Assembly: GCA_002698785.1 (NCBI GenBank)
Contig: PAAG01000009.1
Span: 1-64,000 of the forward strand
DNA length: 64,000 bases
Direction: 5' to 3'
DNA from: Verrucomicrobiales bacterium
GTDB lineage: Bacteria > Verrucomicrobiota > Verrucomicrobiia > Verrucomicrobiales > DEV007
In this document: positions 1-64,000 of the stretch, piece after piece
Layout: every line of letters begins with the position of its first letter
Position numbering within the stretch: the stretch's first letter is position 1
Translations under genes and position numbers: made by a program
Notes under the pieces: generated by a model
What the model saw: only the letters and a program-made list of their open reading frames with translations
Databases searched by the model: none
What the model was told of the DNA's origin: nothing

Positions 1-389
1 GTGACGGCCTTCTCGAGGTCAGTCATGAATTCGTGACGCTGTGCCACTGCCTCTGGGCGGTGTACGGCCTTTAGATCAGGCTGTCGATCGATCCAGGCGA
101 TGTTGGAAGGTTCGTCCGAGAAGGAGCCGTCGAGATCGGTCGTCAAAATCGCCGGACGTCTTCCCGTCTTGCGGTAGTGATCGATGATCTTGTTCCGGAG
201 AATACCCGTCAGCCAGGTCTTCTCGTTGCAGTCGCCTCGGAATCTCTTGCGGGCATTCCATCCGGAAAGGAAGGTGTCCTGGACGAGATCCTCGGCGATG
301 CCGTAGTCGGAGATCCGCTGGAGAGCGAACCTTATCAAATAGTCGCGATAAGCGATATTCCAGTTTTCAGGATTAATCGTATGGTTCAT
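1..389 (-). CDS. ECF-type RNA polymerase sigma factor (partial, C-terminus beyond window edge)
   Basis: The frame runs from an ATG at 389 off the left edge without a stop, giving about 129 residues. Residues 32-40 (AEDLVQDTF) and 58-74 (TWLTGILRNKIIDHYRK) are the classic sigma-70 region 2 signatures of ECF factors: core binding, then -10 recognition. Region 4 should lie outside the window. It directs core RNA polymerase to a specific regulon in the cytoplasm. No anti-sigma gene is visible on this side. A promoter-like pair at 420-447 precedes it and carries an imperfect copy of the palindrome found in the promoter of the upstream tetR-type gene, so TetR control is likely. Subfamily cannot be given from half a protein. 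Confidence 0.88.
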   Translation of the reverse strand, partial: MNHTINPENWNIAYRDYLIRFALQRISDYGIAEDLVQDTFLSGWNARKRFRGDCNEKTWLTGILRNKIIDHYRKTGRRPAILTTDLDGSFSDEPSNIAWIDRQPDLKAVHRPEAVAQRHEFMTDLEKAV

Positions 390-419
390 GTGTGGTGGTC
401 TGTTCTGGGTGTGATAGAA

Positions 420-447
420 ATTTTACAGAATGGTCTGTCTGTTAAAA
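420..447 (-). promoter_or_regulatory. Putative promoter of the ECF sigma gene with embedded TetR-type operator
   Basis: Read on the minus strand, TTTTAA (447-442) and TAAAAT (425-420) are separated by 16 bases. Plus-strand 425-442 reads ACAGAATGGTCTGTCTGT: its right arm CTGTCTGT is identical to, and its left arm matches 6 of 8 bases of, the perfect palindrome at 1033-1050. The site fills the -35/-10 spacer, the usual place for repression. Promoter strength is a guess because the -35 is poor. Confidence 0.6.
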
Positions 448-460
448 TGGGCAAAAAAAC

Positions 461-1015
461 TCAGTGTTTCATCAGGTCTACAGCGAGGCTCTTTCCAACG
501 TGAATTGGCCAAATGGCTTTCAGATTTTGTGCCTCTGTAGTGGCTCCGGAATAGATGATAAAAAGTCGATCTCCAGCAGCGCAGATGTCCTCTTCGCTCT
601 TGTATTTAATGGCTGCTACTTTCCGAAAAAACTCGCGGATGGATTCTTTGTGAGAGTGAATCAAATCCAGAATTCCAGCTCCATCAGAAACGGCGCAGGT
701 ATTCGAATAAGGACAGCCACGAAATTCGCTTTGAATCATGTAGCCTTCGAGCTGGTCGAAATACTCACCGATAACTGCGGATGCGTCTGTCGATCCTTCG
801 AGAAGCGCTGCTTTGCGGTCCTCTCCTTTATCGTGAAGATCTTTCAACCAAGCTTCACAGAGAGCTTCTTTCGAAGAGTAGTGTTGGTAGAAACTAGCTT
901 TCGCAGTTTCCGCCTTTTCGATGATCTCGTTGATGCCAACTTCCGAATAACCACGCTGATGAAACAGCTGGCCGGCTGTTTCTAAAATGCGTTCTTTGGC
1001 GTTCGGTTTTCTCAT
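461..1015 (-). CDS. TetR/AcrR family transcriptional regulator
   Basis: This is a 184-residue cytoplasmic one-component repressor. Residues 5-46 form the TetR N-terminal HTH domain, with the recognition helix near 36-46 (AETAKASFYQHY). The C-terminal ligand domain contains FRGCPYSNTCA (98-108), a motif seen in a TetR subgroup whose members often respond to electrophiles or hydrophobic compounds. The ATG at 1015 is chosen over the TTG at 1027, because the TTG lies inside the predicted -10 region. A perfect 18-bp palindrome sits in its own promoter, indicating autorepression, and a second copy precedes the downstream ECF sigma gene. The ligand is unknown. Confidence 0.9.
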   Translation of the reverse strand: MRKPNAKERILETAGQLFHQRGYSEVGINEIIEKAETAKASFYQHYSSKEALCEAWLKDLHDKGEDRKAALLEGSTDASAVIGEYFDQLEGYMIQSEFRGCPYSNTCAVSDGAGILDLIHSHKESIREFFRKVAAIKYKSEEDICAAGDRLFIIYSGATTEAQNLKAIWPIHVGKSLAVDLMKH

Positions 1016-1025
1016 ATCTGCTTCC

Positions 1026-1053
1026 AAGATAAACAGACAGACCTGTCTGTAAA
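1026..1053 (-). promoter_or_regulatory. Promoter of the tetR-type gene with perfect 18-bp palindromic operator
   Basis: On the minus strand TTTACA (1053-1048) and TATCTT (1031-1026) are 16 bases apart. The plus strand at 1033-1050 reads ACAGACAGACCTGTCTGT, a perfect inverted repeat of 8-bp arms around a 2-bp centre. It spans the spacer and touches both hexamers, which is standard autorepression architecture for TetR proteins. Confidence 0.75.
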
Positions 1054-1103
1054 GTCCTTTTTTTGCAGATTTCTCGATTTTTCTTCTTCAGCGATTTTCT
1101 CGC

Positions 1104-2648
1104 CTATTCGAATCGGAAACAGGCGACGCTCTTCGGTGTGCGGAGGTAGATGCTCTTTCCGGCCATCGCAGGGGAGGCACAGTAGAGGGCTCCCACCTTG
1201 GCTTTGCCGAGGTTGTTATAGTCTTCACCCGAGGCTTCGATCATGGAGATAAATCCACCTCGGTTTTCGTATACGAGTAGTTTTCCGTCGGCAACGAGAG
1301 GTGAGGAAATGGATGAAGATGCTTCCCGTTCCCAAGCGATTTCGCCGGATTCGAGATTGATGCAGATGTGACGCTCGCTCCCCAGGTGATACACAAAACC
1401 ATCATGGATGATTGGGCTGGATCCATATCGACGAGCCAGGAAGCCATGCGCCCAGAGTTCTTCTGCTCCTCCCTCCGTAAGTTGGTAGGCGATCAGGTTC
1501 TTTCCGTCGAGGCGGCTGCTGACAACGACTGTATCGTCGGAAACAACGGGCGTTCCGTCACCACCGCCGGGTTGTTGCCATACGATTTCTCCTGTCTCAG
1601 AATCGACTCCACACAAGTCTTTGGCTGAATTGCAGATCACGAGATTCTTCCAGGCCGCGGGGGATTGGTTCGCGCCTTTGATCTCCTTGTTCGGCCAGAG
1701 TTCTTCGCCCGTAGCTGCGTCAAAGGCAGTCAGCATGTTCTGCTGGATGATGATCTTTCCGTCGAGGAACAAGGGGGAAGAAGCCGGTCCCTTTTTTCCT
1801 GCGAGCTTGGACTTCCAGACTTCTTCACCACTCTTGGTATCAACACAATAGATGTGTTCACTCAGCGCTGCGTAGACTTTTCCATCGGCAACGCAAGGTG
1901 TGCTGGAAGAAGCCCGGCCGCTTGGGAAACCTTTCTGCTCGAAACGCCAGACGACTTCACCAGTTTCAGCATCGAGGCATAGAATGACATCGTTGGCGAC
2001 TTTCTTGGTCGCTGGAATTGCCTTTACGATTTGTTCGCGGATAGCGGGATCGAAATTCTGCTCGTCGATCCAGGCTTCCACTTCAGTCTGATTCGCGAAT
2101 GTCTTATTGGAGACAGTTCTGAGAGTATCATAAACAGAAAGCGGGATCGCAGACGGTCCTTTCTTAAAACGGCTTATCACCCAGCCTCCCAGACTCAGCT
2201 GGGTCTTTTCGTCGAGATTGTCTTCGACCCATTTCTTTGCCCATTCATCGAGAGCATTTCCGCGGAGGCGGCGACTCAAATTCATTCGCTCGTGCTCCAT
2301 CTTTTCGACTGTCTCTTTTGGGATGGAGTTGGTACCCCGGTAGCCGAGCGTGGATAAAACATCGCCGTCGATTTTTCGGGTTTCGGTCGGCTCGTCGAGG
2401 TGCCAGACGACAGCGAGGAAAAGCTTTCCGTCAGCGATCGCTACGCTGCCGTGTCCGCCGTAGTGGTCACTGGGAATTTCCTCTGTCGTTTCCCAGAGTA
2501 GTTTTGGGGCAGTGTTTTCATTCAACTCGGCTGGGAGACCAGTGCTCGTTGCGATGCCGTTTCTGTGTGGGCCTCGCCACTGCGGCCAGTCGGCAAATGC
2601 GGTGCTGCTGAATGTAAGAAAAAGGAGAACAAGGAGTCGATAACTCAT
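1104..2648 (-). CDS. Secreted PQQ-type (BamB-like) beta-propeller repeat protein
   Basis: The 514-residue protein has a signal peptide (about 1-19) followed directly by DWPQWRGPHRNG, the start typical of the outer-membrane-assembly-BamB-like PQQ propellers abundant in Planctomycetes and Verrucomicrobia. Blades are visible as recurrent units of the type 'DAETGEVVWRF', 'DTKSGEEVWKSKL', 'DAATGEELW', 'DSETGEIVW' and 'NLESGEIAWER', in the middle and C-terminal two thirds. Residues about 95-215 interrupt the propeller with a charged helical insertion. No catalytic dehydrogenase residues or haem motif are evident, so it may be a binding or scaffold protein. It is divergent from the glycosyltransferase gene, with about 108 bases between starts. 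Confidence 0.85.
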   Translation of the reverse strand: MSYRLLVLLFLTFSSTAFADWPQWRGPHRNGIATSTGLPAELNENTAPKLLWETTEEIPSDHYGGHGSVAIADGKLFLAVVWHLDEPTETRKIDGDVLSTLGYRGTNSIPKETVEKMEHERMNLSRRLRGNALDEWAKKWVEDNLDEKTQLSLGGWVISRFKKGPSAIPLSVYDTLRTVSNKTFANQTEVEAWIDEQNFDPAIREQIVKAIPATKKVANDVILCLDAETGEVVWRFEQKGFPSGRASSSTPCVADGKVYAALSEHIYCVDTKSGEEVWKSKLAGKKGPASSPLFLDGKIIIQQNMLTAFDAATGEELWPNKEIKGANQSPAAWKNLVICNSAKDLCGVDSETGEIVWQQPGGGDGTPVVSDDTVVVSSRLDGKNLIAYQLTEGGAEELWAHGFLARRYGSSPIIHDGFVYHLGSERHICINLESGEIAWEREASSSISSPLVADGKLLVYENRGGFISMIEASGEDYNNLGKAKVGALYCASPAMAGKSIYLRTPKSVACFRFE

Positions 2649-2756
2649 AACAATAGTGCGCTAAGGGCAGGAGAATGTAGTGCGAGTTCGCCCAAATGCA
2701 TTGGCGTTATAATGTCCGAAACAAACTCCCTATCGTATAGTATCGAAGGAACGAAC

Positions 2757-4082
2757 ATGGTATCTCCCAAGGAAAATTCCCGAATCGTCTACATCACCGC
2801 CGGAGCGGGCGGGATGTATTGTGGAAGCTGCATCCGGGATAACCTGCTGACTGGCGGGCTGGAAGACCTTGGCTGGGATGTAACGCTTCTGCCCCTATAT
2901 ACTCCGATTCGGGTTGATGAAGCGGATCATTCAGTCGACCAGATTTTCTTCGGCGGGATCAATGTCTACCTCCAGCAGAAGATTCCGCTGTTTCGACATC
3001 TTCCTTCGTTCCTGGATCGTTGGCTGGATAATCCGAAGCTGATTCGGCGGGTTGCGTCACGGGCGGTTTCCGTGAGCGCGAAGGAACTCGGATCGATGAC
3101 CCTGTCGATGGTGAAAGGCGAACATGGCTACCAGAAGAAAGAAGTCGCTCGTCTCGTTCATTGGCTGAAAGAACTCGCTAAACCCGATCTCATCTGCCTG
3201 ACCAACTTGCTTGTAGGCGGTTCGATCCCGGCATTGAAGCGCGAACTTGGTGTCCCGATCTTCGTTACCTTGCAGGGTGATGATGTTTTTCTTGATGAAC
3301 TGGAAGAGCCCTGGCGGGAGCAGGTTCTGGCGGAGATGAAAAAGCTGGCGAGTGAAGCCGACGGGTTCATCACCTTCTCAGAATTCTACCGGGATCACAT
3401 GTGTGGGGTTCTCGACATCCCTAAAGAGAAATTTCGCATCGTTCCCCTCGGCGTAGATGTTGAGGAATTCAACACTGTCCATGCTGCGCAGAAGGACCGA
3501 AAAGGGAACTCACGCATCGGCTACTTTGCCCGCTTGTCTCCCGAGAAAGGATTCGACATTGCTGTGGATAGTTTCCTGGAGTTGGCAAAGCGGAACAACG
3601 ATGCCGAGCTTCACGTTGCTGGCTGGCTGTCGGAGAAGGACAGGAAGTTCTACGAAGAGCAGATTCAAAAGATCGAAGAGGCTGGACTCTCTGGGCGTTT
3701 CCAGCATGTCGAGGCACCAGATCTGGCAGGCAAACTGAAGTTCCTCTCCGAGATCGACATCTTCTCCGTTCCTGCGCGATTTATCGAGCCAAAGGGGATC
3801 TATGTGCTCGAGGCAATGGCTTGCGGACTCCCCGTGGTCGCGCCTGACCGAGGAGCTTTTCCTGAAATGATCAATGCAAGTGGAGCGGGAGCGCTGAGTC
3901 GTCACGGTGATCCCGTAGACCTGGCAGACAAACTTCATGACATGATCGAAAATCCAGATCGATGCCGCGAAATGGGAGCGGCCGGACGAAAGTGGGTCGA
4001 AGAATCGAACAACCAACGCCTCATGGCCGAAGCAACGGGAAGTGTGTTTGCTAGTGTTCTTTCCGGTAGCGAGCCGGGGTGA
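2757..4082 (+). CDS. Glycosyltransferase family 4 (GT-B fold)
   Basis: This 441-residue cytosolic enzyme should transfer a sugar from a nucleotide donor to an unknown acceptor. The N-terminal glycine-rich loop GAGGMYCGSCIRDN opens the acceptor domain. The donor-binding E-x7-E motif lies in EPKGIYVLEAMACGLPVV (about 343-360), with a typical 'PFEMI'-like follow-up (GAFPEMI). The ATG at 2757 is preferred because AAGGA sits six bases upstream; an in-frame ATG at 2712 has no ribosome-binding site. The N-terminus resembles the GT4 branch that begins GxGGMYCGSC, common in PVC bacteria. Its 3' end overlaps the convergent AraC gene by 32 bases. Confidence 0.9.
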   Translation: MVSPKENSRIVYITAGAGGMYCGSCIRDNLLTGGLEDLGWDVTLLPLYTPIRVDEADHSVDQIFFGGINVYLQQKIPLFRHLPSFLDRWLDNPKLIRRVASRAVSVSAKELGSMTLSMVKGEHGYQKKEVARLVHWLKELAKPDLICLTNLLVGGSIPALKRELGVPIFVTLQGDDVFLDELEEPWREQVLAEMKKLASEADGFITFSEFYRDHMCGVLDIPKEKFRIVPLGVDVEEFNTVHAAQKDRKGNSRIGYFARLSPEKGFDIAVDSFLELAKRNNDAELHVAGWLSEKDRKFYEEQIQKIEEAGLSGRFQHVEAPDLAGKLKFLSEIDIFSVPARFIEPKGIYVLEAMACGLPVVAPDRGAFPEMINASGAGALSRHGDPVDLADKLHDMIENPDRCREMGAAGRKWVEESNNQRLMAEATGSVFASVLSGSEPG

Positions 4083-4794
4083 TCCCCATGTGGGTCTTGA
4101 AGTGCTGCGTGAAGGAACTCTGATCGCAGAATCCGTAGTCGAGAGCGATTTCGCTGATCTGTCGGTCGGAGGAGCGAAGATCTTCACAAGCTGCCTGGAT
4201 TCGCGTCTTGATAAGAAAGGTGCTGGGGTTCGTTCCGAAGACTTCGCGGAAGCGGCGATTGAATTGTCGGACCGACATGCCCGTTCGCTTAGCCAGATCC
4301 GTCATGCTGATGTGCTCCTGAAAGTGATCTCGAATGTAGCTGACTGCCCGATCGAGTTGGAGGTGAGGAGTCAGGGCCGACTTTTCCCCCGAATAGCTTT
4401 GTACGGTTCCCATCACTCCGATCACCGATCCGTCGCGACCGAATACCGGGAACTTGTTGGTGAAATACCAGTCAGGGAGTCCCTGCAGGTTGAAGAACAG
4501 CTCGACGATTTTTAGTTTCGGCTCACCTGATTGGATCACGGCTTCGTCATCGCTGCGAAACTTCGAGGCGAGTCGCTCCGGAAAGAGTTCGTAGTCGTTC
4601 TTTCCGATTACTTCGTCTTCGGACGAACATCCTAGCCTCTCCCAGAAGGCTCGATTTGCTGAGACGATTTTGTATTCGAGATTCTTGGCAAAGAACGAGA
4701 CTCCCGGCAGATGATCGAACAGCACTTCGAAATGCGAGTCGGGAGACAGCGCACGCAGGAAGTCTGATTTGAGTTGCCGGGAGAGAGCGGACAT
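4051..4794 (-). CDS. PAS domain-containing AraC family transcriptional regulator
   Basis: The 247-residue protein combines an N-terminal PAS fold (about 20-135, 'VLFDHLPGVSFFAKNLEY...NRAFWERLG...GKNDYELFP') with a C-terminal AraC double HTH (about 150-245, ending 'FTQHFKTHMGITPARYRKEH'). PAS-AraC proteins are one-component sensors; the PAS ligand is not predictable here. I start it at the ATG at 4794, since the longer frame to 4845 adds a non-conserved leader. It lies divergent to the PL14-like lyase gene with about 130 bases between, so it may control that gene. The overlap with the glycosyltransferase 3' end is tail-to-tail. Confidence 0.9.
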   Translation of the reverse strand: MSALSRQLKSDFLRALSPDSHFEVLFDHLPGVSFFAKNLEYKIVSANRAFWERLGCSSEDEVIGKNDYELFPERLASKFRSDDEAVIQSGEPKLKIVELFFNLQGLPDWYFTNKFPVFGRDGSVIGVMGTVQSYSGEKSALTPHLQLDRAVSYIRDHFQEHISMTDLAKRTGMSVRQFNRRFREVFGTNPSTFLIKTRIQAACEDLRSSDRQISEIALDYGFCDQSSFTQHFKTHMGITPARYRKEH

Positions 4795-4926
4795 CGTTGG
4801 AGAAAGAATAGACCATGGCCGAATCGGCATAAAACAGTTCCCCATACGGGTTTGAGGGAAGTTCGCCTTCGCGATTGAAGAGGGAACCGAATGAGGTTTC
4901 AGTGAAGCGTGTCGAATGTGCTAAGA

Positions 4927-5700
4927 ATGTATCGGATTGCCTTGATGTCCGTTGTGATGGCAATCCCAGTAATGGCGGAAGAGCCTATTTCCACATTTGA
5001 GGTCGATTTCGATACAGAGCCCCGAGGGCCAATGCCCCCTGCGATTGCCGCCTTGCTGTTTGGGCCACTGGAATGGGAGTCGCTAAATGAGCGTGCCAGA
5101 ATCGTCGAAGTGCCGAATGGTGGGCGAGCCCTGAAAGTCATCTATCCAAAAGATGCCTACCGATCGGAGAGAAGCGGATCCTCGTTCGTAACGAAGCTCA
5201 AGCCTACCCGGAAAGCCTCTCTCGAATACACATTTCGATTCGGGCCTGATTTTCCATTCACCAAAGGGGGCAAGCTGCCGGGCCTGGGAGCTGGTGGAAG
5301 TCAGTTCACTGGCGGTCGCAGTCCTGACGAATCCGGTGGATGGTCAGCGCGATTCATGTGGCGCCGGGAAGGTGAGTTGGAGCTGTATTTCTACCATCCA
5401 AAGATGAAGTCAAAATACGGCGAGAGTCACTTGTTAGGAATCAAGTGTGAGCCAGAAGTGGACTACAGAATCCGGCTGGAGATCGATGCCGGGGACGCAG
5501 GAAAAGCGAATGGAAACCTGGAGGTATTTCTCAATGGCGAAAGCCGCCTGAAGCTGGATGACCTACTCTTATCAGGAGACAAATACGGCCCCGTGGATTC
5601 GTTCCTGTTCTCTACCTTCTTCGGTGGGAATTCAAAAGACTGGGGACCGGAGAGGGATGGGGTGATTTGGTTTGATGAGTTGGTTTTTGGTTCGCGTTGA
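4927..5700 (+). CDS. Secreted polysaccharide lyase family 14-like protein
   Basis: The 257-residue protein has a signal peptide (about 1-19, ending VMA). A single beta-sandwich domain follows with features of PL14 alginate/glucuronan lyases: 'GGKLPGLGAGG', 'GGWSARFMWRREGELELYFY' and 'GPVDSFLFSTFFGGNSKDWGP', and a C-terminal 'IWFDELVF' strand. Such proteins bind or cleave uronate polymers outside the cytoplasm. Start choice is uncertain: ATG 4927 leaves the cleanest signal peptide, while GTG 4909 and GTG 4918 are also in frame. The neighbouring divergent PAS-AraC gene may regulate it. Substrate and activity are inferred from family only. Confidence 0.75.
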   Translation: MYRIALMSVVMAIPVMAEEPISTFEVDFDTEPRGPMPPAIAALLFGPLEWESLNERARIVEVPNGGRALKVIYPKDAYRSERSGSSFVTKLKPTRKASLEYTFRFGPDFPFTKGGKLPGLGAGGSQFTGGRSPDESGGWSARFMWRREGELELYFYHPKMKSKYGESHLLGIKCEPEVDYRIRLEIDAGDAGKANGNLEVFLNGESRLKLDDLLLSGDKYGPVDSFLFSTFFGGNSKDWGPERDGVIWFDELVFGSR

Positions 5701-5794
5701 AGAACTGATCCACAGAGCGTTTTTGACAAGCCAAGATTGATGCTTCTCTGCAGGTCGAATGCTATGCTGAACTTTTTAGATGGGGTTGTCTGAT

Positions 5795-5823
5795 TTGATC
5801 TGAATATGTATATTTGTATACAT
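5795..5823 (+). promoter_or_regulatory. Promoter with embedded palindrome upstream of the membrane winged-helix gene
   Basis: TTGATC (5795-5800) and TATACA (5817-5822) are 16 bases apart. ATGTATATTTGTATACAT at 5806-5823 is a perfect inverted repeat with 7-bp arms and a TTTG centre, covering the spacer and the -10. It lies 70 bases before the ATG at 5894. The layout suggests an operator, possibly for the product of this gene itself. Confidence 0.55.
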
Positions 5824-5893
5824 CGATGTGTGCGCTAATGTATTGACATGGATACGTGCGGAGGGGATTGTAAGGTATCGTAGTTATTGTGAA

Positions 5894-6544
5894 ATGAAGG
5901 GGGGTATAACTCACGTCAGGAATCCGCTGACAATCGTTGCTGTGTTTGCGGGTCTGGCAGAAGTAGGTGGAACCGTAGTTCTACCACTTTTGGAGAAAGA
6001 GGTCCAATCGGTGTACGTTTGGTTCCTAATGTTATTTCCACTTTTTCTTGTGGGGGTGTTTTTCTGGGTGCTCTACAAGAAGCATTTTGTTTTGTATGCG
6101 CCTTCTGATTTTCAAAGTGACAAGGGCTTTACGGATGTATTACAGGGAGCTGCTCAGGGGAGAGCCATTGAAAAGATAGATCAGATAGGACGTGGGAATC
6201 TCAGTGAACCGTCGGCGCTTGAAGGGATTTCATGCTCTCCAGAAAACCCTCCGGATGTATTTGAAGGTCTAGGAAGAGATGCAAAAAAGGTGTTGCGAAC
6301 ACTATGGAAATATCAAACTGAAATGTTTCCGGATTACAGTGCAAGGTGGGGGTTTGGAGTCGGTATAGGAGCGCCGGATTACAGGAACTTCCAGTTGGGA
6401 GTCGATGAACTCAGAAAATTCGAACTTGCGAGTGTCGACCAGAAAGGGTTCTGTTATCTCACTCAAAGGGGCATTCAATTTTGTGAGGGGAACCGTGACG
6501 CAATTGAAGTTGGTGGAGAGACTTACGACGATTTTGGTAACTAG
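5894..6544 (+). CDS. Two-TM membrane protein with C-terminal winged-helix-like domain
   Basis: I do not recognise the family. The ATG at 5894 gives 216 residues. Two hydrophobic helices lie at about 11-32 and 39-61, followed by a cytoplasmic tail. The last ~75 residues read like a winged helix: 'AKKVLRTLWKYQTE' as a first helix, 'GVDELRKFELASVD' as the recognition region, and 'FCYLTQRGIQFC' as the wing with the usual LTxxG. The gene is noticeably more AT-rich and uses more A/T-ending codons than its neighbours, suggesting later acquisition. A palindrome sits in its promoter. It could be a membrane-anchored regulator or just an inner-membrane protein. Confidence 0.6.
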   Translation: MKGGITHVRNPLTIVAVFAGLAEVGGTVVLPLLEKEVQSVYVWFLMLFPLFLVGVFFWVLYKKHFVLYAPSDFQSDKGFTDVLQGAAQGRAIEKIDQIGRGNLSEPSALEGISCSPENPPDVFEGLGRDAKKVLRTLWKYQTEMFPDYSARWGFGVGIGAPDYRNFQLGVDELRKFELASVDQKGFCYLTQRGIQFCEGNRDAIEVGGETYDDFGN

Positions 6545-6617
6545 ACAGTTCCCTTCGGCTGCCGATTAGGGTAAGGCCATTTTTCAAATAATGGTGGCAG
6601 GCTGTTCTAGTTTGAAA

Positions 6618-7994
6618 CTACCCCAAATCCGGCAGCGCACTTTCCGCGTCACCAAAGCGGTCCATCTTGACGCCCATGCGTTCCATCACGGCGAGGTGGA
6701 GTCGGCAGAGGCGGCGGTTTTCTTCTTTGCTGTAGTCGAAGAGTCGGTTGCCTTTGAGGGTGCCACCGCCACCTCCGGCGAGAAGGATGGGCAACTGGCG
6801 TGAGTCGTGGGCGTTTCCGTCCCAGAGGCTGGAACAGAAAAGGATCATGCTGTTGTCGAGTAGGGATCGCTCGCCTTCGTCGGTCTGGTCCATTTTCTGG
6901 AGCGTCTCACTGAGCAACTGCATGTGATACTGGTTCACTCTCTGATACATGTCGAGACGTTCGGCATTTCCGGCGTGGTGGGAAAGTTCGTGGATGCCAC
7001 CCTTGATGTTCCCGAGGAAACCAAGGTTCATCTGGGAAAGGTCGTTGTTCAGCATCATGGTCGCGATGCGGGTGCGATCCATCTGGAAGGCGAGCACCAT
7101 GATGTCGAGCTGGAGTTTAAGGTGATCTCTTACGTCGGCCGGGATGCCTGCTTCGGGGCGAGCGAAGGTAGGCTTCTTCACCGTCGGCTGCCAGCCTGTG
7201 CCGTTGGTGTCGCGCTTGGAGATTTCGTCGGCACGCTCGATACGCTGTTCGAGTTCGCGGACGGAGGTAAAATATTCATCCAGCTTCTGGGCGTCACGGC
7301 TGCTGACTTTTCCCTTCAGGCTGTTGGCTTCAGAAAGGACGAGGTCGAGGACGCTCTTGTCTCGGCGACGTTTGCTGCCGTCGTCGAAGAGTTGGTCGAA
7401 GGCTTGCTGAGGATAAATCTCCTTCGGGGCAGGGGTAGTCGGGCTGCTCCAGGAGATATACGCGGAATACAGGGAGGTAAAGCCGCTGTCGGTGCTGTAG
7501 CGGGGCGGTTCGGTGCCGAGGACGATACTGGGCATCGGAGTGGCGCGACCAATCTCCTGGGCCATCAGCTGGTCCATGGTTGTGCCTACCTGCACATCGG
7601 TGGTCGTTTGTTTTACCGTCAGTCCCGAAAGGACGTTCATCTTCGGGTAGTGGCCGCCGGGACCTTCGACGGTGGTAGGGTTCCAAAGCCCCTTCATTAC
7701 AAGCAGGCGATCTTTCACCGGCTCCAGCGGGCTGAGAGTCTTCATCAACTCCAAACCATTTGCTCCCTGTGTCGCACCCCAATGATGAGGGTTCACGCCG
7801 TTCCCCATGAAAAGAGCGGCGAAACGACGAGGTGCTTCCGTCTGTGCAGCAGCACCAGCTTTTCCTGCTGCGGTGCTGCCCCATGCGTTCATGGATTCGA
7901 GCCATGGTAGGCCGAAAGCGATACCTGCACCGCGCAGAAAATGACGGCGCGTGGTTCCGCGAGAGCGTTGGGAGGAGAAGGAAGGAACGTTCAT
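6618..7994 (-). CDS. DUF1552 domain-containing protein with Tat signal
   Basis: The 458-residue protein carries a twin-arginine signal (TTRRHFLRG, about 14-22) and then the DUF1552 fold ('RFAALFMGNGVNPHHWG', 'LLVMKGLWN', 'LSQMNLGFLG', 'HELSHHAGN', 'DNSMILFCSSLWDGNAHDSRQLPILLAGGGGGTLKGNR'), split here into short quotes. It belongs to the alkaline-phosphatase/sulfatase-like superfamily fold that in PVC bacteria is nearly always encoded next to a DUF1592 protein, as here. The DUF1592 gene lies 79 bases upstream on the same strand, so the two form an operon. The biochemical role is unknown; extracytoplasmic location follows from the Tat signal. Confidence 0.93.
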   Translation of the reverse strand: MNVPSFSSQRSRGTTRRHFLRGAGIAFGLPWLESMNAWGSTAAGKAGAAAQTEAPRRFAALFMGNGVNPHHWGATQGANGLELMKTLSPLEPVKDRLLVMKGLWNPTTVEGPGGHYPKMNVLSGLTVKQTTTDVQVGTTMDQLMAQEIGRATPMPSIVLGTEPPRYSTDSGFTSLYSAYISWSSPTTPAPKEIYPQQAFDQLFDDGSKRRRDKSVLDLVLSEANSLKGKVSSRDAQKLDEYFTSVRELEQRIERADEISKRDTNGTGWQPTVKKPTFARPEAGIPADVRDHLKLQLDIMVLAFQMDRTRIATMMLNNDLSQMNLGFLGNIKGGIHELSHHAGNAERLDMYQRVNQYHMQLLSETLQKMDQTDEGERSLLDNSMILFCSSLWDGNAHDSRQLPILLAGGGGGTLKGNRLFDYSKEENRRLCRLHLAVMERMGVKMDRFGDAESALPDLG

Positions 7995-8073
7995 GGAAAG
8001 GTATAAGAAAAGTTTCAGCAGGATCGGTGCATCATCGAATCCACAATGACGCTATCTTCGGAGCCCGTAAGGG

Positions 8074-11000
8074 TCATGTTTCGTCGCGACGATTCTGAAA
8101 CTGTCTGCTATTTACTACGGTCAGGATGGCATCTGAGAAACGGCCATCGCCTTTTTTGAGGCGCTCGCGCACGGTCTCGATGAGTTCGCGGTCGGTTGCG
8201 AGAATGGATCGGCCGGTGGCGTAGCCAATTAACTTCCGAGCGAAAAGGTCGTAAAAATCATCATCGTGTTTTCCGAGATACTCACGAAGGCCTGAGACAC
8301 CTTTGAAGGTGGTTCCGTCACGCAGTGTTCCGGTGTCGTCGATTGGATTGCCCTGATCATCTTTGGTTCGCAGGCGACCGATAGCATCGAAGCTCTCCAG
8401 CGCGAAACCAAGTGGATCGATCTTGTCGTGGCAGGAGGCACAGGCTTTGTCTTCCCGATGCTTCTCAAGCTTTTCGCGAAGTGTTTTTACATCCTTGATC
8501 TCCTCAAGTTCGGGGACGTCGGCAGGTGGTGGGGGAGTCGGAGTTCCGAGCACAGCATTGAGCATCCAGTTTCCTCGCACAACCGGGCTGGTGCGACGGG
8601 GGAATGACGTCTTTGTCAGGACGCTTCCCATGCCGAGTAGGCCACCGCGCTGGTATTTGGCGACTTCGACTTTTCGGAAGTTGTCGCCCTTTACATTTGG
8701 GATGTTGTAGTGCTTAGCGAGTCGCTCATTGAGGAACGTGTAGTTCGCCATGAGGATGTCTCGAACCGGGAGATCTTCCCGGACGAGGTGATTGAAAAAG
8801 GTCTGTGCCTCCTTGTGCATGTCAGCACGGAGTGCGGAAGTGAACTCCGGAAACTGCTTCGCATCGACGGAATTGTGCTCGGAGAAATTGTGAAACTCCA
8901 GCCACTGGCCAGCGAACTCTTCCGCCATCGAAGTGGCCTTGGGATCTTTCAGCATCCTGCGGACCTGCGCTTCAAGCCCTTTGGGAGTCATGAGGGAGCC
9001 GTCTTTTGCAGCATCCAGTAACTTGGTATCAGGAGTAGAAGACCAGAGGAAATAGCTGAGGCGTGTCGCAAGTTCCCAAGAGGAAATGGGGTGAATGCCA
9101 GGGGCGCTCGACTTCTCCAGCTTATAGAGAAAGTCGGGAGTGATGAGGATGCGTGTCAGGACTTCGCGAGCAGCGGATTCCTGATCGAGTTCACGGGAGC
9201 GTGCGTCGTGGTACGTCGCAGCGAGAGACTTTCGATCTGCATCGGTGAGGGGGCGCCTCCACGCACGGTAGGCGAACCAGTTCAGGTGTCCGAGGATGGC
9301 GTTGTCGATCTCCTTCTGCTGATTCTCGTTAGGCTTCGTGGACCTCAAAAGCGCCCAGTCTTTGAGCATTCGGTCGTGTTCCGTCTTCTGCCAGTCGGTC
9401 AGTGTCGCCCTGAGTTGCTCATCATTCAGGTAATAGACACCCGTGCCTTTTCCGCCCCTTAGGTAGTTGCGGGAAACTTCTTCGAGAAGGCGATTGTATT
9501 CGTCTGGGAATGCAGACTTCATTCGTGAGAATTCACCCATCACTTCTCGGGCGATGTCAGTCCTTCGTTTGTAAATGACGAGGGCGCCGGGAATAATCTT
9601 CTTCGGGTCTGGTGGATTGGCCCCGCAAACTGTCCACTGGTGTGCTCCGAAATCGGCGTCAGGATATTCAAGGTCCATCTTGGCACTGACTCGAACTTTT
9701 GCTTTTTCACCGAAGGGTAGGCGAAGGACTTCCGGGGGACGAATGGCGAGCTGCTTTGGCTCGACCTTACGGCCTTCTTGAGGATGCTTACCGAAGCGAC
9801 CGATGATGGCCTGACCTTGTTTGTTAAACTGGCGAAGGTTCTCGAGTTTCTTTTTGTCTCCTTTGGGATCTTTCTCGATGTTGGCGATCGCCTTCTTGTT
9901 CTCCTCCATCCGGCGCTTCAGCCAGTCAATGTAGTGTTCGCGTTTTCCACCTCGCTCGATTTGAACGGATTCAAAAAGGATAAGGTCTCCCCGATTTCCA
10001 TCTCCGAAGTCTCCGGCGACGAGGTAGATCGGCTGCCCCTGCTGGACGGTGACAGCGATGGTTCGTGTGCGAAGTCCATCGGTGTCTTGCTGACGGCGCT
10101 GAGTTCGCGTCCATCCTTCACCCTCTCGCTTGTTCCAGGCGAGGTGTTCCGCTTCGATCTTGAGGATGCTCTTGGTGACCTCAGCCGGAACCTCCTTTGG
10201 CTTTTCAGCAGTAGGACCGGGGAGGTTTCTCCACGGGACGCGGATAAGATCGAGGAAACGTGACTCTGGCTTTTCAGAATTCAGCAATTCCCACCAGTTA
10301 TGGAGAAAGGCAGCGGATAATTTGGCTTCCTTTGCCAGTTGATCAAGAGATCCTGCGCCGGTCTTTTCACGATGCTTGTATTTCCAAGCAGCAGTCATGT
10401 ATTCGTCTTCGCGCCGGTCTTCGTCATCCTGGGGAAGATGCGGCTCCGCCATTTTCTGATACCAGATATAGAGTGCCTGTTCGGCCTCGGTCTTGAACTG
10501 CACCGGACTTCGGAGTCCCACTCGTTCTTTCCGAAAACGAACTCCACGCCCGGGAAGAATGCTCGCGTGATCAGTCAGTGTCCGCGCGGCTGAGAGGTAG
10601 CTGCTGAGCTGCTGAGGGTTCACAAACAGGACATCGCCCACATTGGAGAAACCTTCTCCTCCACCTCCATCGGGCTGGAACTCTTTGGAAAGGTTGAAAT
10701 CGATACCGGTGAGGTCGCGTATCGTGTTGTCATATTCGACGTTGGTGAGGCGCCGAACAGTGACCGGTCCGGGATCGCCGGAATTGGCATTCGCCGCAGC
10801 GATGAGGGAATTGTCGAGCCAGGCGAGAATGAGTTCCTTCTCTTCCGGTGTCGGCTGGGGATCATCTTCAGGAGGCATTTCCTCCTCGTCCATGACGATG
10901 AAGGCGCTTTCCCAAAGGTCGTAGTGATCTGCGACTTTAGGCGTTTTCGAAAGAGTCTTGAAATCGACGCCACCCTTTGTCTTTTCGCCACCGTGGCAGT

Positions 11001-11139
11001 CGTAGCAGTATTTTTCTAGGAGCGGCTGGACAGCTTTCCAGTCTTCTTCGGCCTGGCCAAGCAGGCATGAGATCACGAGCGCGCTGCAGAGAAATGCGGC
11101 GCGAAGTTGAGAGGGGAGGAATGTGGTCGAGTGACCCAT
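8074..11139 (-). CDS. DUF1587/DUF1592/DUF1588/DUF1585 protein with cytochrome-type CxxCH sites
   Basis: This 1021-residue exported protein has a signal peptide (about 1-30) and a PSCyt1-like domain with CYDCH at 45-49. DUF1587 follows ('TVRRLTNVEYDNTIRDL', about 125-142), then DUF1595/DUF1592 ('FAYRAWRRPLTDADRK', 'ELATRLSYFLWSSTPD'), DUF1588 ('RRTSPVVRGNWML'), a second CASCH in 'CASCHDKIDPLGFALE', and C-terminal DUF1585 ('FARKLIGYATGRS'). This order is the standard planctomycete-type architecture. Two covalent c-type haems are plausible, implying periplasmic electron transfer, but no substrate is established. It is co-directional with and upstream of DUF1552. The leader region 11140-11259 is strongly structured. 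Confidence 0.93.
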   Translation of the reverse strand: MGHSTTFLPSQLRAAFLCSALVISCLLGQAEEDWKAVQPLLEKYCYDCHGGEKTKGGVDFKTLSKTPKVADHYDLWESAFIVMDEEEMPPEDDPQPTPEEKELILAWLDNSLIAAANANSGDPGPVTVRRLTNVEYDNTIRDLTGIDFNLSKEFQPDGGGGEGFSNVGDVLFVNPQQLSSYLSAARTLTDHASILPGRGVRFRKERVGLRSPVQFKTEAEQALYIWYQKMAEPHLPQDDEDRREDEYMTAAWKYKHREKTGAGSLDQLAKEAKLSAAFLHNWWELLNSEKPESRFLDLIRVPWRNLPGPTAEKPKEVPAEVTKSILKIEAEHLAWNKREGEGWTRTQRRQQDTDGLRTRTIAVTVQQGQPIYLVAGDFGDGNRGDLILFESVQIERGGKREHYIDWLKRRMEENKKAIANIEKDPKGDKKKLENLRQFNKQGQAIIGRFGKHPQEGRKVEPKQLAIRPPEVLRLPFGEKAKVRVSAKMDLEYPDADFGAHQWTVCGANPPDPKKIIPGALVIYKRRTDIAREVMGEFSRMKSAFPDEYNRLLEEVSRNYLRGGKGTGVYYLNDEQLRATLTDWQKTEHDRMLKDWALLRSTKPNENQQKEIDNAILGHLNWFAYRAWRRPLTDADRKSLAATYHDARSRELDQESAAREVLTRILITPDFLYKLEKSSAPGIHPISSWELATRLSYFLWSSTPDTKLLDAAKDGSLMTPKGLEAQVRRMLKDPKATSMAEEFAGQWLEFHNFSEHNSVDAKQFPEFTSALRADMHKEAQTFFNHLVREDLPVRDILMANYTFLNERLAKHYNIPNVKGDNFRKVEVAKYQRGGLLGMGSVLTKTSFPRRTSPVVRGNWMLNAVLGTPTPPPPADVPELEEIKDVKTLREKLEKHREDKACASCHDKIDPLGFALESFDAIGRLRTKDDQGNPIDDTGTLRDGTTFKGVSGLREYLGKHDDDFYDLFARKLIGYATGRSILATDRELIETVRERLKKGDGRFSDAILTVVNSRQFQNRRDET

Positions 11140-11160
11140 AATGGTAAGAAAAGCGAAAAG

Positions 11161-11259
11161 CCTACCACATCACTGAAAAGTCGCGACGCAAGCGCGTGAT
11201 GACGGGTAGGCCCACTCGGGAGTGGCTGGCGGCGCTTCGAACCGACCAGCCTTTGTTTT
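11161..11259. ncRNA. Structured intergenic element: three hairpins, candidate small RNA or leader
   Basis: On the plus strand CCTACC (11161-11166) pairs with GGTAGG (11205-11210), ATCAC (11169-11173) with GTGAT (11196-11200), and GCG (11183-11185) with CGC (11193-11195). CCACT/AGTGG (11212-11225) forms a second hairpin. GGCTGGCGG (11224-11232) pairs with CCG-A-CCAGCC (11242-11251) and is followed by TTTGTTTTC, a good plus-strand intrinsic terminator. On the minus strand the first long hairpin is followed by CTTTTCGCTTTTC just before the DUF1592 start, so it could also terminate or attenuate there. The strand of the transcript is unresolved and no Rfam family is recognised. Confidence 0.45.
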
Positions 11260-11270
11260 CGTAACTCAGA

Positions 11271-13577
11271 TCAGTCTTTCACTTTGAGCACTTGGACGGC
11301 GTCGATGTGGACATTGCCTTTTGCACCTTTGGTGGAAACCACCACTTTGCCAGGCTTGTCGGCCTCAAACTTGTGAATGCCCAAGCCGAAGAACCCTTTC
11401 TCCAAAGGAGGCGCGATCTTCTGGTTTACTTCAGTGGTCGTTTCGCCATCGGCAGAAACAACAGTAACCGGCGTGTTGCTCGAGCGGTTCTCGTGAGGCT
11501 GATGGGCGATACGAACTTCGTAGTCTCCATCTTCGGGAACGGAGAAAGTGAAGGTCGCAGAGGCAAAGGCGTCCGCATCAGCAGGCGTGCCACCAGAGTA
11601 ATGATAGCCATCCTCAACATGAGGTTTGAGACCTGCTCCGTGATTCCACTTTCCTTCGAGTTCGGCCTCTTCGTCATCGATGACGATACCGGTCAGTTGG
11701 TTTTTCTGAATCCAGTCGACTTCCGGTTCTCCCATGTCAGGAAGGTTGGGATCGACAGCAAATTCGTCGCCAAGAGAGGCACGACGGACATTGCCGGGGA
11801 GTTTGAGCAGTTCAATCAGTTCGTCGAGATGCTGGTAGTAAACTTCACGAGGAGTAACGTCGTGCTCGGTGGAAAGAGCTGCAGCCTTTCCTACCACTAC
11901 ACCCATCATGCCGCAGGTCTTCATCACGCGGACGGTTCCGAGAGCCTTGTGGGTGACGCTGATATTGCGGCCCGCCATGAAGAGGTTCTCGATGTTCCGC
12001 GAGTAGAAGCAGCGGTAGGGAACTGGGTAACCACGCTTGCGATCGACGCCTTTTCCGTGAACGGCGACGGAAATGAAGGGATTGTCAGGAAACGATCCGG
12101 CATACTGTTCTTTCGGATAGTGGAGGTCGACAGACCATGTCGTAAGGACGCAGCCGTCGGGGAAGGGGCGCTTGGTAACGATGTCTTCCTCGGTGAGAAT
12201 GATGTCTCCCAGAAGTTGGAGGGTTTCCCGAGTTCCACCGATGTAGGCAAGCCAAGTCAGGCGAGCATTCTTGTGGTCGAGTTTGTCCGGATCGGAGCGG
12301 TCGTAGACGCCGTTGTTCTTAATCGCGTTCCAAGCACTATAGCTGGCGAGGAGGTTCCAGTCGCGGATGTCTTCGAGGTCTTCGATCGGATCTTTGTCGA
12401 AGCCGCTCTCCCAGAACCACTGGGCGTGAAAATCGCGAGGGTAGGGGAAGTCCTTTTCAGTCAATGAGAGTGCCCAGTCAATCTCGGGGAACTCCTGCTC
12501 GCCTTCTGCATTTTCCCAAGCCCACATGTTGGACATACCCATGCGACCTTCAGGGATCTGATTGTAGTCGGCTCCCGCCATTTTTCCGATCGTGCCATGG
12601 CCGGTCGAGTCGCAGAAGTTGCGGGCTTTGAACTCACGCACTTCGCTCGTGCGAGTGTCAAAGGCGAGGACGGATTCGATGTGAGTCTCGGACGCGTTTT
12701 TCACGTCGAATGCGTGATGGTTGAGAAATAGATCGATGTTTGGCTCGTTGGCGATGATCTGCTCTTTCTTTTCATCCTCGAACTCCTCGTAAGTGCCGGG
12801 AGACTTTGATGCGTCGTCTTCGAACTCGCGGATGATATCGCCGACGGGGTAGAGACCGGGAGGGGTGTTCCCCATCGCCCAGACGCGGACTTCGGACGAA
12901 CCGTTGCCACCGAGAACGGGGCGGTTCTGGATCAGGGCGACTTTCAGACCCATCCGAGCGGCGGAGATGGCGCCACAGCTACCAGCATAACCGCCGCCGA
13001 TGAAGACGATGTCGTAAGGACCTTCTTCGATGGTCTCCTCGGAAACTCCCAGCATCTTACGACGCCATTTCGGAAGTGGCTCGCTGCTGTTATCGGGAGT
13101 GAAATCGGCGTCGGTGGAGAAAAGGATTGCATCGCAGCGTCCGTCGAATCCAGTGAGGTCGTGGAGGGAAAGGGACGTATCGCCCGCTTCTACGGTTACA
13201 GTGCCGCCTTTTTCCCACTGCCAGTCGGCTCCTGACTTACCAAATTCGTGATCGAGCTTTGTGTCGCCAACCTGAAGCTGGAAACGCCCGGGAGCTGCTG
13301 ATGCGTCGACTTTGTCGGAAAACTTTTCGACCCAGTTCTGGGTGCGCACCCAGACGTGGTATTCGCCGCCTTTATCGAAATCAACTTTCGTGGACGCATT
13401 ATCAACAGGATTACCGAGGCCGTGAGCCAGAAGATACGGAGACCCCATGATGTCGATGAACTGGGTGTCGAGTTTCCAGCCACCGGGGTTGTCGAACGAT
13501 TCCGCCTCGACGAGAATCTCCTCTGCCGAGAGCAGCAGGGGGGTAAGGAGAAGGGGTAAAACCAGCTTACATTTCAT
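11271..13577 (-). CDS. Secreted FAD-dependent oxidoreductase (xanthan-lyase-type) with golvesin-like C-terminus
   Basis: The 768-residue protein starts at the ATG at 13577 (MKCKLVLPLLL) with a signal peptide. A beta-rich N-terminal module (about 20-160) precedes the FAD-binding Rossmann motif 'YDIVFIGGGYAGSCG' (about 188-202) and 'GGNGSSEVRVW'. The FAD_oxidored body follows, ending around 610. The last ~150 residues ('IVIDDEEAELEGKW', 'GDYEVRIAHQPHENRSSNTPV', 'DAVQVLKV') match the golvesin/xanthan lyase C-terminal-like domain. Members of this group are often annotated as xanthan lyase, but no lyase residues are seen; oxidation of a carbohydrate substrate is more likely. It stands alone between the DUF1592 operon and the divergent ROK gene. 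Confidence 0.88.
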   Translation of the reverse strand: MKCKLVLPLLLTPLLLSAEEILVEAESFDNPGGWKLDTQFIDIMGSPYLLAHGLGNPVDNASTKVDFDKGGEYHVWVRTQNWVEKFSDKVDASAAPGRFQLQVGDTKLDHEFGKSGADWQWEKGGTVTVEAGDTSLSLHDLTGFDGRCDAILFSTDADFTPDNSSEPLPKWRRKMLGVSEETIEEGPYDIVFIGGGYAGSCGAISAARMGLKVALIQNRPVLGGNGSSEVRVWAMGNTPPGLYPVGDIIREFEDDASKSPGTYEEFEDEKKEQIIANEPNIDLFLNHHAFDVKNASETHIESVLAFDTRTSEVREFKARNFCDSTGHGTIGKMAGADYNQIPEGRMGMSNMWAWENAEGEQEFPEIDWALSLTEKDFPYPRDFHAQWFWESGFDKDPIEDLEDIRDWNLLASYSAWNAIKNNGVYDRSDPDKLDHKNARLTWLAYIGGTRETLQLLGDIILTEEDIVTKRPFPDGCVLTTWSVDLHYPKEQYAGSFPDNPFISVAVHGKGVDRKRGYPVPYRCFYSRNIENLFMAGRNISVTHKALGTVRVMKTCGMMGVVVGKAAALSTEHDVTPREVYYQHLDELIELLKLPGNVRRASLGDEFAVDPNLPDMGEPEVDWIQKNQLTGIVIDDEEAELEGKWNHGAGLKPHVEDGYHYSGGTPADADAFASATFTFSVPEDGDYEVRIAHQPHENRSSNTPVTVVSADGETTTEVNQKIAPPLEKGFFGLGIHKFEADKPGKVVVSTKGAKGNVHIDAVQVLKVKD

Positions 13578-13716
13578 CCGGCTACTGTGGGCGAGGACGT
13601 TGTGAAAATCCACTTTCGATTGGAAACGTTAATGCGGACGGGAATTTCCTGTCCAATTCTCAGGGCAAAATCATCTCAATTCCCGGAATCGCTTCGGATT
13701 GCTAAAGATTTGAGGA

Positions 13717-13745
13717 TTGACGCTCAACGGCGGGCATAGTATCGC
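13717..13745 (+). promoter_or_regulatory. Putative sigma-70 promoter of the ROK kinase gene
   Basis: TTGACG at 13717-13722 and TATCGC at 13740-13745 are 17 bases apart, 25 bases before the ATG at 13771. The -10 hexamer is imperfect, so this is a tentative call. Confidence 0.4.
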
Positions 13746-13770
13746 TCTCGCCTGAGTTTTTACGTTACCG

Positions 13771-14787
13771 ATGTCTGATACTGCTTATTTTGCTGGCCTC
13801 GATATCGGCGGGACGACGGTTAAGTCCGTGCTTGTCGATGAAATGGGAGATCTCGTGGGAGATATGGTCGAGGTGCGTAGCTATGTGAAAGATGGCTACG
13901 AGGCAACTTTCAAGCAGTTGGAAGTCGCTCTTAATGAATTAACAGCAAATGCGGGGCTGACTAGGGAGTGCATCCGGGGAATCGGAATGGACGTCCCTGC
14001 ACCGTCTTGCGACGGGGTGATCTGGGGGAAAGCAAATTTGGCAGATGACTGGGTGGGAACGGACATTCGCGAGCTTTTCTCCGATCGATTCGGCACGATC
14101 CCCATTTACATGACCAACGACGGAAATGCTGCCGCGTTGGGGGAATATGCCGTTCGCAGGAAGCATCATGGCGGGCTTTTGCTCGTAGCTCCAGGCACCG
14201 GGCTCGGGGGTGGATTGGTTCTTCCTGGAGGTCGCGCCTACGAGGGCGGTAATGGGCTGGCCCTGGAAGTCGGGCATATTTCCGTTCCTCATCGTGAAGA
14301 TGATGGCACCCTGCCGCGATGCAGTTGTGGTTTGGACGGCTGTCTGGAAGCATGGGTTTCCCTTGTTGCGTTGCGACGCCGCGTTGCCATCGAATTGGCG
14401 AAGCCAGAGAATGCGAATCATCCCCTGAATGACGATTCTCCCGTAGAGGAAAAGGCGTTTCGTCTGCGTGATTTTGCGCAAGAAGGTGATGAATTCGCAG
14501 TTGGTATCTTTCAGCAACAAGGACAGATCCTCGGATATGGACTGGCTGATCTCGTGCGAGTCTTCGATCCGGGACTAGTCGTGATCGGTGGGGGGCTCGC
14601 AGAGAGTGACTTCCGCGATCAATACATGGAATGGGTGATGGAAGGATTCCGTGAGCGTGCGTGGCCGATGTATCTCAACAGCCCGATCGAGCCAGAGAAA
14701 AAGACTACGCGTTTCGAGTGGGCGTCCGGAGGAGACTCCGCAGCGGCTCTTGGTGTTGCTTTCTCTGCTCGCGAGATGTTTCGCTAG
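13771..14787 (+). CDS. ROK family sugar kinase (glucokinase-like)
   Basis: The 338-residue cytosolic protein has the ATP-binding phosphate-1 loop 'GLDIGGTTVKSV' (9-20) and a second 'VAPGTGLGGGLV' loop. The sugar-binding ExGH signature is at 166-169 (EVGH). The ROK zinc motif CSCGLDGCLEAW begins at C184 with Cys184, Cys186 and Cys191; together with the histidine of ExGH it forms the zinc site. No N-terminal HTH is present, so it is a kinase rather than a ROK repressor. Phosphorylation of glucose or a related hexose is the family expectation; exact substrate is unknown. It ends three bases before the convergent lipoprotein gene. Confidence 0.9.
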   Translation: MSDTAYFAGLDIGGTTVKSVLVDEMGDLVGDMVEVRSYVKDGYEATFKQLEVALNELTANAGLTRECIRGIGMDVPAPSCDGVIWGKANLADDWVGTDIRELFSDRFGTIPIYMTNDGNAAALGEYAVRRKHHGGLLLVAPGTGLGGGLVLPGGRAYEGGNGLALEVGHISVPHREDDGTLPRCSCGLDGCLEAWVSLVALRRRVAIELAKPENANHPLNDDSPVEEKAFRLRDFAQEGDEFAVGIFQQQGQILGYGLADLVRVFDPGLVVIGGGLAESDFRDQYMEWVMEGFRERAWPMYLNSPIEPEKKTTRFEWASGGDSAAALGVAFSAREMFR

Positions 14788-14790
14788 CAG

Positions 14791-15165
14791 TTAGCGGGTG
14801 TGCACATCAAGATCGGTGACGCGGTAACTGCCGTCGATTTCCTGAAAATAGACTCGCGCCCATCCATTGCGGAACTGGAGTAGCATTTTGTCGTCGTAAT
14901 AAGGAATATTCCCGTTGTGAGGGACGTTCCAATCGAGCTTACTGACCGCAGTAAGGTCCGCATATTGCAGCGCCATTGTTCGGTCGAGGCGAATGTAGGC
15001 GGTAAGAAAGCGAAGTGCGGCGTCGTGCTGGCTGAGTTTTTCCACAGGAGCATTGGAGGCACCTGTGCTGGAACCTGAACTAGTTGTGCTCAGAGAGGAC
15101 TGCAACTCGGTGCAGGAAGAAAGTGCGAGGAGCGATGCTCCTATGAGAATCGTGAGCCACTTCAT
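14791..15165 (-). CDS. Small lipoprotein of unknown function
   Basis: The 124-residue product begins with a lipoprotein signal whose lipobox LSSC puts the lipidated cysteine at residue 18. A Ser/Thr-rich linker follows (about 20-38), then an alpha/beta domain ('FLTAYIRLDRTMALQYADL', 'MLLQFRNGWARVYFQEIDGSYRVTDLDVHTR', quoted in part) that resembles small NTF2-like or DUF4878-like folds, though I cannot assign it firmly. It follows the GT2 gene by 13 bases and is the last gene of the minus-strand glycosyltransferase cluster. Confidence 0.75.
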   Translation of the reverse strand: MKWLTILIGASLLALSSCTELQSSLSTTSSGSSTGASNAPVEKLSQHDAALRFLTAYIRLDRTMALQYADLTAVSKLDWNVPHNGNIPYYDDKMLLQFRNGWARVYFQEIDGSYRVTDLDVHTR

Positions 15166-15178
15166 ATCGGGGGGAGGT

Positions 15179-15952
15179 TTATTCAGAGCTGGAGTCGCCG
15201 ACCTTGAGATTGGGGAGAATCACTTTCCGCTTCAAAAGCCAGGATACCCCGATGAGATCATACACCCCGCGGATGGCCCGGTCGAGGTTTGTGTACTTGG
15301 AAGTTCCCGCTTTTCGCTCGCGGTGATTCACATCGATTTCGGAAATTTTGAGTCCGGCGTGGGTAAAAATTGCCGGGAGAAATCGGTGAAGTCCGTTGAA
15401 GGGAACGAGCAAATCCACATGATCGCGATGGATGGCTTTCAAAGAACAACCCGTATCACTGATTCCATCGTGCACGACCCAGCGACGGACGCGGTTGGCG
15501 ATTTTTGACGCTGCCCGGCGGCTCCAGGTGTCTTTACGTTTTGCGCGGCGTCCTACCGCTACGTCGCATTCCTGGCTCTTCACAAGCTCAACAAGCTTGC
15601 CAATATCGGCTGGATCGTTTTGCCCGTCACCGTCCAGCATGACAAGGATGTCGCCGGAAGCGTAATTCAAACCAGCGAAAAGGGCACCACTCTGGCCACG
15701 GTTTTCGGTGAGCTGCAATGGGGTTATCCCCTCGATGCCTTGCATGATCTCCCAGGTTCGATCCTTACTGCCGTCATCGACCGCTACGATTTCGGCTTCT
15801 GGCTGGCAATCACGGATTTCTTTGAGAACGAACTCCACACACTCTTCCTCGTTATAGAAAGGCACCACGACGCTGACAGAAGAGTAAGTCGGATCCTCCG
15901 GTCGAAGGCCGGGATTTCGGGTAAAGGGGGATACGTAGCCGGGGCGGTTCAT
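15179..15952 (-). CDS. Glycosyltransferase family 2 (dolichyl-phosphate-mannose-synthase-like)
   Basis: The 257-residue GT-A enzyme has '[16 protein letters not shown]', DDGS at 59-62 (nucleotide binding) and DGDGQND at 107-113 (the metal-binding DxD equivalent). The family transfers a sugar from GDP- or UDP-sugar to a polyprenyl phosphate. That fits its neighbour upstream, a GT39-like membrane transferase that would use such lipid-linked sugars. The ATG at 15952 is chosen because it follows the upstream stop at 15972 by 19 bases; longer in-frame starts would overlap that gene. Only a weak C-terminal hydrophobic patch is present, so membrane association is peripheral. Confidence 0.9.
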
Positions 15953-15971
15953 GAAATGGATGGAGAAAATC

Positions 15972-17531
15972 TCAGTGGGCAGGCTTTTCTTCGGGAAGTT
16001 TTGGCCATTCCTTGAGGCCAATGCCTCGCCAAACCGAGAAACTCTTCTCACGGTTGTAGCCGAATACGGCGTCGAAATCATCCACTTTCTCGACGCTCTC
16101 GAAGGCTTTCCGAAGCGGCTTGTGGACCACTCCTCCGGTGGGAACGAGAATCAGGGCGTTTTTTCCGACAAATCCGTCTTCTGCGGGATTGTTCCAGAGT
16201 TGATATTGAGAGTGGATGCCCGGTCGTTTTTCCCACTGGTAGACCCGAGGCTGATCGTGGAGTCCAAAGGCAAGTTGGCTCACATAGTCGCGGTGACCTG
16301 TGGAAACGATGAAGTCGTGCTGCGTCTGCTCGCGTAACTCGTCGACTTTCTCACAGACATTGTCGTAGCCGAGCATGCGGCGGGTAGGGTCGGCTTTGTT
16401 TCCTTCTTTTCCGATCAGCTTGAAAGCGACCGGGCCAAAGTAGAAAAATGCGGCCAGACTCACTCCGATTGCGACTGCGTATTTCAAATACCGCTTTCGG
16501 AAAGAGTCTTTGAAATCCGTTTTGATAATGCCTGAAAACCATCCGGCAACCAGTATGACACCTGCAATGTAGAAGACCGCAGGCCAGTTGGGTTGGACGG
16601 TTTGACGGAGGGAGAGCAATACGATCAGAGACAGCGGAAAGGCAGAGAAGACCGCGAGGAAGCGATAGGGGGTAGGGATTTTCTTTATGCGAAAAAGGCC
16701 AACGAAACACAGTCCGTAAAGTGCGATAGCGATGAGTGGCGACACCGCGCCCAACTGCGTGCCAACGAAGGAGAGGAATTCACCAATTCGTTCAACGAAG
16801 ATGTTCTTATCTCCCGTTCCCGACTCGAAATGATGCCCTGTGTGCTCAAATGTAATCCAGTCATTCTGTGCGTTCCACACAAGGGGCGGGATCAGAGAAA
16901 GGTATGACAGCGCCATGGTGATCCAGACGGCTTTCTTGCGAAACAGCGGTCGGGTGTCGCGGTGCAGTGCCACGTAAATCACAGCGAGAACTGGAAAAAT
17001 CATCATCATCTGTTTGGTCAGATGACCGATGGCTAATGCGAGGAAGAGAAGCAAATAGCTGCCGGCTTTTCCCTCTCCTCTGAGGCAACGCCAGAACATC
17101 CAGAGAGCAAGCGACCAGCAGAGGACCAGAGGCGCATCGATCGTCAGAAAGAAGGAAAGGACTGCGTTCGCCGGAATGGCGACGGTCAAAATCACTGCGA
17201 TCCAACCAGTTCTTGAGTCGAACATTTCCCGGGCAAACAGGAAAAGCACGAGTGTCGCTGCCGCACTGAGGACCGCCGACATTGCTCGGAAACCGAACAG
17301 GGATCCGTTCCCAATCCAATCTACGAAAGCGTAGAGCCAGGCGATGAAAGGAGGCTTGGAATAGTAGCCGTAGTCGAGTTGGCGTCCCCAGTCCCAATAG
17401 TAGGCTTCATCTCCTGCGGGACTGGTCTGAAAAAGAGCTGAGTAGAGCAGGCGGAAGGCAAGCACGCCAGCTATCAACAGCCAGGCGCGCGTTTCATAGG
17501 AAACTCCAGAAGACTTAGTCAGGTTCAGCAT
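15972..17531 (-). CDS. GT39/ArnT-like integral membrane glycosyltransferase
   Basis: The 519-residue polytopic protein has roughly ten to twelve hydrophobic helices. The first periplasmic loop carries the catalytic acidic pair in '[19 protein letters not shown]' (Asp41-Glu42), the hallmark of PMT/ArnT enzymes. They transfer sugars from polyprenyl-phosphate donors to protein or lipid on the periplasmic face. A soluble C-terminal domain of about 130 residues follows the last helix, as in ArnT-like proteins. The ATG at 17531 removes a non-hydrophobic leader. It is co-transcribed with the downstream GT2 gene, which would supply its lipid-linked donor. The acceptor is unknown. Confidence 0.88.
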
Positions 17532-17608
17532 AACCGGGGGCGGTCTATGCTGGCGCAAGATGACCCAATTTCCAGTGGTTTCCGGCAAAGGGCGGCGCCG
17601 GAGACGAA

Positions 17609-18520
17609 TCAGCGAATCTGATTCAGGATCTTGTCAGCAGGAGAGAGGGAGCGGGCGTCCACGTCATCCCAGGAAGAGTATGTCTTCACTCCGTTGACAA
17701 CCTTTGGTGGCTCGCGGGTTCCAGTCTCTGTAGACTCGACTTCCATTACGAAATCATCTGGTTCTTCATCTACGATTTCGCCATCCTGAATGATGGTTTC
17801 AGCACCTGTGTAATCGACATCCTTCTTCATGCTGGGGATCGGATTCAGGTTCTTGATCGGAGAAACCAATCCGGCAATCCTGCTCTCTTTCTTCTTTTCT
17901 GCCTCTGGAGGAGCAGTACTGACGAAAGTAGGAACGTCTGTAGACTCTGCAGCAGGTTTCGGTGCTGCCTCGGGAGCAGGAGAAGAAGTCTGAGCAGGAG
18001 CTGGTGCCGGCTCGGTTACCGTGGCTGCCACTGGCTGAGAAGCGATCGGCTCACTCATGACAGGCTCAGGCTCGTCTGATTTCTTGAAAGGATTGAAAGA
18101 GAGGATTCCACCTTTTTTCTCTTTTTCTTCAGAACCGGCTAATGCTTCGGCGGGAATCTCGGAGACAGCAGGAGCGCGAGTCGCGGGCACGGGATCGATT
18201 ACTGGGCGAGACTCTTCCTTTTTGTTTCGGGAGAAGAAGCCGCCTTTCTTTTCCACTTTCTCACCGTCTTCGATTACATAGGAAGTGCTCTCAACTGGCT
18301 GCGGAGTACCGCCACGGAAAATGTTGGCGTCGTCGGAGGATGCGGCCTGCTGCGCGGCAGGGGACGCTTCTGATTCCGAGGGGAACAGGTCAGAAGACAG
18401 TTGCTCTTTCTCTTTGCCGAAGCCGAAAAAACCACCGCCTTTCTTCACACCCAATTGGGCGTGAAGCGATGAAAATGAAAATCCTAGGGTGAGGATGGTG
18501 AGCCAGAAAAGTCTCATCAT
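17609..18520 (-). CDS. Exported repeat-rich low-complexity protein
   Basis: I do not recognise this 303-residue protein. It has a signal peptide (about 1-21). The body contains a recurring short motif of basic residues plus GG and aromatics: 'VKKGGGFFGFGKEKE', 'KKGGFFSRNKKEE' and 'KKGGILSFNPFKK', each followed by an acidic stretch. A second recurring motif is 'VIEDGEKVEKK' near the middle and 'IIQDGEIVDEE' near the C-terminus. The centre (about 150-205) is Ala/Pro/Glu-rich and probably disordered. It sits 77 bases upstream of the GT39-like gene on the same strand. A surface or periplasmic scaffold is possible; the function is unknown. Confidence 0.7.
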   Translation of the reverse strand: MMRLFWLTILTLGFSFSSLHAQLGVKKGGGFFGFGKEKEQLSSDLFPSESEASPAAQQAASSDDANIFRGGTPQPVESTSYVIEDGEKVEKKGGFFSRNKKEESRPVIDPVPATRAPAVSEIPAEALAGSEEKEKKGGILSFNPFKKSDEPEPVMSEPIASQPVAATVTEPAPAPAQTSSPAPEAAPKPAAESTDVPTFVSTAPPEAEKKKESRIAGLVSPIKNLNPIPSMKKDVDYTGAETIIQDGEIVDEEPDDFVMEVESTETGTREPPKVVNGVKTYSSWDDVDARSLSPADKILNQIR

Positions 18521-18591
18521 AAGTCGATTATACCGGATGAATGGGCTTTATTCAAGAAGCCTGCCCATTCTGTTACGGTTGAATCGCAAAT

Positions 18592-21500
18592 TTAATGGCC
18601 TTTTTTGGGAGATTTCTCTTTCGATGAGGCAAGAAACGCGACCAGATCGCGAATTTCAGACTTCTGGAGCAGGTATCCCATGGGGGGCATTGCCGACACA
18701 GGCGGCTGGCGACTCTCGATTTCAGAGAGAGGAATTACCTTCTCGATAAGCTCTTCGGATCCATCCGGGTCGGGGATTTTCAGCGTAATGGACTCATCTG
18801 ATTCGCTCAGAAGAGTTCCGCCGACGCTTTCGCCATTTTTCAAGGTCGCCAAGGTCAATCCGTATCCGGGGACGATCTGAGCACTGGGAGCAACGAGCGA
18901 CTCGAGAATGTACTTCGCATCGTGTCGCGTGCCGATTCCGGTGACTTCGGGGCCTGCAACTCCTCCGTCTCCATTCAACTTGTGGCATTTCGCGCATTGG
19001 CCCGCAGCGTGAGTAAGAAAAATCTCTTTTCCTTTTTGCGGGTCTCCGCCTTTCAAAGTGGGTTCGAATGGGGCCAGTGGATCGGTGGTGTCAATCGCTG
19101 CCTGATAATCAGCGAGGAGTTTGGCGACCGACTCGTCTTTCTGTTCGGCGGCACTCTCAAGAAGGTCGAGTAGCGCCCCAGGTTTTTCCGTATCAATTTT
19201 GGAAAGCCGCTCGGCGAAAAGAGTCGCGACTTCGGCAGAAGACAATTTTCCGAGGAGGCGATAACCGCCCTGGCGAAGCTTCAGCTTGTCGGAGTTGGCA
19301 AGTTCCATGGCTGCTTTGGTGCCTTTTTCTGGATCGATAGCGATCAGTTGCTCAACTGCTGCAATGCGAAACTTGGGATCCTTTGCTGCCAGAAGCTTAT
19401 CCCAAAGCGGAGTAAGTGCCTCCGGTTCCTGCCGCGCGAGACCCTCGAGGGAGCTGATGCGGGCCGCGAGCTCCAGAGAGTCGTCTTCGATCTGCTTGGT
19501 AAGAAGCTCGGTAGGGGCCTTTACACCGTATGACAGAGCGAGCTTGGCAGCGAGGCCGAGCAGACCGCCTTCAGCCGTCTCGAAAACGGCTGGAAGGCCT
19601 TTCTTCGCGGATTCGGTAATATCTACGCGAGTCTCCGGATCAAGCGGACGATAGCGACCATTTGTTGAGTCTACCGGATTTGGCTCCGGCCACTCAAGAA
19701 GAGCCTTCAACGCCTGTTCTCTCAGGAGTGCTGGCAAAGCAGGCTGCGCGGCATAGGCAAAGAGGTTGTCCGCGTTCTTAGCTTCTCCATTGCGGAAGTT
19801 CGCGTTGATGAGGCGGGTCTGCTGAATCCAATCGAGGTGATCTTCCGGCATGTCGACGCCTTCCTCTGCTTTGGCAAAAGGGAGTATTTCTTCCGCGAGG
19901 TCAGGAAGCGCGGTCGTCAGGTCGAGATCGTTAATGGCACGTATTGCTGCGGCGCGCACTTCCTTTGCTTCGTCTTTAAGGAAGTATTTCACACGAGGAT
20001 CGTTCAATTTACGCAGTGTCAGTACGACCCCGAGGCGAACGGCTGTGGACTCATTGTGAATTTCCTTCAGGATCTTCTCCCGTTCGTTGAGATACCACAT
20101 TCCCTGGACGCAGGCATGGCGAAGGAACAGGTCTTTGTTGTCGTTGGCGGCGAGCAAACCGATCAAGTCGGGGAGGGCTGTTGCGATCCTGCATTTACCA
20201 ACTCCGATTGCAGCGAAAGACTGCACGCGAGCTGATTCGTCAGCCAGAGCTGCTACGAGCGCTTCACCTGCTACCTCTGTTCGCGAGTCCGCGAGGACTT
20301 TTGCTGCCTGGGCACGCACTTCGGAATCTCCGTCGGTGAGAAGTTCCAGGAGAGGGCGGAGAAGTTCTTCATCCTTACGAGCCAACTGACCAAGTCCCCA
20401 GATACCATGCAGTCGTTTCAGTTGGTTTTCTGTCTGTGCTGTTGCAGCCTCAAAAATCTCAGACGAACCGCGTCGTGCCAGGTCGAATTGCGCGCGCTGG
20501 CGAACCCGCATGTCTGTGTGACCGAGCAGAGTGTCGAGCTCGCTTTCGACCAGGGAAGAGAAATCACGCAGAAGAAGGTCTTTCGTCTCCTTTAGTAGAT
20601 CGGAGTTGGTTGGGTTCTTTGAATTCAGCGCGTAGACGTTTCCGAGGTCCTGCTTGTACCAGCCATTGTTGTTGAAGCAGCTGAGATACATTCTTCCATC
20701 AGGGCCGAATTCCACGTCGGTATTTCCAAGACCGACCATGAAGATTTCGTGCTGATCGACAGAAAAACCTGCTCCGCTTTCTTCGACCGTGAAAGCTTCA
20801 AGGTCTCCTTTGGCACCGCCGAAGTTACATACCCAGAAATGATTCGCGTAGCGTTCTGGCATCGCCGTCGCACCGTAGTTGTAAACTAGGCCGCTCGGAC
20901 CCCACGATACGATATCAATCGGAGGGAGCGCATACGAAGGACGCCCCTCGTGGTCGGTCTCCCAGATGCCTTCTGTCATCCAGGGACTCATGGGAATCTT
21001 TTTGTGTCCGGGATGCTCGTAGTCTGGAGTGCGAAGCTCGAGCTGATTACGGAAGTTCAGGATGACTTGGTGTCCGTGGTTCCAGCCAGAGTCTCCACCC
21101 TCAATAATGTAAACTAGGCGACCTTTGTCCCACTGGTCGGCATCGTTGTCGCAGGTGAAGAGGTTTCCATATTGGTCGAAAGCAAGTTCCTGTGGGTTCC
21201 GGAGTCCCGTGTAGACGACCTCCAGGTTTGAACCGTCAGGATCGCAACGGAAGACCCCTCCTTCATATGGGTGGTGATAGTGGCGTCCCTCTTTCGTCGT
21301 GAAAGAGAAGCCGCGGTCTCCGATCGACCAGTAAAGTTTCCCATCCGGTCCCCAGACCAGACCGTGCATGTCGTGGCCGGAAATACTCATTCGCACGCCA
21401 AAGCCATCCTGCAAAGAAGTTCGTTCGTCGGCTTTGCCATCTTCGTCTGTGTCTTTCAGGCGCCAGAGGTGTGGGATATTGGTGTAGTAAATATCATTCT

Positions 21501-22029
21501 CGAATCCGGCAATGAGACCAATACCCGGACCATCGAGGACATCATTAAAACCATCAGCATAAACGTGCGATGTATCCGCGCGGCCATCACCGTCCGTGTC
21601 TTCTGTGACCACGATGCGGTCTTCGAATTCTTCGTAAAAGGAAACCGGACGGGTCACGGCGTCTCTTTCGTACATCTCAAGACGATCCTGGTTCGTCTCG
21701 TTATTAATGTCGTCCAGGAGGACCTGCTGTTCGTTTCGAATGTCCTGGACTCCAGCACGCCAGCGATGAATCTCAGCGATATACATGCGCCCTTTTGAGT
21801 CGAAGCAGATCGCGCTTGGATTCTGAGTCTGGCTGGAATCAACAAAGAGAGAAGCCTCGACATCCTCCGGGAGTGTGAAATTGCTGATCCGGAGATTTGC
21901 CTCCTTTTCATATTCTTCCGGCGTGAGAACTTCAGCCTTCGATTCGGATTTCGCTTTGCCGTCCAGATCGGCGCTGTGAGAGATTCCTGAGAAGAAAAGG
22001 ACGGTGAGCAAGACGAGACTGCGTTTCAT
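18592..22029 (-). CDS. PVC-type haem-binding protein: beta-propeller, HEAT repeats, C-terminal CxxCH
   Basis: The ATG at 22029 (MKRSLVLLTV) gives 1145 residues with a signal peptide. The N-terminal part (about 60-480) is a glucose/sorbosone-dehydrogenase-like six-bladed propeller ('ICFDSKGRMYIAEIHRW', 'DTDGDGRADTSHVY', 'HDMHGLVWGPDGKLYWS', 'GLRNPQELAFDQYGNLFT'). A HEAT-repeat solenoid follows (about 510-960), then a cytochrome-c-like domain with CAKCH at 1012-1016. This is the 'membrane-bound dehydrogenase' architecture common in Planctomycetes and Verrucomicrobia. Periplasmic oxidation of a sugar or alcohol is the usual inference; the substrate is unproven. The longer frame to 22146 is rejected because it would put the signal peptide internally. 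Confidence 0.9.
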   Translation of the reverse strand: MKRSLVLLTVLFFSGISHSADLDGKAKSESKAEVLTPEEYEKEANLRISNFTLPEDVEASLFVDSSQTQNPSAICFDSKGRMYIAEIHRWRAGVQDIRNEQQVLLDDINNETNQDRLEMYERDAVTRPVSFYEEFEDRIVVTEDTDGDGRADTSHVYADGFNDVLDGPGIGLIAGFENDIYYTNIPHLWRLKDTDEDGKADERTSLQDGFGVRMSISGHDMHGLVWGPDGKLYWSIGDRGFSFTTKEGRHYHHPYEGGVFRCDPDGSNLEVVYTGLRNPQELAFDQYGNLFTCDNDADQWDKGRLVYIIEGGDSGWNHGHQVILNFRNQLELRTPDYEHPGHKKIPMSPWMTEGIWETDHEGRPSYALPPIDIVSWGPSGLVYNYGATAMPERYANHFWVCNFGGAKGDLEAFTVEESGAGFSVDQHEIFMVGLGNTDVEFGPDGRMYLSCFNNNGWYKQDLGNVYALNSKNPTNSDLLKETKDLLLRDFSSLVESELDTLLGHTDMRVRQRAQFDLARRGSSEIFEAATAQTENQLKRLHGIWGLGQLARKDEELLRPLLELLTDGDSEVRAQAAKVLADSRTEVAGEALVAALADESARVQSFAAIGVGKCRIATALPDLIGLLAANDNKDLFLRHACVQGMWYLNEREKILKEIHNESTAVRLGVVLTLRKLNDPRVKYFLKDEAKEVRAAAIRAINDLDLTTALPDLAEEILPFAKAEEGVDMPEDHLDWIQQTRLINANFRNGEAKNADNLFAYAAQPALPALLREQALKALLEWPEPNPVDSTNGRYRPLDPETRVDITESAKKGLPAVFETAEGGLLGLAAKLALSYGVKAPTELLTKQIEDDSLELAARISSLEGLARQEPEALTPLWDKLLAAKDPKFRIAAVEQLIAIDPEKGTKAAMELANSDKLKLRQGGYRLLGKLSSAEVATLFAERLSKIDTEKPGALLDLLESAAEQKDESVAKLLADYQAAIDTTDPLAPFEPTLKGGDPQKGKEIFLTHAAGQCAKCHKLNGDGGVAGPEVTGIGTRHDAKYILESLVAPSAQIVPGYGLTLATLKNGESVGGTLLSESDESITLKIPDPDGSEELIEKVIPLSEIESRQPPVSAMPPMGYLLQKSEIRDLVAFLASSKEKSPKKGH

Positions 22030-22274
22030 AGAGCGTGAGAAGAAAATCAAAAGGGAGGAAAGGGCGACTATAAGAGGTCTTTGGTAGGAACACAAACCCC
22101 CGAAAGGCCGCGAATCCTTACGAACTCTACCTCCGGGGGGACGCAATGAGTGATCCCGATCACGCCATTTCTGTGTCGGAATGCTTTGAATGATTGCGGG
22201 GGAATGTCAATTGTAGATTTTTACGGTTATTCTGGCCTGAAAGCTCGGCGTTTTGTAAACAATCCCCCAAATCT

Positions 22275-25259
22275 ATGAAACTGGTTCATCTCACCATTCT
22301 TGCGTTTGCATGTCTTCTTACCTCCCTGAGCCAGGCTCAGGATACTGCGGATCTGACCCCAAAGTGGGTTTGGGTCGAAGGAGCAAATAAAGCAGATTCG
22401 AAAATCTACCTCCGAAAGGAATTTGAGGTTCCAGCCACTGCGAAACGCGTTTTGTTGCTGGCGTCTGGAGACAACAAAGTTGATGTCTATATCAACGGAG
22501 ATGGAAGGGGAGTTTCCAGTGATCAGTGGGAGAGTCCGGTCGCCGAAGACATCACAGATCGCGTGGAGCGAGGCGGCAAAAATCTGCTTGCCGTTCGAGG
22601 CGAAAACGCGGGTGGATCAGCTGCCCTTTTCGTTTTGATCGAAATTGAAGATGCCGACGGAAGCAAGTCACGGATTGGAACAGACGAGACGTGGAGTGCG
22701 ACAGACAAACCCAGCAAAGGGTGGAACAAGAAGGAATACAAGGACATCGCCAAATGGGGAAATGCAAAGGTGATGAAGAATTTCGGCGAAGCGCCATACG
22801 ACAGAGTAAGCGTCGCGGTCATTCCACACTTGCTCGATATGAAGCAGCCAACAGCAACAGCTGTTGAGAGAATCAATCTGGCCGACGGCTTCAAAGCAGA
22901 ACTCCTTTATTCTGTGCCAAAAGCAGATCAGGGATCATGGGTAGCCATGACGATCGACGATAAGCAACGTCTCATTGTCTCCGACCAATATGGTGCCCTG
23001 TATCGCTTCCCAATTCCGAAGGAAGGGGAAACGCTGAGCCCCGGAGACATAGAGAAGATCAACGTCGATATCGGAGGCGCCCAGGGACTGCTTTATGCAC
23101 ATGACAGTCTTTACGTTGTTCTCAACACACAGGAACACGGTGGGCGCGGTCTGTATCGCATTACAGATAGCGACGGCGATGATGTCTACGATAAGAAGGA
23201 ATTGCTCCGGAAGTTCGAAGAGATGGGCGGGGAACACGGTCCACATGCAGTGGTTCTCGGGCCAGATGGCGAGTCACTTTACATTGTCATTGGAAACCAG
23301 ACTCCAGTCACCGAAGTGGACTCTTCTCGCATCCCTCAAGTCTGGGGAGAAGATCTCCTTCTCGATCGCCCAATCGGACGAGGATTCATGAAAGGAACTC
23401 TCGCGCCCGGTGGCTGGGTTGCGAAGACCGACAAGGATGGGGAATCATGGGAATTGATCGCTACAGGATTCCGAAACGAGTACGATATCGGATTCAACCA
23501 ATTGGGTGATATGTTCACCTATGATGCTGATATGGAGTGGGATATGAACACTCCTTGGTATCGTCCAACCCGGGTGAACCATATCGCCAGCGGTGCCGAG
23601 TTCGGTTGGAGAAATGGCGGAGGGAAATGGCCCGCCTACTATCCAGACAGCCTTCCTGCGGTAGTCGACATTGGGCCCGGTTCGCCGACTGGTGTGGTCT
23701 TTGGAACGGGAGCTAAATTCCCTGCGAAGTACCAAAACGCATTCTTCATTGCAGACTGGAGCTACGGAAAACTCTATGCCGTCTTCATGGAGCAGGACGG
23801 TGCTTCCTACAGCGGGACGTTCGAAGAGTTCATGAGTGCGCAGCCACTTCCACTCACTGACCTCGTGGTCAATCCTGAAGATGGAGCTCTCTACATTGCG
23901 ATCGGTGGACGCAGGGTTCAGTCCGGTTTGTATCGAGTCACTTACGAGGGAGATGAGTCTACTGATCCGGCACCGGTTCCGGAGCTCAGTGAACTGCATA
24001 AACTTCGTCGAAAACTTGAGGGATATCACAAGAAAGACGAAGGAGCGGTGGAGGCTGTGTGGCCTTATCTTGGTCACGAAGATCGCTTCATCCGCTACGC
24101 AGCACGCACTGCAATTGAGCACCAGCCTGTCTCCGAATGGCAGGACAAAGCACTCGCCTTGGAAGAGCCGGAAGCCGTGATCAACGGAATGATCGCACTC
24201 GCTCGCCTCGGCGATAAATCCCTTCAGGGTAAAATCATAGGCCTCCTGAACAAAATCGACTTCGCATCGCTTTCCACCCGTCAGCGTATTGATCTCGTTC
24301 GCGCTTACAGCCTCGCCTTCACCCGAATGGGAGAAGGAACAGAAGAAGTCCGCCAGTCGGTGGCAAATGTGATCGTTCCCAAGATGCCTTTCGGTTCTCC
24401 TCAACTGAACGCCGAGGCGCTTCAACTGGCGGTCTACCTGCAGCAGCCAGATACAGCTGCCATCGGAATCGACTTGTTGAACGGTGCGCCTTCACAGGAA
24501 GAGCAGATGGCCTACGCAAAGTCGCTCCGTCACTTGGAGAAAGGTTGGAGCCGTGACTTGAGGAAGAGCTTTTTTGAATGGTTCACTCGCGCAAAAGCCT
24601 ACAAGGGAGGAGCGAGCTTTTCACTCTTCATCGAGAACATGAAAGAGACGGCACTCTCCAACACACCGGACGAGGAGAAAGTGGCGCTCAAGGAAGTTAT
24701 CGAAGCCGAGCCACCTACTGAGCAGGTCTTCACTATCGAGCCTCGAGCTTTTGTCCAGGCTTGGACCGTGGATGATTTCGACGATGTCATCAATGTTGGT
24801 CTGGAAGGCGGGCGCGACTACGCCAACGGCCGGAAGATGTTCGGGGCGGCGACTTGCTTTGCATGTCACCGTTTCAATCAGGAAGGCGGCGCGATCGGAC
24901 CCGATCTTACGAGTGTGTCAGGAAAGTTCAGCCCTCGCGACCTGCTCGAATCGATCATTGAGCCAAGCAAAGAAATCTCCGATCAGTATGGGCAGATGGT
25001 CTTTGAGATGGTCGACGGATCGACCATCATCGGACGGATTATGAATCTGAGCGGTGACAGCTTCCGGGTGAACACCAACATGATGAACCCAGACGAAATC
25101 GTCTCCATCGATCGCAAGAAACTCAAGTCAATGGAAGAGGCGCCAATGAGCATGATGCCTCCCGGTCTCGTAAACTCTCTTTCGAAAGACGACGTCCTCG
25201 ACCTGCTCGCTTACCTTCTTTCGAAAGGCAATCCTGACGATCCTATGTTTGCGGAGTGA
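22275..25259 (+). CDS. PVC-type haem-binding protein with N-terminal sandwich, propeller and CxxCH domain
   Basis: This 994-residue exported protein begins at the ATG at 22275. After the signal peptide (about 1-21) a jelly-roll-like module (about 25-165, 'KIYLRKEFEVPATAKRVLL', 'ADGSKSRIGTDETW') resembles sugar-binding modules. The propeller (about 195-560) has 'GLYRITDSDGDDVYDK' and 'GFRNEYDIGFNQLGDMFTYD' blades. A helical segment precedes a cytochrome-c-like domain with CFACH at 861-865 and a methionine-rich 'MSMMPPGLVNSL' tail that could supply the axial ligand. It is transcribed divergently from the 1145-residue relative, with about 245 bases between starts, so the two may be co-regulated. 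Confidence 0.9.
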   Translation: MKLVHLTILAFACLLTSLSQAQDTADLTPKWVWVEGANKADSKIYLRKEFEVPATAKRVLLLASGDNKVDVYINGDGRGVSSDQWESPVAEDITDRVERGGKNLLAVRGENAGGSAALFVLIEIEDADGSKSRIGTDETWSATDKPSKGWNKKEYKDIAKWGNAKVMKNFGEAPYDRVSVAVIPHLLDMKQPTATAVERINLADGFKAELLYSVPKADQGSWVAMTIDDKQRLIVSDQYGALYRFPIPKEGETLSPGDIEKINVDIGGAQGLLYAHDSLYVVLNTQEHGGRGLYRITDSDGDDVYDKKELLRKFEEMGGEHGPHAVVLGPDGESLYIVIGNQTPVTEVDSSRIPQVWGEDLLLDRPIGRGFMKGTLAPGGWVAKTDKDGESWELIATGFRNEYDIGFNQLGDMFTYDADMEWDMNTPWYRPTRVNHIASGAEFGWRNGGGKWPAYYPDSLPAVVDIGPGSPTGVVFGTGAKFPAKYQNAFFIADWSYGKLYAVFMEQDGASYSGTFEEFMSAQPLPLTDLVVNPEDGALYIAIGGRRVQSGLYRVTYEGDESTDPAPVPELSELHKLRRKLEGYHKKDEGAVEAVWPYLGHEDRFIRYAARTAIEHQPVSEWQDKALALEEPEAVINGMIALARLGDKSLQGKIIGLLNKIDFASLSTRQRIDLVRAYSLAFTRMGEGTEEVRQSVANVIVPKMPFGSPQLNAEALQLAVYLQQPDTAAIGIDLLNGAPSQEEQMAYAKSLRHLEKGWSRDLRKSFFEWFTRAKAYKGGASFSLFIENMKETALSNTPDEEKVALKEVIEAEPPTEQVFTIEPRAFVQAWTVDDFDDVINVGLEGGRDYANGRKMFGAATCFACHRFNQEGGAIGPDLTSVSGKFSPRDLLESIIEPSKEISDQYGQMVFEMVDGSTIIGRIMNLSGDSFRVNTNMMNPDEIVSIDRKKLKSMEEAPMSMMPPGLVNSLSKDDVLDLLAYLLSKGNPDDPMFAE

Positions 25260-25266
25260 TTGATCT

Positions 25267-26484
25267 CTATCGCTTTCGGAAAATTACATCGACTCGACGA
25301 AGATCCTCGGGAGATTGCCCCGAGGATCCTGCCTGGGTTTCTCCGAAGGCGACGATCGTGAGCCGGTCATCAGCGATGTCCTTTTCGAGAAAATAATCCT
25401 TCACGACTTCGCAGCGCGCGCGAGCCAGGATGCCGTTGTAGTCCGAGGCCCCTGCTGCATCCGTGTAGCCCCTCAGTTGTACGACGAGTTTCTCAGTAGA
25501 CTCCAGCGATTTGACCGCGCCGGCCAACTTGCCTTTGCTCTCATCAGTCAAATACGTCGAGTCGAATCCGAAGGAAACAGAGACCGTTTCGGGAATCTTA
25601 ACAGGAGGTTCCGGCTTCGGTTCTGGCTCTTTCGGCGACGCGGCCACTGCCGGGGCAGGTTTTGCGGCAAGCTCTGTCTTGAGGCGATTGGCTTCGGCAG
25701 CCGCTTCCTGGGCCACCTTGGTCGCTTTTGAAAGTTCCTGAACAGATTCCCGCATTTGCTCCAGGCTCTTTTCCTGCATTTCAGCCATCATTTTCTGAGA
25801 TTCGACCAGCATTTCTCGGGATCTCTCGGCCTCCTTTGCATTCCTCTTCGCTGATGCCAAGGCTGCTTTGAGAACAGTGATTGTCGGGGTGTCTGCTGTC
25901 TTCGACAGTTCTTCGAGTTGCGCTTCGGCCTCTTCAAAAGAACCCGCCTGAACTGTTGCCATATAAGCCAGCACTTTGGTGGTTTCCGCTTCTGGGCCCG
26001 CCCCAGAAGCAGGTGCCGTATTCGGTTGCGCCTCTTCCTCGGGCTCTGGCTCGGCACCAGCTTCAAACTCGGGGAGCATCGTTTCCGTGGATGCCGTGGC
26101 GATTTCTGGCGTCTCCGTAGACAGCGATTCTCGCTCCATATTGTTGACCGCTAGTTCCATCTCACCGGTCAATTTCTCCCTCGTATCGGCATCAATGTCA
26201 GGGGACAGTCGGACAAGTTCTTCAGTGGCTGCCTCAAATTCTTGTGAATCTAATGATTTGAAGAATTTCGTGTAGGTTTTATCCGCCCTGAGCTTCTCCG
26301 TCTCAACGTCCGCAATTGCCTGATCTTCTTGGGGTTGTTCTTCTCCCATGGCAGCGATTGCAGCCGCCAGGTCTTCCTCAGGCGTAGGAGGCTTCGCCCT
26401 CTGGACAAACTTTGGCAAAATAAATGCTCCTGCGAGAAGCGAGAGCATTAGCAAAAGCAATGCGATCTTAACTGCGACCTTCAT
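25267..26484 (-). CDS. OmpA family protein with N-terminal anchor and coiled coil
   Basis: The 405-residue protein has one N-terminal hydrophobic helix (about 5-24) with no clear signal-peptidase site, suggesting an inner-membrane anchor. An acidic, Pro/Ala-rich linker and a helical coiled-coil region (about 195-275, 'MLVESQKMMAEMQEKSLEQM') follow. The C-terminal OmpA/MotB peptidoglycan-binding domain spans about 300-405 ('VSFGFDSTYLTDESKGKLAG', 'VQLRGYTDAAGASDYNGILA', 'VVKDYFLEKDIADDRL'). It probably tethers the inner membrane to peptidoglycan. It ends eight bases from the convergent haem-protein gene, and divergent roadblock-like genes lie upstream. Confidence 0.88.
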   Translation of the reverse strand: MKVAVKIALLLLMLSLLAGAFILPKFVQRAKPPTPEEDLAAAIAAMGEEQPQEDQAIADVETEKLRADKTYTKFFKSLDSQEFEAATEELVRLSPDIDADTREKLTGEMELAVNNMERESLSTETPEIATASTETMLPEFEAGAEPEPEEEAQPNTAPASGAGPEAETTKVLAYMATVQAGSFEEAEAQLEELSKTADTPTITVLKAALASAKRNAKEAERSREMLVESQKMMAEMQEKSLEQMRESVQELSKATKVAQEAAAEANRLKTELAAKPAPAVAASPKEPEPKPEPPVKIPETVSVSFGFDSTYLTDESKGKLAGAVKSLESTEKLVVQLRGYTDAAGASDYNGILARARCEVVKDYFLEKDIADDRLTIVAFGETQAGSSGQSPEDLRRVDVIFRKR

Positions 26485-26611
26485 ATGGGTAGTAGTGCGA
26501 GTGTAACAAAATTTTCAGTTTTACTTTTGATAGTGAGGATTCACATGTTTCCCAGACTTGCTCTAAAAGCTCGAATGACAAGTGTTATTGGGCTGTAGCA
26601 AAGCAACAATC

Positions 26612-26917
26612 ATGACAAACAGGAAAGTTTCTTTATTTGAAGTGAAAGGAGACCGGGTAGTCGGAACTGCGGGGGATTCCTCCGAAGAGACCCGTTCGAG
26701 ATTCGCACGCGAGGCGGAGGGGCTTCAGGCCCGTGCATATCAGGTCGGATTGGCGATAGGAATGTCCTCCCTTTCGTGCAGTGCGGTTGCTTGTGGTTCT
26801 GGTAGCCTGGCTTTTCGCTTTGCCAGGACATCGGCCGAAGAGTTCGATGCGAGAGGAGTTTTGGTGGACGAAGAACAGTTTTCTGTGAGCAGCCTTCATA
26901 AGGCTACCGAATCATGA
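26612..26917 (+). CDS. Small hypothetical protein upstream of roadblock-like gene
   Basis: The 101-residue frame starting MTNRKVSLFEVKG overlaps the next gene by four bases (ATGA), which supports translation as an operon. Composition is ordinary; a conspicuous 'MSSLSCSAVACGSGSLAF' stretch forms a small hydrophobic strand with two cysteines, and no signal peptide is evident. I do not recognise a family. Given its partner it may be a cytoplasmic adaptor in the same complex. Confidence 0.6.
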   Translation: MTNRKVSLFEVKGDRVVGTAGDSSEETRSRFAREAEGLQARAYQVGLAIGMSSLSCSAVACGSGSLAFRFARTSAEEFDARGVLVDEEQFSVSSLHKATES

Positions 26918-27780
26918 TGAGCGAAGCAGAAGTCCAGAAGGAAGGGGAAGCCTCTTCCTACAACGCGCTGATCAAGGCGCTGCAGATGGTGAAGCGCTTA
27001 AAGCGCCTGGAGGGCACGGTTCTCATCCACGAAGGCATTCTCATGAGTGCCGACACGCTCCTGAACGAGCGCCAGGTAAAAGAATTTGTCAGGGAGGTGA
27101 ATGCCCTGGTCGCTCAATACCGAAATGGCAGCCGACCATTGTCGAGAGCCCTGTTAGGGTTCGACGGGGGGAATGTCATGATTTTCCACGCAGCACCATT
27201 CACGATGTGTCTTTTGTTTGGAAATTTGGAAGATGCCGAATCGGTCGAGAAGGCAGGAGAAGAATTTCTTAAGAAATGGGCAAGTTCACTGCGACTCGAT
27301 TCTACTGCGGTATCACCCCTGGACGACCTCGATTTGCAGGATGACAGCACAGACGTCAGCGAGGTGCCTGACGAGACAATAAAGATTCAGCCGGTAGTGA
27401 AAATCGATCCCGAGCCGGAAGCGGCACCAGCACCGGCTGTGGTGCAACCCACAGCAGCTCAGCCCACTGTCGTCCCTGCTGCTCCTGCTCCAGTTCCTGA
27501 ACCGGCAGCCGAGGCGCCTGCAGCTGTGGATGCTGAGAAGGTCTGGAAAGCATTCCGGGAAAAGACAGAGAATTTACTCTCGAAAGTCCTTGGTCGAGCA
27601 CAGGCCAAGAAGATGATTTCGAGAGAGTTGCAATCGATGGGTGTTGGCGAAGAAGAGGCACTGCGCGTTCCTCAATTTCGTCCCTTTGGCACCCATCTGG
27701 TCAGCAAAGTCAAAGACCGCACGACGAGGAAGCAGTTGGAGGCCGAACTGCTTTCGATCGTCGACCAATTCACCAAATAG
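26914..27780 (+). CDS. Roadblock/LC7-like domain protein with Ala/Pro linker and helical C-terminus
   Basis: The 288-residue cytoplasmic protein starts with a region resembling Roadblock/LC7 folds (about 15-125): 'LIKALQMVKRLKRLEGTVLI' as the first helix and strand, 'HEGILMSADTLL' as the typical hairpin, and 'NVMIFHAAPFTMCLLFGN' as the last strands. A disordered Pro/Ala-rich linker (about 160-205) leads to a helical C-terminal region ('VWKAFREKTENLLSKVLG'...'QLEAELLSIVDQFTK'). Roadblock proteins usually regulate small Ras-like GTPases, as MglB does, but no GTPase gene is nearby. It overlaps the preceding small ORF by four bases. Domain assignment is by eye. Confidence 0.6.
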   Translation: MMSEAEVQKEGEASSYNALIKALQMVKRLKRLEGTVLIHEGILMSADTLLNERQVKEFVREVNALVAQYRNGSRPLSRALLGFDGGNVMIFHAAPFTMCLLFGNLEDAESVEKAGEEFLKKWASSLRLDSTAVSPLDDLDLQDDSTDVSEVPDETIKIQPVVKIDPEPEAAPAPAVVQPTAAQPTVVPAAPAPVPEPAAEAPAAVDAEKVWKAFREKTENLLSKVLGRAQAKKMISRELQSMGVGEEEALRVPQFRPFGTHLVSKVKDRTTRKQLEAELLSIVDQFTK

Positions 27781-27837
27781 TGAACTCCTTCCACTAAGGC
27801 CCAATTCTTTTACCTCCATTTGTACGATAAATCCTTT

Positions 27838-29328
27838 ATGAAGAATGTGATACCTCTGCTGTTTTCGGTGTTCCTGCTTGCCGGTGTTACGACACCTGCG
27901 CACTCTCAGGAGGATGCTGATATCCAGCGCCTGAACCAGCTCATCGAACAGGCGAACAAAGTGAAGTTAAAAATCGAGCAGGAAAAAAAGGCGGAAGCCA
28001 TGCTAGACGATCCTGACTTCCAGAAAAAGAAGATTCGAGAAATCGATAAGAAGCTCCTCACACTCGAGTCACCTCTCGGGGACGATAAGCCCCAGATTCA
28101 GAAAAACATCGACTACGTCTGGACGGTTACGGCAGCCATCCTCGTCATGCTGATGCAGCTCGGCTTCTGTATGCTGGAGATTGGGATGTCACGTTCTCGA
28201 AATTCTATCAACGTGGCGATGAAGAACGTTCTCGATTTCTCGGCTACCACCGTGTCCTTCCTGCTGTTTGGTTTCACCTTTATGTTTGGTGCTTCTCAGG
28301 CAGGGTGGATTGGTGCTCAGGATTTTGCATTGTGGTCCTTTTCTGGAGATAGCCCGATCTGGACGTTCTTCTTCTTCCAGGTGGTCTTTGCTGCGACTGC
28401 TTGCACGATTGCTTCGGGAGCTATGGCGGAGCGAACCAAATTCCTCGGATACCTGTGCTACACGATCATCTTGTCGGGACTGATTTACCCAATCTTCGGA
28501 CATTGGGCGTGGGGTAGTTTCGGTGGTGGATTCGAAGCTGGGTTCGGCGGTAGCTCCGGCTGGCTGGAGGATAAAGGATTTCACGACTTTGCCGGTTCGA
28601 CCGTTGTGCACGGGATCGGCGGGGCAAGTGCTCTCGCAGGTATTATGGTTGTCGGTTCCAGGATAGGCCGATTCGATTCAGAAGGAAATGCGCGCTACCT
28701 CCCTGGCCACAGCCTTCCGCTGGTTGCGTTCGGCACAATTATCCTCTGGGTCGGCTGGTTTGGATTCAATGCCGGTTCGCTTGTTGAGGGGAGTGCCGGT
28801 ATTGGTCGTATTTGCGTGAACACTGCCGTAGCGGGTGGTGCCGGTTGTGTGGTCGCTATGTGCTTTTTCTGGATCGTTCGCGGAGTTCCGAATGTCCTCG
28901 TGACGTTGAATGGTGTTCTTGGCGGTCTTGTCGGGATCACTGCCTGCTGCGATGTCGTGACGCCTCTCAGCGCGGTCTGGATTGGCGCGATCGCTGGTAT
29001 CATTGCGACAGGTGGTTCGCTACTTCTCGAGAAAGTTCATTTGGATGACGTCGTAGGCGCCGTTCCTGTTCACCTGTTCTGCGGAATTTGGGGGACCTTG
29101 TCCGTAGCAATTTTCCACGAAAACGGATTCGACATGGGACTCCTCGGGATCCAAACCTTTGGAACGTTCGCCATCTGTCTCGGTTCCTTCGGAGTGGCAC
29201 TCGTCCTCTTCAAAGTCATTGACGCTTTCATTGGCCTGAGAGTGTCGGACGAAGAACAGGAAGATGGACTGGACTTCGCGGAGCACTCTGTGAACTCCTA
29301 TCCTGACTTCCAGACGGCGGAGAACTGA
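27838..29328 (+). CDS. amt: Ammonium transporter (Amt family) with N-terminal coiled-coil extension
   Basis: The 496-residue protein has a signal peptide (about 1-23, ending AHS), then an unusual ~70-residue charged helical segment ('IQRLNQLIEQANKVKLKIEQ', 'KKKIREIDKKLLTLE') before the eleven-helix Amt core begins near 90. Family markers include 'DFAGSTVVHGIGGASALAG' with the first pore histidine and 'VPVHLFCGIWG' with the second. It imports ammonium across the inner membrane. No glnK/glnB gene is adjacent, unlike most amt loci. The extension should lie in the periplasm and is not part of the canonical family. The ATG at 27838 is preferred because it begins the signal peptide. Confidence 0.93.
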   Translation: MKNVIPLLFSVFLLAGVTTPAHSQEDADIQRLNQLIEQANKVKLKIEQEKKAEAMLDDPDFQKKKIREIDKKLLTLESPLGDDKPQIQKNIDYVWTVTAAILVMLMQLGFCMLEIGMSRSRNSINVAMKNVLDFSATTVSFLLFGFTFMFGASQAGWIGAQDFALWSFSGDSPIWTFFFFQVVFAATACTIASGAMAERTKFLGYLCYTIILSGLIYPIFGHWAWGSFGGGFEAGFGGSSGWLEDKGFHDFAGSTVVHGIGGASALAGIMVVGSRIGRFDSEGNARYLPGHSLPLVAFGTIILWVGWFGFNAGSLVEGSAGIGRICVNTAVAGGAGCVVAMCFFWIVRGVPNVLVTLNGVLGGLVGITACCDVVTPLSAVWIGAIAGIIATGGSLLLEKVHLDDVVGAVPVHLFCGIWGTLSVAIFHENGFDMGLLGIQTFGTFAICLGSFGVALVLFKVIDAFIGLRVSDEEQEDGLDFAEHSVNSYPDFQTAEN

Positions 29329-29340
29329 GAACGTTTTCCG

Positions 29341-30069
29341 CTACTTGAACTTCGTAGGGCGCACGAGAAATTTTCTGAACGCTACCGGTCCGTGGTCTCC
29401 CTGAACAGTGAGGGGAGCATCGGCGACCTCGGGACCAGCCTCTCCTCCACGTGTGGGACCGGTGACCTCGACATCTTCGTGAATAACTACTCCGTTGTGT
29501 TTGACACGGACAAAGCGCGCATTCTCCGATTTCTTGCCGGACGAGTCAAAACGGGGGGCACGAAACAAAATGTGGAATTTCTGCCAAGTGCCCGGAGCTG
29601 AACAGGCATTCGTCGTCGGAGCAGTTCCTTCATATCCTTTCTCTTCTTTGGTCGGCTTGGAATCGTCCCAGCGCTCATAGATACCTCCGCAGTCGCCGTA
29701 GCTGATATCACTGTCTGCTTTTCCGTAGCTATCCAGAATCTGAACTTCGTATCGGTTCATCAGGTAAACTCCTGAATTTGAACCTTTAGGAATCATGAAT
29801 TCGATTTCCAGTTCGGCGTCACCGTGCGTTTGTTTGCTGGTGAGGTTGATCGACTTACCCTTGTCTCCATTGTAGAGGATCGAAGTTCCGGGTTTTACAT
29901 GCTTCCATTTCTTCGCATGGGGATCACCCACTACCTTGCCCGCCATCTTCCACTCTCCGACTTCGACCCAGCACGAGGTGGCATTCAGGTCAAAAGGGGG
30001 AGGGGGGGATTCGGCCGCCGCGAAAAAGGTTACGGAGAGAAACAATAAGAAGGAGAGTTGTGCTTTCAC
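29341..30069 (-). CDS. Secreted DUF1080 protein (3-keto-disaccharide hydrolase-like)
   Basis: The 242-residue protein has a signal peptide (about 1-19) and one DUF1080 concanavalin-like sandwich. Diagnostic stretches are 'HGDAELEIEFMIPKGSNSGV', 'YLMNRYEVQILDSYG', 'CGGIYERWDDSKP' and 'WQKFHILFRAPRF', ending 'GPVAFRKFLVRP'. DUF1080 (now often 3-keto-disaccharide hydrolase) proteins act on 3-keto-glycosides or bind glycans in the periplasm. It ends 12 bases from amt in convergent orientation. A second DUF1080 gene lies at 57.6 kb. Confidence 0.9.
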   Translation of the reverse strand: MKAQLSFLLFLSVTFFAAAESPPPPFDLNATSCWVEVGEWKMAGKVVGDPHAKKWKHVKPGTSILYNGDKGKSINLTSKQTHGDAELEIEFMIPKGSNSGVYLMNRYEVQILDSYGKADSDISYGDCGGIYERWDDSKPTKEEKGYEGTAPTTNACSAPGTWQKFHILFRAPRFDSSGKKSENARFVRVKHNGVVIHEDVEVTGPTRGGEAGPEVADAPLTVQGDHGPVAFRKFLVRPTKFK

Positions 30070-30157
30070 GGTGGGATTCGATCACGAATGAAAAAATGTG
30101 TCAATTGAGCCATGCGGCGCAATTCGGGCTGTAATTTTCCGGCGGATTTTCTTCTCG

Positions 30158-30424
30158 TCAATGGCGTCGTTTCTGCCTTTCTTTTTGCGAAACAATTTCG
30201 CCGTTCAAGTAAACTGTGGCGCCGAAATCGACTAGTAATATTGCAAGGTTTTCTGCCTGGGAGGAGCCGGAAAGTTCTATGTATTCAGACCTTCCTGATA
30301 ACACGCTGTTCACTAGAAGTTGCGATTCTTCCAGAGGGATATGTGTTTCGGACTGAATCGTCTTGACCAAGGCGATCGCATCGCTTTCCGGCGAGAACCG
30401 GAGAATCTCGACTCTTGTGCTCAC
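30158..30424 (-). CDS. Small protein resembling the ribosomal L7/L12 C-terminal domain
   Basis: An 88-residue frame from a GTG at 30424 (first residues MSTRVEILRF). Residues about 18-78 follow the L7/L12 C-terminal-domain pattern: a helix 'DAIALVKTIQSETHIPLEES' ending in the lysine-to-LVNSV segment (equivalent to KEAKDLV), then 'QAENLAILLVDFGATVYLNG', matching the EEAEEIKKKLEEAGAKVEL region. The hinge and N-terminal dimerisation domain of true L7/L12 are absent. Related standalone proteins occur in other bacteria with unknown roles. It is divergent from lutABC. Longer starts run into the lutA 5' region and are less likely. Confidence 0.6.
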   Translation of the reverse strand: MSTRVEILRFSPESDAIALVKTIQSETHIPLEESQLLVNSVLSGRSEYIELSGSSQAENLAILLVDFGATVYLNGEIVSQKERQKRRH

Positions 30425-30525
30425 GGTGAATGAATTGTGACTGGAAATGGTTACATAGACAAGCGAATCCGATGGCGTAATTTTCTGTCCCCTTGCGCAG
30501 CCTGTGATAGACTCCGCCCCGAACG

Positions 30526-31266
30526 ATGGAATCCCGCCAGCATACACAGGTTCTTTTCATGGCCACATGCCTCTGTGACGCATTTTTCGCAGACGTTGCA
30601 AAAGCAGCCGTCGAAGTCTTGGAACATGCGGGGTGTGAGGTCCTTTTTCCGGAAGACCAGACTTGCTGTGGGCAGCCGGCCTTCAATTCTGGCGATTTCG
30701 CGAATGGCCGGAAAGTAGCGCGACACACAGCAAAAGTGTTTGGCGGGGATTTGCCCATTGTCGTGCCGTCGGGTTCCTGCGGGGCAATGATGACTCACGG
30801 GAATTCAATTCAGTTCGAAGGGGAAACGGACTGCGATATGATGGCGACACTCGGTGGCCGAACGTGGGAAATCTGCGATTTTCTTTCCAATCAGCTCAAT
30901 ATCAATTGGGAAGGGAGCCTGCAAGAGACCCGTGTCACGATGCACCATTCCTGCCATTCGAGAGGGAGCCAGACGGGAGCATCCGCGCTCGCTCTTCTCG
31001 GTGGAATTCAGGGGCTGGAAGTGCAGGAAGTCGGGCAGGCGGATCAATGTTGTGGTTTCGGGGGCACGTTCTCAGTGGCGTTCCCGAACATCTCCGCTGG
31101 TATGGGCGAATTGAAATTAAGTGAAGTCGAAAAGCAGCAGCCGGATTACCTCGTTTCGGCAGACATGAGTTGCTTAATGCATTTGTCAGGTTTGGCAGAG
31201 AAATCCGGCGGTGCCCTGCCTGTCAGGCACGTTGTCCAGATCCTTCGCGATTCGATTGTTTCATGA
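30526..31266 (+). CDS. lutA: L-lactate oxidation complex Fe-S protein LutA (YkgE-like)
   Basis: The 246-residue protein has two CCG-domain motifs, 'TCCGQPAFNSGDF' (about 46-58) and 'QCCGFGGTFSV', each with upstream cysteines ('MATCLCDAFF', 'MHHSCHSRG'), as in LutA/GlcF-type Fe-S proteins. With LutB and LutC it forms the cytoplasmic complex that oxidises L-lactate to pyruvate, passing electrons onwards. It overlaps lutB by four bases (ATGA), so translation is coupled. Gene order lutA-lutB-lutC is canonical. Confidence 0.93.
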   Translation: MESRQHTQVLFMATCLCDAFFADVAKAAVEVLEHAGCEVLFPEDQTCCGQPAFNSGDFANGRKVARHTAKVFGGDLPIVVPSGSCGAMMTHGNSIQFEGETDCDMMATLGGRTWEICDFLSNQLNINWEGSLQETRVTMHHSCHSRGSQTGASALALLGGIQGLEVQEVGQADQCCGFGGTFSVAFPNISAGMGELKLSEVEKQQPDYLVSADMSCLMHLSGLAEKSGGALPVRHVVQILRDSIVS

Positions 31267-32651
31267 AAGGGCAACCCATAGATCGCTTTTCGTCGGAACT
31301 GGCTGCGGACACTCGCACAGCGGTGATTGCCAGTGCCTCTTCGACGACTGAGAAAAGATCGCATATTCTCAACAGCGATTATCCCGACCCAAATCGCCTG
31401 AGGAAGCTTGCTGCGCAAATCAAGCAGCATACCCTCGATCACCTCGATACCTATCTCGAACAGGCCGTTTCGAAGATGCGTGAAAACGGGGTGAAAGTCC
31501 ATTTCGCATCAGATGGCGATGCAGCCCGTGAGACCGTGCTATCAATTCTCAAGGAAAAGGGGGCTCGGAAGATTGTGAAGTCGAAGTCCATGGCTTCCGA
31601 AGAGATTCATTTGAATGAATTCCTGGAAAAGAATGGTTTGGAATGCCTCGAGTCAGATTTAGGTGAGTTCATCGTCCAGCTCGATGGAGATGTTCCCAGC
31701 CACATCGTTCGACCTATCATTCATAAAAACAGAAGAGAGATTGCGAATACTTTTGAGCGGGAAGGGCTGGGAGAATACAACGACGATCCAGAAGTGATCA
31801 CCCGCCGAGCCCGTGCTTTCTTCCGCTCCCGATACATGGAGAGCGACGCGGGAATCACGGGCGGAAATTTCATATCGGCCGAGTCGGGAAGAGTCGCCCT
31901 GGTGACGAACGAGGGGAATGCTCGCTTCAGCATGGCCCCGAACCGTCTGCACATTGCCCTGATAGGGATTGAGAAGGTCATTCCACGCGACCGCGACTTT
32001 TCGGTATTTCTGAATTTGCTGGCACGTTCTGCTACCGCTCAACAATTGACAGTGTATACCCAGTTTATTTCTGGCCCTCGCGTAGATAGCCAGCCGTCAG
32101 GGCCAGATGAAATGCATGTTGTCCTGATGGACAATGGGCGAAGCGATACCCTGGGATCCAACTGCAGCGAGATCCTCCGGTGTATTCGCTGTGGTGCGTG
32201 CCAGAATGTTTGTCCCGTCTATCGCCAGGCGAGTGGCCACGCTTACCGCGCCACGTATGGGGGGCCGGTGGGAGCCGTCTTGAGTCCGCTTCTAGCTGGG
32301 GATGCTTTTCCTCAATATTCCGACTTACCCCGTGCTTCGAGCCTGTGCGGTGCGTGCCGGGAAGTCTGTCCTGTGGACATTCCCATTCCCGACTTGTTGG
32401 TTAAGCTTAGGGCTAAAGGGAAAGTAGAGGGGATTCCCACGCCGGGTTCTCCATCCATGGGTGGTTTTGCCAGGGGGGCTACGTCTCCGGGACTATGGCG
32501 TGCTGGACTACGTGCTGCAAACGTGATGAATTCTTTGCCTGCTTCATGGATACCGGCTCCTGCCCTGCGAAGCTGGTTGGACCAGAGGACCCTTCCGACC
32601 TGGAAAGGTGGCGAGTTCCGTCGCTGGATGAAAGAAAGGAGAAAGGCATGA
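31263..32651 (+). CDS. lutB: L-lactate oxidation iron-sulfur protein LutB (YkgF-like)
   Basis: The 462-residue protein combines an N-terminal LUD domain (about 60-290, 'VTNEGNARFSMAPNRLHIAL') with two ferredoxin-like [4Fe-4S] motifs: 'CIRCGACQNVCPVYR' with Cys307, 310, 313 and 317, and 'CGACREVCPVDIPIPDL' with Cys362, 365 and 369. The start at 31263 overlaps the lutA stop, replacing an earlier in-frame ATG at 31170 that would overlap lutA by about 100 bases. It is the electron-transfer subunit of the lactate-utilisation complex, and overlaps lutC by four bases. Confidence 0.93.
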   Translation: MKGQPIDRFSSELAADTRTAVIASASSTTEKRSHILNSDYPDPNRLRKLAAQIKQHTLDHLDTYLEQAVSKMRENGVKVHFASDGDAARETVLSILKEKGARKIVKSKSMASEEIHLNEFLEKNGLECLESDLGEFIVQLDGDVPSHIVRPIIHKNRREIANTFEREGLGEYNDDPEVITRRARAFFRSRYMESDAGITGGNFISAESGRVALVTNEGNARFSMAPNRLHIALIGIEKVIPRDRDFSVFLNLLARSATAQQLTVYTQFISGPRVDSQPSGPDEMHVVLMDNGRSDTLGSNCSEILRCIRCGACQNVCPVYRQASGHAYRATYGGPVGAVLSPLLAGDAFPQYSDLPRASSLCGACREVCPVDIPIPDLLVKLRAKGKVEGIPTPGSPSMGGFARGATSPGLWRAGLRAANVMNSLPASWIPAPALRSWLDQRTLPTWKGGEFRRWMKERRKA

Positions 32652-33271
32652 GCGATTCAGAAAAGGCAGTCTTTGATTCGGTTCGGAGCGCACTGAAGGC
32701 AAAAGGAGAAAAGACACCCTATCCTGAGTATGATACGGCGGACCTGATCGCCCGTCCTCGCTTGGAGAGTGGGGGACTCTGGCAGAGCTTTTCGAAAAAC
32801 ATTTCCGCTGTGAATGGAAAGGCCATGCGCTCGATCGACGAGCTGGTCAGTTTCCTGTTGGAGAAGAAATGCCGCTTCGGTCACTGCTCCCTCGAGTGGG
32901 ATTCGACCATCGGGGAAGCGATCAGGGCGGCAGGAATGAGAACCTCGACTGAATTTGATCGCGAACGATTCGAGGATTACGAGTTCGGCATCACCAGCGG
33001 CAGTGGAGCTGTCGCGGAAACCGGGACCATCGTTCTCACCGATGCAGAAACTTCGGATCGTCTCGCTGCGCTGTCTCCTTGGATTCACATCGCGGTAATT
33101 ACTGAAGATCAACTGGTGGAGTCTCTCGGCGACGCCATCGGCCGATTTGATGAGAATAATTACATCGTCTGGGCGACTGGCCCGTCGAAAACAGCCGACG
33201 TCGAAGGTATCCTCATCGAGGGCGTCCACGGTCCGGGAGAGCAAATCTGTCTCTGCCTGCCGAACCGATAA
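32648..33271 (+). CDS. lutC: LUD-domain protein LutC (YkgG-like)
   Basis: The 207-residue protein starts at the ATG overlapping the lutB stop (ATGA). The LUD core is recognised by 'FGITSGSGAVAETGTIVLTD' and 'PWIHIAVITEDQLVESLGDA', ending 'GVHGPGEQICLCLPNR', close to the consensus 'GVHGP..'. LutC is the third component of the L-lactate oxidation complex. No LldR-type regulator or lactate permease is next to the operon in this window. Confidence 0.93.
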   Translation: MSDSEKAVFDSVRSALKAKGEKTPYPEYDTADLIARPRLESGGLWQSFSKNISAVNGKAMRSIDELVSFLLEKKCRFGHCSLEWDSTIGEAIRAAGMRTSTEFDRERFEDYEFGITSGSGAVAETGTIVLTDAETSDRLAALSPWIHIAVITEDQLVESLGDAIGRFDENNYIVWATGPSKTADVEGILIEGVHGPGEQICLCLPNR

Positions 33272-33285
33272 AATAGGAGAGGACC

Positions 33286-33315
33286 TTGACCTCCCAACAA
33301 GGGCGGTGATACACT
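33286..33315 (+). promoter_or_regulatory. Sigma-70 promoter giving a probably leaderless mRNA
   Basis: TTGACC at 33286-33291 and TACACT at 33310-33315 are separated by 18 bases. The ATG of the SHD1-HMA gene starts at 33323, seven bases beyond the -10, which places the expected transcription start at or next to the start codon. No ribosome-binding site fits in that space. Confidence 0.55.
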
Positions 33316-33322
33316 GCGCGCC

Positions 33323-34072
33323 ATGAGAACGATCCCCCAATTTCTCGCCATATCTTTGACTTTCCTCTCCCTGGCGCAGGCTGAAGTTCGCGAATGGACG
33401 CGTTCAGCCGACAATCGCAAAATCACTGCCGAATATGTGGGGATGAAGGATGAGAACACCGTTCAACTGAAAATGCCGAATGGAACATTTGATGTCCCAG
33501 TAGCGAGTCTCTCAGAAGCAGATCAGGAGTACATCAAGTCTCAGCAGGAAGAGATGGCGGCAGAAGGAGAAGGCACTGCGGAGGTCTCTATTCCCGAGGG
33601 GGAAGTAACCGTTACCTTGAGCGGCGTGCATATTTGTTGCAGCGATTGTGAAGACAAGATTGAAGCCTTGAACGGAGCAAAGTCCATGAGGTTCTATCCG
33701 GAAACCGAGTTCAGTGCCGACAAAAAAGACAAAACGGTTGAGATCGAAGCCCCTTCTGGAAAGGCGGCGATGTATGCGCTTGAGATACTTTTCAAAGCAG
33801 GTTTCTGTGGGGTATCCGACCACCCCGTTCTGACCGTCCCTCCTTTGGAAGAACGTGACTTTGAAACCGGCGTAGCTTCGCTTCGTGATCTCCACCTTTG
33901 TTGCAACACTTGCGTTAGCGATCTCGAAGAAGCTGTAATGACGGTAGAAGGAGTCGAGGAGATGAAGGGCGAAGTCGGCGACGACAGCGTCATGATCAAG
34001 GGCAGCAAATTCAAGCCGACGGATGTGGTGAAAGCGGCTCGCGAAGCCGGTTTCGGAACGAGCTTCCGTTGA
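33323..34072 (+). CDS. Exported SHD1-domain protein with two CCxxC heavy-metal-associated domains
   Basis: The 249-residue protein has a signal peptide (about 1-20). An SLA1-homology-1-like domain follows (22-71: 'REWTRSADNRKITAEYVG', 'VPVASLSEADQEYI'), typical of PVC bacteria. Then come two HMA-like ferredoxin folds: HICCSDC at 103-109 with its 'AGFCGVSDHP' end, and HLCCNTC at 191-197 with 'VEEMKGEVGD' and 'VVKAAREAGFG'. The CCxxC sites suggest copper or other soft-metal binding in the cell envelope. It is the only metal-related gene here; no P-type ATPase accompanies it. Confidence 0.8.
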   Translation: MRTIPQFLAISLTFLSLAQAEVREWTRSADNRKITAEYVGMKDENTVQLKMPNGTFDVPVASLSEADQEYIKSQQEEMAAEGEGTAEVSIPEGEVTVTLSGVHICCSDCEDKIEALNGAKSMRFYPETEFSADKKDKTVEIEAPSGKAAMYALEILFKAGFCGVSDHPVLTVPPLEERDFETGVASLRDLHLCCNTCVSDLEEAVMTVEGVEEMKGEVGDDSVMIKGSKFKPTDVVKAAREAGFGTSFR

Positions 34073-34073
34073 G

Positions 34074-34640
34074 TCAGCTAGTCTCCCAGCCGTGTTCCGT
34101 GACGATCCCTGTCATGGGAATGTCATGGGCCTCTGGTTCGAGATCAACTAGTTGTGTCGAGAAACAGACACCGACTCTTTGCAGACTAGGATTGTCTTCC
34201 TGTGCAGAGCTGAGGAACCTGTCGTAGTGCCCCTTTCCACGACCAAGCCTCGCGTTCTTGTTAGGATCGAATCCCACTCCGGGTATCAGGATCAGGTCGG
34301 CGTGACGCGATTCGATTTCGGGGCACAGTTCAGGATTCGGTTCGAGAAATCCAAACCCGCCTTCTACAAGATCGCTTGCCGTCGAGACGATGTGGAAACG
34401 AATCCGATCAGCTTCATCAACGCGAGAGAATGCCCAGACACGATCCGGTGAGGCTTCCACGAGGATTGTCAGGTCTGGTTCAGAGGGAAGTGGCAGAAAG
34501 CTGAAGATCGTTTTGCTCTGCTGGAAAACGGGCCATCCCTTTACGTGCTCTACAATTGCCGAAGAGAACTCGGATTTCTCTTGAGTCGATAGTGCCTTGA
34601 TGCGTTGGAAGCACTCTCTCCGTGTCGCCCGTTTGTCCAT
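34074..34640 (-). CDS. 5-formyltetrahydrofolate cyclo-ligase
   Basis: The 188-residue cytosolic enzyme converts 5-formyl-THF to 5,10-methenyl-THF using ATP. The family signature is 'GVGFDPNKNARLGRGKGHYD' (about 121-140), with the ATP-binding GRGKGHYDR segment intact, and 'FSFLPLPSEPDL' near the N-terminus. Length is normal. The start codon follows the upstream metallopeptidase stop with no gap, so the two are co-transcribed. Confidence 0.93.
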   Translation of the reverse strand: MDKRATRRECFQRIKALSTQEKSEFSSAIVEHVKGWPVFQQSKTIFSFLPLPSEPDLTILVEASPDRVWAFSRVDEADRIRFHIVSTASDLVEGGFGFLEPNPELCPEIESRHADLILIPGVGFDPNKNARLGRGKGHYDRFLSSAQEDNPSLQRVGVCFSTQLVDLEPEAHDIPMTGIVTEHGWETS

Positions 34641-35438
34641 CTAACGGCCTCCTCGCCGTTCGTACTCTGCGATCGCTTCGGGAAGATAGCGCTGGAGCTC
34701 TATGATCCTCGTTTCGTCCAAGGGGTGCGTACGAAGAAATACCGGCATAGAACCTTCTTGATTGTTCTCGACGCGCCATTGTCCAAAACGCTTCCAGAGT
34801 TCCACGGCTTCCCGTGGATCATATCCGGCGCGAGCCATGTAGATAGCCCCCATTCGATCAGCCTCCAGTTCCTGTTTCCGAGAAAAGCGCTGCGTCTCCA
34901 GGAGTGCTCCCGCACCAAGCGCGGTGGTCGCGAGAGTTCCGTCTCTGCCGTCTTTGTTTAACATGTAGCCGGCACCAGCAACAACAGCAGTGGAAACCAT
35001 GGAGCGAGAGAGACGTTCTCCCGAATGGCGAGCAACAACGTGCCCGACCTCATGACCGATCACCGCAGCGAGGCCCGCATCGTTCTTTGTAATTTGGAAA
35101 AGTCCGGTATGCACGCCGACTTTTCCTCCGGGCAGCGCAAACGCATTCGGAGCAGAGTCTTCAAAAACAACGAATTCCCAGTCAGCGTTCTCAATAGGCA
35201 TTACCTTTGCAAGTCGCGCTCCGACTCGCTGAACTTGGCTGTTGTAGGTCGGATTCGTCGAAATTTTCTTCGAATCCTTGATCTTCTTGAACTCAGACAA
35301 CCCCAGCGAAGCTTCCTTCGCGGGATCCAAAACATTGAACTGGGACCGGCCCGTTTCGGGCACAGTGCGACATGCCACTGCTACAATCGCAGCAGTAAGA
35401 ACCGAAATAGGAAGAAGGAGAGGGGAAACGCGTCTCAT
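34641..35438 (-). CDS. M48 family metallopeptidase, lipoprotein
   Basis: The 265-residue protein has a lipoprotein-like signal with Cys23 (VAVAC). The zinc motif HEVGH is at 129-133, with the third ligand in 'RKQELEADRMGA' (about 184-195). It resembles the bacterial LoiP/YcaL/BepA branch of M48 proteases that act in outer-membrane quality control, but lacks TPRs. It is expected at the periplasmic side of the outer membrane. Its stop abuts the start of the downstream cyclo-ligase gene. Confidence 0.92.
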   Translation of the reverse strand: MRRVSPLLLPISVLTAAIVAVACRTVPETGRSQFNVLDPAKEASLGLSEFKKIKDSKKISTNPTYNSQVQRVGARLAKVMPIENADWEFVVFEDSAPNAFALPGGKVGVHTGLFQITKNDAGLAAVIGHEVGHVVARHSGERLSRSMVSTAVVAGAGYMLNKDGRDGTLATTALGAGALLETQRFSRKQELEADRMGAIYMARAGYDPREAVELWKRFGQWRVENNQEGSMPVFLRTHPLDETRIIELQRYLPEAIAEYERRGGR

Positions 35439-35546
35439 ACAAAAGTGAATCCGTTTGATCCACAGGTGGTAATATAACGCGGAAATTACGCGTTGATTAG
35501 AAGAAATCCAATCACGCGAAAGTTTGTCGAGAGCACTCTAACCCTC

Positions 35547-35933
35547 TCAGAACAAGAGATCGGCGAGCGCGTCGTCGCTCAACGTGGCTGGATCGGCGAC
35601 TGCCATCAATTCTCCCAGGTATTCGATCTCTGCATACTCCGAAGCGGGATCGAATTCCTCTGTTTCAACAGAAGCAACGGGGCCACCAGACACAGAGCCG
35701 TCGAACGGACGGTTCAAGACAACAAAGGCGACAGCTACCACGGCGGTAGCGACCAATCCCACTGCGACTCGGTTCTGGAACAAAGAACGGAAGAACGTAA
35801 CCAGTGAACCTTTCTCAGACTCATGGAGACGCGCCTCACGGACCACGTTCCGAGCAAAGAAGGGGCTTGGTTCTACGCTTTTCGCCTGCTTGAGTAATTC
35901 CCAGACAGGATCGTTCTGTTCTTGGTTATCCAT
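35547..35933 (-). CDS. Single-TM protein downstream of rpoD, anti-sigma-like layout
   Basis: The 128-residue product has a cytoplasmic N-terminus ('WELLKQAKSVEPSPFFARNV'), one TM helix (about 55-73) and an acidic tail ('EFDPASEYAEIEYLGELMA'). This layout recurs in PVC proteins encoded beside ECF sigma genes, where they look like membrane anti-sigma factors. Here the neighbour is rpoD rather than an ECF gene, and no zinc-binding HxxxCxxC motif is present. The function is unknown. Confidence 0.65.
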   Translation of the reverse strand: MDNQEQNDPVWELLKQAKSVEPSPFFARNVVREARLHESEKGSLVTFFRSLFQNRVAVGLVATAVVAVAFVVLNRPFDGSVSGGPVASVETEEFDPASEYAEIEYLGELMAVADPATLSDDALADLLF

Positions 35934-36002
35934 TTTGGTTACCGATTCACTCGATAGAACCGCGATTTTCCCGCCAAGTTGCAGAAAAAAGCAAAAAAAG
36001 AA

Positions 36003-37790
36003 TCAAACGTGTGGAGCGTCGATAAAGCCTTCCAGCTGGCGGATCCGAGTGGGGTGGCGCATTTTCCGCAAGGCTTTCGCTTCGATTTGGCGAATGCGCT
36101 CACGAGTCACCTGGAATTGCTTTCCGACTTCTTCCAACGTGCGGCTGTATCCATCGACAAGGCCAAAGCGCTGCTCAAGGACTTCCCGCTCACGTGGAGT
36201 GAGGGTATCCAGCACATCCTTGATACGATCCTTCAGCATCGACATGGATGTCATGTCACTCGGATCTTCAGCCCCCTTGTCTTCGATGAAGTCACCGAGA
36301 CTCGTCTCTTCGCTATCGCCGACAGGCGCCTGAAGAGAAATGGGCTGTTGAGCCATCTTGAGGACGGCGCGAACTCGCTCGACGGGGAGATGAATCTCTT
36401 CAGCTATCTCCTCCGGAGTGGGCTCGCGGCCATACTCCTGGACAAGTTGTTTCTGCACCCGCATCAGCTTGTTGATCGTCTCGATCATGTGGACAGGAAT
36501 CCGGATGGTCCGAGCCTGGTCCGCAATGGAGCGGGTGATCGCCTGGCGAATCCACCAGGTCGCATAAGTAGAAAACTTGTAGCCGCGCCGATATTCGAAT
36601 TTCTCGACGGCTTTCATCAAGCCCATGTTTCCTTCCTGAATCAGATCGAGGAAAGAAAGGCCGCGGTTTGTATATTTCTTCGCTATGGAAATCACGAGAC
36701 GGAGGTTGGCCTCGACCATTTCGTCCTTAGCCTTACGGGCCTCTTCCACATTATTGAGTAATGTGAGGTGGAGCGCTTCGAATTCCTCAATCGGCATCCA
36801 GACTTCCTTTTCAAAAGCGGTCTTGGCGCGGGTTGCTTCCGCTTTGGCGCTGCGGTCTTTGGCCTTATCAGAGGCACGGTGCAGCTTCTTTACCTGCTCC
36901 GCATATTCCTCCGTGTAGTTCACGAGGTCCTCGGTCACCTTCTGTTTGAAGTAAAAGCGATTGTAAGCCCGAGAGAGGGTGGAAACACCTTTGTTCCAGT
37001 TCTCCTCCATCTTCGGGGTTACCTTCTTGGCCGAGCGAACCTTCGCGTATTGCTCGGTGAGGTCGTCTCGCAGCTCATTTACCTGCGTGCAGAGCTTTTC
37101 CAGATTCTTGAGGTAGCGGGAACGGCTCTCAATCTTTTTGTCGATAATGAGACGGTCAAATCGCTCCTGACCGCTTTCGAGGCGATCGGCCAGGTCGAGA
37201 TACGCATTTGCAATAAATCCAAAGCGACAGAGAATCTTCTTGGTTTCGCTCTCTGCCTTTTCGATTCGTTTTGAAATTTCAACTTCCTGCTCGCGAGTCA
37301 GCAGGGGAACTTGACCCATCTGCTTCAGGTACATCCTTACCGGATCGTCCAGTATGTCGAGCTTGCCGTCCTTCTCGCGACCGGGCTTCTTTTCTTCCGC
37401 TTCGTCAGCAGGGTCGTCGTCGTCATCTGCCCCCGCTTTCACATTGTCGACCTCTGCGGAGTCGATGATGCGAAACTTCATCCCGCGAAGGCGTTCGATC
37501 AATTCTTCGAGAAGCTCGATATCTGTCTGGGTATCGGGGAGCGCTTCGTTGATGTCGTCGAAAGTCAGATAATCCTGCTCTTTGGCGAGGCGAATGAGAT
37601 CGCGTACGATTGGCTGGAACTCGGGCGAGTCCAGTGGGGACTTAGTGGCATTGGGGGAGCCTGCCTTGGCTTCTTCGGGAGCCGACATTTGTTTCGTAGA
37701 AACTTTTTTGGATTTTGGGGTTGATCGCCCCTTTGCCGAATTGCTAGCCTTTTTGGAGTCGTTTTTGGGACGCTTTTTATCGACAGCCAT
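36003..37790 (-). CDS. rpoD: Primary sigma factor RpoD (sigma-70)
   Basis: The 595-residue protein has a basic N-terminal extension (1-50), region 1.1 (about 51-110), region 1.2 ('[18 protein letters not shown]'), a long non-conserved insert, region 2 ('[20 protein letters not shown]', '[18 protein letters not shown]'), region 3 ('[18 protein letters not shown]') and region 4 ('[16 protein letters not shown]', '[19 protein letters not shown]'). It directs housekeeping transcription. It lies 47 bases downstream of dnaG on the same strand, the conserved dnaG-rpoD part of the macromolecular-synthesis operon; rpsU is not adjacent. Confidence 0.98.
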
Positions 37791-37837
37791 TTCGAAATCA
37801 GGAAAGAGGAAAGCTTCGCTCCACAGGCGATGGGCCG

Positions 37838-39691
37838 CTAACTTTCGTGTAGTTGTTCCCTCAGGTCAAGGAGTAGTTTGGCAAGTCTCGTTCTCTGCTC
37901 GATGTTGATACCGGGACTGTCGATTTTTGCCTTCACCATAGCTATGTGTTTTTTGATACTTTCCCGCTTGAGGTGGGCAAGGCAATGCTCGGCCACAGTC
38001 GGAGTGATCACTACCGATGGTTCGTTGAGTAGCTTTCGAAGAATAGCCTGATCCTGATCCGGTAAACTACCTAGAAATGAATTTACACTCGAGGGAGAGT
38101 CGGGATCGACAGTGGCACGCCAGATCTGGGAAAGCAGTTCCGTCTCCGCAATATCTTTGAAAAAATCCGGAACGGGAGACGCAGTAACGTGGCGCCGCAC
38201 ATCCCCGCTGGTCAGCAGCGCACGGGAAAGGTCGCGAATGGCCCGCATCGAAATTTCCCCCATGCTCCCGTTCGCATTAGGTGGGGGCGCACCTTCATCC
38301 TGCTCGGCAGATTCTCTTTCGCGTCGGTTCGAGATTGCTTCTCGGCGCGCCCGATTTTTATCAAGACGCGCTTGTGATTGCTTCGCGTTGTAGACTTCTT
38401 TCCGCACATCCTCGTCTCCTACTCCGAGGCGGGTTGTGATTCGACTGATCAACGAGTCCTGCATCATCTTGTCGCCGATCAGGGCAATATCGGCGGCGAG
38501 AGTTTTGGCGAAATTGAGTCGATCACGGAGACTCCCCTCATTCAACTGGCTGCCTCGGCGGTCGATCTGAAAATCGAAAAACTCCGGCGCGTTGGCGAGG
38601 ATCTGTTCCAGCGCACCTATGCCCTGGCTGCGGATGAGTGAGTCGGGGTCTTCCCCGGCGGGCAACTGGGCGATGCGAACCAGAATCCCCGTCGGAGCGA
38701 GAATGCGAAACGCTTTTCCTGCGGCGTTCATCCCGGCGGTGTCTGAATCGTAGCAGAGGATGACCTCATCCGTATGCCGCTTCAGGATTCGACCGTGATC
38801 TTCGGTGAAAGCAGTTCCTAGAGGAGCAACGGCATTCTCGATTCCGCTTTCATACGCGACCAGCATGTCGAGTTGGCCTTCGAAAACGATGCACTTCTTT
38901 TCTCGGTAGATAGCTCGTTTTGATTTATCGAGACCAAACACCGTCTTGCTCTTGTTGAAGAGCATTGTCTCTGGCGAGTTAACATATTTTCCCCCGGGCT
39001 GATCTTTGGAAAGAACGCGACCGCTGAAAGCCAGCGGCTCTCCCATGTCGTTGTTGACGGGAAACATCAACCGGTGCCGGAAAAACGAATACGCTCCACG
39101 ATTTGGATTGTTCTCGTCGCGCCATTTTGCCAGACCACCATCGACGAGTTGCTTCATCGAGAACTGCTCCTTGCGAGCCCAATCGAAGAACATACGTTGG
39201 TCATTGGGTGCGTAGCCAAATTTCCAATTCCGCGAAATCTCCATCGTCAGGCCACGAGACTTCAGGTAATCGCGTGCTGGCTGCGCGACCGGGCTCTTGA
39301 AGAGAAGACGATGGTAGAAATCTGCAGCTGATTTCTGCAGCCGCATCAGTTCGGACTTTCCACGCTGCTTGGCAATTTCCTTCGGATCGAGAGCTTCCTC
39401 TACGATCATGATTCCGGAACGGTCCGCCAACTTCCTCGCCGCTTCGGGGAAATTGAGATTGTCATACATCATGACAAACTTGATGGCGTCCCCGCCCGCC
39501 TGGCACCCAAAACAGTGGAAGGTCTGCCGCTGGGGGTTGACGTTGAAACTAGGCGTCTTTTCGTTGTGAAACGGACAGATGGCTTGGAAATTCGCCCCCG
39601 CACGCTTCAGCGGAAAATACCCCTGGATAAGATCGACGATATCCGTCGAATCGAGGATTTTCTCAACTGTCTCGTGGGGGATTATGGCCAT
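37838..39691 (-). CDS. dnaG: DNA primase DnaG
   Basis: The 617-residue replication primase has the CHC2 zinc site with Cys39, His42, Cys60 and Cys63. The RNA-polymerase core includes '[20 protein letters not shown]' and a TOPRIM domain with '[20 protein letters not shown]' and '[14 protein letters not shown]'. The TOPRIM EGYMD motif of many homologues reads EGQLD here, with the catalytic glutamate kept. The C-terminal helicase-binding domain (about 460-617) is present but diverged. It forms an operon with rpoD downstream. Confidence 0.97.
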
Positions 39692-39784
39692 AGTTCACCG
39701 TTCGCGAGCATTGCTGTCGCGTAGCAAACATCCTTACCCCGGATGATTTGAGTAGGCAATCCCGCTGCCGGGATTATCCGGGAA

Positions 39785-41221
39785 TTAATACTCCCGGTCT
39801 TTCTTGATGCCCGGCTCTGGAATCGGATAGCGCCCATCTGCGTCAGGCATCAGCGGCGAGTCGCTTTCCAGTGTCAGGTCCTGCACGTTGGGTGCCATCA
39901 CATGTTCGCTGTTCAGCATCTGGTCGTAGGTGATCACCTGACCGGTGTGTGCCGCCATACGTCCCATGGATGTCACGGTGCTGGCAGCGACTCCACGGTC
40001 GACTTCGTTGTGCTCTTTATTGTTCCGGATCGCATCGATCAGCACTTCCCATTCGATATCGTAGGGATTGCCTTCGAGGCTTTCTCCACGAGGTCCCGTA
40101 GGAAACGCCCAGACGAGATTCTCCGGCTTAGCCCGCCAGCTTGGATTGATATTCTGATCGCTGTAAATTCGAGATCTTGCAGGAACGTGACTCTGGGTGG
40201 AAATCACCGCCGAGCCTTTCGTGCCGTGTGCATAGGCTGCGAACTCCTGGTTACAGCCGGCCATGTTGCGCCCTTCGTAGATCGCCTTGGTGCCATCGGC
40301 GAAAGTATACTCAACACCGTAACTGTCGAAGTTCTGGTCCACCGCATCAAATGTCTCACCGTTGATTTCGATCGTTTTGTAGTGACGTCCACCCACTGCT
40401 TTCGCCTCTACGGGAAACGCGTTCTTCATCATGCACATCTCATCGATGCCGTGAATGAAGAAATCGCTGAAAGCACCACCGCTCAGCCAGAGGAAGCTAT
40501 GGAAACGGCGAATCTGATACATCAGTTCGCTCATGTCCGTGTCGTTCTTCGGGGTAAAGCAGGAACCGATCGGTCCCTGCATCCGGTAGGAGCGCATGAA
40601 GGTAATGTCACCGATAGCACCATCGTCGATGCGCTTCTTCAGCTCGTTACGCGATTTGCAGTGGCGACACATCAGTCCGACACCGACCTTCAGATTCTTC
40701 TCCTTGGCTTTCTTGTTGATCTCGAGAAGTTTGCGCGAAGTGAACCCGTCTGGAGAAAGCGGCTTCTCCATGAATACGTTGAGGCCCTTTTCGACCGCAT
40801 ACTCGAACATGGGCCAGCGGAAAGCGCATGGGGTGGTGAGGATCACAATGTCGCCGGGATTTAAGGCGTCCATCGCATTCTTGTAGCCATCAAAACCGAT
40901 GAAGCGTCGTTCCATCGGCACATCGATCTTGTCTCCGACAGTGGGGTCTTTTTTCAACACATCGTGTGATCGTGTCAGTTTGTCATCGAAGACGTCGGCC
41001 ATCGCATGAAGCTTGAGTGGTCCGAGAGTTCCGGAAACACTCAGAGCATTCTTGACGGCTCCCGTGCCACGACCTCCACAGCCGACGAGAGAAAGTTTCA
41101 CCTCTTCATTTGCCTGAGCATGAACGTGAGGAATGGAAATGCCGGCCAGCACAGAAGCACCTGCTGCGGTCTTGATTGCAGAACGTCGAGTGGGGTGGGG
41201 AGTTTTATTGAGTTCGCTCAT
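39785..41221 (-). CDS. Tat-exported Gfo/Idh/MocA family oxidoreductase
   Basis: The 478-residue protein begins at the ATG at 41221 with a twin-arginine signal (PTRRSAIKTAA, about 10-20) ending near HAQA. The NAD(P)-binding Rossmann motif is 'LVGCGGRGTGAV' (about 45-56), and the conserved EKP site occurs in 'NVFMEKPLSPDGF'. Tat-exported members of this family, common in PVC bacteria, carry bound cofactor and act on sugars or glycosides in the periplasm; some are now known as glycosidases or 3-keto-glycoside enzymes. Substrate is unknown. It stands alone between dnaG and the protease gene. Confidence 0.92.
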   Translation of the reverse strand: MSELNKTPHPTRRSAIKTAAGASVLAGISIPHVHAQANEEVKLSLVGCGGRGTGAVKNALSVSGTLGPLKLHAMADVFDDKLTRSHDVLKKDPTVGDKIDVPMERRFIGFDGYKNAMDALNPGDIVILTTPCAFRWPMFEYAVEKGLNVFMEKPLSPDGFTSRKLLEINKKAKEKNLKVGVGLMCRHCKSRNELKKRIDDGAIGDITFMRSYRMQGPIGSCFTPKNDTDMSELMYQIRRFHSFLWLSGGAFSDFFIHGIDEMCMMKNAFPVEAKAVGGRHYKTIEINGETFDAVDQNFDSYGVEYTFADGTKAIYEGRNMAGCNQEFAAYAHGTKGSAVISTQSHVPARSRIYSDQNINPSWRAKPENLVWAFPTGPRGESLEGNPYDIEWEVLIDAIRNNKEHNEVDRGVAASTVTSMGRMAAHTGQVITYDQMLNSEHVMAPNVQDLTLESDSPLMPDADGRYPIPEPGIKKDREY

Positions 41222-41281
41222 GGTGGTGAGCATGACAGGAGCGCCAGATGGCGTCAATGCCGTCACCACGTATTTACCGCT

Positions 41282-42442
41282 CTAGCGAACCTTTGCCTGC
41301 ACCCGATAGGTATAGATTGCAGCCGACGGATCGTTGGTGAAAAGCCGGATAGTGCCCTTGTGCTTTTTGCGTTTTCCCTTTGGCCGAAAAGTCAGTCGTA
41401 AAGAGGATGTATTCCCACTCCCGAGAATTGTGGACGGAGCCCGCCGGATTGAAAAACTCCTGCCCGAAGCGGACACAGCCCTCACGGTGAGGAGTCCAGA
41501 CCCTGCGTTCGCGACACGAAATGTTTTGCTTACCTTTCTTCGTTTGGAGGAGACACGGCCGAAGTCAGTCCCGTCGGCGCGCCGCGGGTTCCTGTCTCCG
41601 TTGGAAATGGTCTTTCCTTTTCCTGTCACTCGTATCGTCGAAGGATCTGCAGTCAGGTCCAGGTATGTAGTCATCCACGGGGCGAACTCCACCACATTGG
41701 TGTAGATCGAGGGAATGGAGGCATCGTCACAATCGTCGTCGCCGAAGCTCACCAGCCCGACCAGAGTGTCAACCGCGGCGATCGACTTGATCAATGGCCC
41801 GCCGCTGTCGCCATGGCAGGGGTTACCTGTTTCTGCGGGATCCCTTGCTGGTAAGTGAGCATCTGTGAGAGGGATGGCGAAAAAGGAACTCGCAAAGGCA
41901 CGAGAGAGAATTCTGGCATCCACTTTCAGCAGCAGGTTCGATATAGTGATTTCACCCGCCGTTGTCGTTCCCCAGCCAGCTACTACGGTATTGTCGTTAG
42001 TCTCGATGTCTCCTGTATCGGTGACGAATGGAATAGTGGGAACTGTGCTTACCGGTTGATCCAAAAGGATAAGCGCGATGTCATTGGTGCTCGCTCCGTT
42101 GCTCGTGGCGAAATCCGGGTGACGGTAAATGGCCAATGCGTTGCGAGTGATCCCTGATTCGTTGAGATCGTTTGACCCCAGGGAGACCTTGATGGTCGCG
42201 GTCGATTCATTGGTCAGGTTGTGTGCGGCCGTCACGACCCACTGATCCCCGACAAGGGAACCTGCTCCGATCAGGGCCGGAGTGGAAAAACTTCCTTTTT
42301 TCAGTATTGCAGCGGTAGAAGGGAATTCGTTCACACCTGCGTCCGTGCCATTGATGATCGCGAGTCCTTTTACGGGCAGGAAAACTACCAGGAGAAAAGA
42401 GCTGATGACAAAGATTCGAAGGCGAGAAAAACCGGAAATCAC
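41282..42442 (-). CDS. Secreted trypsin-like serine protease with C-terminal beta domain
   Basis: The 386-residue protein has a signal peptide (about 1-27) and an S1 chymotrypsin-fold domain. 'IINGTDAGVNEFPSTAAI' marks the N-terminal activation point. The catalytic triad is His74 (TAAH), Asp121 (NDIAL) and Ser213 (GDSGGP). The C-terminal ~120 residues ('VSKTFRVANAGSGLLTVRAV', 'LRLTFRPKGKRKKHKGTI') form an ASH/choice-of-anchor-type beta sandwich, often a surface anchor or adhesion module in PVC bacteria. Substrate specificity cannot be read reliably. The next gene is divergent. Confidence 0.9.
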   Translation of the reverse strand: MISGFSRLRIFVISSFLLVVFLPVKGLAIINGTDAGVNEFPSTAAILKKGSFSTPALIGAGSLVGDQWVVTAAHNLTNESTATIKVSLGSNDLNESGITRNALAIYRHPDFATSNGASTNDIALILLDQPVSTVPTIPFVTDTGDIETNDNTVVAGWGTTTAGEITISNLLLKVDARILSRAFASSFFAIPLTDAHLPARDPAETGNPCHGDSGGPLIKSIAAVDTLVGLVSFGDDDCDDASIPSIYTNVVEFAPWMTTYLDLTADPSTIRVTGKGKTISNGDRNPRRADGTDFGRVSSKRRKVSKTFRVANAGSGLLTVRAVSASGRSFSIRRAPSTILGSGNTSSLRLTFRPKGKRKKHKGTIRLFTNDPSAAIYTYRVQAKVR

Positions 42443-42621
42443 GAGACGAATAAAAGGTGAGATTCTAACAGGTATTTTTCCCAGCAGCAGGAATGTGACA
42501 GATGCCGGCGTATACTGAACCGAGGAAAACTGGCAAAGTTGTAAACTCTTCGAATATTCACAAAAAAAAGAGCGTTGCCGCTTTCCTCGGTCGATGCGAA
42601 AAAGTTTACACTGACATCGAA

Positions 42622-44397
42622 ATGTCTCTGATTCTTAAACCGCTCATAGCATCAGTGCTCAACGAGGAATTTTTCCAGATTCCCCGGGACGACTGTACGG
42701 TCTCGATTGGGCGGGGAGGGGGCAACGACCTGAAGATCGATCACATTTCAGTCTCGGGCAGTCATGCCATTCTGGAGTGTATTGGGCACAATGGTGTTGA
42801 GGTAGTCGATTGCGACTCCAGCAACGGCACGTTCGTAAATGGCCTCAAAGTAACCCGTCATCCCATCAAGCCAGGTGACCATCTCCGCTTCGCATCTGCA
42901 GAGTTCAAGGTTCTCTCCAAGGAAAGTCCTGTAGCGTCGGACGAGGAGGAGGTCCCGGGGAAATCTCCCGTTGAAAAACTGTCCGAGGAGATCGAGCAGT
43001 GGAAAACCCGGAATGAATCCCTCCAATCCGACTTGGATTCATCTAGGGCGAGGGAAAGCGTAACAGAGGAGCAACTTAAGGACTCAGGGGACCAGATTGC
43101 CCAGTTGCAGTCTCAACTGGTCTCGAAGGACTCGGAGATTGAGGAATTGAGTAATGCCCATGCGGCCCGCCTGAAAGAACAGGCGTCGTCTCATCAAGCC
43201 GAGATCGAGCAACTCAAGTCGGAACTCAGTTCCAAAGAAGCTGTGATTTCACAGCTCAGCGAAGAAAATCAGTCAAAAACGGAAGAGATTCGAAATTTGG
43301 TCCGCGACGCAGAATCTGCTTCGGAGAGGGAAGTGCGGCTGAATGCTGAGATCACTCGATGGCGTTCTGAAGTGATGGAACGTGATCGGTCTCTGGCAGC
43401 ACTCCATTATGAAGTTTCGCAGCGGGATGGGTGGCTGAGTCAAAAGACCGCAACGATTTCTGCTTTCGACGCCCAGGTTGCCGAGCTGTCAGCAGAGGTG
43501 GATTCTCTGGGGAGAAATCTTTTCAATACCGAGGAGGCATTGCAGGAACGGACCACTGTCCTCGCTGAAAAAGAGGAGAAGATTGAATCAATTCGGCTGC
43601 GATTGCGGCGATTTACCGAAGGAATACTGTCTGATTGGGAGTGGTGGTTGGAGGCTGCTGCCGAGGTCCCGACCGAGGCTTCGGAAAATGATGATGAAAT
43701 CGATGGCATTCTATCCATGCTGGAATCAGCGCGAGTGAAGATCCAATCCCACCTCGACCAATTAGAGCCAGTCTGGAAAAAGTTCGGAGCAGGGGCTCAG
43801 CGGGAGTTGGAGGAGGTGTGCGAGAACCTCCGCAGAGAACAATCCGAAATCTCAGACAGCGTAATTTCTCGACAGAAAGAGCTCGCAGAAATGAACTCCG
43901 GGCTGGACGACCTTCGGCGTGAAATGGACAAAGAAGTGCGTCGTGCTCAGGGACTTAGTCGGCGGGGTGTGGAGGTCGAGATTCCTGAGCGGTTCGAGTC
44001 GATGGTAATCGCAAAGGACAGCGAGGAAGAGATTTTCCGCAGCCTGATTCAGCGGATCGAATTCTTTGATCGCCTTCTGGAGGGCTACAAAAGGAACAAG
44101 AAACTCAAAGAAGTGGTCTACGAGTTAGATGAATTTCGCCTTCGCCTCGTCGCGATCCTGGAAGCGAATGGCGTGCATCCCTTTGAGGTTTCTCCAGGTA
44201 CGGACCTCACCCTGAAACATCGGAAACAGGTGAAGATACTCGCTCGAAAAGGCTGGGGCACCAGGGATTTTGCCGAAGTTCAGTTCAAACCCGGGAAAGT
44301 AGATTCCGTTGTGCGGTGCGGGTATCAGATCGGCAGTGGCGAAACGGCTACTATTTTACGTAAAGTTGAAGTCTTGATTCAGGAGTCTGCCGGGTGA
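42622..44397 (+). CDS. FHA domain, coiled-coil and GrpE-like domain fusion protein
   Basis: The 591-residue cytoplasmic protein has an N-terminal FHA domain (about 20-97) with the phosphothreonine-binding signatures 'GRGGGNDL' (30-37), 'SVSGSHA' (43-49) and 'DSSNGTFVNG' (65-74). A long coiled coil follows (about 110-300 and 390-460). The last ~115 residues read like the GrpE head region: 'ELDEFRLRLVAILEANGV', 'HPFEVSPGTDLTLKHRKQV' and 'VVRCGYQIGSGETATILRKV', matching the helical bundle and beta domain with its final 'GY.(L/I)....LRxAxVxV' strand. No hsp70 or dnaJ gene is adjacent. The start at 42622 lacks a clear ribosome-binding site; an upstream ATG at 42502 is possible. Confidence 0.75.
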   Translation: MSLILKPLIASVLNEEFFQIPRDDCTVSIGRGGGNDLKIDHISVSGSHAILECIGHNGVEVVDCDSSNGTFVNGLKVTRHPIKPGDHLRFASAEFKVLSKESPVASDEEEVPGKSPVEKLSEEIEQWKTRNESLQSDLDSSRARESVTEEQLKDSGDQIAQLQSQLVSKDSEIEELSNAHAARLKEQASSHQAEIEQLKSELSSKEAVISQLSEENQSKTEEIRNLVRDAESASEREVRLNAEITRWRSEVMERDRSLAALHYEVSQRDGWLSQKTATISAFDAQVAELSAEVDSLGRNLFNTEEALQERTTVLAEKEEKIESIRLRLRRFTEGILSDWEWWLEAAAEVPTEASENDDEIDGILSMLESARVKIQSHLDQLEPVWKKFGAGAQRELEEVCENLRREQSEISDSVISRQKELAEMNSGLDDLRREMDKEVRRAQGLSRRGVEVEIPERFESMVIAKDSEEEIFRSLIQRIEFFDRLLEGYKRNKKLKEVVYELDEFRLRLVAILEANGVHPFEVSPGTDLTLKHRKQVKILARKGWGTRDFAEVQFKPGKVDSVVRCGYQIGSGETATILRKVEVLIQESAG

Positions 44398-45224
44398 GGT
44401 TTCACTCGATGCCAACCCTGTTTCGAATCGCAGTTTGGATCCTTCTTTCTCTCTTGGGAGCATTGGAAGGGTTTTCTGCCGACAGCTCAGATCCAGCTGC
44501 ACGCTGGGTTACTGTCTATGGGTGGGTGCAGACAGGGGAGCGGTTAAACAAAGCGGGCCAGCCAGCACTTGCTTTGGGAAGCTACATCGAAGCTCACCAG
44601 AGGTTGAAAAAACTCAGGGCGGATCATCCCGATTTTGAGCCAGAGATTACCGGCTTCCGATATGAATGGTTGGAATCAGAAATTCAACGACTCGACGAAA
44701 CGCTGGATGCATCGGAGCACGATGTGATGATGAAGTATCTCGATTTCGTGGAGCTTCTAGAGCAGGGTATCGAAGAGCGATTCGCGAACAAGTTCGCAGA
44801 TTCCCTGACCACCCTCGACATTGCTCGAAAGCAGATGGATGAACTTATCGAGAAAAAGCCAGAGTCGTTTCGCGAAGCCATCGCTTCTCAGTATGAACGG
44901 CTCGAGGACAATATCGACTGGCTATACGGTCAGGTGAATTTCAAAGAGCGCAGCCGCCAGGTTTCATCGTATGTCCCGGATGGCGTCGACTGGGGAACGA
45001 CGAAATACATTCGCGAATCCGACCTACCCTCGGAAAGGGGAAATATGACTTTGTCCGGGGCATTGTTCCCTGGTGGGACAGCTCCCGAAGACGTGGAGCC
45101 GAGCTCCATGAAGGAATTGGAAAATGATTCAGAGGGAACGACGGACTCCTCAAACCCGAAGCGGGCTTTCCGAATGTCTACCAGGCAAAAGCCGGGAAAC
45201 GAAGAAGAAGAGTCAGACCAGTAA
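44394..45224 (+). CDS. Exported helical protein translationally coupled to the FHA-GrpE-like gene
   Basis: A GTG at 44394 overlaps the preceding stop by four bases (GTGA); an ATG at 44409 is the alternative. The ~276-residue product has a signal peptide (ending about residue 28, 'GFSAD'), then a helical region with TPR-like character ('RLNKAGQPALALGSYIEAHQ', 'LLEQGIEERFANKFADSLTT') up to about 180. A polar, probably disordered C-terminus is rich in Ser, Glu and Lys. I do not recognise a family. Coupling to a cytoplasmic FHA protein implies a shared function across the membrane. Confidence 0.65.
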   Translation: MRFHSMPTLFRIAVWILLSLLGALEGFSADSSDPAARWVTVYGWVQTGERLNKAGQPALALGSYIEAHQRLKKLRADHPDFEPEITGFRYEWLESEIQRLDETLDASEHDVMMKYLDFVELLEQGIEERFANKFADSLTTLDIARKQMDELIEKKPESFREAIASQYERLEDNIDWLYGQVNFKERSRQVSSYVPDGVDWGTTKYIRESDLPSERGNMTLSGALFPGGTAPEDVEPSSMKELENDSEGTTDSSNPKRAFRMSTRQKPGNEEEESDQ

Positions 45225-45225
45225 C

Positions 45226-46671
45226 TCAAAAGTCGCGAAATGGTCCGCGCGGCTCGGCAGCTTCCATCTCTGCCATCCAATCATCGAAAGCCTGCTTCAG
45301 CTCCTTCAGTTTTTCAGGGTGACTTTCTGAGAGGTCATTCGATTCAGAGATGTCTTCGGCGAGATTGAACAAACCGCTCTGCTTTTCTCCGTCACCCATG
45401 TAGGTCCACTTCCAGTCTCCCACTCGGGCAGCCTTCAGATCTTTGCGCTTCCAGAACATCGTTGATCGGGGTGACTCTTTCTCTCCTCGAAGGACCGGCC
45501 ACCAATCATATCCATCGAACACAATATCTTCCGGCAGCTCGTGACCAATGGCAGAGGCGAAACTGGGAACCAGTTCCAGGCTGGAAAGGAATGAATCATT
45601 CACCGCTCCTGCGGGCACTTTTCCAGCTGGCCACTTCACAATGCAGGGAACCCGTATGCCGCCTTCCCAGGTCTGGCTCTTGCGACCGCGCAGGGGAGTA
45701 TTGTCCGCTCCTCCCGAGCCTCCATTATCACTGAAGAAAACGACGATCGTATTTTCGGTGAGACCTTTCTTTTCCAGGGTTTCCAGCATCTTCCCGATCG
45801 AATCGTCCATGCAGGTGACTGCGGCACGGTAATCCCGGCGCCGAGCTTCAGGCGTTACGACCTTTGCCGTGCCACCGTATCGGTACTTTTCCACGTCACG
45901 ATATTCCTTCTCAACCGGCGGATACATCTCTTGGTATTTCTCAGGTGCTTGGACTGTGGTGCGAATGGATGGATCGAGAGCCGACGAATTGTGGGGAGCA
46001 TTGAAGGGAACGTAGAGAAAGAAAGGGTCCTTCCCTGCGTGTCGGTCAAGAAACTGCAGCGCTTCCCGTTCGAAGAGGTAGGTGCAGTAGGTGCCTTTGT
46101 CTTCGGTGGTTGGCTCAAGGTTTCGATACATGCTCGGTACGCCGTAGCGCTCGTGCGTGTAGTAATCGATCCCTGTATTCACAAAACCGTAGAAGTCATC
46201 GAAACCTTTGGAGGTGGGCAGAAAGCGCTTCAGAGTCCCAAGGTCCCATTTGCCGTAAAATCCACATTTGTATTCGGCGGGGATAAGTTCGGGAATCAAC
46301 TTCTCCCGGAGATCCATGCCACCGATTCGTTCGAAGGTGACTTCGTATTCTTCAGGAGAATACTTGTGTCCATAATCCGGGGCCTCGTTCCGGATCATGT
46401 CATAAATCCCGTTTCGCTGGGGATAGCGGCCGGTCAAGAGCGAGGCACGGCTCGGCGTGCAGGCCGGCCAGGAAACATAGAAATTGGTCAGTCGAGTTCC
46501 TTCTTTCGCCAATTGATCGAGATGCGGAGTGATGATCCCGTTTCCATGCAGGCCCAGATCATTGTATCCCTGATCGTCGGAAACGATCAGTAGAATGTTA
46601 GGGCGATCATCGGCAAGGGAGAGGGAGGTAAAGCAGGCAAGTGCGAGAAGGGCAAAAAATAGGGATTTCAT
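45226..46671 (-). CDS. Secreted Cys-type sulfatase (S1 family)
   Basis: The 481-residue enzyme has a signal peptide (about 1-20). The formylglycine motif is CTPSR at 71-75, with the maturation sequence 'CTPSRASLLTGRYPQRNG'. The metal-binding aspartates are at 32-33 (SDDQGYND), and 'VVFFSDNGGSGG' supplies later ligands. The usual KWHLG site reads KWDLG. It would hydrolyse sulfate esters from polysaccharides in the periplasm or outside. An anaerobic (AtsB-type) or FGE maturase is required but absent from the window. It overlaps the phosphodiester glycosidase gene by four bases. Confidence 0.92.
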   Translation of the reverse strand: MKSLFFALLALACFTSLSLADDRPNILLIVSDDQGYNDLGLHGNGIITPHLDQLAKEGTRLTNFYVSWPACTPSRASLLTGRYPQRNGIYDMIRNEAPDYGHKYSPEEYEVTFERIGGMDLREKLIPELIPAEYKCGFYGKWDLGTLKRFLPTSKGFDDFYGFVNTGIDYYTHERYGVPSMYRNLEPTTEDKGTYCTYLFEREALQFLDRHAGKDPFFLYVPFNAPHNSSALDPSIRTTVQAPEKYQEMYPPVEKEYRDVEKYRYGGTAKVVTPEARRRDYRAAVTCMDDSIGKMLETLEKKGLTENTIVVFFSDNGGSGGADNTPLRGRKSQTWEGGIRVPCIVKWPAGKVPAGAVNDSFLSSLELVPSFASAIGHELPEDIVFDGYDWWPVLRGEKESPRSTMFWKRKDLKAARVGDWKWTYMGDGEKQSGLFNLAEDISESNDLSESHPEKLKELKQAFDDWMAEMEAAEPRGPFRDF

Positions 46672-47444
46672 GGAGCTGGTTCCTCAACTGGTTCGGTGAT
46701 GGCCAGGATTCCGGCAAACCAGTTGCTCTCTCGAATAGGGGGCGTTTCTCCCTCAATGTAAACATACGAAATGTCGCCATCCAGATAGAGCGCATTTTTG
46801 CAATCCAGCTTGTCGCGGAACAATTCCGCAAAATGATAGAGGTTGCTCTCGCCTGTATCGCGTCCGGACCAGTCCGAGCAGACCAGGATAATCGTTCCAT
46901 CACTGGCTACCCCAACGCCGTTTCTCGTCCGCCTACTGGTCGAACTTGCTTCCAGCACGGGATGAATCGTTCCGTTCTCTACCAGGAGGGGACCCGATTG
47001 TGTGGCCAGCACAGGCTTCTCTCCGGAAGTTGCGTATTTTCCAGATTCCAGAACACCGGCCGTCCCATCTTTTCGGAGAAAGAAGACTCCGTTCGGTTTG
47101 AGGAAAAAATTAGGTGTGAACTGCCCTTCGCGCTCTTTCTTGAAATCATCCAGGTTCAGCTTCGTTACCGTCTTACCTTCCGCGATGTGCAAGCCTGTCG
47201 GGAGAAAGGTGCCCTCGAAGATTCCCGAGTTCATCGCGAACTTTAGCTTCTTTCCTTGCTTAGTGAGCCTCTCCTGAAGTTGAGGGAAGGTGTTCGGTTT
47301 TCCTTTCTTCTCTCCGAGGTAGAGTTCGAGCTTCTCCTTTTTTGGATCGAGACGATACACGAAAAAGTCAGCACCCTGATGAGTGATCGTGTCGGCGTAG
47401 ACAGTAGATGCGAGTAGAAATAAAAGAGCGAGAAAACACTTCAT
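46668..47444 (-). CDS. Phosphodiester glycosidase (NAGPA/DUF2233 family), secreted
   Basis: The 258-residue protein has a signal peptide (about 1-18). Family markers are 'FAMNSGIFEGTFLPTGLHIA', 'PNGVFFLRKDGTAGVLESG', 'TRNGVGVASDGTIILV' and 'CKNALYLDGDISYVYIEG', resembling the phosphodiester glycosidase (uncovering-enzyme-like) fold. Bacterial members cleave glycosyl phosphodiesters. ATGA overlap with the downstream sulfatase shows co-expression, suggesting joint action on a sulfated or phosphodiester-linked glycan. A short hairpin precedes its start. Confidence 0.85.
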   Translation of the reverse strand: MKCFLALLFLLASTVYADTITHQGADFFVYRLDPKKEKLELYLGEKKGKPNTFPQLQERLTKQGKKLKFAMNSGIFEGTFLPTGLHIAEGKTVTKLNLDDFKKEREGQFTPNFFLKPNGVFFLRKDGTAGVLESGKYATSGEKPVLATQSGPLLVENGTIHPVLEASSTSRRTRNGVGVASDGTIILVCSDWSGRDTGESNLYHFAELFRDKLDCKNALYLDGDISYVYIEGETPPIRESNWFAGILAITEPVEEPAP

Positions 47445-47455
47445 GCCAGAAATAC

Positions 47456-47502
47456 GACGCCAGGGGGAGGCGTCTTTCAGTATACTGGTCAGGATAACCA
47501 GT
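47456..47502 (-). terminator. Tandem hairpins between TPR gene and phosphodiester glycosidase gene
   Basis: GACGCC (47456-47461) pairs with GGCGTC (47469-47474), and ACTGGT (47484-47489) with ACCAGT (47497-47502). Neither is followed by a strong U-tract in the minus-strand direction, although the first is followed by GTATTTC. They may end the TonB operon transcript or shape the leader of the next gene. Confidence 0.35.
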
Positions 47503-47533
47503 CCATTCTACTGAGGACAAGAAGATACAGAAC

Positions 47534-48916
47534 TCAATCTGCGAGCTCCCGCACCGCATCAAGATACCGTCGCACACTATCAGACGGATCGAGACGGTTG
47601 GCCTTCTCCAGATGCGCGATAGCATCGGCATATTCAGCATTGGCTACCAGAAGCTTGCCATGCGCGAGGTGGGCGGCCGCAGCGTGATCGGGAAGTCTTT
47701 CTGCCTGCTCCAGCAGCATTTCCGCAACTTCTCGCTGGCCTCCTTCGCTCTTGAAGCGCGCGAGTAAGATCAGTGCCTGTCCGTCGAGCGGTTCCCGTTC
47801 CAACCAGGCTTCAATCATTTCAGCCCCTTTGCCAGCGTTACCAGTCTCCAGTTCGATCAGGGCTCGATTCCTGACCAGGCTGGATTCAACTTCAGTGCCT
47901 AAAGAGCCGGATTCCAACTGCTCTTTGTAAACGGAGCTCACGTCGATCGCTTCCGAAACTTCTTTCGCTTCCGGCCAGTGTTGGCGGTTTGTTAGATAGG
48001 TGATCGCCTCTACCGCATCGGGCAGCGGAACGGCTCCGAGTATGGCTTCGCGGTAGCGGCTTAGTGCCAAGTCGGGAAGATCGTTCTGAAGATAGAGGTG
48101 GCCCAGCGAGAGAACGATGCTCGGGGAAAGCTCACCCGTTCTTCGCCACACTTCCAGATTCGAAATCGCTCGCAGTGGCTTCTCCATCGCTACCCATGCG
48201 TCGGACTGAATCAACCATGGCGTCATCTCAGAGGGGTTCGCATCGATCAGTTCTTGCAGGACGGCAGACGCTTCCGCGGGCTTCTCAAGAGAGAGAAGCG
48301 CCTGTGCCTCTCCCATGATCCACTCTCGCTGATTCGGCTGTGAAAGGCGAGCAAGCTGATACGCATTGAGAGAGGCCTGTGGGTGTTCTTTCACGGCATG
48401 GCAATATCCGAGGAGCCCCATCGTCAAGCCGTCGTGAGAGCCGAGTTCCATCGCTCGAATCAGGTGGGTTTGTGCCTCTTCAATTTTCTCCTGGCGAATC
48501 AGGGCAATAGCAAGGTTTCGATGCACATCACGGAAATTGGGGAACTGCTCCAGTGCTTTCTGAAACGTCTCGATAGCCTCTTCGAGTTTGCCATCTTCAA
48601 ACTGTAGGCTGGCGAGCATCGACAGCATGGCGGGGCTCTCTTCGAGAAGAGAGGATTCAGTCAGAGTTGTGATCGCCTTCTCCCGGTCCTTCTCGGCCAT
48701 CGCCTTTCCTGCTTCCCCGAGATAATGCTCCTCATCGACGGTGATCCGCGGCTCGATTCGGGAATCAATACCGTAGCTCGCAGTAAGAGCCTTGAGGAAC
48801 CCTTCGCTTTCCCAGAGGGAATCAATGGGCAGCGGCTTGACCTCGGTATCCGCAGACACCTTGGCTCCGAAGATAAGAATAGAAGAGAGTAAGATGTGAA
48901 AAGTAAACCGCATCAT
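47534..48916 (-). CDS. Exported TPR protein of the TonB operon
   Basis: The 460-residue protein has a signal peptide (about 1-22). At least seven TPR-like helical pairs are visible, for example 'PAMLSMLASLQFEDGKLEEA', 'FRDVHRNLAIALIRQEKIEE', 'PSIVLSLGHLYLQNDLPDLA' and 'HAAAAHLAHGKLLVANAEYA'. It overlaps the tonB gene by four bases. In Vibrio TonB2 loci a TPR protein likewise follows tonB and supports TonB-dependent outer-membrane transport; the same periplasmic accessory role is inferred here. Confidence 0.85.
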   Translation of the reverse strand: MMRFTFHILLSSILIFGAKVSADTEVKPLPIDSLWESEGFLKALTASYGIDSRIEPRITVDEEHYLGEAGKAMAEKDREKAITTLTESSLLEESPAMLSMLASLQFEDGKLEEAIETFQKALEQFPNFRDVHRNLAIALIRQEKIEEAQTHLIRAMELGSHDGLTMGLLGYCHAVKEHPQASLNAYQLARLSQPNQREWIMGEAQALLSLEKPAEASAVLQELIDANPSEMTPWLIQSDAWVAMEKPLRAISNLEVWRRTGELSPSIVLSLGHLYLQNDLPDLALSRYREAILGAVPLPDAVEAITYLTNRQHWPEAKEVSEAIDVSSVYKEQLESGSLGTEVESSLVRNRALIELETGNAGKGAEMIEAWLEREPLDGQALILLARFKSEGGQREVAEMLLEQAERLPDHAAAAHLAHGKLLVANAEYADAIAHLEKANRLDPSDSVRRYLDAVRELAD

Positions 48917-49554
48917 TGGCTGAAACTAAGAGGCAGCTGAAAATTACTTTGAACGGCTCGACCGTCCTTCTTTGGGGAAGTAAACCGTGCTCGATTCATG
49001 AAAGAATAGGCAAGCTCGGTGAAATCCGGATGGGGAGTATCAATGATGCGCACGACTCTCGCTTTCCCGGCTGGCGATATCACGACCTCCAGCACCACTT
49101 CTGCTTTTGTGATACCTCGCTTCGCTTGAGACTTCGGATAGGTCACCGTCGGTCGATTCACCAATTGAGGTTTGGAGTCGAGATCCTTCAGGGAAAACAT
49201 CATCTGTTCCCGAGGTGCTTCTTTTTGAGGAGCAAACTCGGTAAACTCCATCCGCATTTCGACATCCCGATCTGGATTCGCTTTGATCGGCGGAGCAATG
49301 GAGTCGAGCTGGATATCCAGTTTAGGCAACTCCGGATTCTGTGGCGGCGGCGGAGGTTCAGCCGGAGGAGGTGGCGGCGGCGCAGGTAGACTCACCGGAT
49401 TGATAGTCTCCATCGATGTAATCGAAAGAGTGTTGTCGGTAGAGCTGCGGACTGCCTTTGTTGCAACGAGAAACAATATCAGACCGACGGTCAATACTGC
49501 CGCAAGTGCGAAGCGCAGTAGCAAACTGACTGGAGAGGGAAGGTGGCTAGTCAT
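48913..49554 (-). CDS. tonB: TonB family energy-transducer protein
   Basis: The 213-residue protein starts at the ATG at 49554, overlapping exbD by eight bases. One N-terminal TM helix lies at about 9-31. A proline-rich spacer ('[20 protein letters not shown]', about 54-74) and a C-terminal TonB fold ('[20 protein letters not shown]', '[20 protein letters not shown]', '[12 protein letters not shown]') follow. It couples the ExbB/ExbD proton channel to outer-membrane TonB-dependent receptors, none of which is encoded in this window. Confidence 0.93.
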
Positions 49555-49960
49555 TGATCGTGGATACGTAGACTTTTTCCGCACCTGCCAGTTTGGCCTC
49601 ATCGAGCACGGCAACGGTTGTTTCGGTAGGGGATTCGCTGTCTGCCTGTATGATCACAGGCATTGGCTCTTGTCGGATCAAACGGGCTACAGTAGAGCGA
49701 ACGCCAGCGATCCCGATTTCGCGTCCGCCATAGAAAACTTGTCCAGCAGAGGTCACTCCGACCAGGATGCTGTTTTTCTCGAGATCCTGCTGAGTCGCCG
49801 CGCGAGGCTTGTCGATTTCAACCCCGGTCTCCTCAACGAAGACGGTCGTGACGATAAAGAAAATCAGAAGGATAAACACGACATCGATCAGGGGAGAAAT
49901 ATTGATCTCTCCCGTCGCTGTCGGAGCTGTCTCACCAAATCGTTGAAATCTTCTCGCCAT
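49547..49960 (-). CDS. exbD: ExbD/TolR family proton-channel component
   Basis: The 137-residue protein has an N-terminal cytoplasmic stretch and one TM helix ('[20 protein letters not shown]', about 21-40) carrying the conserved aspartate of the proton path in LIDVVF. The periplasmic domain follows ('[20 protein letters not shown]', 'KVYVSTIND'). The ATG at 49960 is preferred over a TTG at 49969. It is part of the ExbB-ExbD-TonB inner-membrane motor. Confidence 0.93.
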
Positions 49961-49978
49961 ACAATTCAATCTTCGGTC

Positions 49979-50566
49979 TTACGCAGCACGGTGTTGCATC
50001 AGTCGCGCTTCCAGTTTTCGAAACGCCAGCACCAGATGATCGTGTCGGCTCTTAAGTAGTGAACACGCGATGAAAGTAGGAACTCCGATCACCAGACCAG
50101 TTTGCGTGGTGATCAGTGCTTCCGAAATCCCTTGGGAAATCACGTCGATGGGAGCATTGCCAGAACTCGATGACATGCCGTTAAAAGTGGTGCACATGCC
50201 AGTCACGGTTCCGAGCAACCCAATCAACGGTGCTACGCCGATCATGACAAAGGCAAAAGGAAAGCGACGTTCCGGCTTGGAAAACAAGTTCTTCTCGATC
50301 TCTTCCAGGTTCCCTTGTGCGGCACCGTCATCTCCGATTTCAGATTTCAACCGCCCGAGCAGATCTTCGTCGCCAGATTTGCCACGAAGCAGACGGATCC
50401 ATTCTTTAGGCTTCAGGATCGGAGCGCCGGGAAACTGCATGGCATGCCAGAGCGAAACCAACGCGAAGCAAATCCCAAACGCTAAAGCAATCAGCGACCA
50501 GAAAACCCAGCCTCCCTGTTCCGAGAGGTTGCGCACTTCTTCGAAGATAACAGGCAACAGGTTCAT
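49979..50566 (-). CDS. exbB: MotA/TolQ/ExbB family proton-channel protein (short)
   Basis: The 195-residue protein has three TM helices, one near 18-40 and two in the C-terminal half ('FAFVMIGVAPLIGLLGTVTG', 'ALITTQTGLVIGVPTFIACS'), with the conserved GLLGTVTGM motif. It is the canonical ExbB partner of the downstream ExbD. It overlaps the preceding large TolQ-like gene by four bases (ATGA). Confidence 0.93.
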   Translation of the reverse strand: MNLLPVIFEEVRNLSEQGGWVFWSLIALAFGICFALVSLWHAMQFPGAPILKPKEWIRLLRGKSGDEDLLGRLKSEIGDDGAAQGNLEEIEKNLFSKPERRFPFAFVMIGVAPLIGLLGTVTGMCTTFNGMSSSSGNAPIDVISQGISEALITTQTGLVIGVPTFIACSLLKSRHDHLVLAFRKLEARLMQHRAA

Positions 50567-51975
50567 GCCGTGGTCGTTTCACGCGGTTTCGGTTTAGACT
50601 GTGGTGAATTCGGCTCATCCACATCGATACCATTCAGAAAGGCAAGGCTTGTCATCTCCATGGTATTCTTGATGCCCTGCACCTTGCGCGATAGCAGCGC
50701 ATGCAGGATCAAGGCAGGAATGGCGACGATCAAACCAAACTCGGTCGTGACAAGAGCTTCGGAAATACCGGAGGCGAGAGACTTGGCATCTCCCGTTCCA
50801 AAAATATTGATCAGGCGGAATGTCTCAATCATTCCTGTCACTGTTCCCAGCAGGCCGAGAAGAGGAGCAGTCGCTGCCGCAATAGCGATGAATGGAAGCC
50901 CACGTTGCAGGGGCGGCTGCGCGGCAAGATGCACTTCGTAGAGCGCCTCTTCGAGATCTTCTTTGGATGCTTTACCCGCCAGCTCGACACCGCGAATCAA
51001 AACTCCACCAGCAGGGTGGCGAACATCGGTCGCGAGGGCTTCCGCCTCCTCTTTGTTGCCACCGTTGACGGAAGAAACGATTCGCTGCACGACTCCCGGA
51101 CGAATCTCCCGGATGCGTAGCAACTGAATCCACTTTGCCAGGGCAGAAATCAAAGCCACAGCAGCGAGGAAAAGAATTGGGTAAATCCAGATCCCACCAT
51201 CCTTGATGTGACCGAGCAGAGATGTATCCGTCTCGCTCATCGCGATTGCTGACCCAAGAGTCGGGTCGAAAGTCGCCGAAGCACCCCGTCCGTTTAGGAG
51301 TAGCTCGATCGATTTTTCGTCAGCCGTTCCCTCAAGCACGCGAGACCTAAGGTCGGAATCGGCAGAAACAATACCCGATACACTGTTGTCCTTGCTGAGG
51401 AACCAACCGACAGGACCTGCTTCCGCAAACATCCCTTCATGCACGGCGCCTTCTTCGCCCAGTGCCTCGCCGGGAACAACGGAGATCCGACCGCTCGTTT
51501 CCAGTCGAGAAAGGGCCGAGTCGACCAGTGCCATTCTCCCTGCGAGGGACGAGTCGTTCAGCTCTTTCCGTAACGTTTCATTGGCTGCGAGACTGTTTCC
51601 CGCTTCAAAGTTCTTCCGAAAATCGAATAGCAGACTGTCGATGTAGGAGCGCTCTTCCTTCCAGACTTTGAGGTCTTTCTCTAATTTGGCGAACTCCGTC
51701 TCTACCGCATCCTGACGTGTGCGGGCGATATCTGCCTTCCGTCGCTTTTCTCTCAAAGTAGCCGCGATCTCGTTCGACTCTTTGGAAAGAGCTGGCTTTT
51801 CTTCTGCAATCGACTTGCGGAGCGCAGCCAGTTCATCCAGCGATTCACGCAGGTCTTTGTCGATCGAAGCAATCGACTCACGATACAGTTCTTCAAGATT
51901 CTCCTCTTCCTGGGCAAGTGCAGGAAGTGAGAAAGAAAGGATCAGCAGGAAAAGTATCTGGAAAAAACGATGCAT
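50563..51975 (-). CDS. Large MotA/TolQ/ExbB protein with periplasmic coiled-coil domain (TtpC-like)
   Basis: The 470-residue protein has a signal peptide (about 1-21). A coiled coil (about 25-130) and a periplasmic domain (to about 255) precede the MotA/TolQ/ExbB core with three TM helices ('WIYPILFLAAVALISALAKW', 'IAAATAPLLGLLGTVTGMIE', 'ALVTTEFGLIVAIPALILHA'). This layout and position match TtpC of Vibrio TonB2 systems, which is needed in addition to ExbB2-ExbD2. It abuts the DUF3450 gene by one base and overlaps exbB by four. Confidence 0.9.
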   Translation of the reverse strand: MHRFFQILFLLILSFSLPALAQEEENLEELYRESIASIDKDLRESLDELAALRKSIAEEKPALSKESNEIAATLREKRRKADIARTRQDAVETEFAKLEKDLKVWKEERSYIDSLLFDFRKNFEAGNSLAANETLRKELNDSSLAGRMALVDSALSRLETSGRISVVPGEALGEEGAVHEGMFAEAGPVGWFLSKDNSVSGIVSADSDLRSRVLEGTADEKSIELLLNGRGASATFDPTLGSAIAMSETDTSLLGHIKDGGIWIYPILFLAAVALISALAKWIQLLRIREIRPGVVQRIVSSVNGGNKEEAEALATDVRHPAGGVLIRGVELAGKASKEDLEEALYEVHLAAQPPLQRGLPFIAIAAATAPLLGLLGTVTGMIETFRLINIFGTGDAKSLASGISEALVTTEFGLIVAIPALILHALLSRKVQGIKNTMEMTSLAFLNGIDVDEPNSPQSKPKPRETTTA

Positions 51976-52745
51976 CAGTTCTCCGTCGAGACGTTGGTAA
52001 AGGGCAGTTCCACAAATCCGGGCTGGGCCGTCTTCGTTTGAATTTCAATGGCCCGGCGGACCTTGGAGGCGATCGACTTGTCTGGCGTCCACTTCCATCC
52101 TTCCGATGTCGGAATTCCGGTGCCGGCAAACTTTCCTGACCGATCGACATACCATGCCTGTGAGAGGCCAAGGTAAAGGGTATCGACTTCTCGGTCGGTT
52201 CCGTCGATCTCTCGCAGTTCCGCATCGACCGTGATTGTATTTTCGAAGTTCACATAAGATTGCAACACCACGAGGACGTCGCGAACGCGATTCTGGAGAG
52301 GACGTTCGGGATCGGGGCTCTCAAGGCGAAGCAGAGCCTCTTCGACCTGGACCCTCAGGGGTGGGGGAAACCTTGGGATCTCCGCCCTCAGTCTTTCTTC
52401 AAACTGAGCGATGTTTGTCTCGATATCCCGGCGCCAAGTCTTGAGCTCTTGTTCCGTGTCAGAGAATTCGCCACGCTTTTTGTCGATCTCTTCCACACGC
52501 TCTTCGGCGGCTTGGATAAATTCATCCAACTGAGCTGTTTCTTTCTTACGGATTTCGTTCAGCCCCGAGAGGGTCTGCTTCTCCGTTTCCCATTCACTGG
52601 ATTCTTTGGAAATCAGCTGTCGCGTCAGCACCCACTCTTCGACTTTTTTCTGAGCGAGGCTGCCGGGGGACGGCTTGTCATCGGCAGACGCAAGGAGCGT
52701 TGCTGAGAAAAGCAAAGTCAAAAGGAATGGTCGAAAACACATCAT
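51975..52745 (-). CDS. DUF3450 family periplasmic protein, first gene of TonB operon
   Basis: The 256-residue protein has a signal peptide (about 1-22). A long helical coiled coil ('KKVEEWVLTRQLISKESSEW', 'QLDEFIQAAEERVEEIDKKR') precedes a conserved C-terminal region ('DTLYLGLSQAWYVDRSGKFA', 'GWKWTPDKSIASKVRRAIEI'). This matches DUF3450, a family almost always encoded directly upstream of the TtpC-type TolQ/ExbB/ExbD/TonB/TPR genes, as here. The role is presumed to be in motor assembly. Tandem ATGs at 52745 and 52742 are both possible starts. Confidence 0.88.
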   Translation of the reverse strand: MMCFRPFLLTLLFSATLLASADDKPSPGSLAQKKVEEWVLTRQLISKESSEWETEKQTLSGLNEIRKKETAQLDEFIQAAEERVEEIDKKRGEFSDTEQELKTWRRDIETNIAQFEERLRAEIPRFPPPLRVQVEEALLRLESPDPERPLQNRVRDVLVVLQSYVNFENTITVDAELREIDGTDREVDTLYLGLSQAWYVDRSGKFAGTGIPTSEGWKWTPDKSIASKVRRAIEIQTKTAQPGFVELPFTNVSTEN

Positions 52746-52899
52746 GAATGATGGATGGGATAAATAAAAGAAGACAGGCAAAGCTTCCCGGAGGGGAAAT
52801 CTATTCGAGTTCCTCTTTCTGTCTCGAATTAATGATACACAATCTCAATATCAACAAAAAATTCCCGAAATAATCGGCTCGATCTGACACGAAACAACG

Positions 52900-53286
52900 C
52901 TAATTCCGGCACTCCAGAGAGAAATAGTTTCCCTCCGGATCCCTGGAATCAAAGACTTGGACCCCCGGCGCAGGAGACTGAATTTCACCAACCGGAACCT
53001 TTCTGGCCTGCAGCGCCTCCCTTGTTTCCTCCACATTCTCAACGGCAAACACAAATTTTGGCGCGTCCTTGCCGAACGCTTTTTCCCCACCTCCGTGTAG
53101 CGCCAGAGTGCAGGCACCAGTTTGGAATGTCACCCAGAACTGATCGGCATAGGTCTCAAGTCCTGCTGGATAAGCGATCTCAAGGCCCAGCGTGTCTCGA
53201 TAAAATTGAACCTGCGCTTCCATGTCCTGCACATAGAGAATCAACTCATCGAGAGGACCGATCTGGATGGGGGGCAATTCGCTCAT
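52900..53286 (-). CDS. VOC superfamily (glyoxalase/bleomycin-resistance-like) protein
   Basis: The 128-residue cytosolic protein is a paired-beta-alpha-beta-beta-beta VOC fold: 'DELILYVQDMEAQVQFYRDT' (about 13-32), 'TGACTLALHGGGEKAFGKDA', and the end 'VFDSRDPEGNYFSLEC' typical of the family. Metal-ligand candidates are His64 and Glu125. The activity cannot be specified. It stands alone after the TonB operon promoter region. Confidence 0.88.
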   Translation of the reverse strand: MSELPPIQIGPLDELILYVQDMEAQVQFYRDTLGLEIAYPAGLETYADQFWVTFQTGACTLALHGGGEKAFGKDAPKFVFAVENVEETREALQARKVPVGEIQSPAPGVQVFDSRDPEGNYFSLECRN

Positions 53287-53332
53287 TGCCCGCTTGTATG
53301 AAAAATCGACTCGAAAGGGAATCCCGATCTTC

Positions 53333-53779
53333 TCAAACGGCGAGAAATCTCATCTGTTCCTCAGAGACGGTGAGCTCGACTCTATCTCCATAGGAAAGGC
53401 CGGGAACAAACTCTCTCACCCACACCTCCAGAACATCGTCCGGCTGCTCATGTTCCGGTTTTGTATCGGGATGGGGATAATAGATCAGTGCTTCCCGATC
53501 ATTCAGGGTGCAGTCGAAAAATGAGAAGTCCTCAGCTGGCTCAGTCGGGTGCCATCGCAGTGAACGAAAAGTCACCCTCGGGCGAATAATCTCATATCGT
53601 AGCGGCGAGATCGAAACATTCACCGTTGCCCGATGCCAATCACTCAGGTCGAGACCCGCCTTTTGAAAATGCGGGATCTGCATCGCAAGCGTTCCACCCG
53701 GAAACCGTGGATCTTCTTTTCCCCCAGAAGCAACACGGTGCCCTCTGACGACGGTGGCTGTGTATCTGGGCAAAAGCAT
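53333..53779 (-). CDS. Hypothetical cradle-loop-barrel-like protein (distant riboflavin-kinase resemblance)
   Basis: The 148-residue protein starts at the ATG at 53779, overlapping the upstream hydrolase stop by one base (TGATG). No signal peptide is evident. Its order 'RFPGGTLAMQIPHF', then 'VTFRSLRWHPTEPAEDFSFF', then 'VLEVWVREFVPGLSYGDRVE' resembles the layout of CTP-dependent riboflavin kinases (PGTLNV..., then LEVxAPxxLRxxLxLxDGDxVxI). Identity is too low for an assignment by eye, and the kinase residues are not obvious. It is probably co-expressed with the alpha/beta hydrolase. Confidence 0.55.
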   Translation of the reverse strand: MLLPRYTATVVRGHRVASGGKEDPRFPGGTLAMQIPHFQKAGLDLSDWHRATVNVSISPLRYEIIRPRVTFRSLRWHPTEPAEDFSFFDCTLNDREALIYYPHPDTKPEHEQPDDVLEVWVREFVPGLSYGDRVELTVSEEQMRFLAV

Positions 53780-54606
53780 CACTCTCTTTCAGTCACGTCC
53801 CGAAACCAGTCTCGAACGATCTCCCGCTCTGGAATATCCCGCAACATCCACCTCGCCGTATGTTCGGGAAAGGGGAGGGGCAAAAACGTAAAGTTCCCAT
53901 TCGGCTTGGTGCTCTCTAGAAACTCCCTTGTCGCATCGACAGATCCCTCGTGGCTGATCAACTGCGGGCGATCACCCAGTCTCGCCAGGCGCGCTCTTGC
54001 AGAATCCCTATCACTGTCAGAATGCTGCCACTTTTTCACGCCATCGTAGTGACTGTGGCAGAAGAAGCCCGCCCATAGCCCGGCAATATCATCGTTTCTG
54101 AGACCGATATAGTTGCAGGCAATCGCACCTCGTGAAAAGCCGGCCAGCACCAGTGCGTCTCGACGTCCTCCATACTCCGCACAGACATGTTCCACCGCCT
54201 GCACCGCATAATCTGCCGTCGCGTCAGCATCGCCCCACCATTTTCGCGAATGAGCTTTTGCCTCAGGATTGACGAAGGGAAGGCAAACCCAGATCACGCC
54301 CTTTCCACCACTAACACCATACCCAAGTTCACATCCCTCCATCGTTCCGGGACTGGTTCTATATTGATTCCCCGGATACTCAAATATTACTGGATACTCT
54401 TTTCCAACTTCCCAGTCTGTCGGCAGATACAAGAGGTGATACACCCCCGTCCCTGAATTTCCGGGCAGGAATTCCTTCACGCGTTTTTCTGCAGAAGGCG
54501 CGACCTCCTCCACTTCGGGAACTTCTAGGTCAGGTGGTACCTCATCCAATTCCAGCCCGAAAGCCAAGTTCACGGCAAGTGCACAAAAAACCGAAATCCA
54601 ACGCAT
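53779..54606 (-). CDS. Secreted alpha/beta hydrolase
   Basis: The 275-residue protein has a signal peptide (about 1-17). An alpha/beta-hydrolase core follows with 'YPVIFEYPGNQYRTSPGTME' (oxyanion region) and the nucleophile elbow GFSRGA in 'ALVLAGFSRGAIACNYIGL'. The acidic and histidine residues of the triad probably lie in 'LISHEGSVDATREFL' and 'PFPEHTARWML'. It resembles poly(3-hydroxybutyrate)-depolymerase-like or feruloyl-esterase-like enzymes. Substrate is unknown. The downstream hypothetical gene overlaps by one base. Confidence 0.85.
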   Translation of the reverse strand: MRWISVFCALAVNLAFGLELDEVPPDLEVPEVEEVAPSAEKRVKEFLPGNSGTGVYHLLYLPTDWEVGKEYPVIFEYPGNQYRTSPGTMEGCELGYGVSGGKGVIWVCLPFVNPEAKAHSRKWWGDADATADYAVQAVEHVCAEYGGRRDALVLAGFSRGAIACNYIGLRNDDIAGLWAGFFCHSHYDGVKKWQHSDSDRDSARARLARLGDRPQLISHEGSVDATREFLESTKPNGNFTFLPLPFPEHTARWMLRDIPEREIVRDWFRDVTERE

Positions 54607-54614
54607 AGTTTGAC

Positions 54615-55331
54615 CTATTCTGTCGAATCCTCAGTCAGTTTGGCAAACACGTTTGTCGCCGCAGAGACGGATATTCCCTGGTTCTTCGCATAGGCCTTTC
54701 CTGCAGCGTTGCGAATCGCGGCAAGATCGCCACCATTCCTCCACGATTCGATCGCATCGTGAAGAATGAAGGCCCCAGGATACATCAACTGCTGCGTCAA
54801 CAGCACAGGAGTGCTTCCAAGAGTTTCCAGTCGACCTCGACAATAGGATTCGCTACGGCAGCTCAGCACGACCGATTTCGTCTGGTTTTTCTCCACTACT
54901 TTTGCATCGAGAAGAGTCGTATCCATCAGCACATTGTGACCGATAAAGGCGACGAGATCGTGCTCTTTGCTCGCGAGGGCATCTTCAAAAGCAATATAGC
55001 AGTTCCGAATCTCAGACCCTCGATACGCATCCACTAGGAGCACAATATCATCCTCCTTGTGCTTCAGCTCCATCCTGCGCATCACCGAGTGAGAGATGTC
55101 CTTTTCAGATTTTACGACATCCCATTTCGAGCTTCGCTTGAAGTAGCTGCCGAAGCCATCGCTGCATCCCCAATAGAGATTGGCATCAGGATCGTCACCA
55201 TTACCGATCTTTTCACCGACAGGAATGATTCCTTGAGTCTTGTTGTCACAGAGAGCTACGAAGACGCGGACAGACTTTTGCTCAGCGTGAGCGGTCCCGA
55301 CCACGAATAAGAAAATGAAAAACCACTTCAT
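54615..55331 (-). CDS. Secreted protein of unknown function with possible caspase-like His/Cys dyad
   Basis: The ATG at 55331 gives 238 residues with a signal peptide ending HAE (about 1-16). The mature start 'VRVFVALCDNKTQGIIPVGE', followed by 'GDDPDANLYWGCSDG', is a recurring pattern I have seen in uncharacterised bacterial proteins. Two strand-end motifs, 'DLVAFIGHNVLMD' with His132 and 'KSVVLSCRSESYC' with Cys158, are spaced as the His and Cys of clan CD (caspase-like) peptidases. The rest is alpha/beta. This is pattern reasoning only. It ends eight bases before the hydrolase start. Confidence 0.7.
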   Translation of the reverse strand: MKWFFIFLFVVGTAHAEQKSVRVFVALCDNKTQGIIPVGEKIGNGDDPDANLYWGCSDGFGSYFKRSSKWDVVKSEKDISHSVMRRMELKHKEDDIVLLVDAYRGSEIRNCYIAFEDALASKEHDLVAFIGHNVLMDTTLLDAKVVEKNQTKSVVLSCRSESYCRGRLETLGSTPVLLTQQLMYPGAFILHDAIESWRNGGDLAAIRNAAGKAYAKNQGISVSAATNVFAKLTEDSTE

Positions 55332-55420
55332 CGTAGTAGTAACGGACGAAGTAGAGACAATCTTCCAAATTTCCTGAATCGAGACCAATCAATGATTCAC
55401 CAAGAAGGCAAAGTCACGAT

Positions 55421-55795
55421 TCACTTCACCGTGATTTCTTCCAGCAGGCTATCCTGATTTATTCGGTTTTCGAAGAAAGAAAGTCGGACAGGTTTTGTCT
55501 GTTCCGCTTCCACGATGGTGCGGGTCATTTCTGCAATTTCCTGTCTTTCTTCGGGTGAGTAATTTCCGTAAATCATGATTCTGGAATACTTGTAAAAAGC
55601 AGCAGCATAGACCGGTGGTTCACCAGTTTGCTCATCCTTGTCCCGAAAATCGTAAGACTCGATTAGCTTTTCGTGTACGGACCTGGCCTCTTCCCAGTCG
55701 GAATTACTGGGAACAAAAACAAAGCAGGGAAAATAGGCCGCAATACCGATTAACACGATCAGGATTCCACATACCAAGATAGCCCGCTTCGACAT
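55421..55795 (-). CDS. Small membrane-anchored hypothetical protein
   Basis: The 124-residue product has one N-terminal TM helix (about 5-27, 'AILVCGILIVLIGIAAYFPC') and a charged extracytoplasmic domain ('WEEARSVHEKLIESYDFRDK', 'SPEERQEIAEMTRTIVEAEQ'). I do not recognise a family. It is separated from the genes on either side by short gaps and shares their strand. Confidence 0.65.
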   Translation of the reverse strand: MSKRAILVCGILIVLIGIAAYFPCFVFVPSNSDWEEARSVHEKLIESYDFRDKDEQTGEPPVYAAAFYKYSRIMIYGNYSPEERQEIAEMTRTIVEAEQTKPVRLSFFENRINQDSLLEEITVK

Positions 55796-55810
55796 GACAG
55801 AGGCATACTA

Positions 55811-56431
55811 TCACAAGAACTCGTGGCCAGGGAACCAATTACCCGCAGCCGCATAATCATCGGGAGCCATGAGCGTGTCTTTGTCCGGACTGTAAAATCC
55901 CGGAAGTCTTCCGAATAGCAGCCTGCAACAGGCCCAGATTCGCTCGGGTGTGTGGGACTTCGTGTCTTCCCGGAAAATTTCATACACTCCGGTTGGCAGG
56001 AAGACCAGCCGGTATGGCTCGAAACTCGGCGAAGAGAACAGGCGGTGACTTTCACAATCTTTCGCGACCCAGATTCCGGATCGGTGCCGCGAGACATCCA
56101 CCTCCGGGAAACCTCGAAAGATCGCCTCGTCCGATCGAGTCAGTTTGAACTGAAATGCGAGGCGCAGCTTCCACCGGTATTCGAGCGATACCCATTCGAC
56201 TTCGCGAGCAACGAGGACTGAGAAAAAAGGCCCGTTTTCCAAGAGCAAAGCGCAGGGACTTTCAATTCCCACCGCCGCTCGAGGAAGCTGGTCGACTCTC
56301 CTGAAGCTGGGGCTCGTAGGGATTGAGATATTCGAAGAATCCAAAATCGGACGACACGCGCGATTCGTGCCGCTTGTCTTCAAAGCGGGAATATCGATAG
56401 ACTCGCAGACGGGTTGGTGGGACGTCTTCAT
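55811..56431 (-). CDS. Hypothetical soluble protein
   Basis: The 206-residue frame from the ATG at 56431 shows no signal peptide or TM helix. Segments such as 'EWVSLEYRWKLRLAFQFKLT' and 'EPYRLVFLPTGVYEIFREDT' read as beta-rich, and 'RIWACCRLLFGRLPGFYSPD' as a helix. I do not recognise it. A palindrome and a TTGACT-type promoter lie just upstream, and the protein has ordinary composition, so expression is likely. Its product stops 16 bases before the start of the small membrane-anchored gene. Confidence 0.6.
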   Translation of the reverse strand: MKTSHQPVCESIDIPALKTSGTNRACRPILDSSNISIPTSPSFRRVDQLPRAAVGIESPCALLLENGPFFSVLVAREVEWVSLEYRWKLRLAFQFKLTRSDEAIFRGFPEVDVSRHRSGIWVAKDCESHRLFSSPSFEPYRLVFLPTGVYEIFREDTKSHTPERIWACCRLLFGRLPGFYSPDKDTLMAPDDYAAAGNWFPGHEFL

Positions 56432-56470
56432 CGCGCCGGTAAATACCGGCATTGGGGTTGCCCTTACGGG

Positions 56471-56518
56471 GATAGGCAAAAAGAAACCGAAGGAGTCAAT
56501 TATTACCGAATTTCGGTA
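56471..56518 (-). promoter_or_regulatory. Promoter with 15-bp palindrome upstream of the hypothetical gene
   Basis: On the minus strand TTGACT (56499-56494) and CCTATC (56476-56471) are 17 bases apart. Directly upstream of the -35, plus-strand 56504-56518 reads TACCGAATTTCGGTA, a perfect 7-bp inverted repeat around one base. The position suits an activator or repressor site. Confidence 0.5.
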
Positions 56519-56545
56519 GAATTTGGCAAGTCTCGAATGGCGAAA

Positions 56546-57040
56546 TTACCCCTTAATTTTCGCATCGATTCCCCGGCTTCTCTTGTGCGCCCATTCCAGG
56601 ACGGACTTCCGCTTTGCAATCTCCGTTGAGAGATATTTGGGGCTCGTCTTGATTGCGACGCGCCCAAGATCTAGTCGATCCGAGTCCCAGCAGGCTCCAA
56701 TCGTAGGGTTGTCACTCGTCTTTCCTCGTTCATGACCGCGACAGGCCAGTTGCAGGAGCTCAAAGGCGTGGTCATCTAGGTGGAGAAACTCGCGGATCTC
56801 CCGTGCGAACTTGGCCGCTCGAGGACCGTGGGCCGGATCCGGACCATCCCATACCCGGCAGCAGTCATGCAGATACGCAAAGCATTCGACCACTCGGGAA
56901 TCCGCCTCGATATGTCGGCAGAGATAGAGACCATTCTCATGAACTCGTTGCCAATGGGCGAACCCATGAATCCCGTTCAGATTCATACGGAATCGCTCAC
57001 GCGCGAGATTTTGGATTACTTTGAGGGAATATTTCGGCAT
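56546..57040 (-). CDS. HD domain-like protein
   Basis: The 164-residue cytosolic protein shows an HD-superfamily metal pattern: His25/His29 in 'HGFAHWQRV', His58-Asp59 in 'YLHDCCRVWDG', His71 in 'AHGPRAAKF', and a late Asp in 'CWDSDRLDLGRVAIKTSP'. HD proteins are metal-dependent phosphohydrolases acting on nucleotides or related compounds. The substrate is unknown. It shares strand with the neighbouring hypothetical genes but has a long gap downstream containing a palindrome. Confidence 0.75.
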   Translation of the reverse strand: MPKYSLKVIQNLARERFRMNLNGIHGFAHWQRVHENGLYLCRHIEADSRVVECFAYLHDCCRVWDGPDPAHGPRAAKFAREIREFLHLDDHAFELLQLACRGHERGKTSDNPTIGACWDSDRLDLGRVAIKTSPKYLSTEIAKRKSVLEWAHKRSRGIDAKIKG

Positions 57041-57047
57041 CTCTCGC

Positions 57048-57497
57048 TTAGGCTATCTCGCCGGGAACGGCCTGTTGAGGCCCATCGAATAGCACCCGCA
57101 CCGAGTCACGCATCAGAACAATGATGGTGAACACACCTAGCACCGTCCCGAAGGGAGCACACATGCAAAGAAGCCCGGCGATCACGGTGCAAAAGACTCG
57201 ACTTTGTCTTCTTGCGAGTTTCTTACCGGCCGTGATAACCAGGATCGCAAAAGTCCATCCCATCAGGACGCAGAAGCTTCCAATCGCGACGAACATCCAT
57301 CCAAAAGCGGGCGGCATTTCACCGTTTGCTTCCATTGATTCTGGAGTAAAAACGAAAATCAATCCAATCGTGACATGGATCAGCGGAATGCAGGCGAACA
57401 GCCCGATCAGTCCTCCTAACACGTAGTGAAAAGTCGAGAGCATTTTCAAATGCTCGGCATCTTTGTCGGATTGGGGGACCACAGCTGGCGGATTCAT
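57048..57497 (-). CDS. Four-TM membrane protein of unknown function
   Basis: The 149-residue protein from the ATG at 57497 has a short polar N-terminus and hydrophobic helices around 25-60 and 70-95 ('FGWMFVAIGSFCVLMGWTFA') and 105-135 ('VIAGLLCMCAPFGTVLGVFT'). The last ends in 'IIVLMRDSVRVLFDGPQQAV'. This is a common PVC membrane-protein pattern without assigned function. It starts seven bases after the HD gene in the transcription direction (genes 57048 and 57040), so the two are likely co-transcribed. Confidence 0.75.
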   Translation of the reverse strand: MNPPAVVPQSDKDAEHLKMLSTFHYVLGGLIGLFACIPLIHVTIGLIFVFTPESMEANGEMPPAFGWMFVAIGSFCVLMGWTFAILVITAGKKLARRQSRVFCTVIAGLLCMCAPFGTVLGVFTIIVLMRDSVRVLFDGPQQAVPGEIA

Positions 57498-57601
57498 ACG
57501 ATAGTTAGACGATTGAAGAACAGGAATATGGCGCGGTTGCAATGAAAGAACGACACATATTCGTCATTTCCTTCTACTGGAATTTGTGTTCCCGTTTTCC
57601 A

Positions 57602-58558
57602 ATGAAACTCCTGAACTACTTTTCTGCACTGATTGTGTTCTTATCCACGCAAGTAGCCTGCGGCCAGACTTGGACAGATCCCGCCACCGCCGCGAAAGAA
57701 GATCCCGATTTTCTCATTCAAGGTGAATACGGTGTCGCCGAACCTGGGCAGGAATGGGCAGTACAGGTAGTGGCTTTGGGCAACGGACAATTCGATGCGT
57801 ACCTGTTGGAAGGTGGCTTCCCCGGACTGGGATACACACGGGAAAAGCAGAAAATCAAAATGAGCGGGACTGCTGAATCCCTCGCCTCGGAGGATGGGAA
57901 GACGAAAGCGCAGATAGGCGAAGGAGAAATCGAAGTCGTGAAAGACGGCGATGCTCTAGGCACGTTCAAAAAGGTTGAGCGAAAGAGCCAGACTCTCGGA
58001 ATGCCAGCTCCGGAAGAGGCGCTGGTCCTGTTCGACGGTAGCAACGCAGATGAATGGGAGAATGGAAAAGTCGTGGATGGACTCCTCCCCAATAATGATC
58101 CCAAGACCAAGCGCAAATTTGGCGACTACTTTCTCCACCTCGAGTTTCGCACTCCCTACAAGCCCGAAGCTCGGGGACAGGCGAGGGGAAACAGCGGCGT
58201 TTATCACCAGCACCGCTACGAGACACAGGTTCTTGATGCTTTCGGTCTCGAGGGAGCAGACAACGAGACTGGCGGCATTTACAAAGTCGCCAAACCCATC
58301 GTCAACATGTGCCTCCCGCCGCTGACCTGGCAGACCTACGATATCGACTTGGTTGCTGCAAAATACGACGACAACGGAAAGAAAACCGAGAATGCTCGTA
58401 TCACCGTGAAGCTGAATGGTGTCGTCATCCACGATAATGTCGAGATTCCCGGGCCAACCGGCGGAGGAAAACCAGAAACCCCCAAACCCGGTCCAATCTA
58501 CCTTCAGTCCCACGGAAATCCCGTCTTCTACAAGAACATCTGGATCATCGAAAAGTAA
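57602..58558 (+). CDS. Secreted DUF1080 protein with extended N-terminal region
   Basis: The 318-residue protein from the ATG at 57602 has a signal peptide (about 1-20, ending ACGQ). An N-terminal beta-rich segment (about 22-125) precedes the DUF1080 sandwich (about 135-318): 'EALVLFDGSNADEWENG', 'YFLHLEFRTPYKPEA', 'RGNSGVYHQHRYETQVLDAF' and 'ENARITVKLNGVVIHDNVEI'. It probably hydrolyses or binds a 3-keto-glycoside in the periplasm. It is larger than the 242-residue paralogue at 29.3 kb because of the N-terminal module. Confidence 0.9.
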   Translation: MKLLNYFSALIVFLSTQVACGQTWTDPATAAKEDPDFLIQGEYGVAEPGQEWAVQVVALGNGQFDAYLLEGGFPGLGYTREKQKIKMSGTAESLASEDGKTKAQIGEGEIEVVKDGDALGTFKKVERKSQTLGMPAPEEALVLFDGSNADEWENGKVVDGLLPNNDPKTKRKFGDYFLHLEFRTPYKPEARGQARGNSGVYHQHRYETQVLDAFGLEGADNETGGIYKVAKPIVNMCLPPLTWQTYDIDLVAAKYDDNGKKTENARITVKLNGVVIHDNVEIPGPTGGGKPETPKPGPIYLQSHGNPVFYKNIWIIEK

Positions 58559-58712
58559 GTTGGCCGAAAACCAGAACGCGTACTGTTTTGTAGTGGATGT
58601 GGCCACACTTTCGCCGAGGGATTGTCTCTGAATCCGATCTGAGACGCAACCACTCCACAAAAACCCAAGAAACAGGTTGATCCGTTTCATGGCGGCCTGT
58701 TACCGTCGTCTT

Positions 58713-58934
58713 ATGACCAAGTGGATACTCATCATCTCGATCGCACTCTCCTCGGCCTTTCTGGTATCCTGTCAAACGAGTCATTATGGTCACGGACATG
58801 GCCACAATCATGCTCGCTACGGAAATAATCACGGCGGCCAGAATTGGAAGAAGAAGCGGAAGAAGATGAAGCAGAAATACCGCAAACAGAAGCGCCGCGC
58901 CAACCGCAACAACAACTATGGTTGGGGCTACTGA
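58713..58934 (+). CDS. Small His- and Lys-rich lipoprotein
   Basis: The 73-residue product has a lipoprotein signal with the cysteine in 'SAFLVSCQTSHYG'. The mature part is short, His/Gly/Asn-rich, then strongly basic ('KKKRKKMKQKYRKQKRRANR'). Such a tail could bind nucleic acid, phosphate-rich polymers or metal. No family is recognised. It lies 32 bases before a second, related small lipoprotein gene. Confidence 0.65.
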   Translation: MTKWILIISIALSSAFLVSCQTSHYGHGHGHNHARYGNNHGGQNWKKKRKKMKQKYRKQKRRANRNNNYGWGY

Positions 58935-58966
58935 GAATCTCTAACTGAATCGCAACACGCATACAA

Positions 58967-59209
58967 ATGAAGCTCGCATTGATCCTGTCAATCACCACGC
59001 TCGCCATCTGCCTGACCAGTTGCCAGAGCTACCCTCCACCTCACGGACATGGTCCGCGACCGTATGGGCAACCTGGATACCAGGGATATCAGGGCGAACC
59101 AGCCTGGAAGCGAAACCAGAAGCGCAAGCGTCGGTTCTCTCAGACCAACGAGCAACTTCCCGCCGCACCCGTAGAGGTGAATCGGGTGTTGAGCGTAGCG
59201 GTCGGCTAG
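58967..59209 (+). CDS. Second small lipoprotein with basic and Pro/Gly-rich segments
   Basis: The 80-residue product has a lipobox ('AICLTSCQSYPPP', Cys about 19). A Pro/Gly/Tyr-rich stretch ('PPPHGHGPRPYGQPGYQGY') leads to a basic run ('WKRNQKRKRRF'). It resembles the preceding lipoprotein in layout (lipobox, low-complexity segment, WKKxxKKxxK/R run), so the two may have arisen by duplication. Function unknown. Confidence 0.65.
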   Translation: MKLALILSITTLAICLTSCQSYPPPHGHGPRPYGQPGYQGYQGEPAWKRNQKRKRRFSQTNEQLPAAPVEVNRVLSVAVG

Positions 59210-59224
59210 AGGCCGTTTCTCACG

Positions 59225-59584
59225 TTAGACTTCAAACTTCTGATCTCTGTGGAGAGGTTCTCCGCAGATCACACAACTTGTCCGCTTCGAGTGCGTCATG
59301 TTGCCGCATTGCGGGCACGTGACCTGTCGAATCGTCATCCTGCCGTCGACGGTTCCGTCACGGGCATCAATTTCGACAATCTTCTGTTCGAGATGCTCTT
59401 CCGTGAGATCTGAATGATCACGCAGCAGTTCCCACATTGCTTGGCAGGAGAGGGAAAGCCGTTCGATTTGGTTTTTCAGGATCCCGAGATCAGTCGAGCC
59501 TATGTCAGCTTTTGGCCGCGTCGGTGGAGCATTGGTAGGGCTGACTTGCCGAGGCACTCTTTCTTCATTCGTTTTCCAGATCAT
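59225..59584 (-). CDS. Hypothetical zinc-ribbon protein
   Basis: The 119-residue frame from the ATG at 59584 has a helical middle ('LGILKNQIERLSLSCQAMWE') and a C-terminal zinc-ribbon-like pair: CPQCG and CVICGEPL, separated by about ten residues. It may bind nucleic acid or protein. Family is not recognised. Confidence 0.65.
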   Translation of the reverse strand: MIWKTNEERVPRQVSPTNAPPTRPKADIGSTDLGILKNQIERLSLSCQAMWELLRDHSDLTEEHLEQKIVEIDARDGTVDGRMTIRQVTCPQCGNMTHSKRTSCVICGEPLHRDQKFEV

Positions 59585-59675
59585 AATGGTAATGGGTGAA
59601 TACCAAGGAGTGTAGCCACCCCGCTTCATCCCACCCATTACAAGGGGCAATGATTTTTCTCATCGCCTTCCAAGC

Positions 59676-59867
59676 CTAGGATCTTTTGGTAAACACACCC
59701 AGGAACCACAGGGCGGTGAACCAGGTGATCCCCACGAAGAGCCACCGCAGTGTCAGGAGAACAACTTTCGAACTCGTCTCCTCAGGAAGGACCCCATGAT
59801 ATGCCCGCCACGACGAAAATCCTGCAAACAGCAGCAAAGCAATCCCAGCCAAAAATTTCAGGTTCAT
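59676..59867 (-). CDS. Small two-TM membrane protein
   Basis: The 63-residue product from the ATG at 59867 has two hydrophobic helices ('FLAGIALLLFAGFSSW' and 'WLFVGITWFTALWFLGVFTK'). A longer in-frame start at 59906 adds 13 residues. Function unknown; its coding status rests on the two well-formed helices. Confidence 0.5.
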   Translation of the reverse strand: MNLKFLAGIALLLFAGFSSWRAYHGVLPEETSSKVVLLTLRWLFVGITWFTALWFLGVFTKRS

Positions 59868-60000
59868 AGTCGCCGCCATCCTCGAACACACTTCCCAATC
59901 GGACAAAACATATCTTCGGAGGATACGCTCACCTCAGAGAATCTTGCCAAAAAAGTAGCCGAACTCGCCAGAGTTCGGATCAGAGCCTCTAGCGCCTGTA

Positions 60001-60020
60001 GCCGGGGGCTTCGCCCCGGG
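60001..60020. repeat. GC-rich hairpin of REP-like type
   Basis: The sequence GCCGGGGGCTTCGCCCCGGG forms a strong stem with a CTTCG loop and stands out from its AT-rich surroundings. It is preceded by GTA and followed by TTTGC. It could be a terminator-like or REP-like element; there is only this one clear copy in the window. Confidence 0.45.
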
Positions 60021-60199
60021 TTTGCTATTCGTAGAAACCCGTCCGACCTAAGTATGTTCATGGTCGTGGATCAGCTTCTCCGACAACTAATAGTGATGGC
60101 GCAAAGAGCCAATAGATGTCCATGCGCTACGAAGGAACTGAAAAGTATCGTCAATTCGGAATAGGGTTTGACACCTGCGGATGACGCCCACTTGCTCAC

Positions 60200-60502
60200 T
60201 TGATGGAATCATGTTCTCCATTGGAACAGAATCGAAGGAAGAGAGTGAAATTTGATTTATTGCTCCCACCGCATCGAAAAGGAATTGGACACTCGGGAAT
60301 GATAACGGGAATTGGGCACTTGGAGGAGGTTGCTCTAGCCGGTAGTTCTTCAATAGTTCTCAATTTTAAGACTATTCCAGAACAACGGGAATTGCCTGTG
60401 ATCATTGAGTTTTTTCAAATGAAGCTCTCTCCGAGACAGGTACAGAAAATCCGGCCGATCTACTCTCAGGAAGGCTTCGAATATTCGCTGATTGACCGAT
60501 AA
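60200..60502 (+). CDS. Possible short hypothetical ORF
   Basis: A 100-residue frame with a plausible C-terminal half ('VLNFKTIPEQRELPVIIEFF', 'MKLSPRQVQKIRPIYSQEGF') but a poor N-terminus and no obvious ribosome-binding site. It lies in otherwise non-coding sequence and could be a gene remnant. Confidence 0.25.
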   Translation: MMESCSPLEQNRRKRVKFDLLLPPHRKGIGHSGMITGIGHLEEVALAGSSSIVLNFKTIPEQRELPVIIEFFQMKLSPRQVQKIRPIYSQEGFEYSLIDR

Positions 60503-60909
60503 TAGGACTGGAAGAAATAGCAATGGACGTGGTCAAGCAGACCGGCGAGTGAGTGGGATATGCACTTTGCGTATCGCCACTTCTGGAGTCACATACCTCC
60601 TAAAAGTCGACAATTAATTAGTGTTGTGTTAGAATGCAGGATACCCACCTGATTTCAGCCTTTTTAATCCCGATTCGAGTCGTTTCCCATCAAAAAATGA
60701 ATCCATGTAAGAACTTAACATTTTTAGGAGCCAATCATATTTTTAAAATTACAAAATTTACATAAAAAAAGCAAGTTGCGGTTTGTTTACATACGAAAAG
60801 TAAAAGAACGAAAACCCTGAGAAATCCCCTCATTACCCCTCATTTTCTTCCCAAATATCGCACGATTCGGGAATAGAAACCCGTCGGCCGATATGACAGC
60901 ATTTTCCCC

Positions 60910-62724
60910 ATGCCCGTAATTTCCCCCAAAGAAGTCCAGTCTTCCTACGATGTCGTAATCGTCGGCTCCGGCGCTGGTGGCGGACAGACGGCCTACACCC
61001 TGACGATGGAAGGCTTGAAGGTCCTCGTCATGGAAGCCGGGCGCATGTTTGACCCAATTCGGGAAACGGCCATGTTCCATCCGCCGAGCGTCGCCCCGCT
61101 TCGGGGAGTTAAGACCCCCGATAAGCAATATGGCTTCCACGATTGCTCCATCGAATCTGGATGGGATATACCCGGCGAGCCGTACATCAACGCCAGCAAG
61201 GAAGACAAACGCCAGTTCGCGTGGTGGCGTCAGCGTATGATGGGTGGTCGCACCAACCACTGGGGCAGGGTATCCCTACGAAACGGACCATACGATTTCG
61301 AGATGGGATCGCGTATGAGCGCGGGACCCGACTGGCCCATCTCCTACGACGACCTCGCGCCCTACTTCGACAAAGCCGAGATGGTCGCCGGCATCTTCGG
61401 CGACAGCGAAGGATTGGAGAACTCACCTGATTCATCTCCCGGCGTGCTTCTTCCTCCTCCGAAAATGAGAGCAGGGGAGCTCTACGCCAAAAAGAAGACC
61501 GCAGGCATGGGGATCCCGTTTGTCCCCATCCACCGAGCGGTTCTTACGAAAACACAGGATGCCGATCGCATCCCCGCCAAAATCCACCCTGGAAACAAGA
61601 AAGCGCAGAAGCTCTTGGCAGATAACATGCGTCGCCGGGCGAAGTGCTACTTCGCCACTGACTGTCATCGCGGCTGCTCCATCGGTGCGGCTTACGACTC
61701 CACCACCGTCCACCTCACTCCGGCCCTCAATTCTGGAAATCTGGACATCCTTCCGAATGCGATGGCTCGCGAGGTAACCGTCGACAAAAATGGCAAAGCC
61801 ACGGGAGTCACCTACATCGACAAAGTCGACGGCTCCGAACATCATGCCAAAGGTCGGATCGTCGTCCTCGCTGCCAGCTCGCAGGAGTCTGTTCGGCTCC
61901 TGTTGAACTCAAAATCCAACCTCTTCCCCGAGGGGCTAGGTAACTCCACAGGTCTTGTCGGCAAATACATCACCGACTCCGTCAGCAGCAGCTTCAGCGC
62001 ACAAATACCAGCCTTCGAAAACATGCCGATCCACAACGAGGATGGTGTCGTAGGGCAGCAGACCTACATGCCATGGTGGATGTGTAAGGAGCAACTCGCC
62101 GGAAAACTCGATTTCCCGGGAGGTTATAAGCTGCTCATGGTATCCGGGCGGAAAATGCCCAACCTGAACGCGGGAAGAGGTTACGATAGATACAACGACG
62201 ATGAGGAGATCCTCTATGGTCGCAGGCTGAAGGAGGAAGCTCGCCGCTACTACGGATCGTTTCAGGGTATCGGAGCGCAGGGTTTCATGGCCCCGAACGA
62301 CGATTGCTACAGCGAACTCGATCCCGAGGTGAAGGACAAATGGGGGATTCCGGTCCTGCGCTTTCACTGGAAGTTCTCAGACGACGAACTCAAACAGGTC
62401 GCTCATCAGCAGGAGATGATGGCCGCAATCCTTTCTGAGATGGGTGGTCGATTTTCACGCTCTCCGGAGACCAAAAATCCAATCAAAGCGGTCAAACACG
62501 GCGGCCGAATCATTCACGAAGTTGGCGGAGCCATCATGGGGGATGATGCGAAGAAATCGGTCACGGATCAATGGTGCAGGCTTTGGGATGTTCCCAACGT
62601 TGTCGTAGCTGATGGAGCGCCTTTCCCGAATACTGCGGATAAGAACCCGACACTCACTATCATGGCGCTAGCCTGGCGGGCAGCAGACCGAATTGTAGAA
62701 GACTTGAAGAGAGGAGATGCTTGA
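60910..62724 (+). CDS. GMC family oxidoreductase
   Basis: The 604-residue flavoenzyme has the ADP-binding FAD motif 'YDVVIVGSGAGGGQTAYTL' (13-31), 'MMGGRTNHWGRVS' (the substrate-region GGxTxxW-type motif) and a GMC C-terminal domain. That domain has the active-site histidine in 'IIHEVGGAIMG' and the asparagine in 'NTADKNPTLTIMAL'. No signal peptide is present, so export would require the Tat-signal partner encoded next. GMC plus gluconate-2-dehydrogenase-subunit-3 pairs oxidise sugars or glycosides, including glucoside 3-dehydrogenase activity. The overlap with the next gene shows coupling. Confidence 0.92.
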   Translation: MPVISPKEVQSSYDVVIVGSGAGGGQTAYTLTMEGLKVLVMEAGRMFDPIRETAMFHPPSVAPLRGVKTPDKQYGFHDCSIESGWDIPGEPYINASKEDKRQFAWWRQRMMGGRTNHWGRVSLRNGPYDFEMGSRMSAGPDWPISYDDLAPYFDKAEMVAGIFGDSEGLENSPDSSPGVLLPPPKMRAGELYAKKKTAGMGIPFVPIHRAVLTKTQDADRIPAKIHPGNKKAQKLLADNMRRRAKCYFATDCHRGCSIGAAYDSTTVHLTPALNSGNLDILPNAMAREVTVDKNGKATGVTYIDKVDGSEHHAKGRIVVLAASSQESVRLLLNSKSNLFPEGLGNSTGLVGKYITDSVSSSFSAQIPAFENMPIHNEDGVVGQQTYMPWWMCKEQLAGKLDFPGGYKLLMVSGRKMPNLNAGRGYDRYNDDEEILYGRRLKEEARRYYGSFQGIGAQGFMAPNDDCYSELDPEVKDKWGIPVLRFHWKFSDDELKQVAHQQEMMAAILSEMGGRFSRSPETKNPIKAVKHGGRIIHEVGGAIMGDDAKKSVTDQWCRLWDVPNVVVADGAPFPNTADKNPTLTIMALAWRAADRIVEDLKRGDA

Positions 62725-63394
62725 GATGGAGAACAAGGATACACCAACCCGTATAGATCGTCGGAAGTCGCTCAAATGGATGGCCAGCGCGGCAGCAGCA
62801 GCGCCGTTTCTGGGACACGACGTTTTCTCAGCAGGCGATGCGGCTTCTCCTTCGATCAGTAGAGGTTATGGCCTTGATCCTGACATGGTGAAGGTCTACA
62901 ACCCCGGTGAGCTATGGCCTTTGACTTTCTCCGACGAGCAACGGCAGAAGGTGACCGTGCTTTGTGATATTATCATGCCGGCGGATGAAACTTCTCCGAG
63001 CGCTTCCTCCCTGGGTGTTCAGGACTTCATCGACGAATGGATCAGTTCTCCCTATCCCGATCAAGCAAAGGATCGCAAACTGATCCTGAAAGGGCTCGAT
63101 TGGCTCGACGAAGAAGCAGCGGTGCTCGGCGCGCCAAATTTCCTTTCCCTCGAATTTGAGCAGCAGACCGCGATGTGCCACGAGTTGGCGAAGTCAGCAA
63201 AGAAGAGTTCGAAGGAGTATCCCGGCAGCTTTTTCCTCAAGATGCGCGACCTCATTTCCGGTGGTTACTACACAACTCCCGAAGGAATGAAAGACATCGG
63301 TTACGTGGGAAACGTCGCTCAGATCGAGTGGAACGGACCACCTCCCGAAGCTCTCGCTCATCTCGGATTGAGCGAAGAAGATCAACTCCAGTAG
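62717..63394 (+). CDS. Gluconate 2-dehydrogenase subunit 3-like protein with Tat signal
   Basis: The 225-residue protein overlaps the GMC stop by eight bases; an ATG at 62726 is the alternative start. A twin-arginine signal 'IDRRKSLKWMAS' (about 13-24) with a following hydrophobic stretch is clear. The subunit-3 signature is 'LCDIIMPADETSPSASSLGV' followed by 'QDFIDEWISSPY'. Such subunits co-export the flavoprotein through Tat by hitch-hiking. No cytochrome c subunit is encoded in this window. Confidence 0.9.
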   Translation: MLEMENKDTPTRIDRRKSLKWMASAAAAAPFLGHDVFSAGDAASPSISRGYGLDPDMVKVYNPGELWPLTFSDEQRQKVTVLCDIIMPADETSPSASSLGVQDFIDEWISSPYPDQAKDRKLILKGLDWLDEEAAVLGAPNFLSLEFEQQTAMCHELAKSAKKSSKEYPGSFFLKMRDLISGGYYTTPEGMKDIGYVGNVAQIEWNGPPPEALAHLGLSEEDQLQ

Positions 63395-63834
63395 GCACGG
63401 ATTTTCACGGTCTCGCCATCTTCGAAAACGACAACGCGAGCGAAGGTAGCTCCTTCTCCGGTTGGCTTAATTCGGTGGGCGCTGGTCGTCCCGGGAGTGG
63501 GTTCAAACCCATCTGTGCCCGGAGAGGCCGCCAGCCAGCAGAGGATGTCCTCAGCTGGTGCTTGAAACGTAATCACAAACTCACGAGTAAATGAAGAGCC
63601 CTTCACATCTATATCGATATGTTTCGCCGAGGCGGGTAGGGGCTCGAGCCTTGCCCACGATGTCGCTTTTTGAATCGCGGACGAACGGTTCAATGGACTG
63701 TTCTCGCTTGCGAGCAACCACATACCTATCGCAAGCAGGAGAGCGGCGGAAAAGAGCGCAACACCGAGAGCCTGGAATACCTTCCGCACACTGGATGTGC
63801 CAGGTGAGTCGAATTCATTCGAACATGTAGTCAT
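63382..63834 (-). CDS. Single-TM hypothetical protein
   Basis: The 150-residue product has a short cytoplasmic N-terminus, one TM helix (about 18-42, 'VFQALGVALFSAALLLAIGM') and an extracytoplasmic beta-rich domain ('HIDIDVKGSSFTREFVITFQ', 'ARVVVFEDGETVKIRAYWS'). I do not recognise the family. It overlaps the convergent subunit-3 gene by 13 bases at the 3' ends. Confidence 0.65.
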   Translation of the reverse strand: MTTCSNEFDSPGTSSVRKVFQALGVALFSAALLLAIGMWLLASENSPLNRSSAIQKATSWARLEPLPASAKHIDIDVKGSSFTREFVITFQAPAEDILCWLAASPGTDGFEPTPGTTSAHRIKPTGEGATFARVVVFEDGETVKIRAYWS

Positions 63835-64000
63835 GATTCAGATAGGGGTATGAAACAGGAGAAATACGAACTGACCGAAACGGTTCTTTCAAAATGAGAC
63901 GAGCATTTGCAGTAACACTTCCAAAAATTGAAGCGGAACCGCTAAAGAGTTTTATCTCGAACAGAATGTGTAAATGTGTTGTCCGTAACTTGCCCAGTTC

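Follow-up and report, generated by a model that had tools for sequence, protein, structure and literature searches.

The gene considered here encodes an FHA-coiled-coil-GrpE-like protein and is carried on contig C12 of a 7.0-Mb draft genome (G000). We use "the window" for the whole stretch of 64,000 nucleotides that was analyzed, and "window type" for this protein and its orthologs. The gene, together with that of a putative exported partner immediately downstream, comprises the following features.

42622..44397, + strand: FHA-coiled-coil-GrpE-like protein, window type, 591 aa (ORF, Pfam, orthologs)
42622..42921, + strand: FHA domain, aa 1-100, with the Pfam stretch at aa 27-90 (Pfam, residue conservation)
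42964..43938, + strand: coiled-coil stalk, about aa 115-439 (NCBIfam match, ortholog spacing)
43939..44031, + strand: hinge, aa 440-470, LSRRG.EVEIPERFESMVIAKD (ortholog alignment)
44023..44385, + strand: GrpE-like head, aa 468-588, helices plus a beta domain (Pfam, AF2, hhalign, Foldseek, VIA-align)
44394..45224, + strand: putative exported helical partner, 276 aa (GTGA overlap with the FHA gene, predicted structure)
44394..44480, + strand: signal-peptide-like N-terminus of the partner (reading of the sequence by eye)

The reading frame of the FHA gene has no stop from position 42502 on, and the start at 42622 (MSLILKPL) agrees with most orthologs, which begin alike (for example MALSLRPL). 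FHA domains read Ser/Thr phosphorylation, and the domain at this N-terminus matches Pfam PF00498 over aa 27-90 with 58.7 bits (E 7.9e-16; cut-off 20.7). Residues G30, R31, S45, H48, N68, G69, T70, N73 and G74, which we take to be those usually required for phosphothreonine binding, are retained in 18-20 of the 21 aligned rows, one of which (L022) comes without the FHA part and misses every one of them. The intact FHA signatures noticed in a first-pass annotation are thus borne out, as is the long coiled coil that it placed behind them. The top NCBIfam match of this stalk is SMC (1.6e-10, aa 115-330), which reflects a generic coiled coil. The stalk of about 340 residues would reach some 50 nm if it formed one continuous helix pair, and across 21 orthologs the FHA domain and the hinge are 236 to 448 residues apart. 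Pfam, NCBIfam and PADLOC returned no family that covers the fusion as a whole.

A predicted GrpE fold at the C-terminus

GrpE is the nucleotide-exchange factor of DnaK-type Hsp70 proteins, and the C-terminal region had been said to follow the pattern of a GrpE head. The window protein itself misses the PF01025 cut-off of 25.8 bits: aa 469-591 alone score 18.0 bits (E 0.0023), the full-length protein 12.7 bits. A GrpE model is also absent from its NCBIfam matches. In the genome search, window-type orthologs from four genomes (G001, G003, G005 and G007) exceed the cut-off, at 26.2-29.0 bits. Among isolated ortholog heads of 123 aa, the one from G007 also lies above it (26.9 bits), and the other three reach 25.2, 25.0 and 20.2 bits. 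Profile comparison points the same way: the head profile of the window family aligns with a profile of 20 canonical GrpEs of the same order at an hhalign probability of 91.8, compared with 1.9 and 0.3 in controls with the unrelated profile of the exported partner. A sequence search of the PDB with the head profile placed two GrpE chains first, with E values of only 0.09 and 0.12.

The AF2 model of aa 395-591, computed from 21 aligned sequences, has a mean pLDDT of 83 and a pTM of 0.57. When the PDB was searched with Foldseek, the best nine matches were all GrpE or GrpEL1 (E 1e-4 to 4e-2), and the tenth had an E value of 1.0. In VIA-align six GrpE entries had Z values of 8.6-10.7, a range that the tool warns may be common for helical folds; among them were 4ani_B (Z 9.8, rmsd 2.9 over 102 residues) and 8gb3_E (Z 8.6, rmsd 3.0 over 100 residues). 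The best unrelated row follows closely, with Z 7.9 against 8.6 for the lowest GrpE row, so the Foldseek outcome weighs more. By prediction, then, the C-terminal head has the GrpE fold, in agreement with the pattern first seen in the letters, for which an AlphaFold comparison had been proposed as a check. A resemblance arising from a chance pattern is rejected on the predicted fold together with the profile evidence.

The canonical FDP..HEA motif is not retained, since the window sequence LTLKHRKQV aligns with FDPNVHEAL before the beta hairpin. The last hairpin of window-type heads carries about four additional residues, and these heads share a new conserved motif, KGWGT....PF.PGEV. For these three reasons the head is named GrpE-like rather than canonical GrpE. 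In a tree of heads the window type forms its own group, separate from canonical GrpE and from a giant type described below, although the forks between the three types are weakly supported. A canonical GrpE is also encoded in the same genome (C54:76948-77415, 161.7 bits).

Conservation along the protein

Among 20 orthologs (L022 omitted, as it is without the FHA part), mean pairwise identity is lowest in the main stalk (29%) and the stalk end (38%), intermediate in the FHA part (46%) and the head helices (49%), and highest in the beta domain (63%) and the 31-residue hinge (77%). The hinge is thus the best conserved of the six stretches compared. Taken with the variable spacing, this pattern would fit a protein with two working ends held apart by a spacer, plus a hinge.

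These observations bear on the main rival to the reading that we prefer, a tethered exchange factor. In this rival the protein would be an FHA scaffold whose head retains the GrpE fold for structure or docking but does not drive exchange; the head would only recruit an Hsp70 or another protein, or would merely dimerize. The loss of FDP..HEA, the enlarged hairpin, the separate position of the window type in the head tree and the peak of conservation in the hinge rather than in the head all speak for it. However, conservation is higher in the beta domain, which in GrpE is the part that contacts Hsp70, than in the FHA part (63% versus 46%). With the Hsp70 evidence given below also in hand, we consider a head that recruits rather than exchanges unlikely.

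The exported partner and the conserved neighborhood

The stop codon of the FHA gene overlaps the GTG start of the partner gene in a GTGA at bases 44394-44397, so the overlap reported in the first-pass annotation is real. The encoded partner has a hydrophobic N-terminus, followed by helices and by a tail with low model confidence. Since the N-terminus resembles a signal peptide, the partner probably resides outside the cytoplasm. Of the description "exported TPR-like protein", the first half is supported by this reading of the sequence, but the second is not: no Pfam TPR family matched at E values up to 5. No Foldseek match was found at E 0.001 either, and the best fold comparison, to an MIT domain (Z 12.8, rmsd 1.5 over 74 residues), falls in the range that the tool warns of for helical bundles.

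FHA and partner genes are neighbors in 22 of the 23 window-type loci, the exception being G005, where they fall on separate contigs. Twenty pairs were measured (L008 and L011 being omitted because the partner start is ambiguous), and in these the genes are on the same strand with a gap of -11 to +22 nucleotides. One flank of the pair holds, by Pfam names, a Gfo/Idh oxidoreductase gene followed by dnaG and rpoD, and the other flank sulfatase, NAGPA-type glycosidase, TPR, TonB and ExbB genes; much of this order recurs among relatives. Long upstream or fused ORFs of 682, 527, 1211 and 872 aa (L151, L150, L135 and L152) were rejected as being real throughout. Those of L151, L150 and L135 seem to be antisense readings of the adjacent Gfo/Idh gene, and that of L152 was judged solely by analogy with these three.

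The tight arrangement might suggest that FHA protein and partner form one envelope-spanning complex, and an assembly of the two at the membrane had been proposed. However, the partner has a signal-peptide-like N-terminus. In addition, its gene adjoins the Gfo/Idh gene with no FHA gene in between in three genomes (G006, G021 and G005), and in G026 its frame is open beside a broken FHA gene. Within the genus the partner gene was found in all genomes but G014 and G027 (31 of 33), and in G024 and G029 it contains in-frame stops. Its persistence in genomes without an intact FHA gene indicates that it can do without that gene, and we give an envelope complex very little credence. The pair does stay together in nearly all window-type loci, a point that the first-pass annotation had named as a test of its proposal, but the association is not obligatory. 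It is a conserved neighborhood, or a shared operon, rather than evidence of a complex.

A giant sister family beside a lidless Hsp70

A relative of the window protein is encoded on contig C48 of the same genome. This giant of 1698 aa has an N-terminal FHA domain, a stalk and a homologous C-terminal GrpE-like head; the sister-head profile matches that of the window family with an hhalign probability of 99.4. A gene for an Hsp70 of 499 aa lies 134 nucleotides downstream on the same strand. By alignment this Hsp70 includes the beta part of its substrate-binding domain but nothing beyond it, and we therefore call it lidless. In PADLOC it drew one weak match (0.0013).

We collected 52 sister loci, defined as GrpE-like loci other than those of the window type and of a membrane-anchored type (see below); L172 and L173, in which GrpE lies beside another Hsp70, were left out. 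A lidless Hsp70 is encoded directly downstream in 38 of the 52, a count that is biased upward because the first 20 regions were picked partly for a known nearby Hsp70. A fairer figure is given by 20 loci (L274-L293) from an order-wide search blind to neighbors, of which 14 have an Hsp70 directly downstream (in L279, included here, it is in pieces). The sister loci without a downstream lidless Hsp70 are L162, L165, L254, L255, L257, L259, L260, L273, L276, L283, L285, L286, L287 and L290. Eleven of the 52 show no FHA domain in the same frame, and some of these end at a contig edge or break between frames; where FHA is in the same frame, the lidless Hsp70 directly follows in 32 of 41.

Sister proteins reach 2388 aa, and compact FHA plus GrpE-like versions of 294 aa (G034) and 276 aa (G443) also occur beside a lidless Hsp70. 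Isolated giant heads from G052, G053 and G037 score above the Pfam GrpE cut-off (47.4, 39.1 and 31.6 bits), and that of the G000 giant falls below it (18.3 bits). The whole giants of L155 and L165 give no GrpE match in hmmscan, and a match emerges once the head is cut out. The sister-head profile finds members of any type in 84 of the 279 genomes of the order, spread over 23 of its 41 genera. In a phylum sample it finds them in seven of 240 genomes, all in this same order, although the profile was built from this order and its silence elsewhere may reflect its reach.

The Hsp70 gene downstream in 38 of 52 and in 14 of 20 sister loci makes an Hsp70 exchange-factor role well supported for the FHA-stalk-GrpE family. 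The tie of the sister family to an Hsp70 gene also counts against a window-type head without exchange activity. For the window protein, the original proposal of an Hsp70 exchange factor gains from the predicted fold and from the Hsp70 genes adjoining sister loci, but the window type itself has no Hsp70 gene nearby.

Which Hsp70 the window type may serve

The first-pass annotation had noted that no hsp70 gene is adjacent and that partners would be encoded elsewhere. This extends to relatives: no Hsp70 gene occurs within the window, in any of 15 regions of 10-20 kb that surround a whole window-type gene, or in five more regions that contain only the partner or a broken FHA copy. The Hsp70 proteins of G000 are DnaK (C19), a 602-aa protein (C50), a 561-aa protein (C22) and the lidless 499-aa protein (C48). 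The genome also encodes a third GrpE-like member of 177 aa with an N-terminal hydrophobic segment (C54; L205:9502-10035), and such a hydrophobic start is present in six of six copies of this membrane-anchored type that were read.

Co-occurrence was examined in 23 genomes of the genus that are at least 90% complete; p values serve only as a guide, because related genomes are not independent, and the genomes are drafts, so that absence means not found. Giant and lidless Hsp70 gave counts of 14/1/0/8 (p 1.8e-5). Short head-only frames occur in 12 genomes, all with the lidless Hsp70, which is found without such a frame in two more (p 6.7e-5). For the window type and the lidless Hsp70, the distribution is 11 genomes with both, six with the window type only, three with the Hsp70 only and three with neither (p 0.64). 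The window type is present in G010, G020, G022, G030, G031 and G032 (91-97% complete), where no lidless Hsp70 was found, and is absent or broken in three of the 14 genomes that have this Hsp70.

One way to connect these components would be for the window protein to act in trans on the lidless Hsp70, as a third arm alongside the giant and the membrane-anchored GrpE-like protein. The heads do share descent (hhalign 99.4), and the window type is also present in 11 of the 14 genomes with the lidless Hsp70. Its retention in six genomes in which that Hsp70 was not found, and the p value of 0.64, make such a third arm improbable in our estimate. The missing tie to the lidless Hsp70 would also suit a head without exchange activity. 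With no Hsp70 gene nearby and no association with the lidless one, the Hsp70 of the window type is probably another, namely DnaK (C19) or the 602-aa Hsp70 (C50); if the window type serves an Hsp70, it can use one other than the lidless protein.

A proposed tethered, phospho-docked exchange factor

G000 contains 30 separate Ser/Thr-kinase-like frames above the Pfam cut-off and seven FHA domains above cut-off. Phospho-signaling therefore appears to be common in this organism, which makes phospho-control of the window protein plausible.

We favor, with a probability of about 0.5, the reading that the window protein is a cytosolic and probably dimeric nucleotide-exchange factor for Hsp70 that serves as a tether and is phospho-docked through its FHA domain. 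A divergent GrpE head would sit on one end of a long coiled-coil stalk and the FHA domain on the other. Through its FHA domain the protein would bind a target phosphorylated on threonine by one of the many Ser/Thr kinases of the cell, and the GrpE-like head would speed ADP release from Hsp70, and hence client release, at a chosen place. Dimerization, exchange activity, phospho-docking and place of action are all what we infer. Against this reading count the lack of an Hsp70 gene near window-type loci, the missing tie to the lidless Hsp70, the presence of a canonical GrpE in the same genome, the altered motif and hairpin, the Pfam score of the window protein below the cut-off, the modest pTM of 0.57 and the narrow margin in VIA-align.

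A wider picture can be offered tentatively, as possible rather than probable: Verrucomicrobiales may have evolved phospho-addressed Hsp70 machines built on stalked or membrane-anchored GrpE heads, with the window member no longer tied to its own Hsp70 gene. The heads, carried by FHA-tipped stalks from about 50 to beyond 200 nm long or, in one kind, by a membrane anchor, would bring nucleotide exchange on dedicated or shared Hsp70 proteins to kinase-marked sites in the cell. If the tethered exchange factor is real, Ser/Thr kinase signaling would be wired directly to where and when Hsp70 releases its client, and some of the many kinases and FHA domains in this little-studied group would have a role. 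The lidless Hsp70 of the sister locus offers a ready-made test system.

Comparison with known systems

No description of an FHA-GrpE protein was found in the full-text literature searched, which leaves out most subscription journals. Scanning a contig collection with the whole window protein returned no relatives. The head alignment returned 21 loci, many on the same contigs as in our genome set and all from bacteria of the Verrucomicrobia group, including Verrucomicrobiales and Akkermansiaceae. Assignment to a known defense system is not supported: the PADLOC matches of the FHA protein (LmuB 1.1e-6, JetC 7e-6 and weaker, PbeC 0.0047) fall on its coiled coil, and the partner, the membrane-anchored protein and the 294-aa compact form gave no PADLOC match.

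HSP70 and GrpE genes have been described in GAP1-N2 GTPase conflict systems, most of them from actinobacteria and firmicutes (Kaur et al. 2020, PMC7159879). The sister loci resemble these systems in encoding an Hsp70 beside GrpE within a special neighborhood; unlike the sister loci, the GAP1-N2 systems are GTPase-centered, and the passages on HSP70 and GrpE in that report mention no FHA-GrpE fusion (PMC7159879). CoCoNuT type III systems, with the Hsp70-like CnuD, likewise place an Hsp70-like domain amid systems rich in coiled coils (PMC11090510). They are, however, McrBC-type systems, in contrast to the window protein, and in their main text neither "GrpE" nor "FHA" occurs at the start of a word (PMC11090510).

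With the giant sister family (C48 in G000) the window protein shares the same domain order and a homologous head, whereas the giants usually have a much longer stalk and an adjacent Hsp70 gene and stand apart in the head tree. Bacterial GrpE is normally a small, free-floating cofactor. Compared with GrpE and GrpEL1 (PF01025), the window protein differs in the FHA domain and the stalk of about 340 residues placed in front of its head, in its conserved hinge, in a head without FDP..HEA and with about four extra hairpin residues, and in having no Hsp70 gene nearby. Like them, it has a head predicted to consist of a long helix, a helix pair and a beta domain with a conserved Gly-Tyr hairpin.

Additional Hsp70 and GrpE-like genes

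Many genomes of the order carry a giant FHA-GrpE-like protein gene directly upstream of a gene for a lidless Hsp70, which ends after the beta part of the substrate-binding domain. The window's own genome (G000) encodes this Hsp70 and a short GrpE-like protein at the following positions.

Stretch L155 (contig C48), 8735-10234: lidless Hsp70, 499 aa
Stretch L205 (contig C54), 9502-10035 (contig positions 156501-157034), minus strand: short protein, 177 aa, that combines a GrpE-like head with a hydrophobic stretch at the N-terminus

The lidless Hsp70 shares 61-87% identity with copies in other genomes of the order. Among 23 genomes of the genus that are at least 90% complete, frames of the 177-aa type were found only where the lidless Hsp70 was found too. 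By reading of the sequence, bioD-like and glmM-like genes lie next to the 177-aa protein gene.

Conservation and loss of the FHA-GrpE gene

Within the window-type protein, conservation peaks at 77% in the 31-residue hinge (window 43939-44031), above either domain. A WGT motif is conserved in both neighbours, as KGWGT in the head (44248-44262) and DWGTT in the exported protein (44988-45002), a resemblance that is probably due to chance.

In four genomes the exported gene is kept while the FHA-GrpE gene is broken or missing at its usual place (L146 on contig C131 of G026, L143 in G006, L144 in G021 and L154 in G005), a case of ongoing gene loss. In sister proteins at L257, L267, L283 and L286, the FHA and GrpE-like parts lie in different, overlapping frames, through either a frameshift or an assembly error.

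Other Hsp70-GrpE pairs

A further kind of divergent GrpE, scoring 50-64 bits, is present in genomes G034 (C18), G036 (C46), G050 (C171 and C183) and G055 (C12), in each case directly adjoining an Hsp70 of a different kind. These are further private Hsp70-GrpE pairs in the order.
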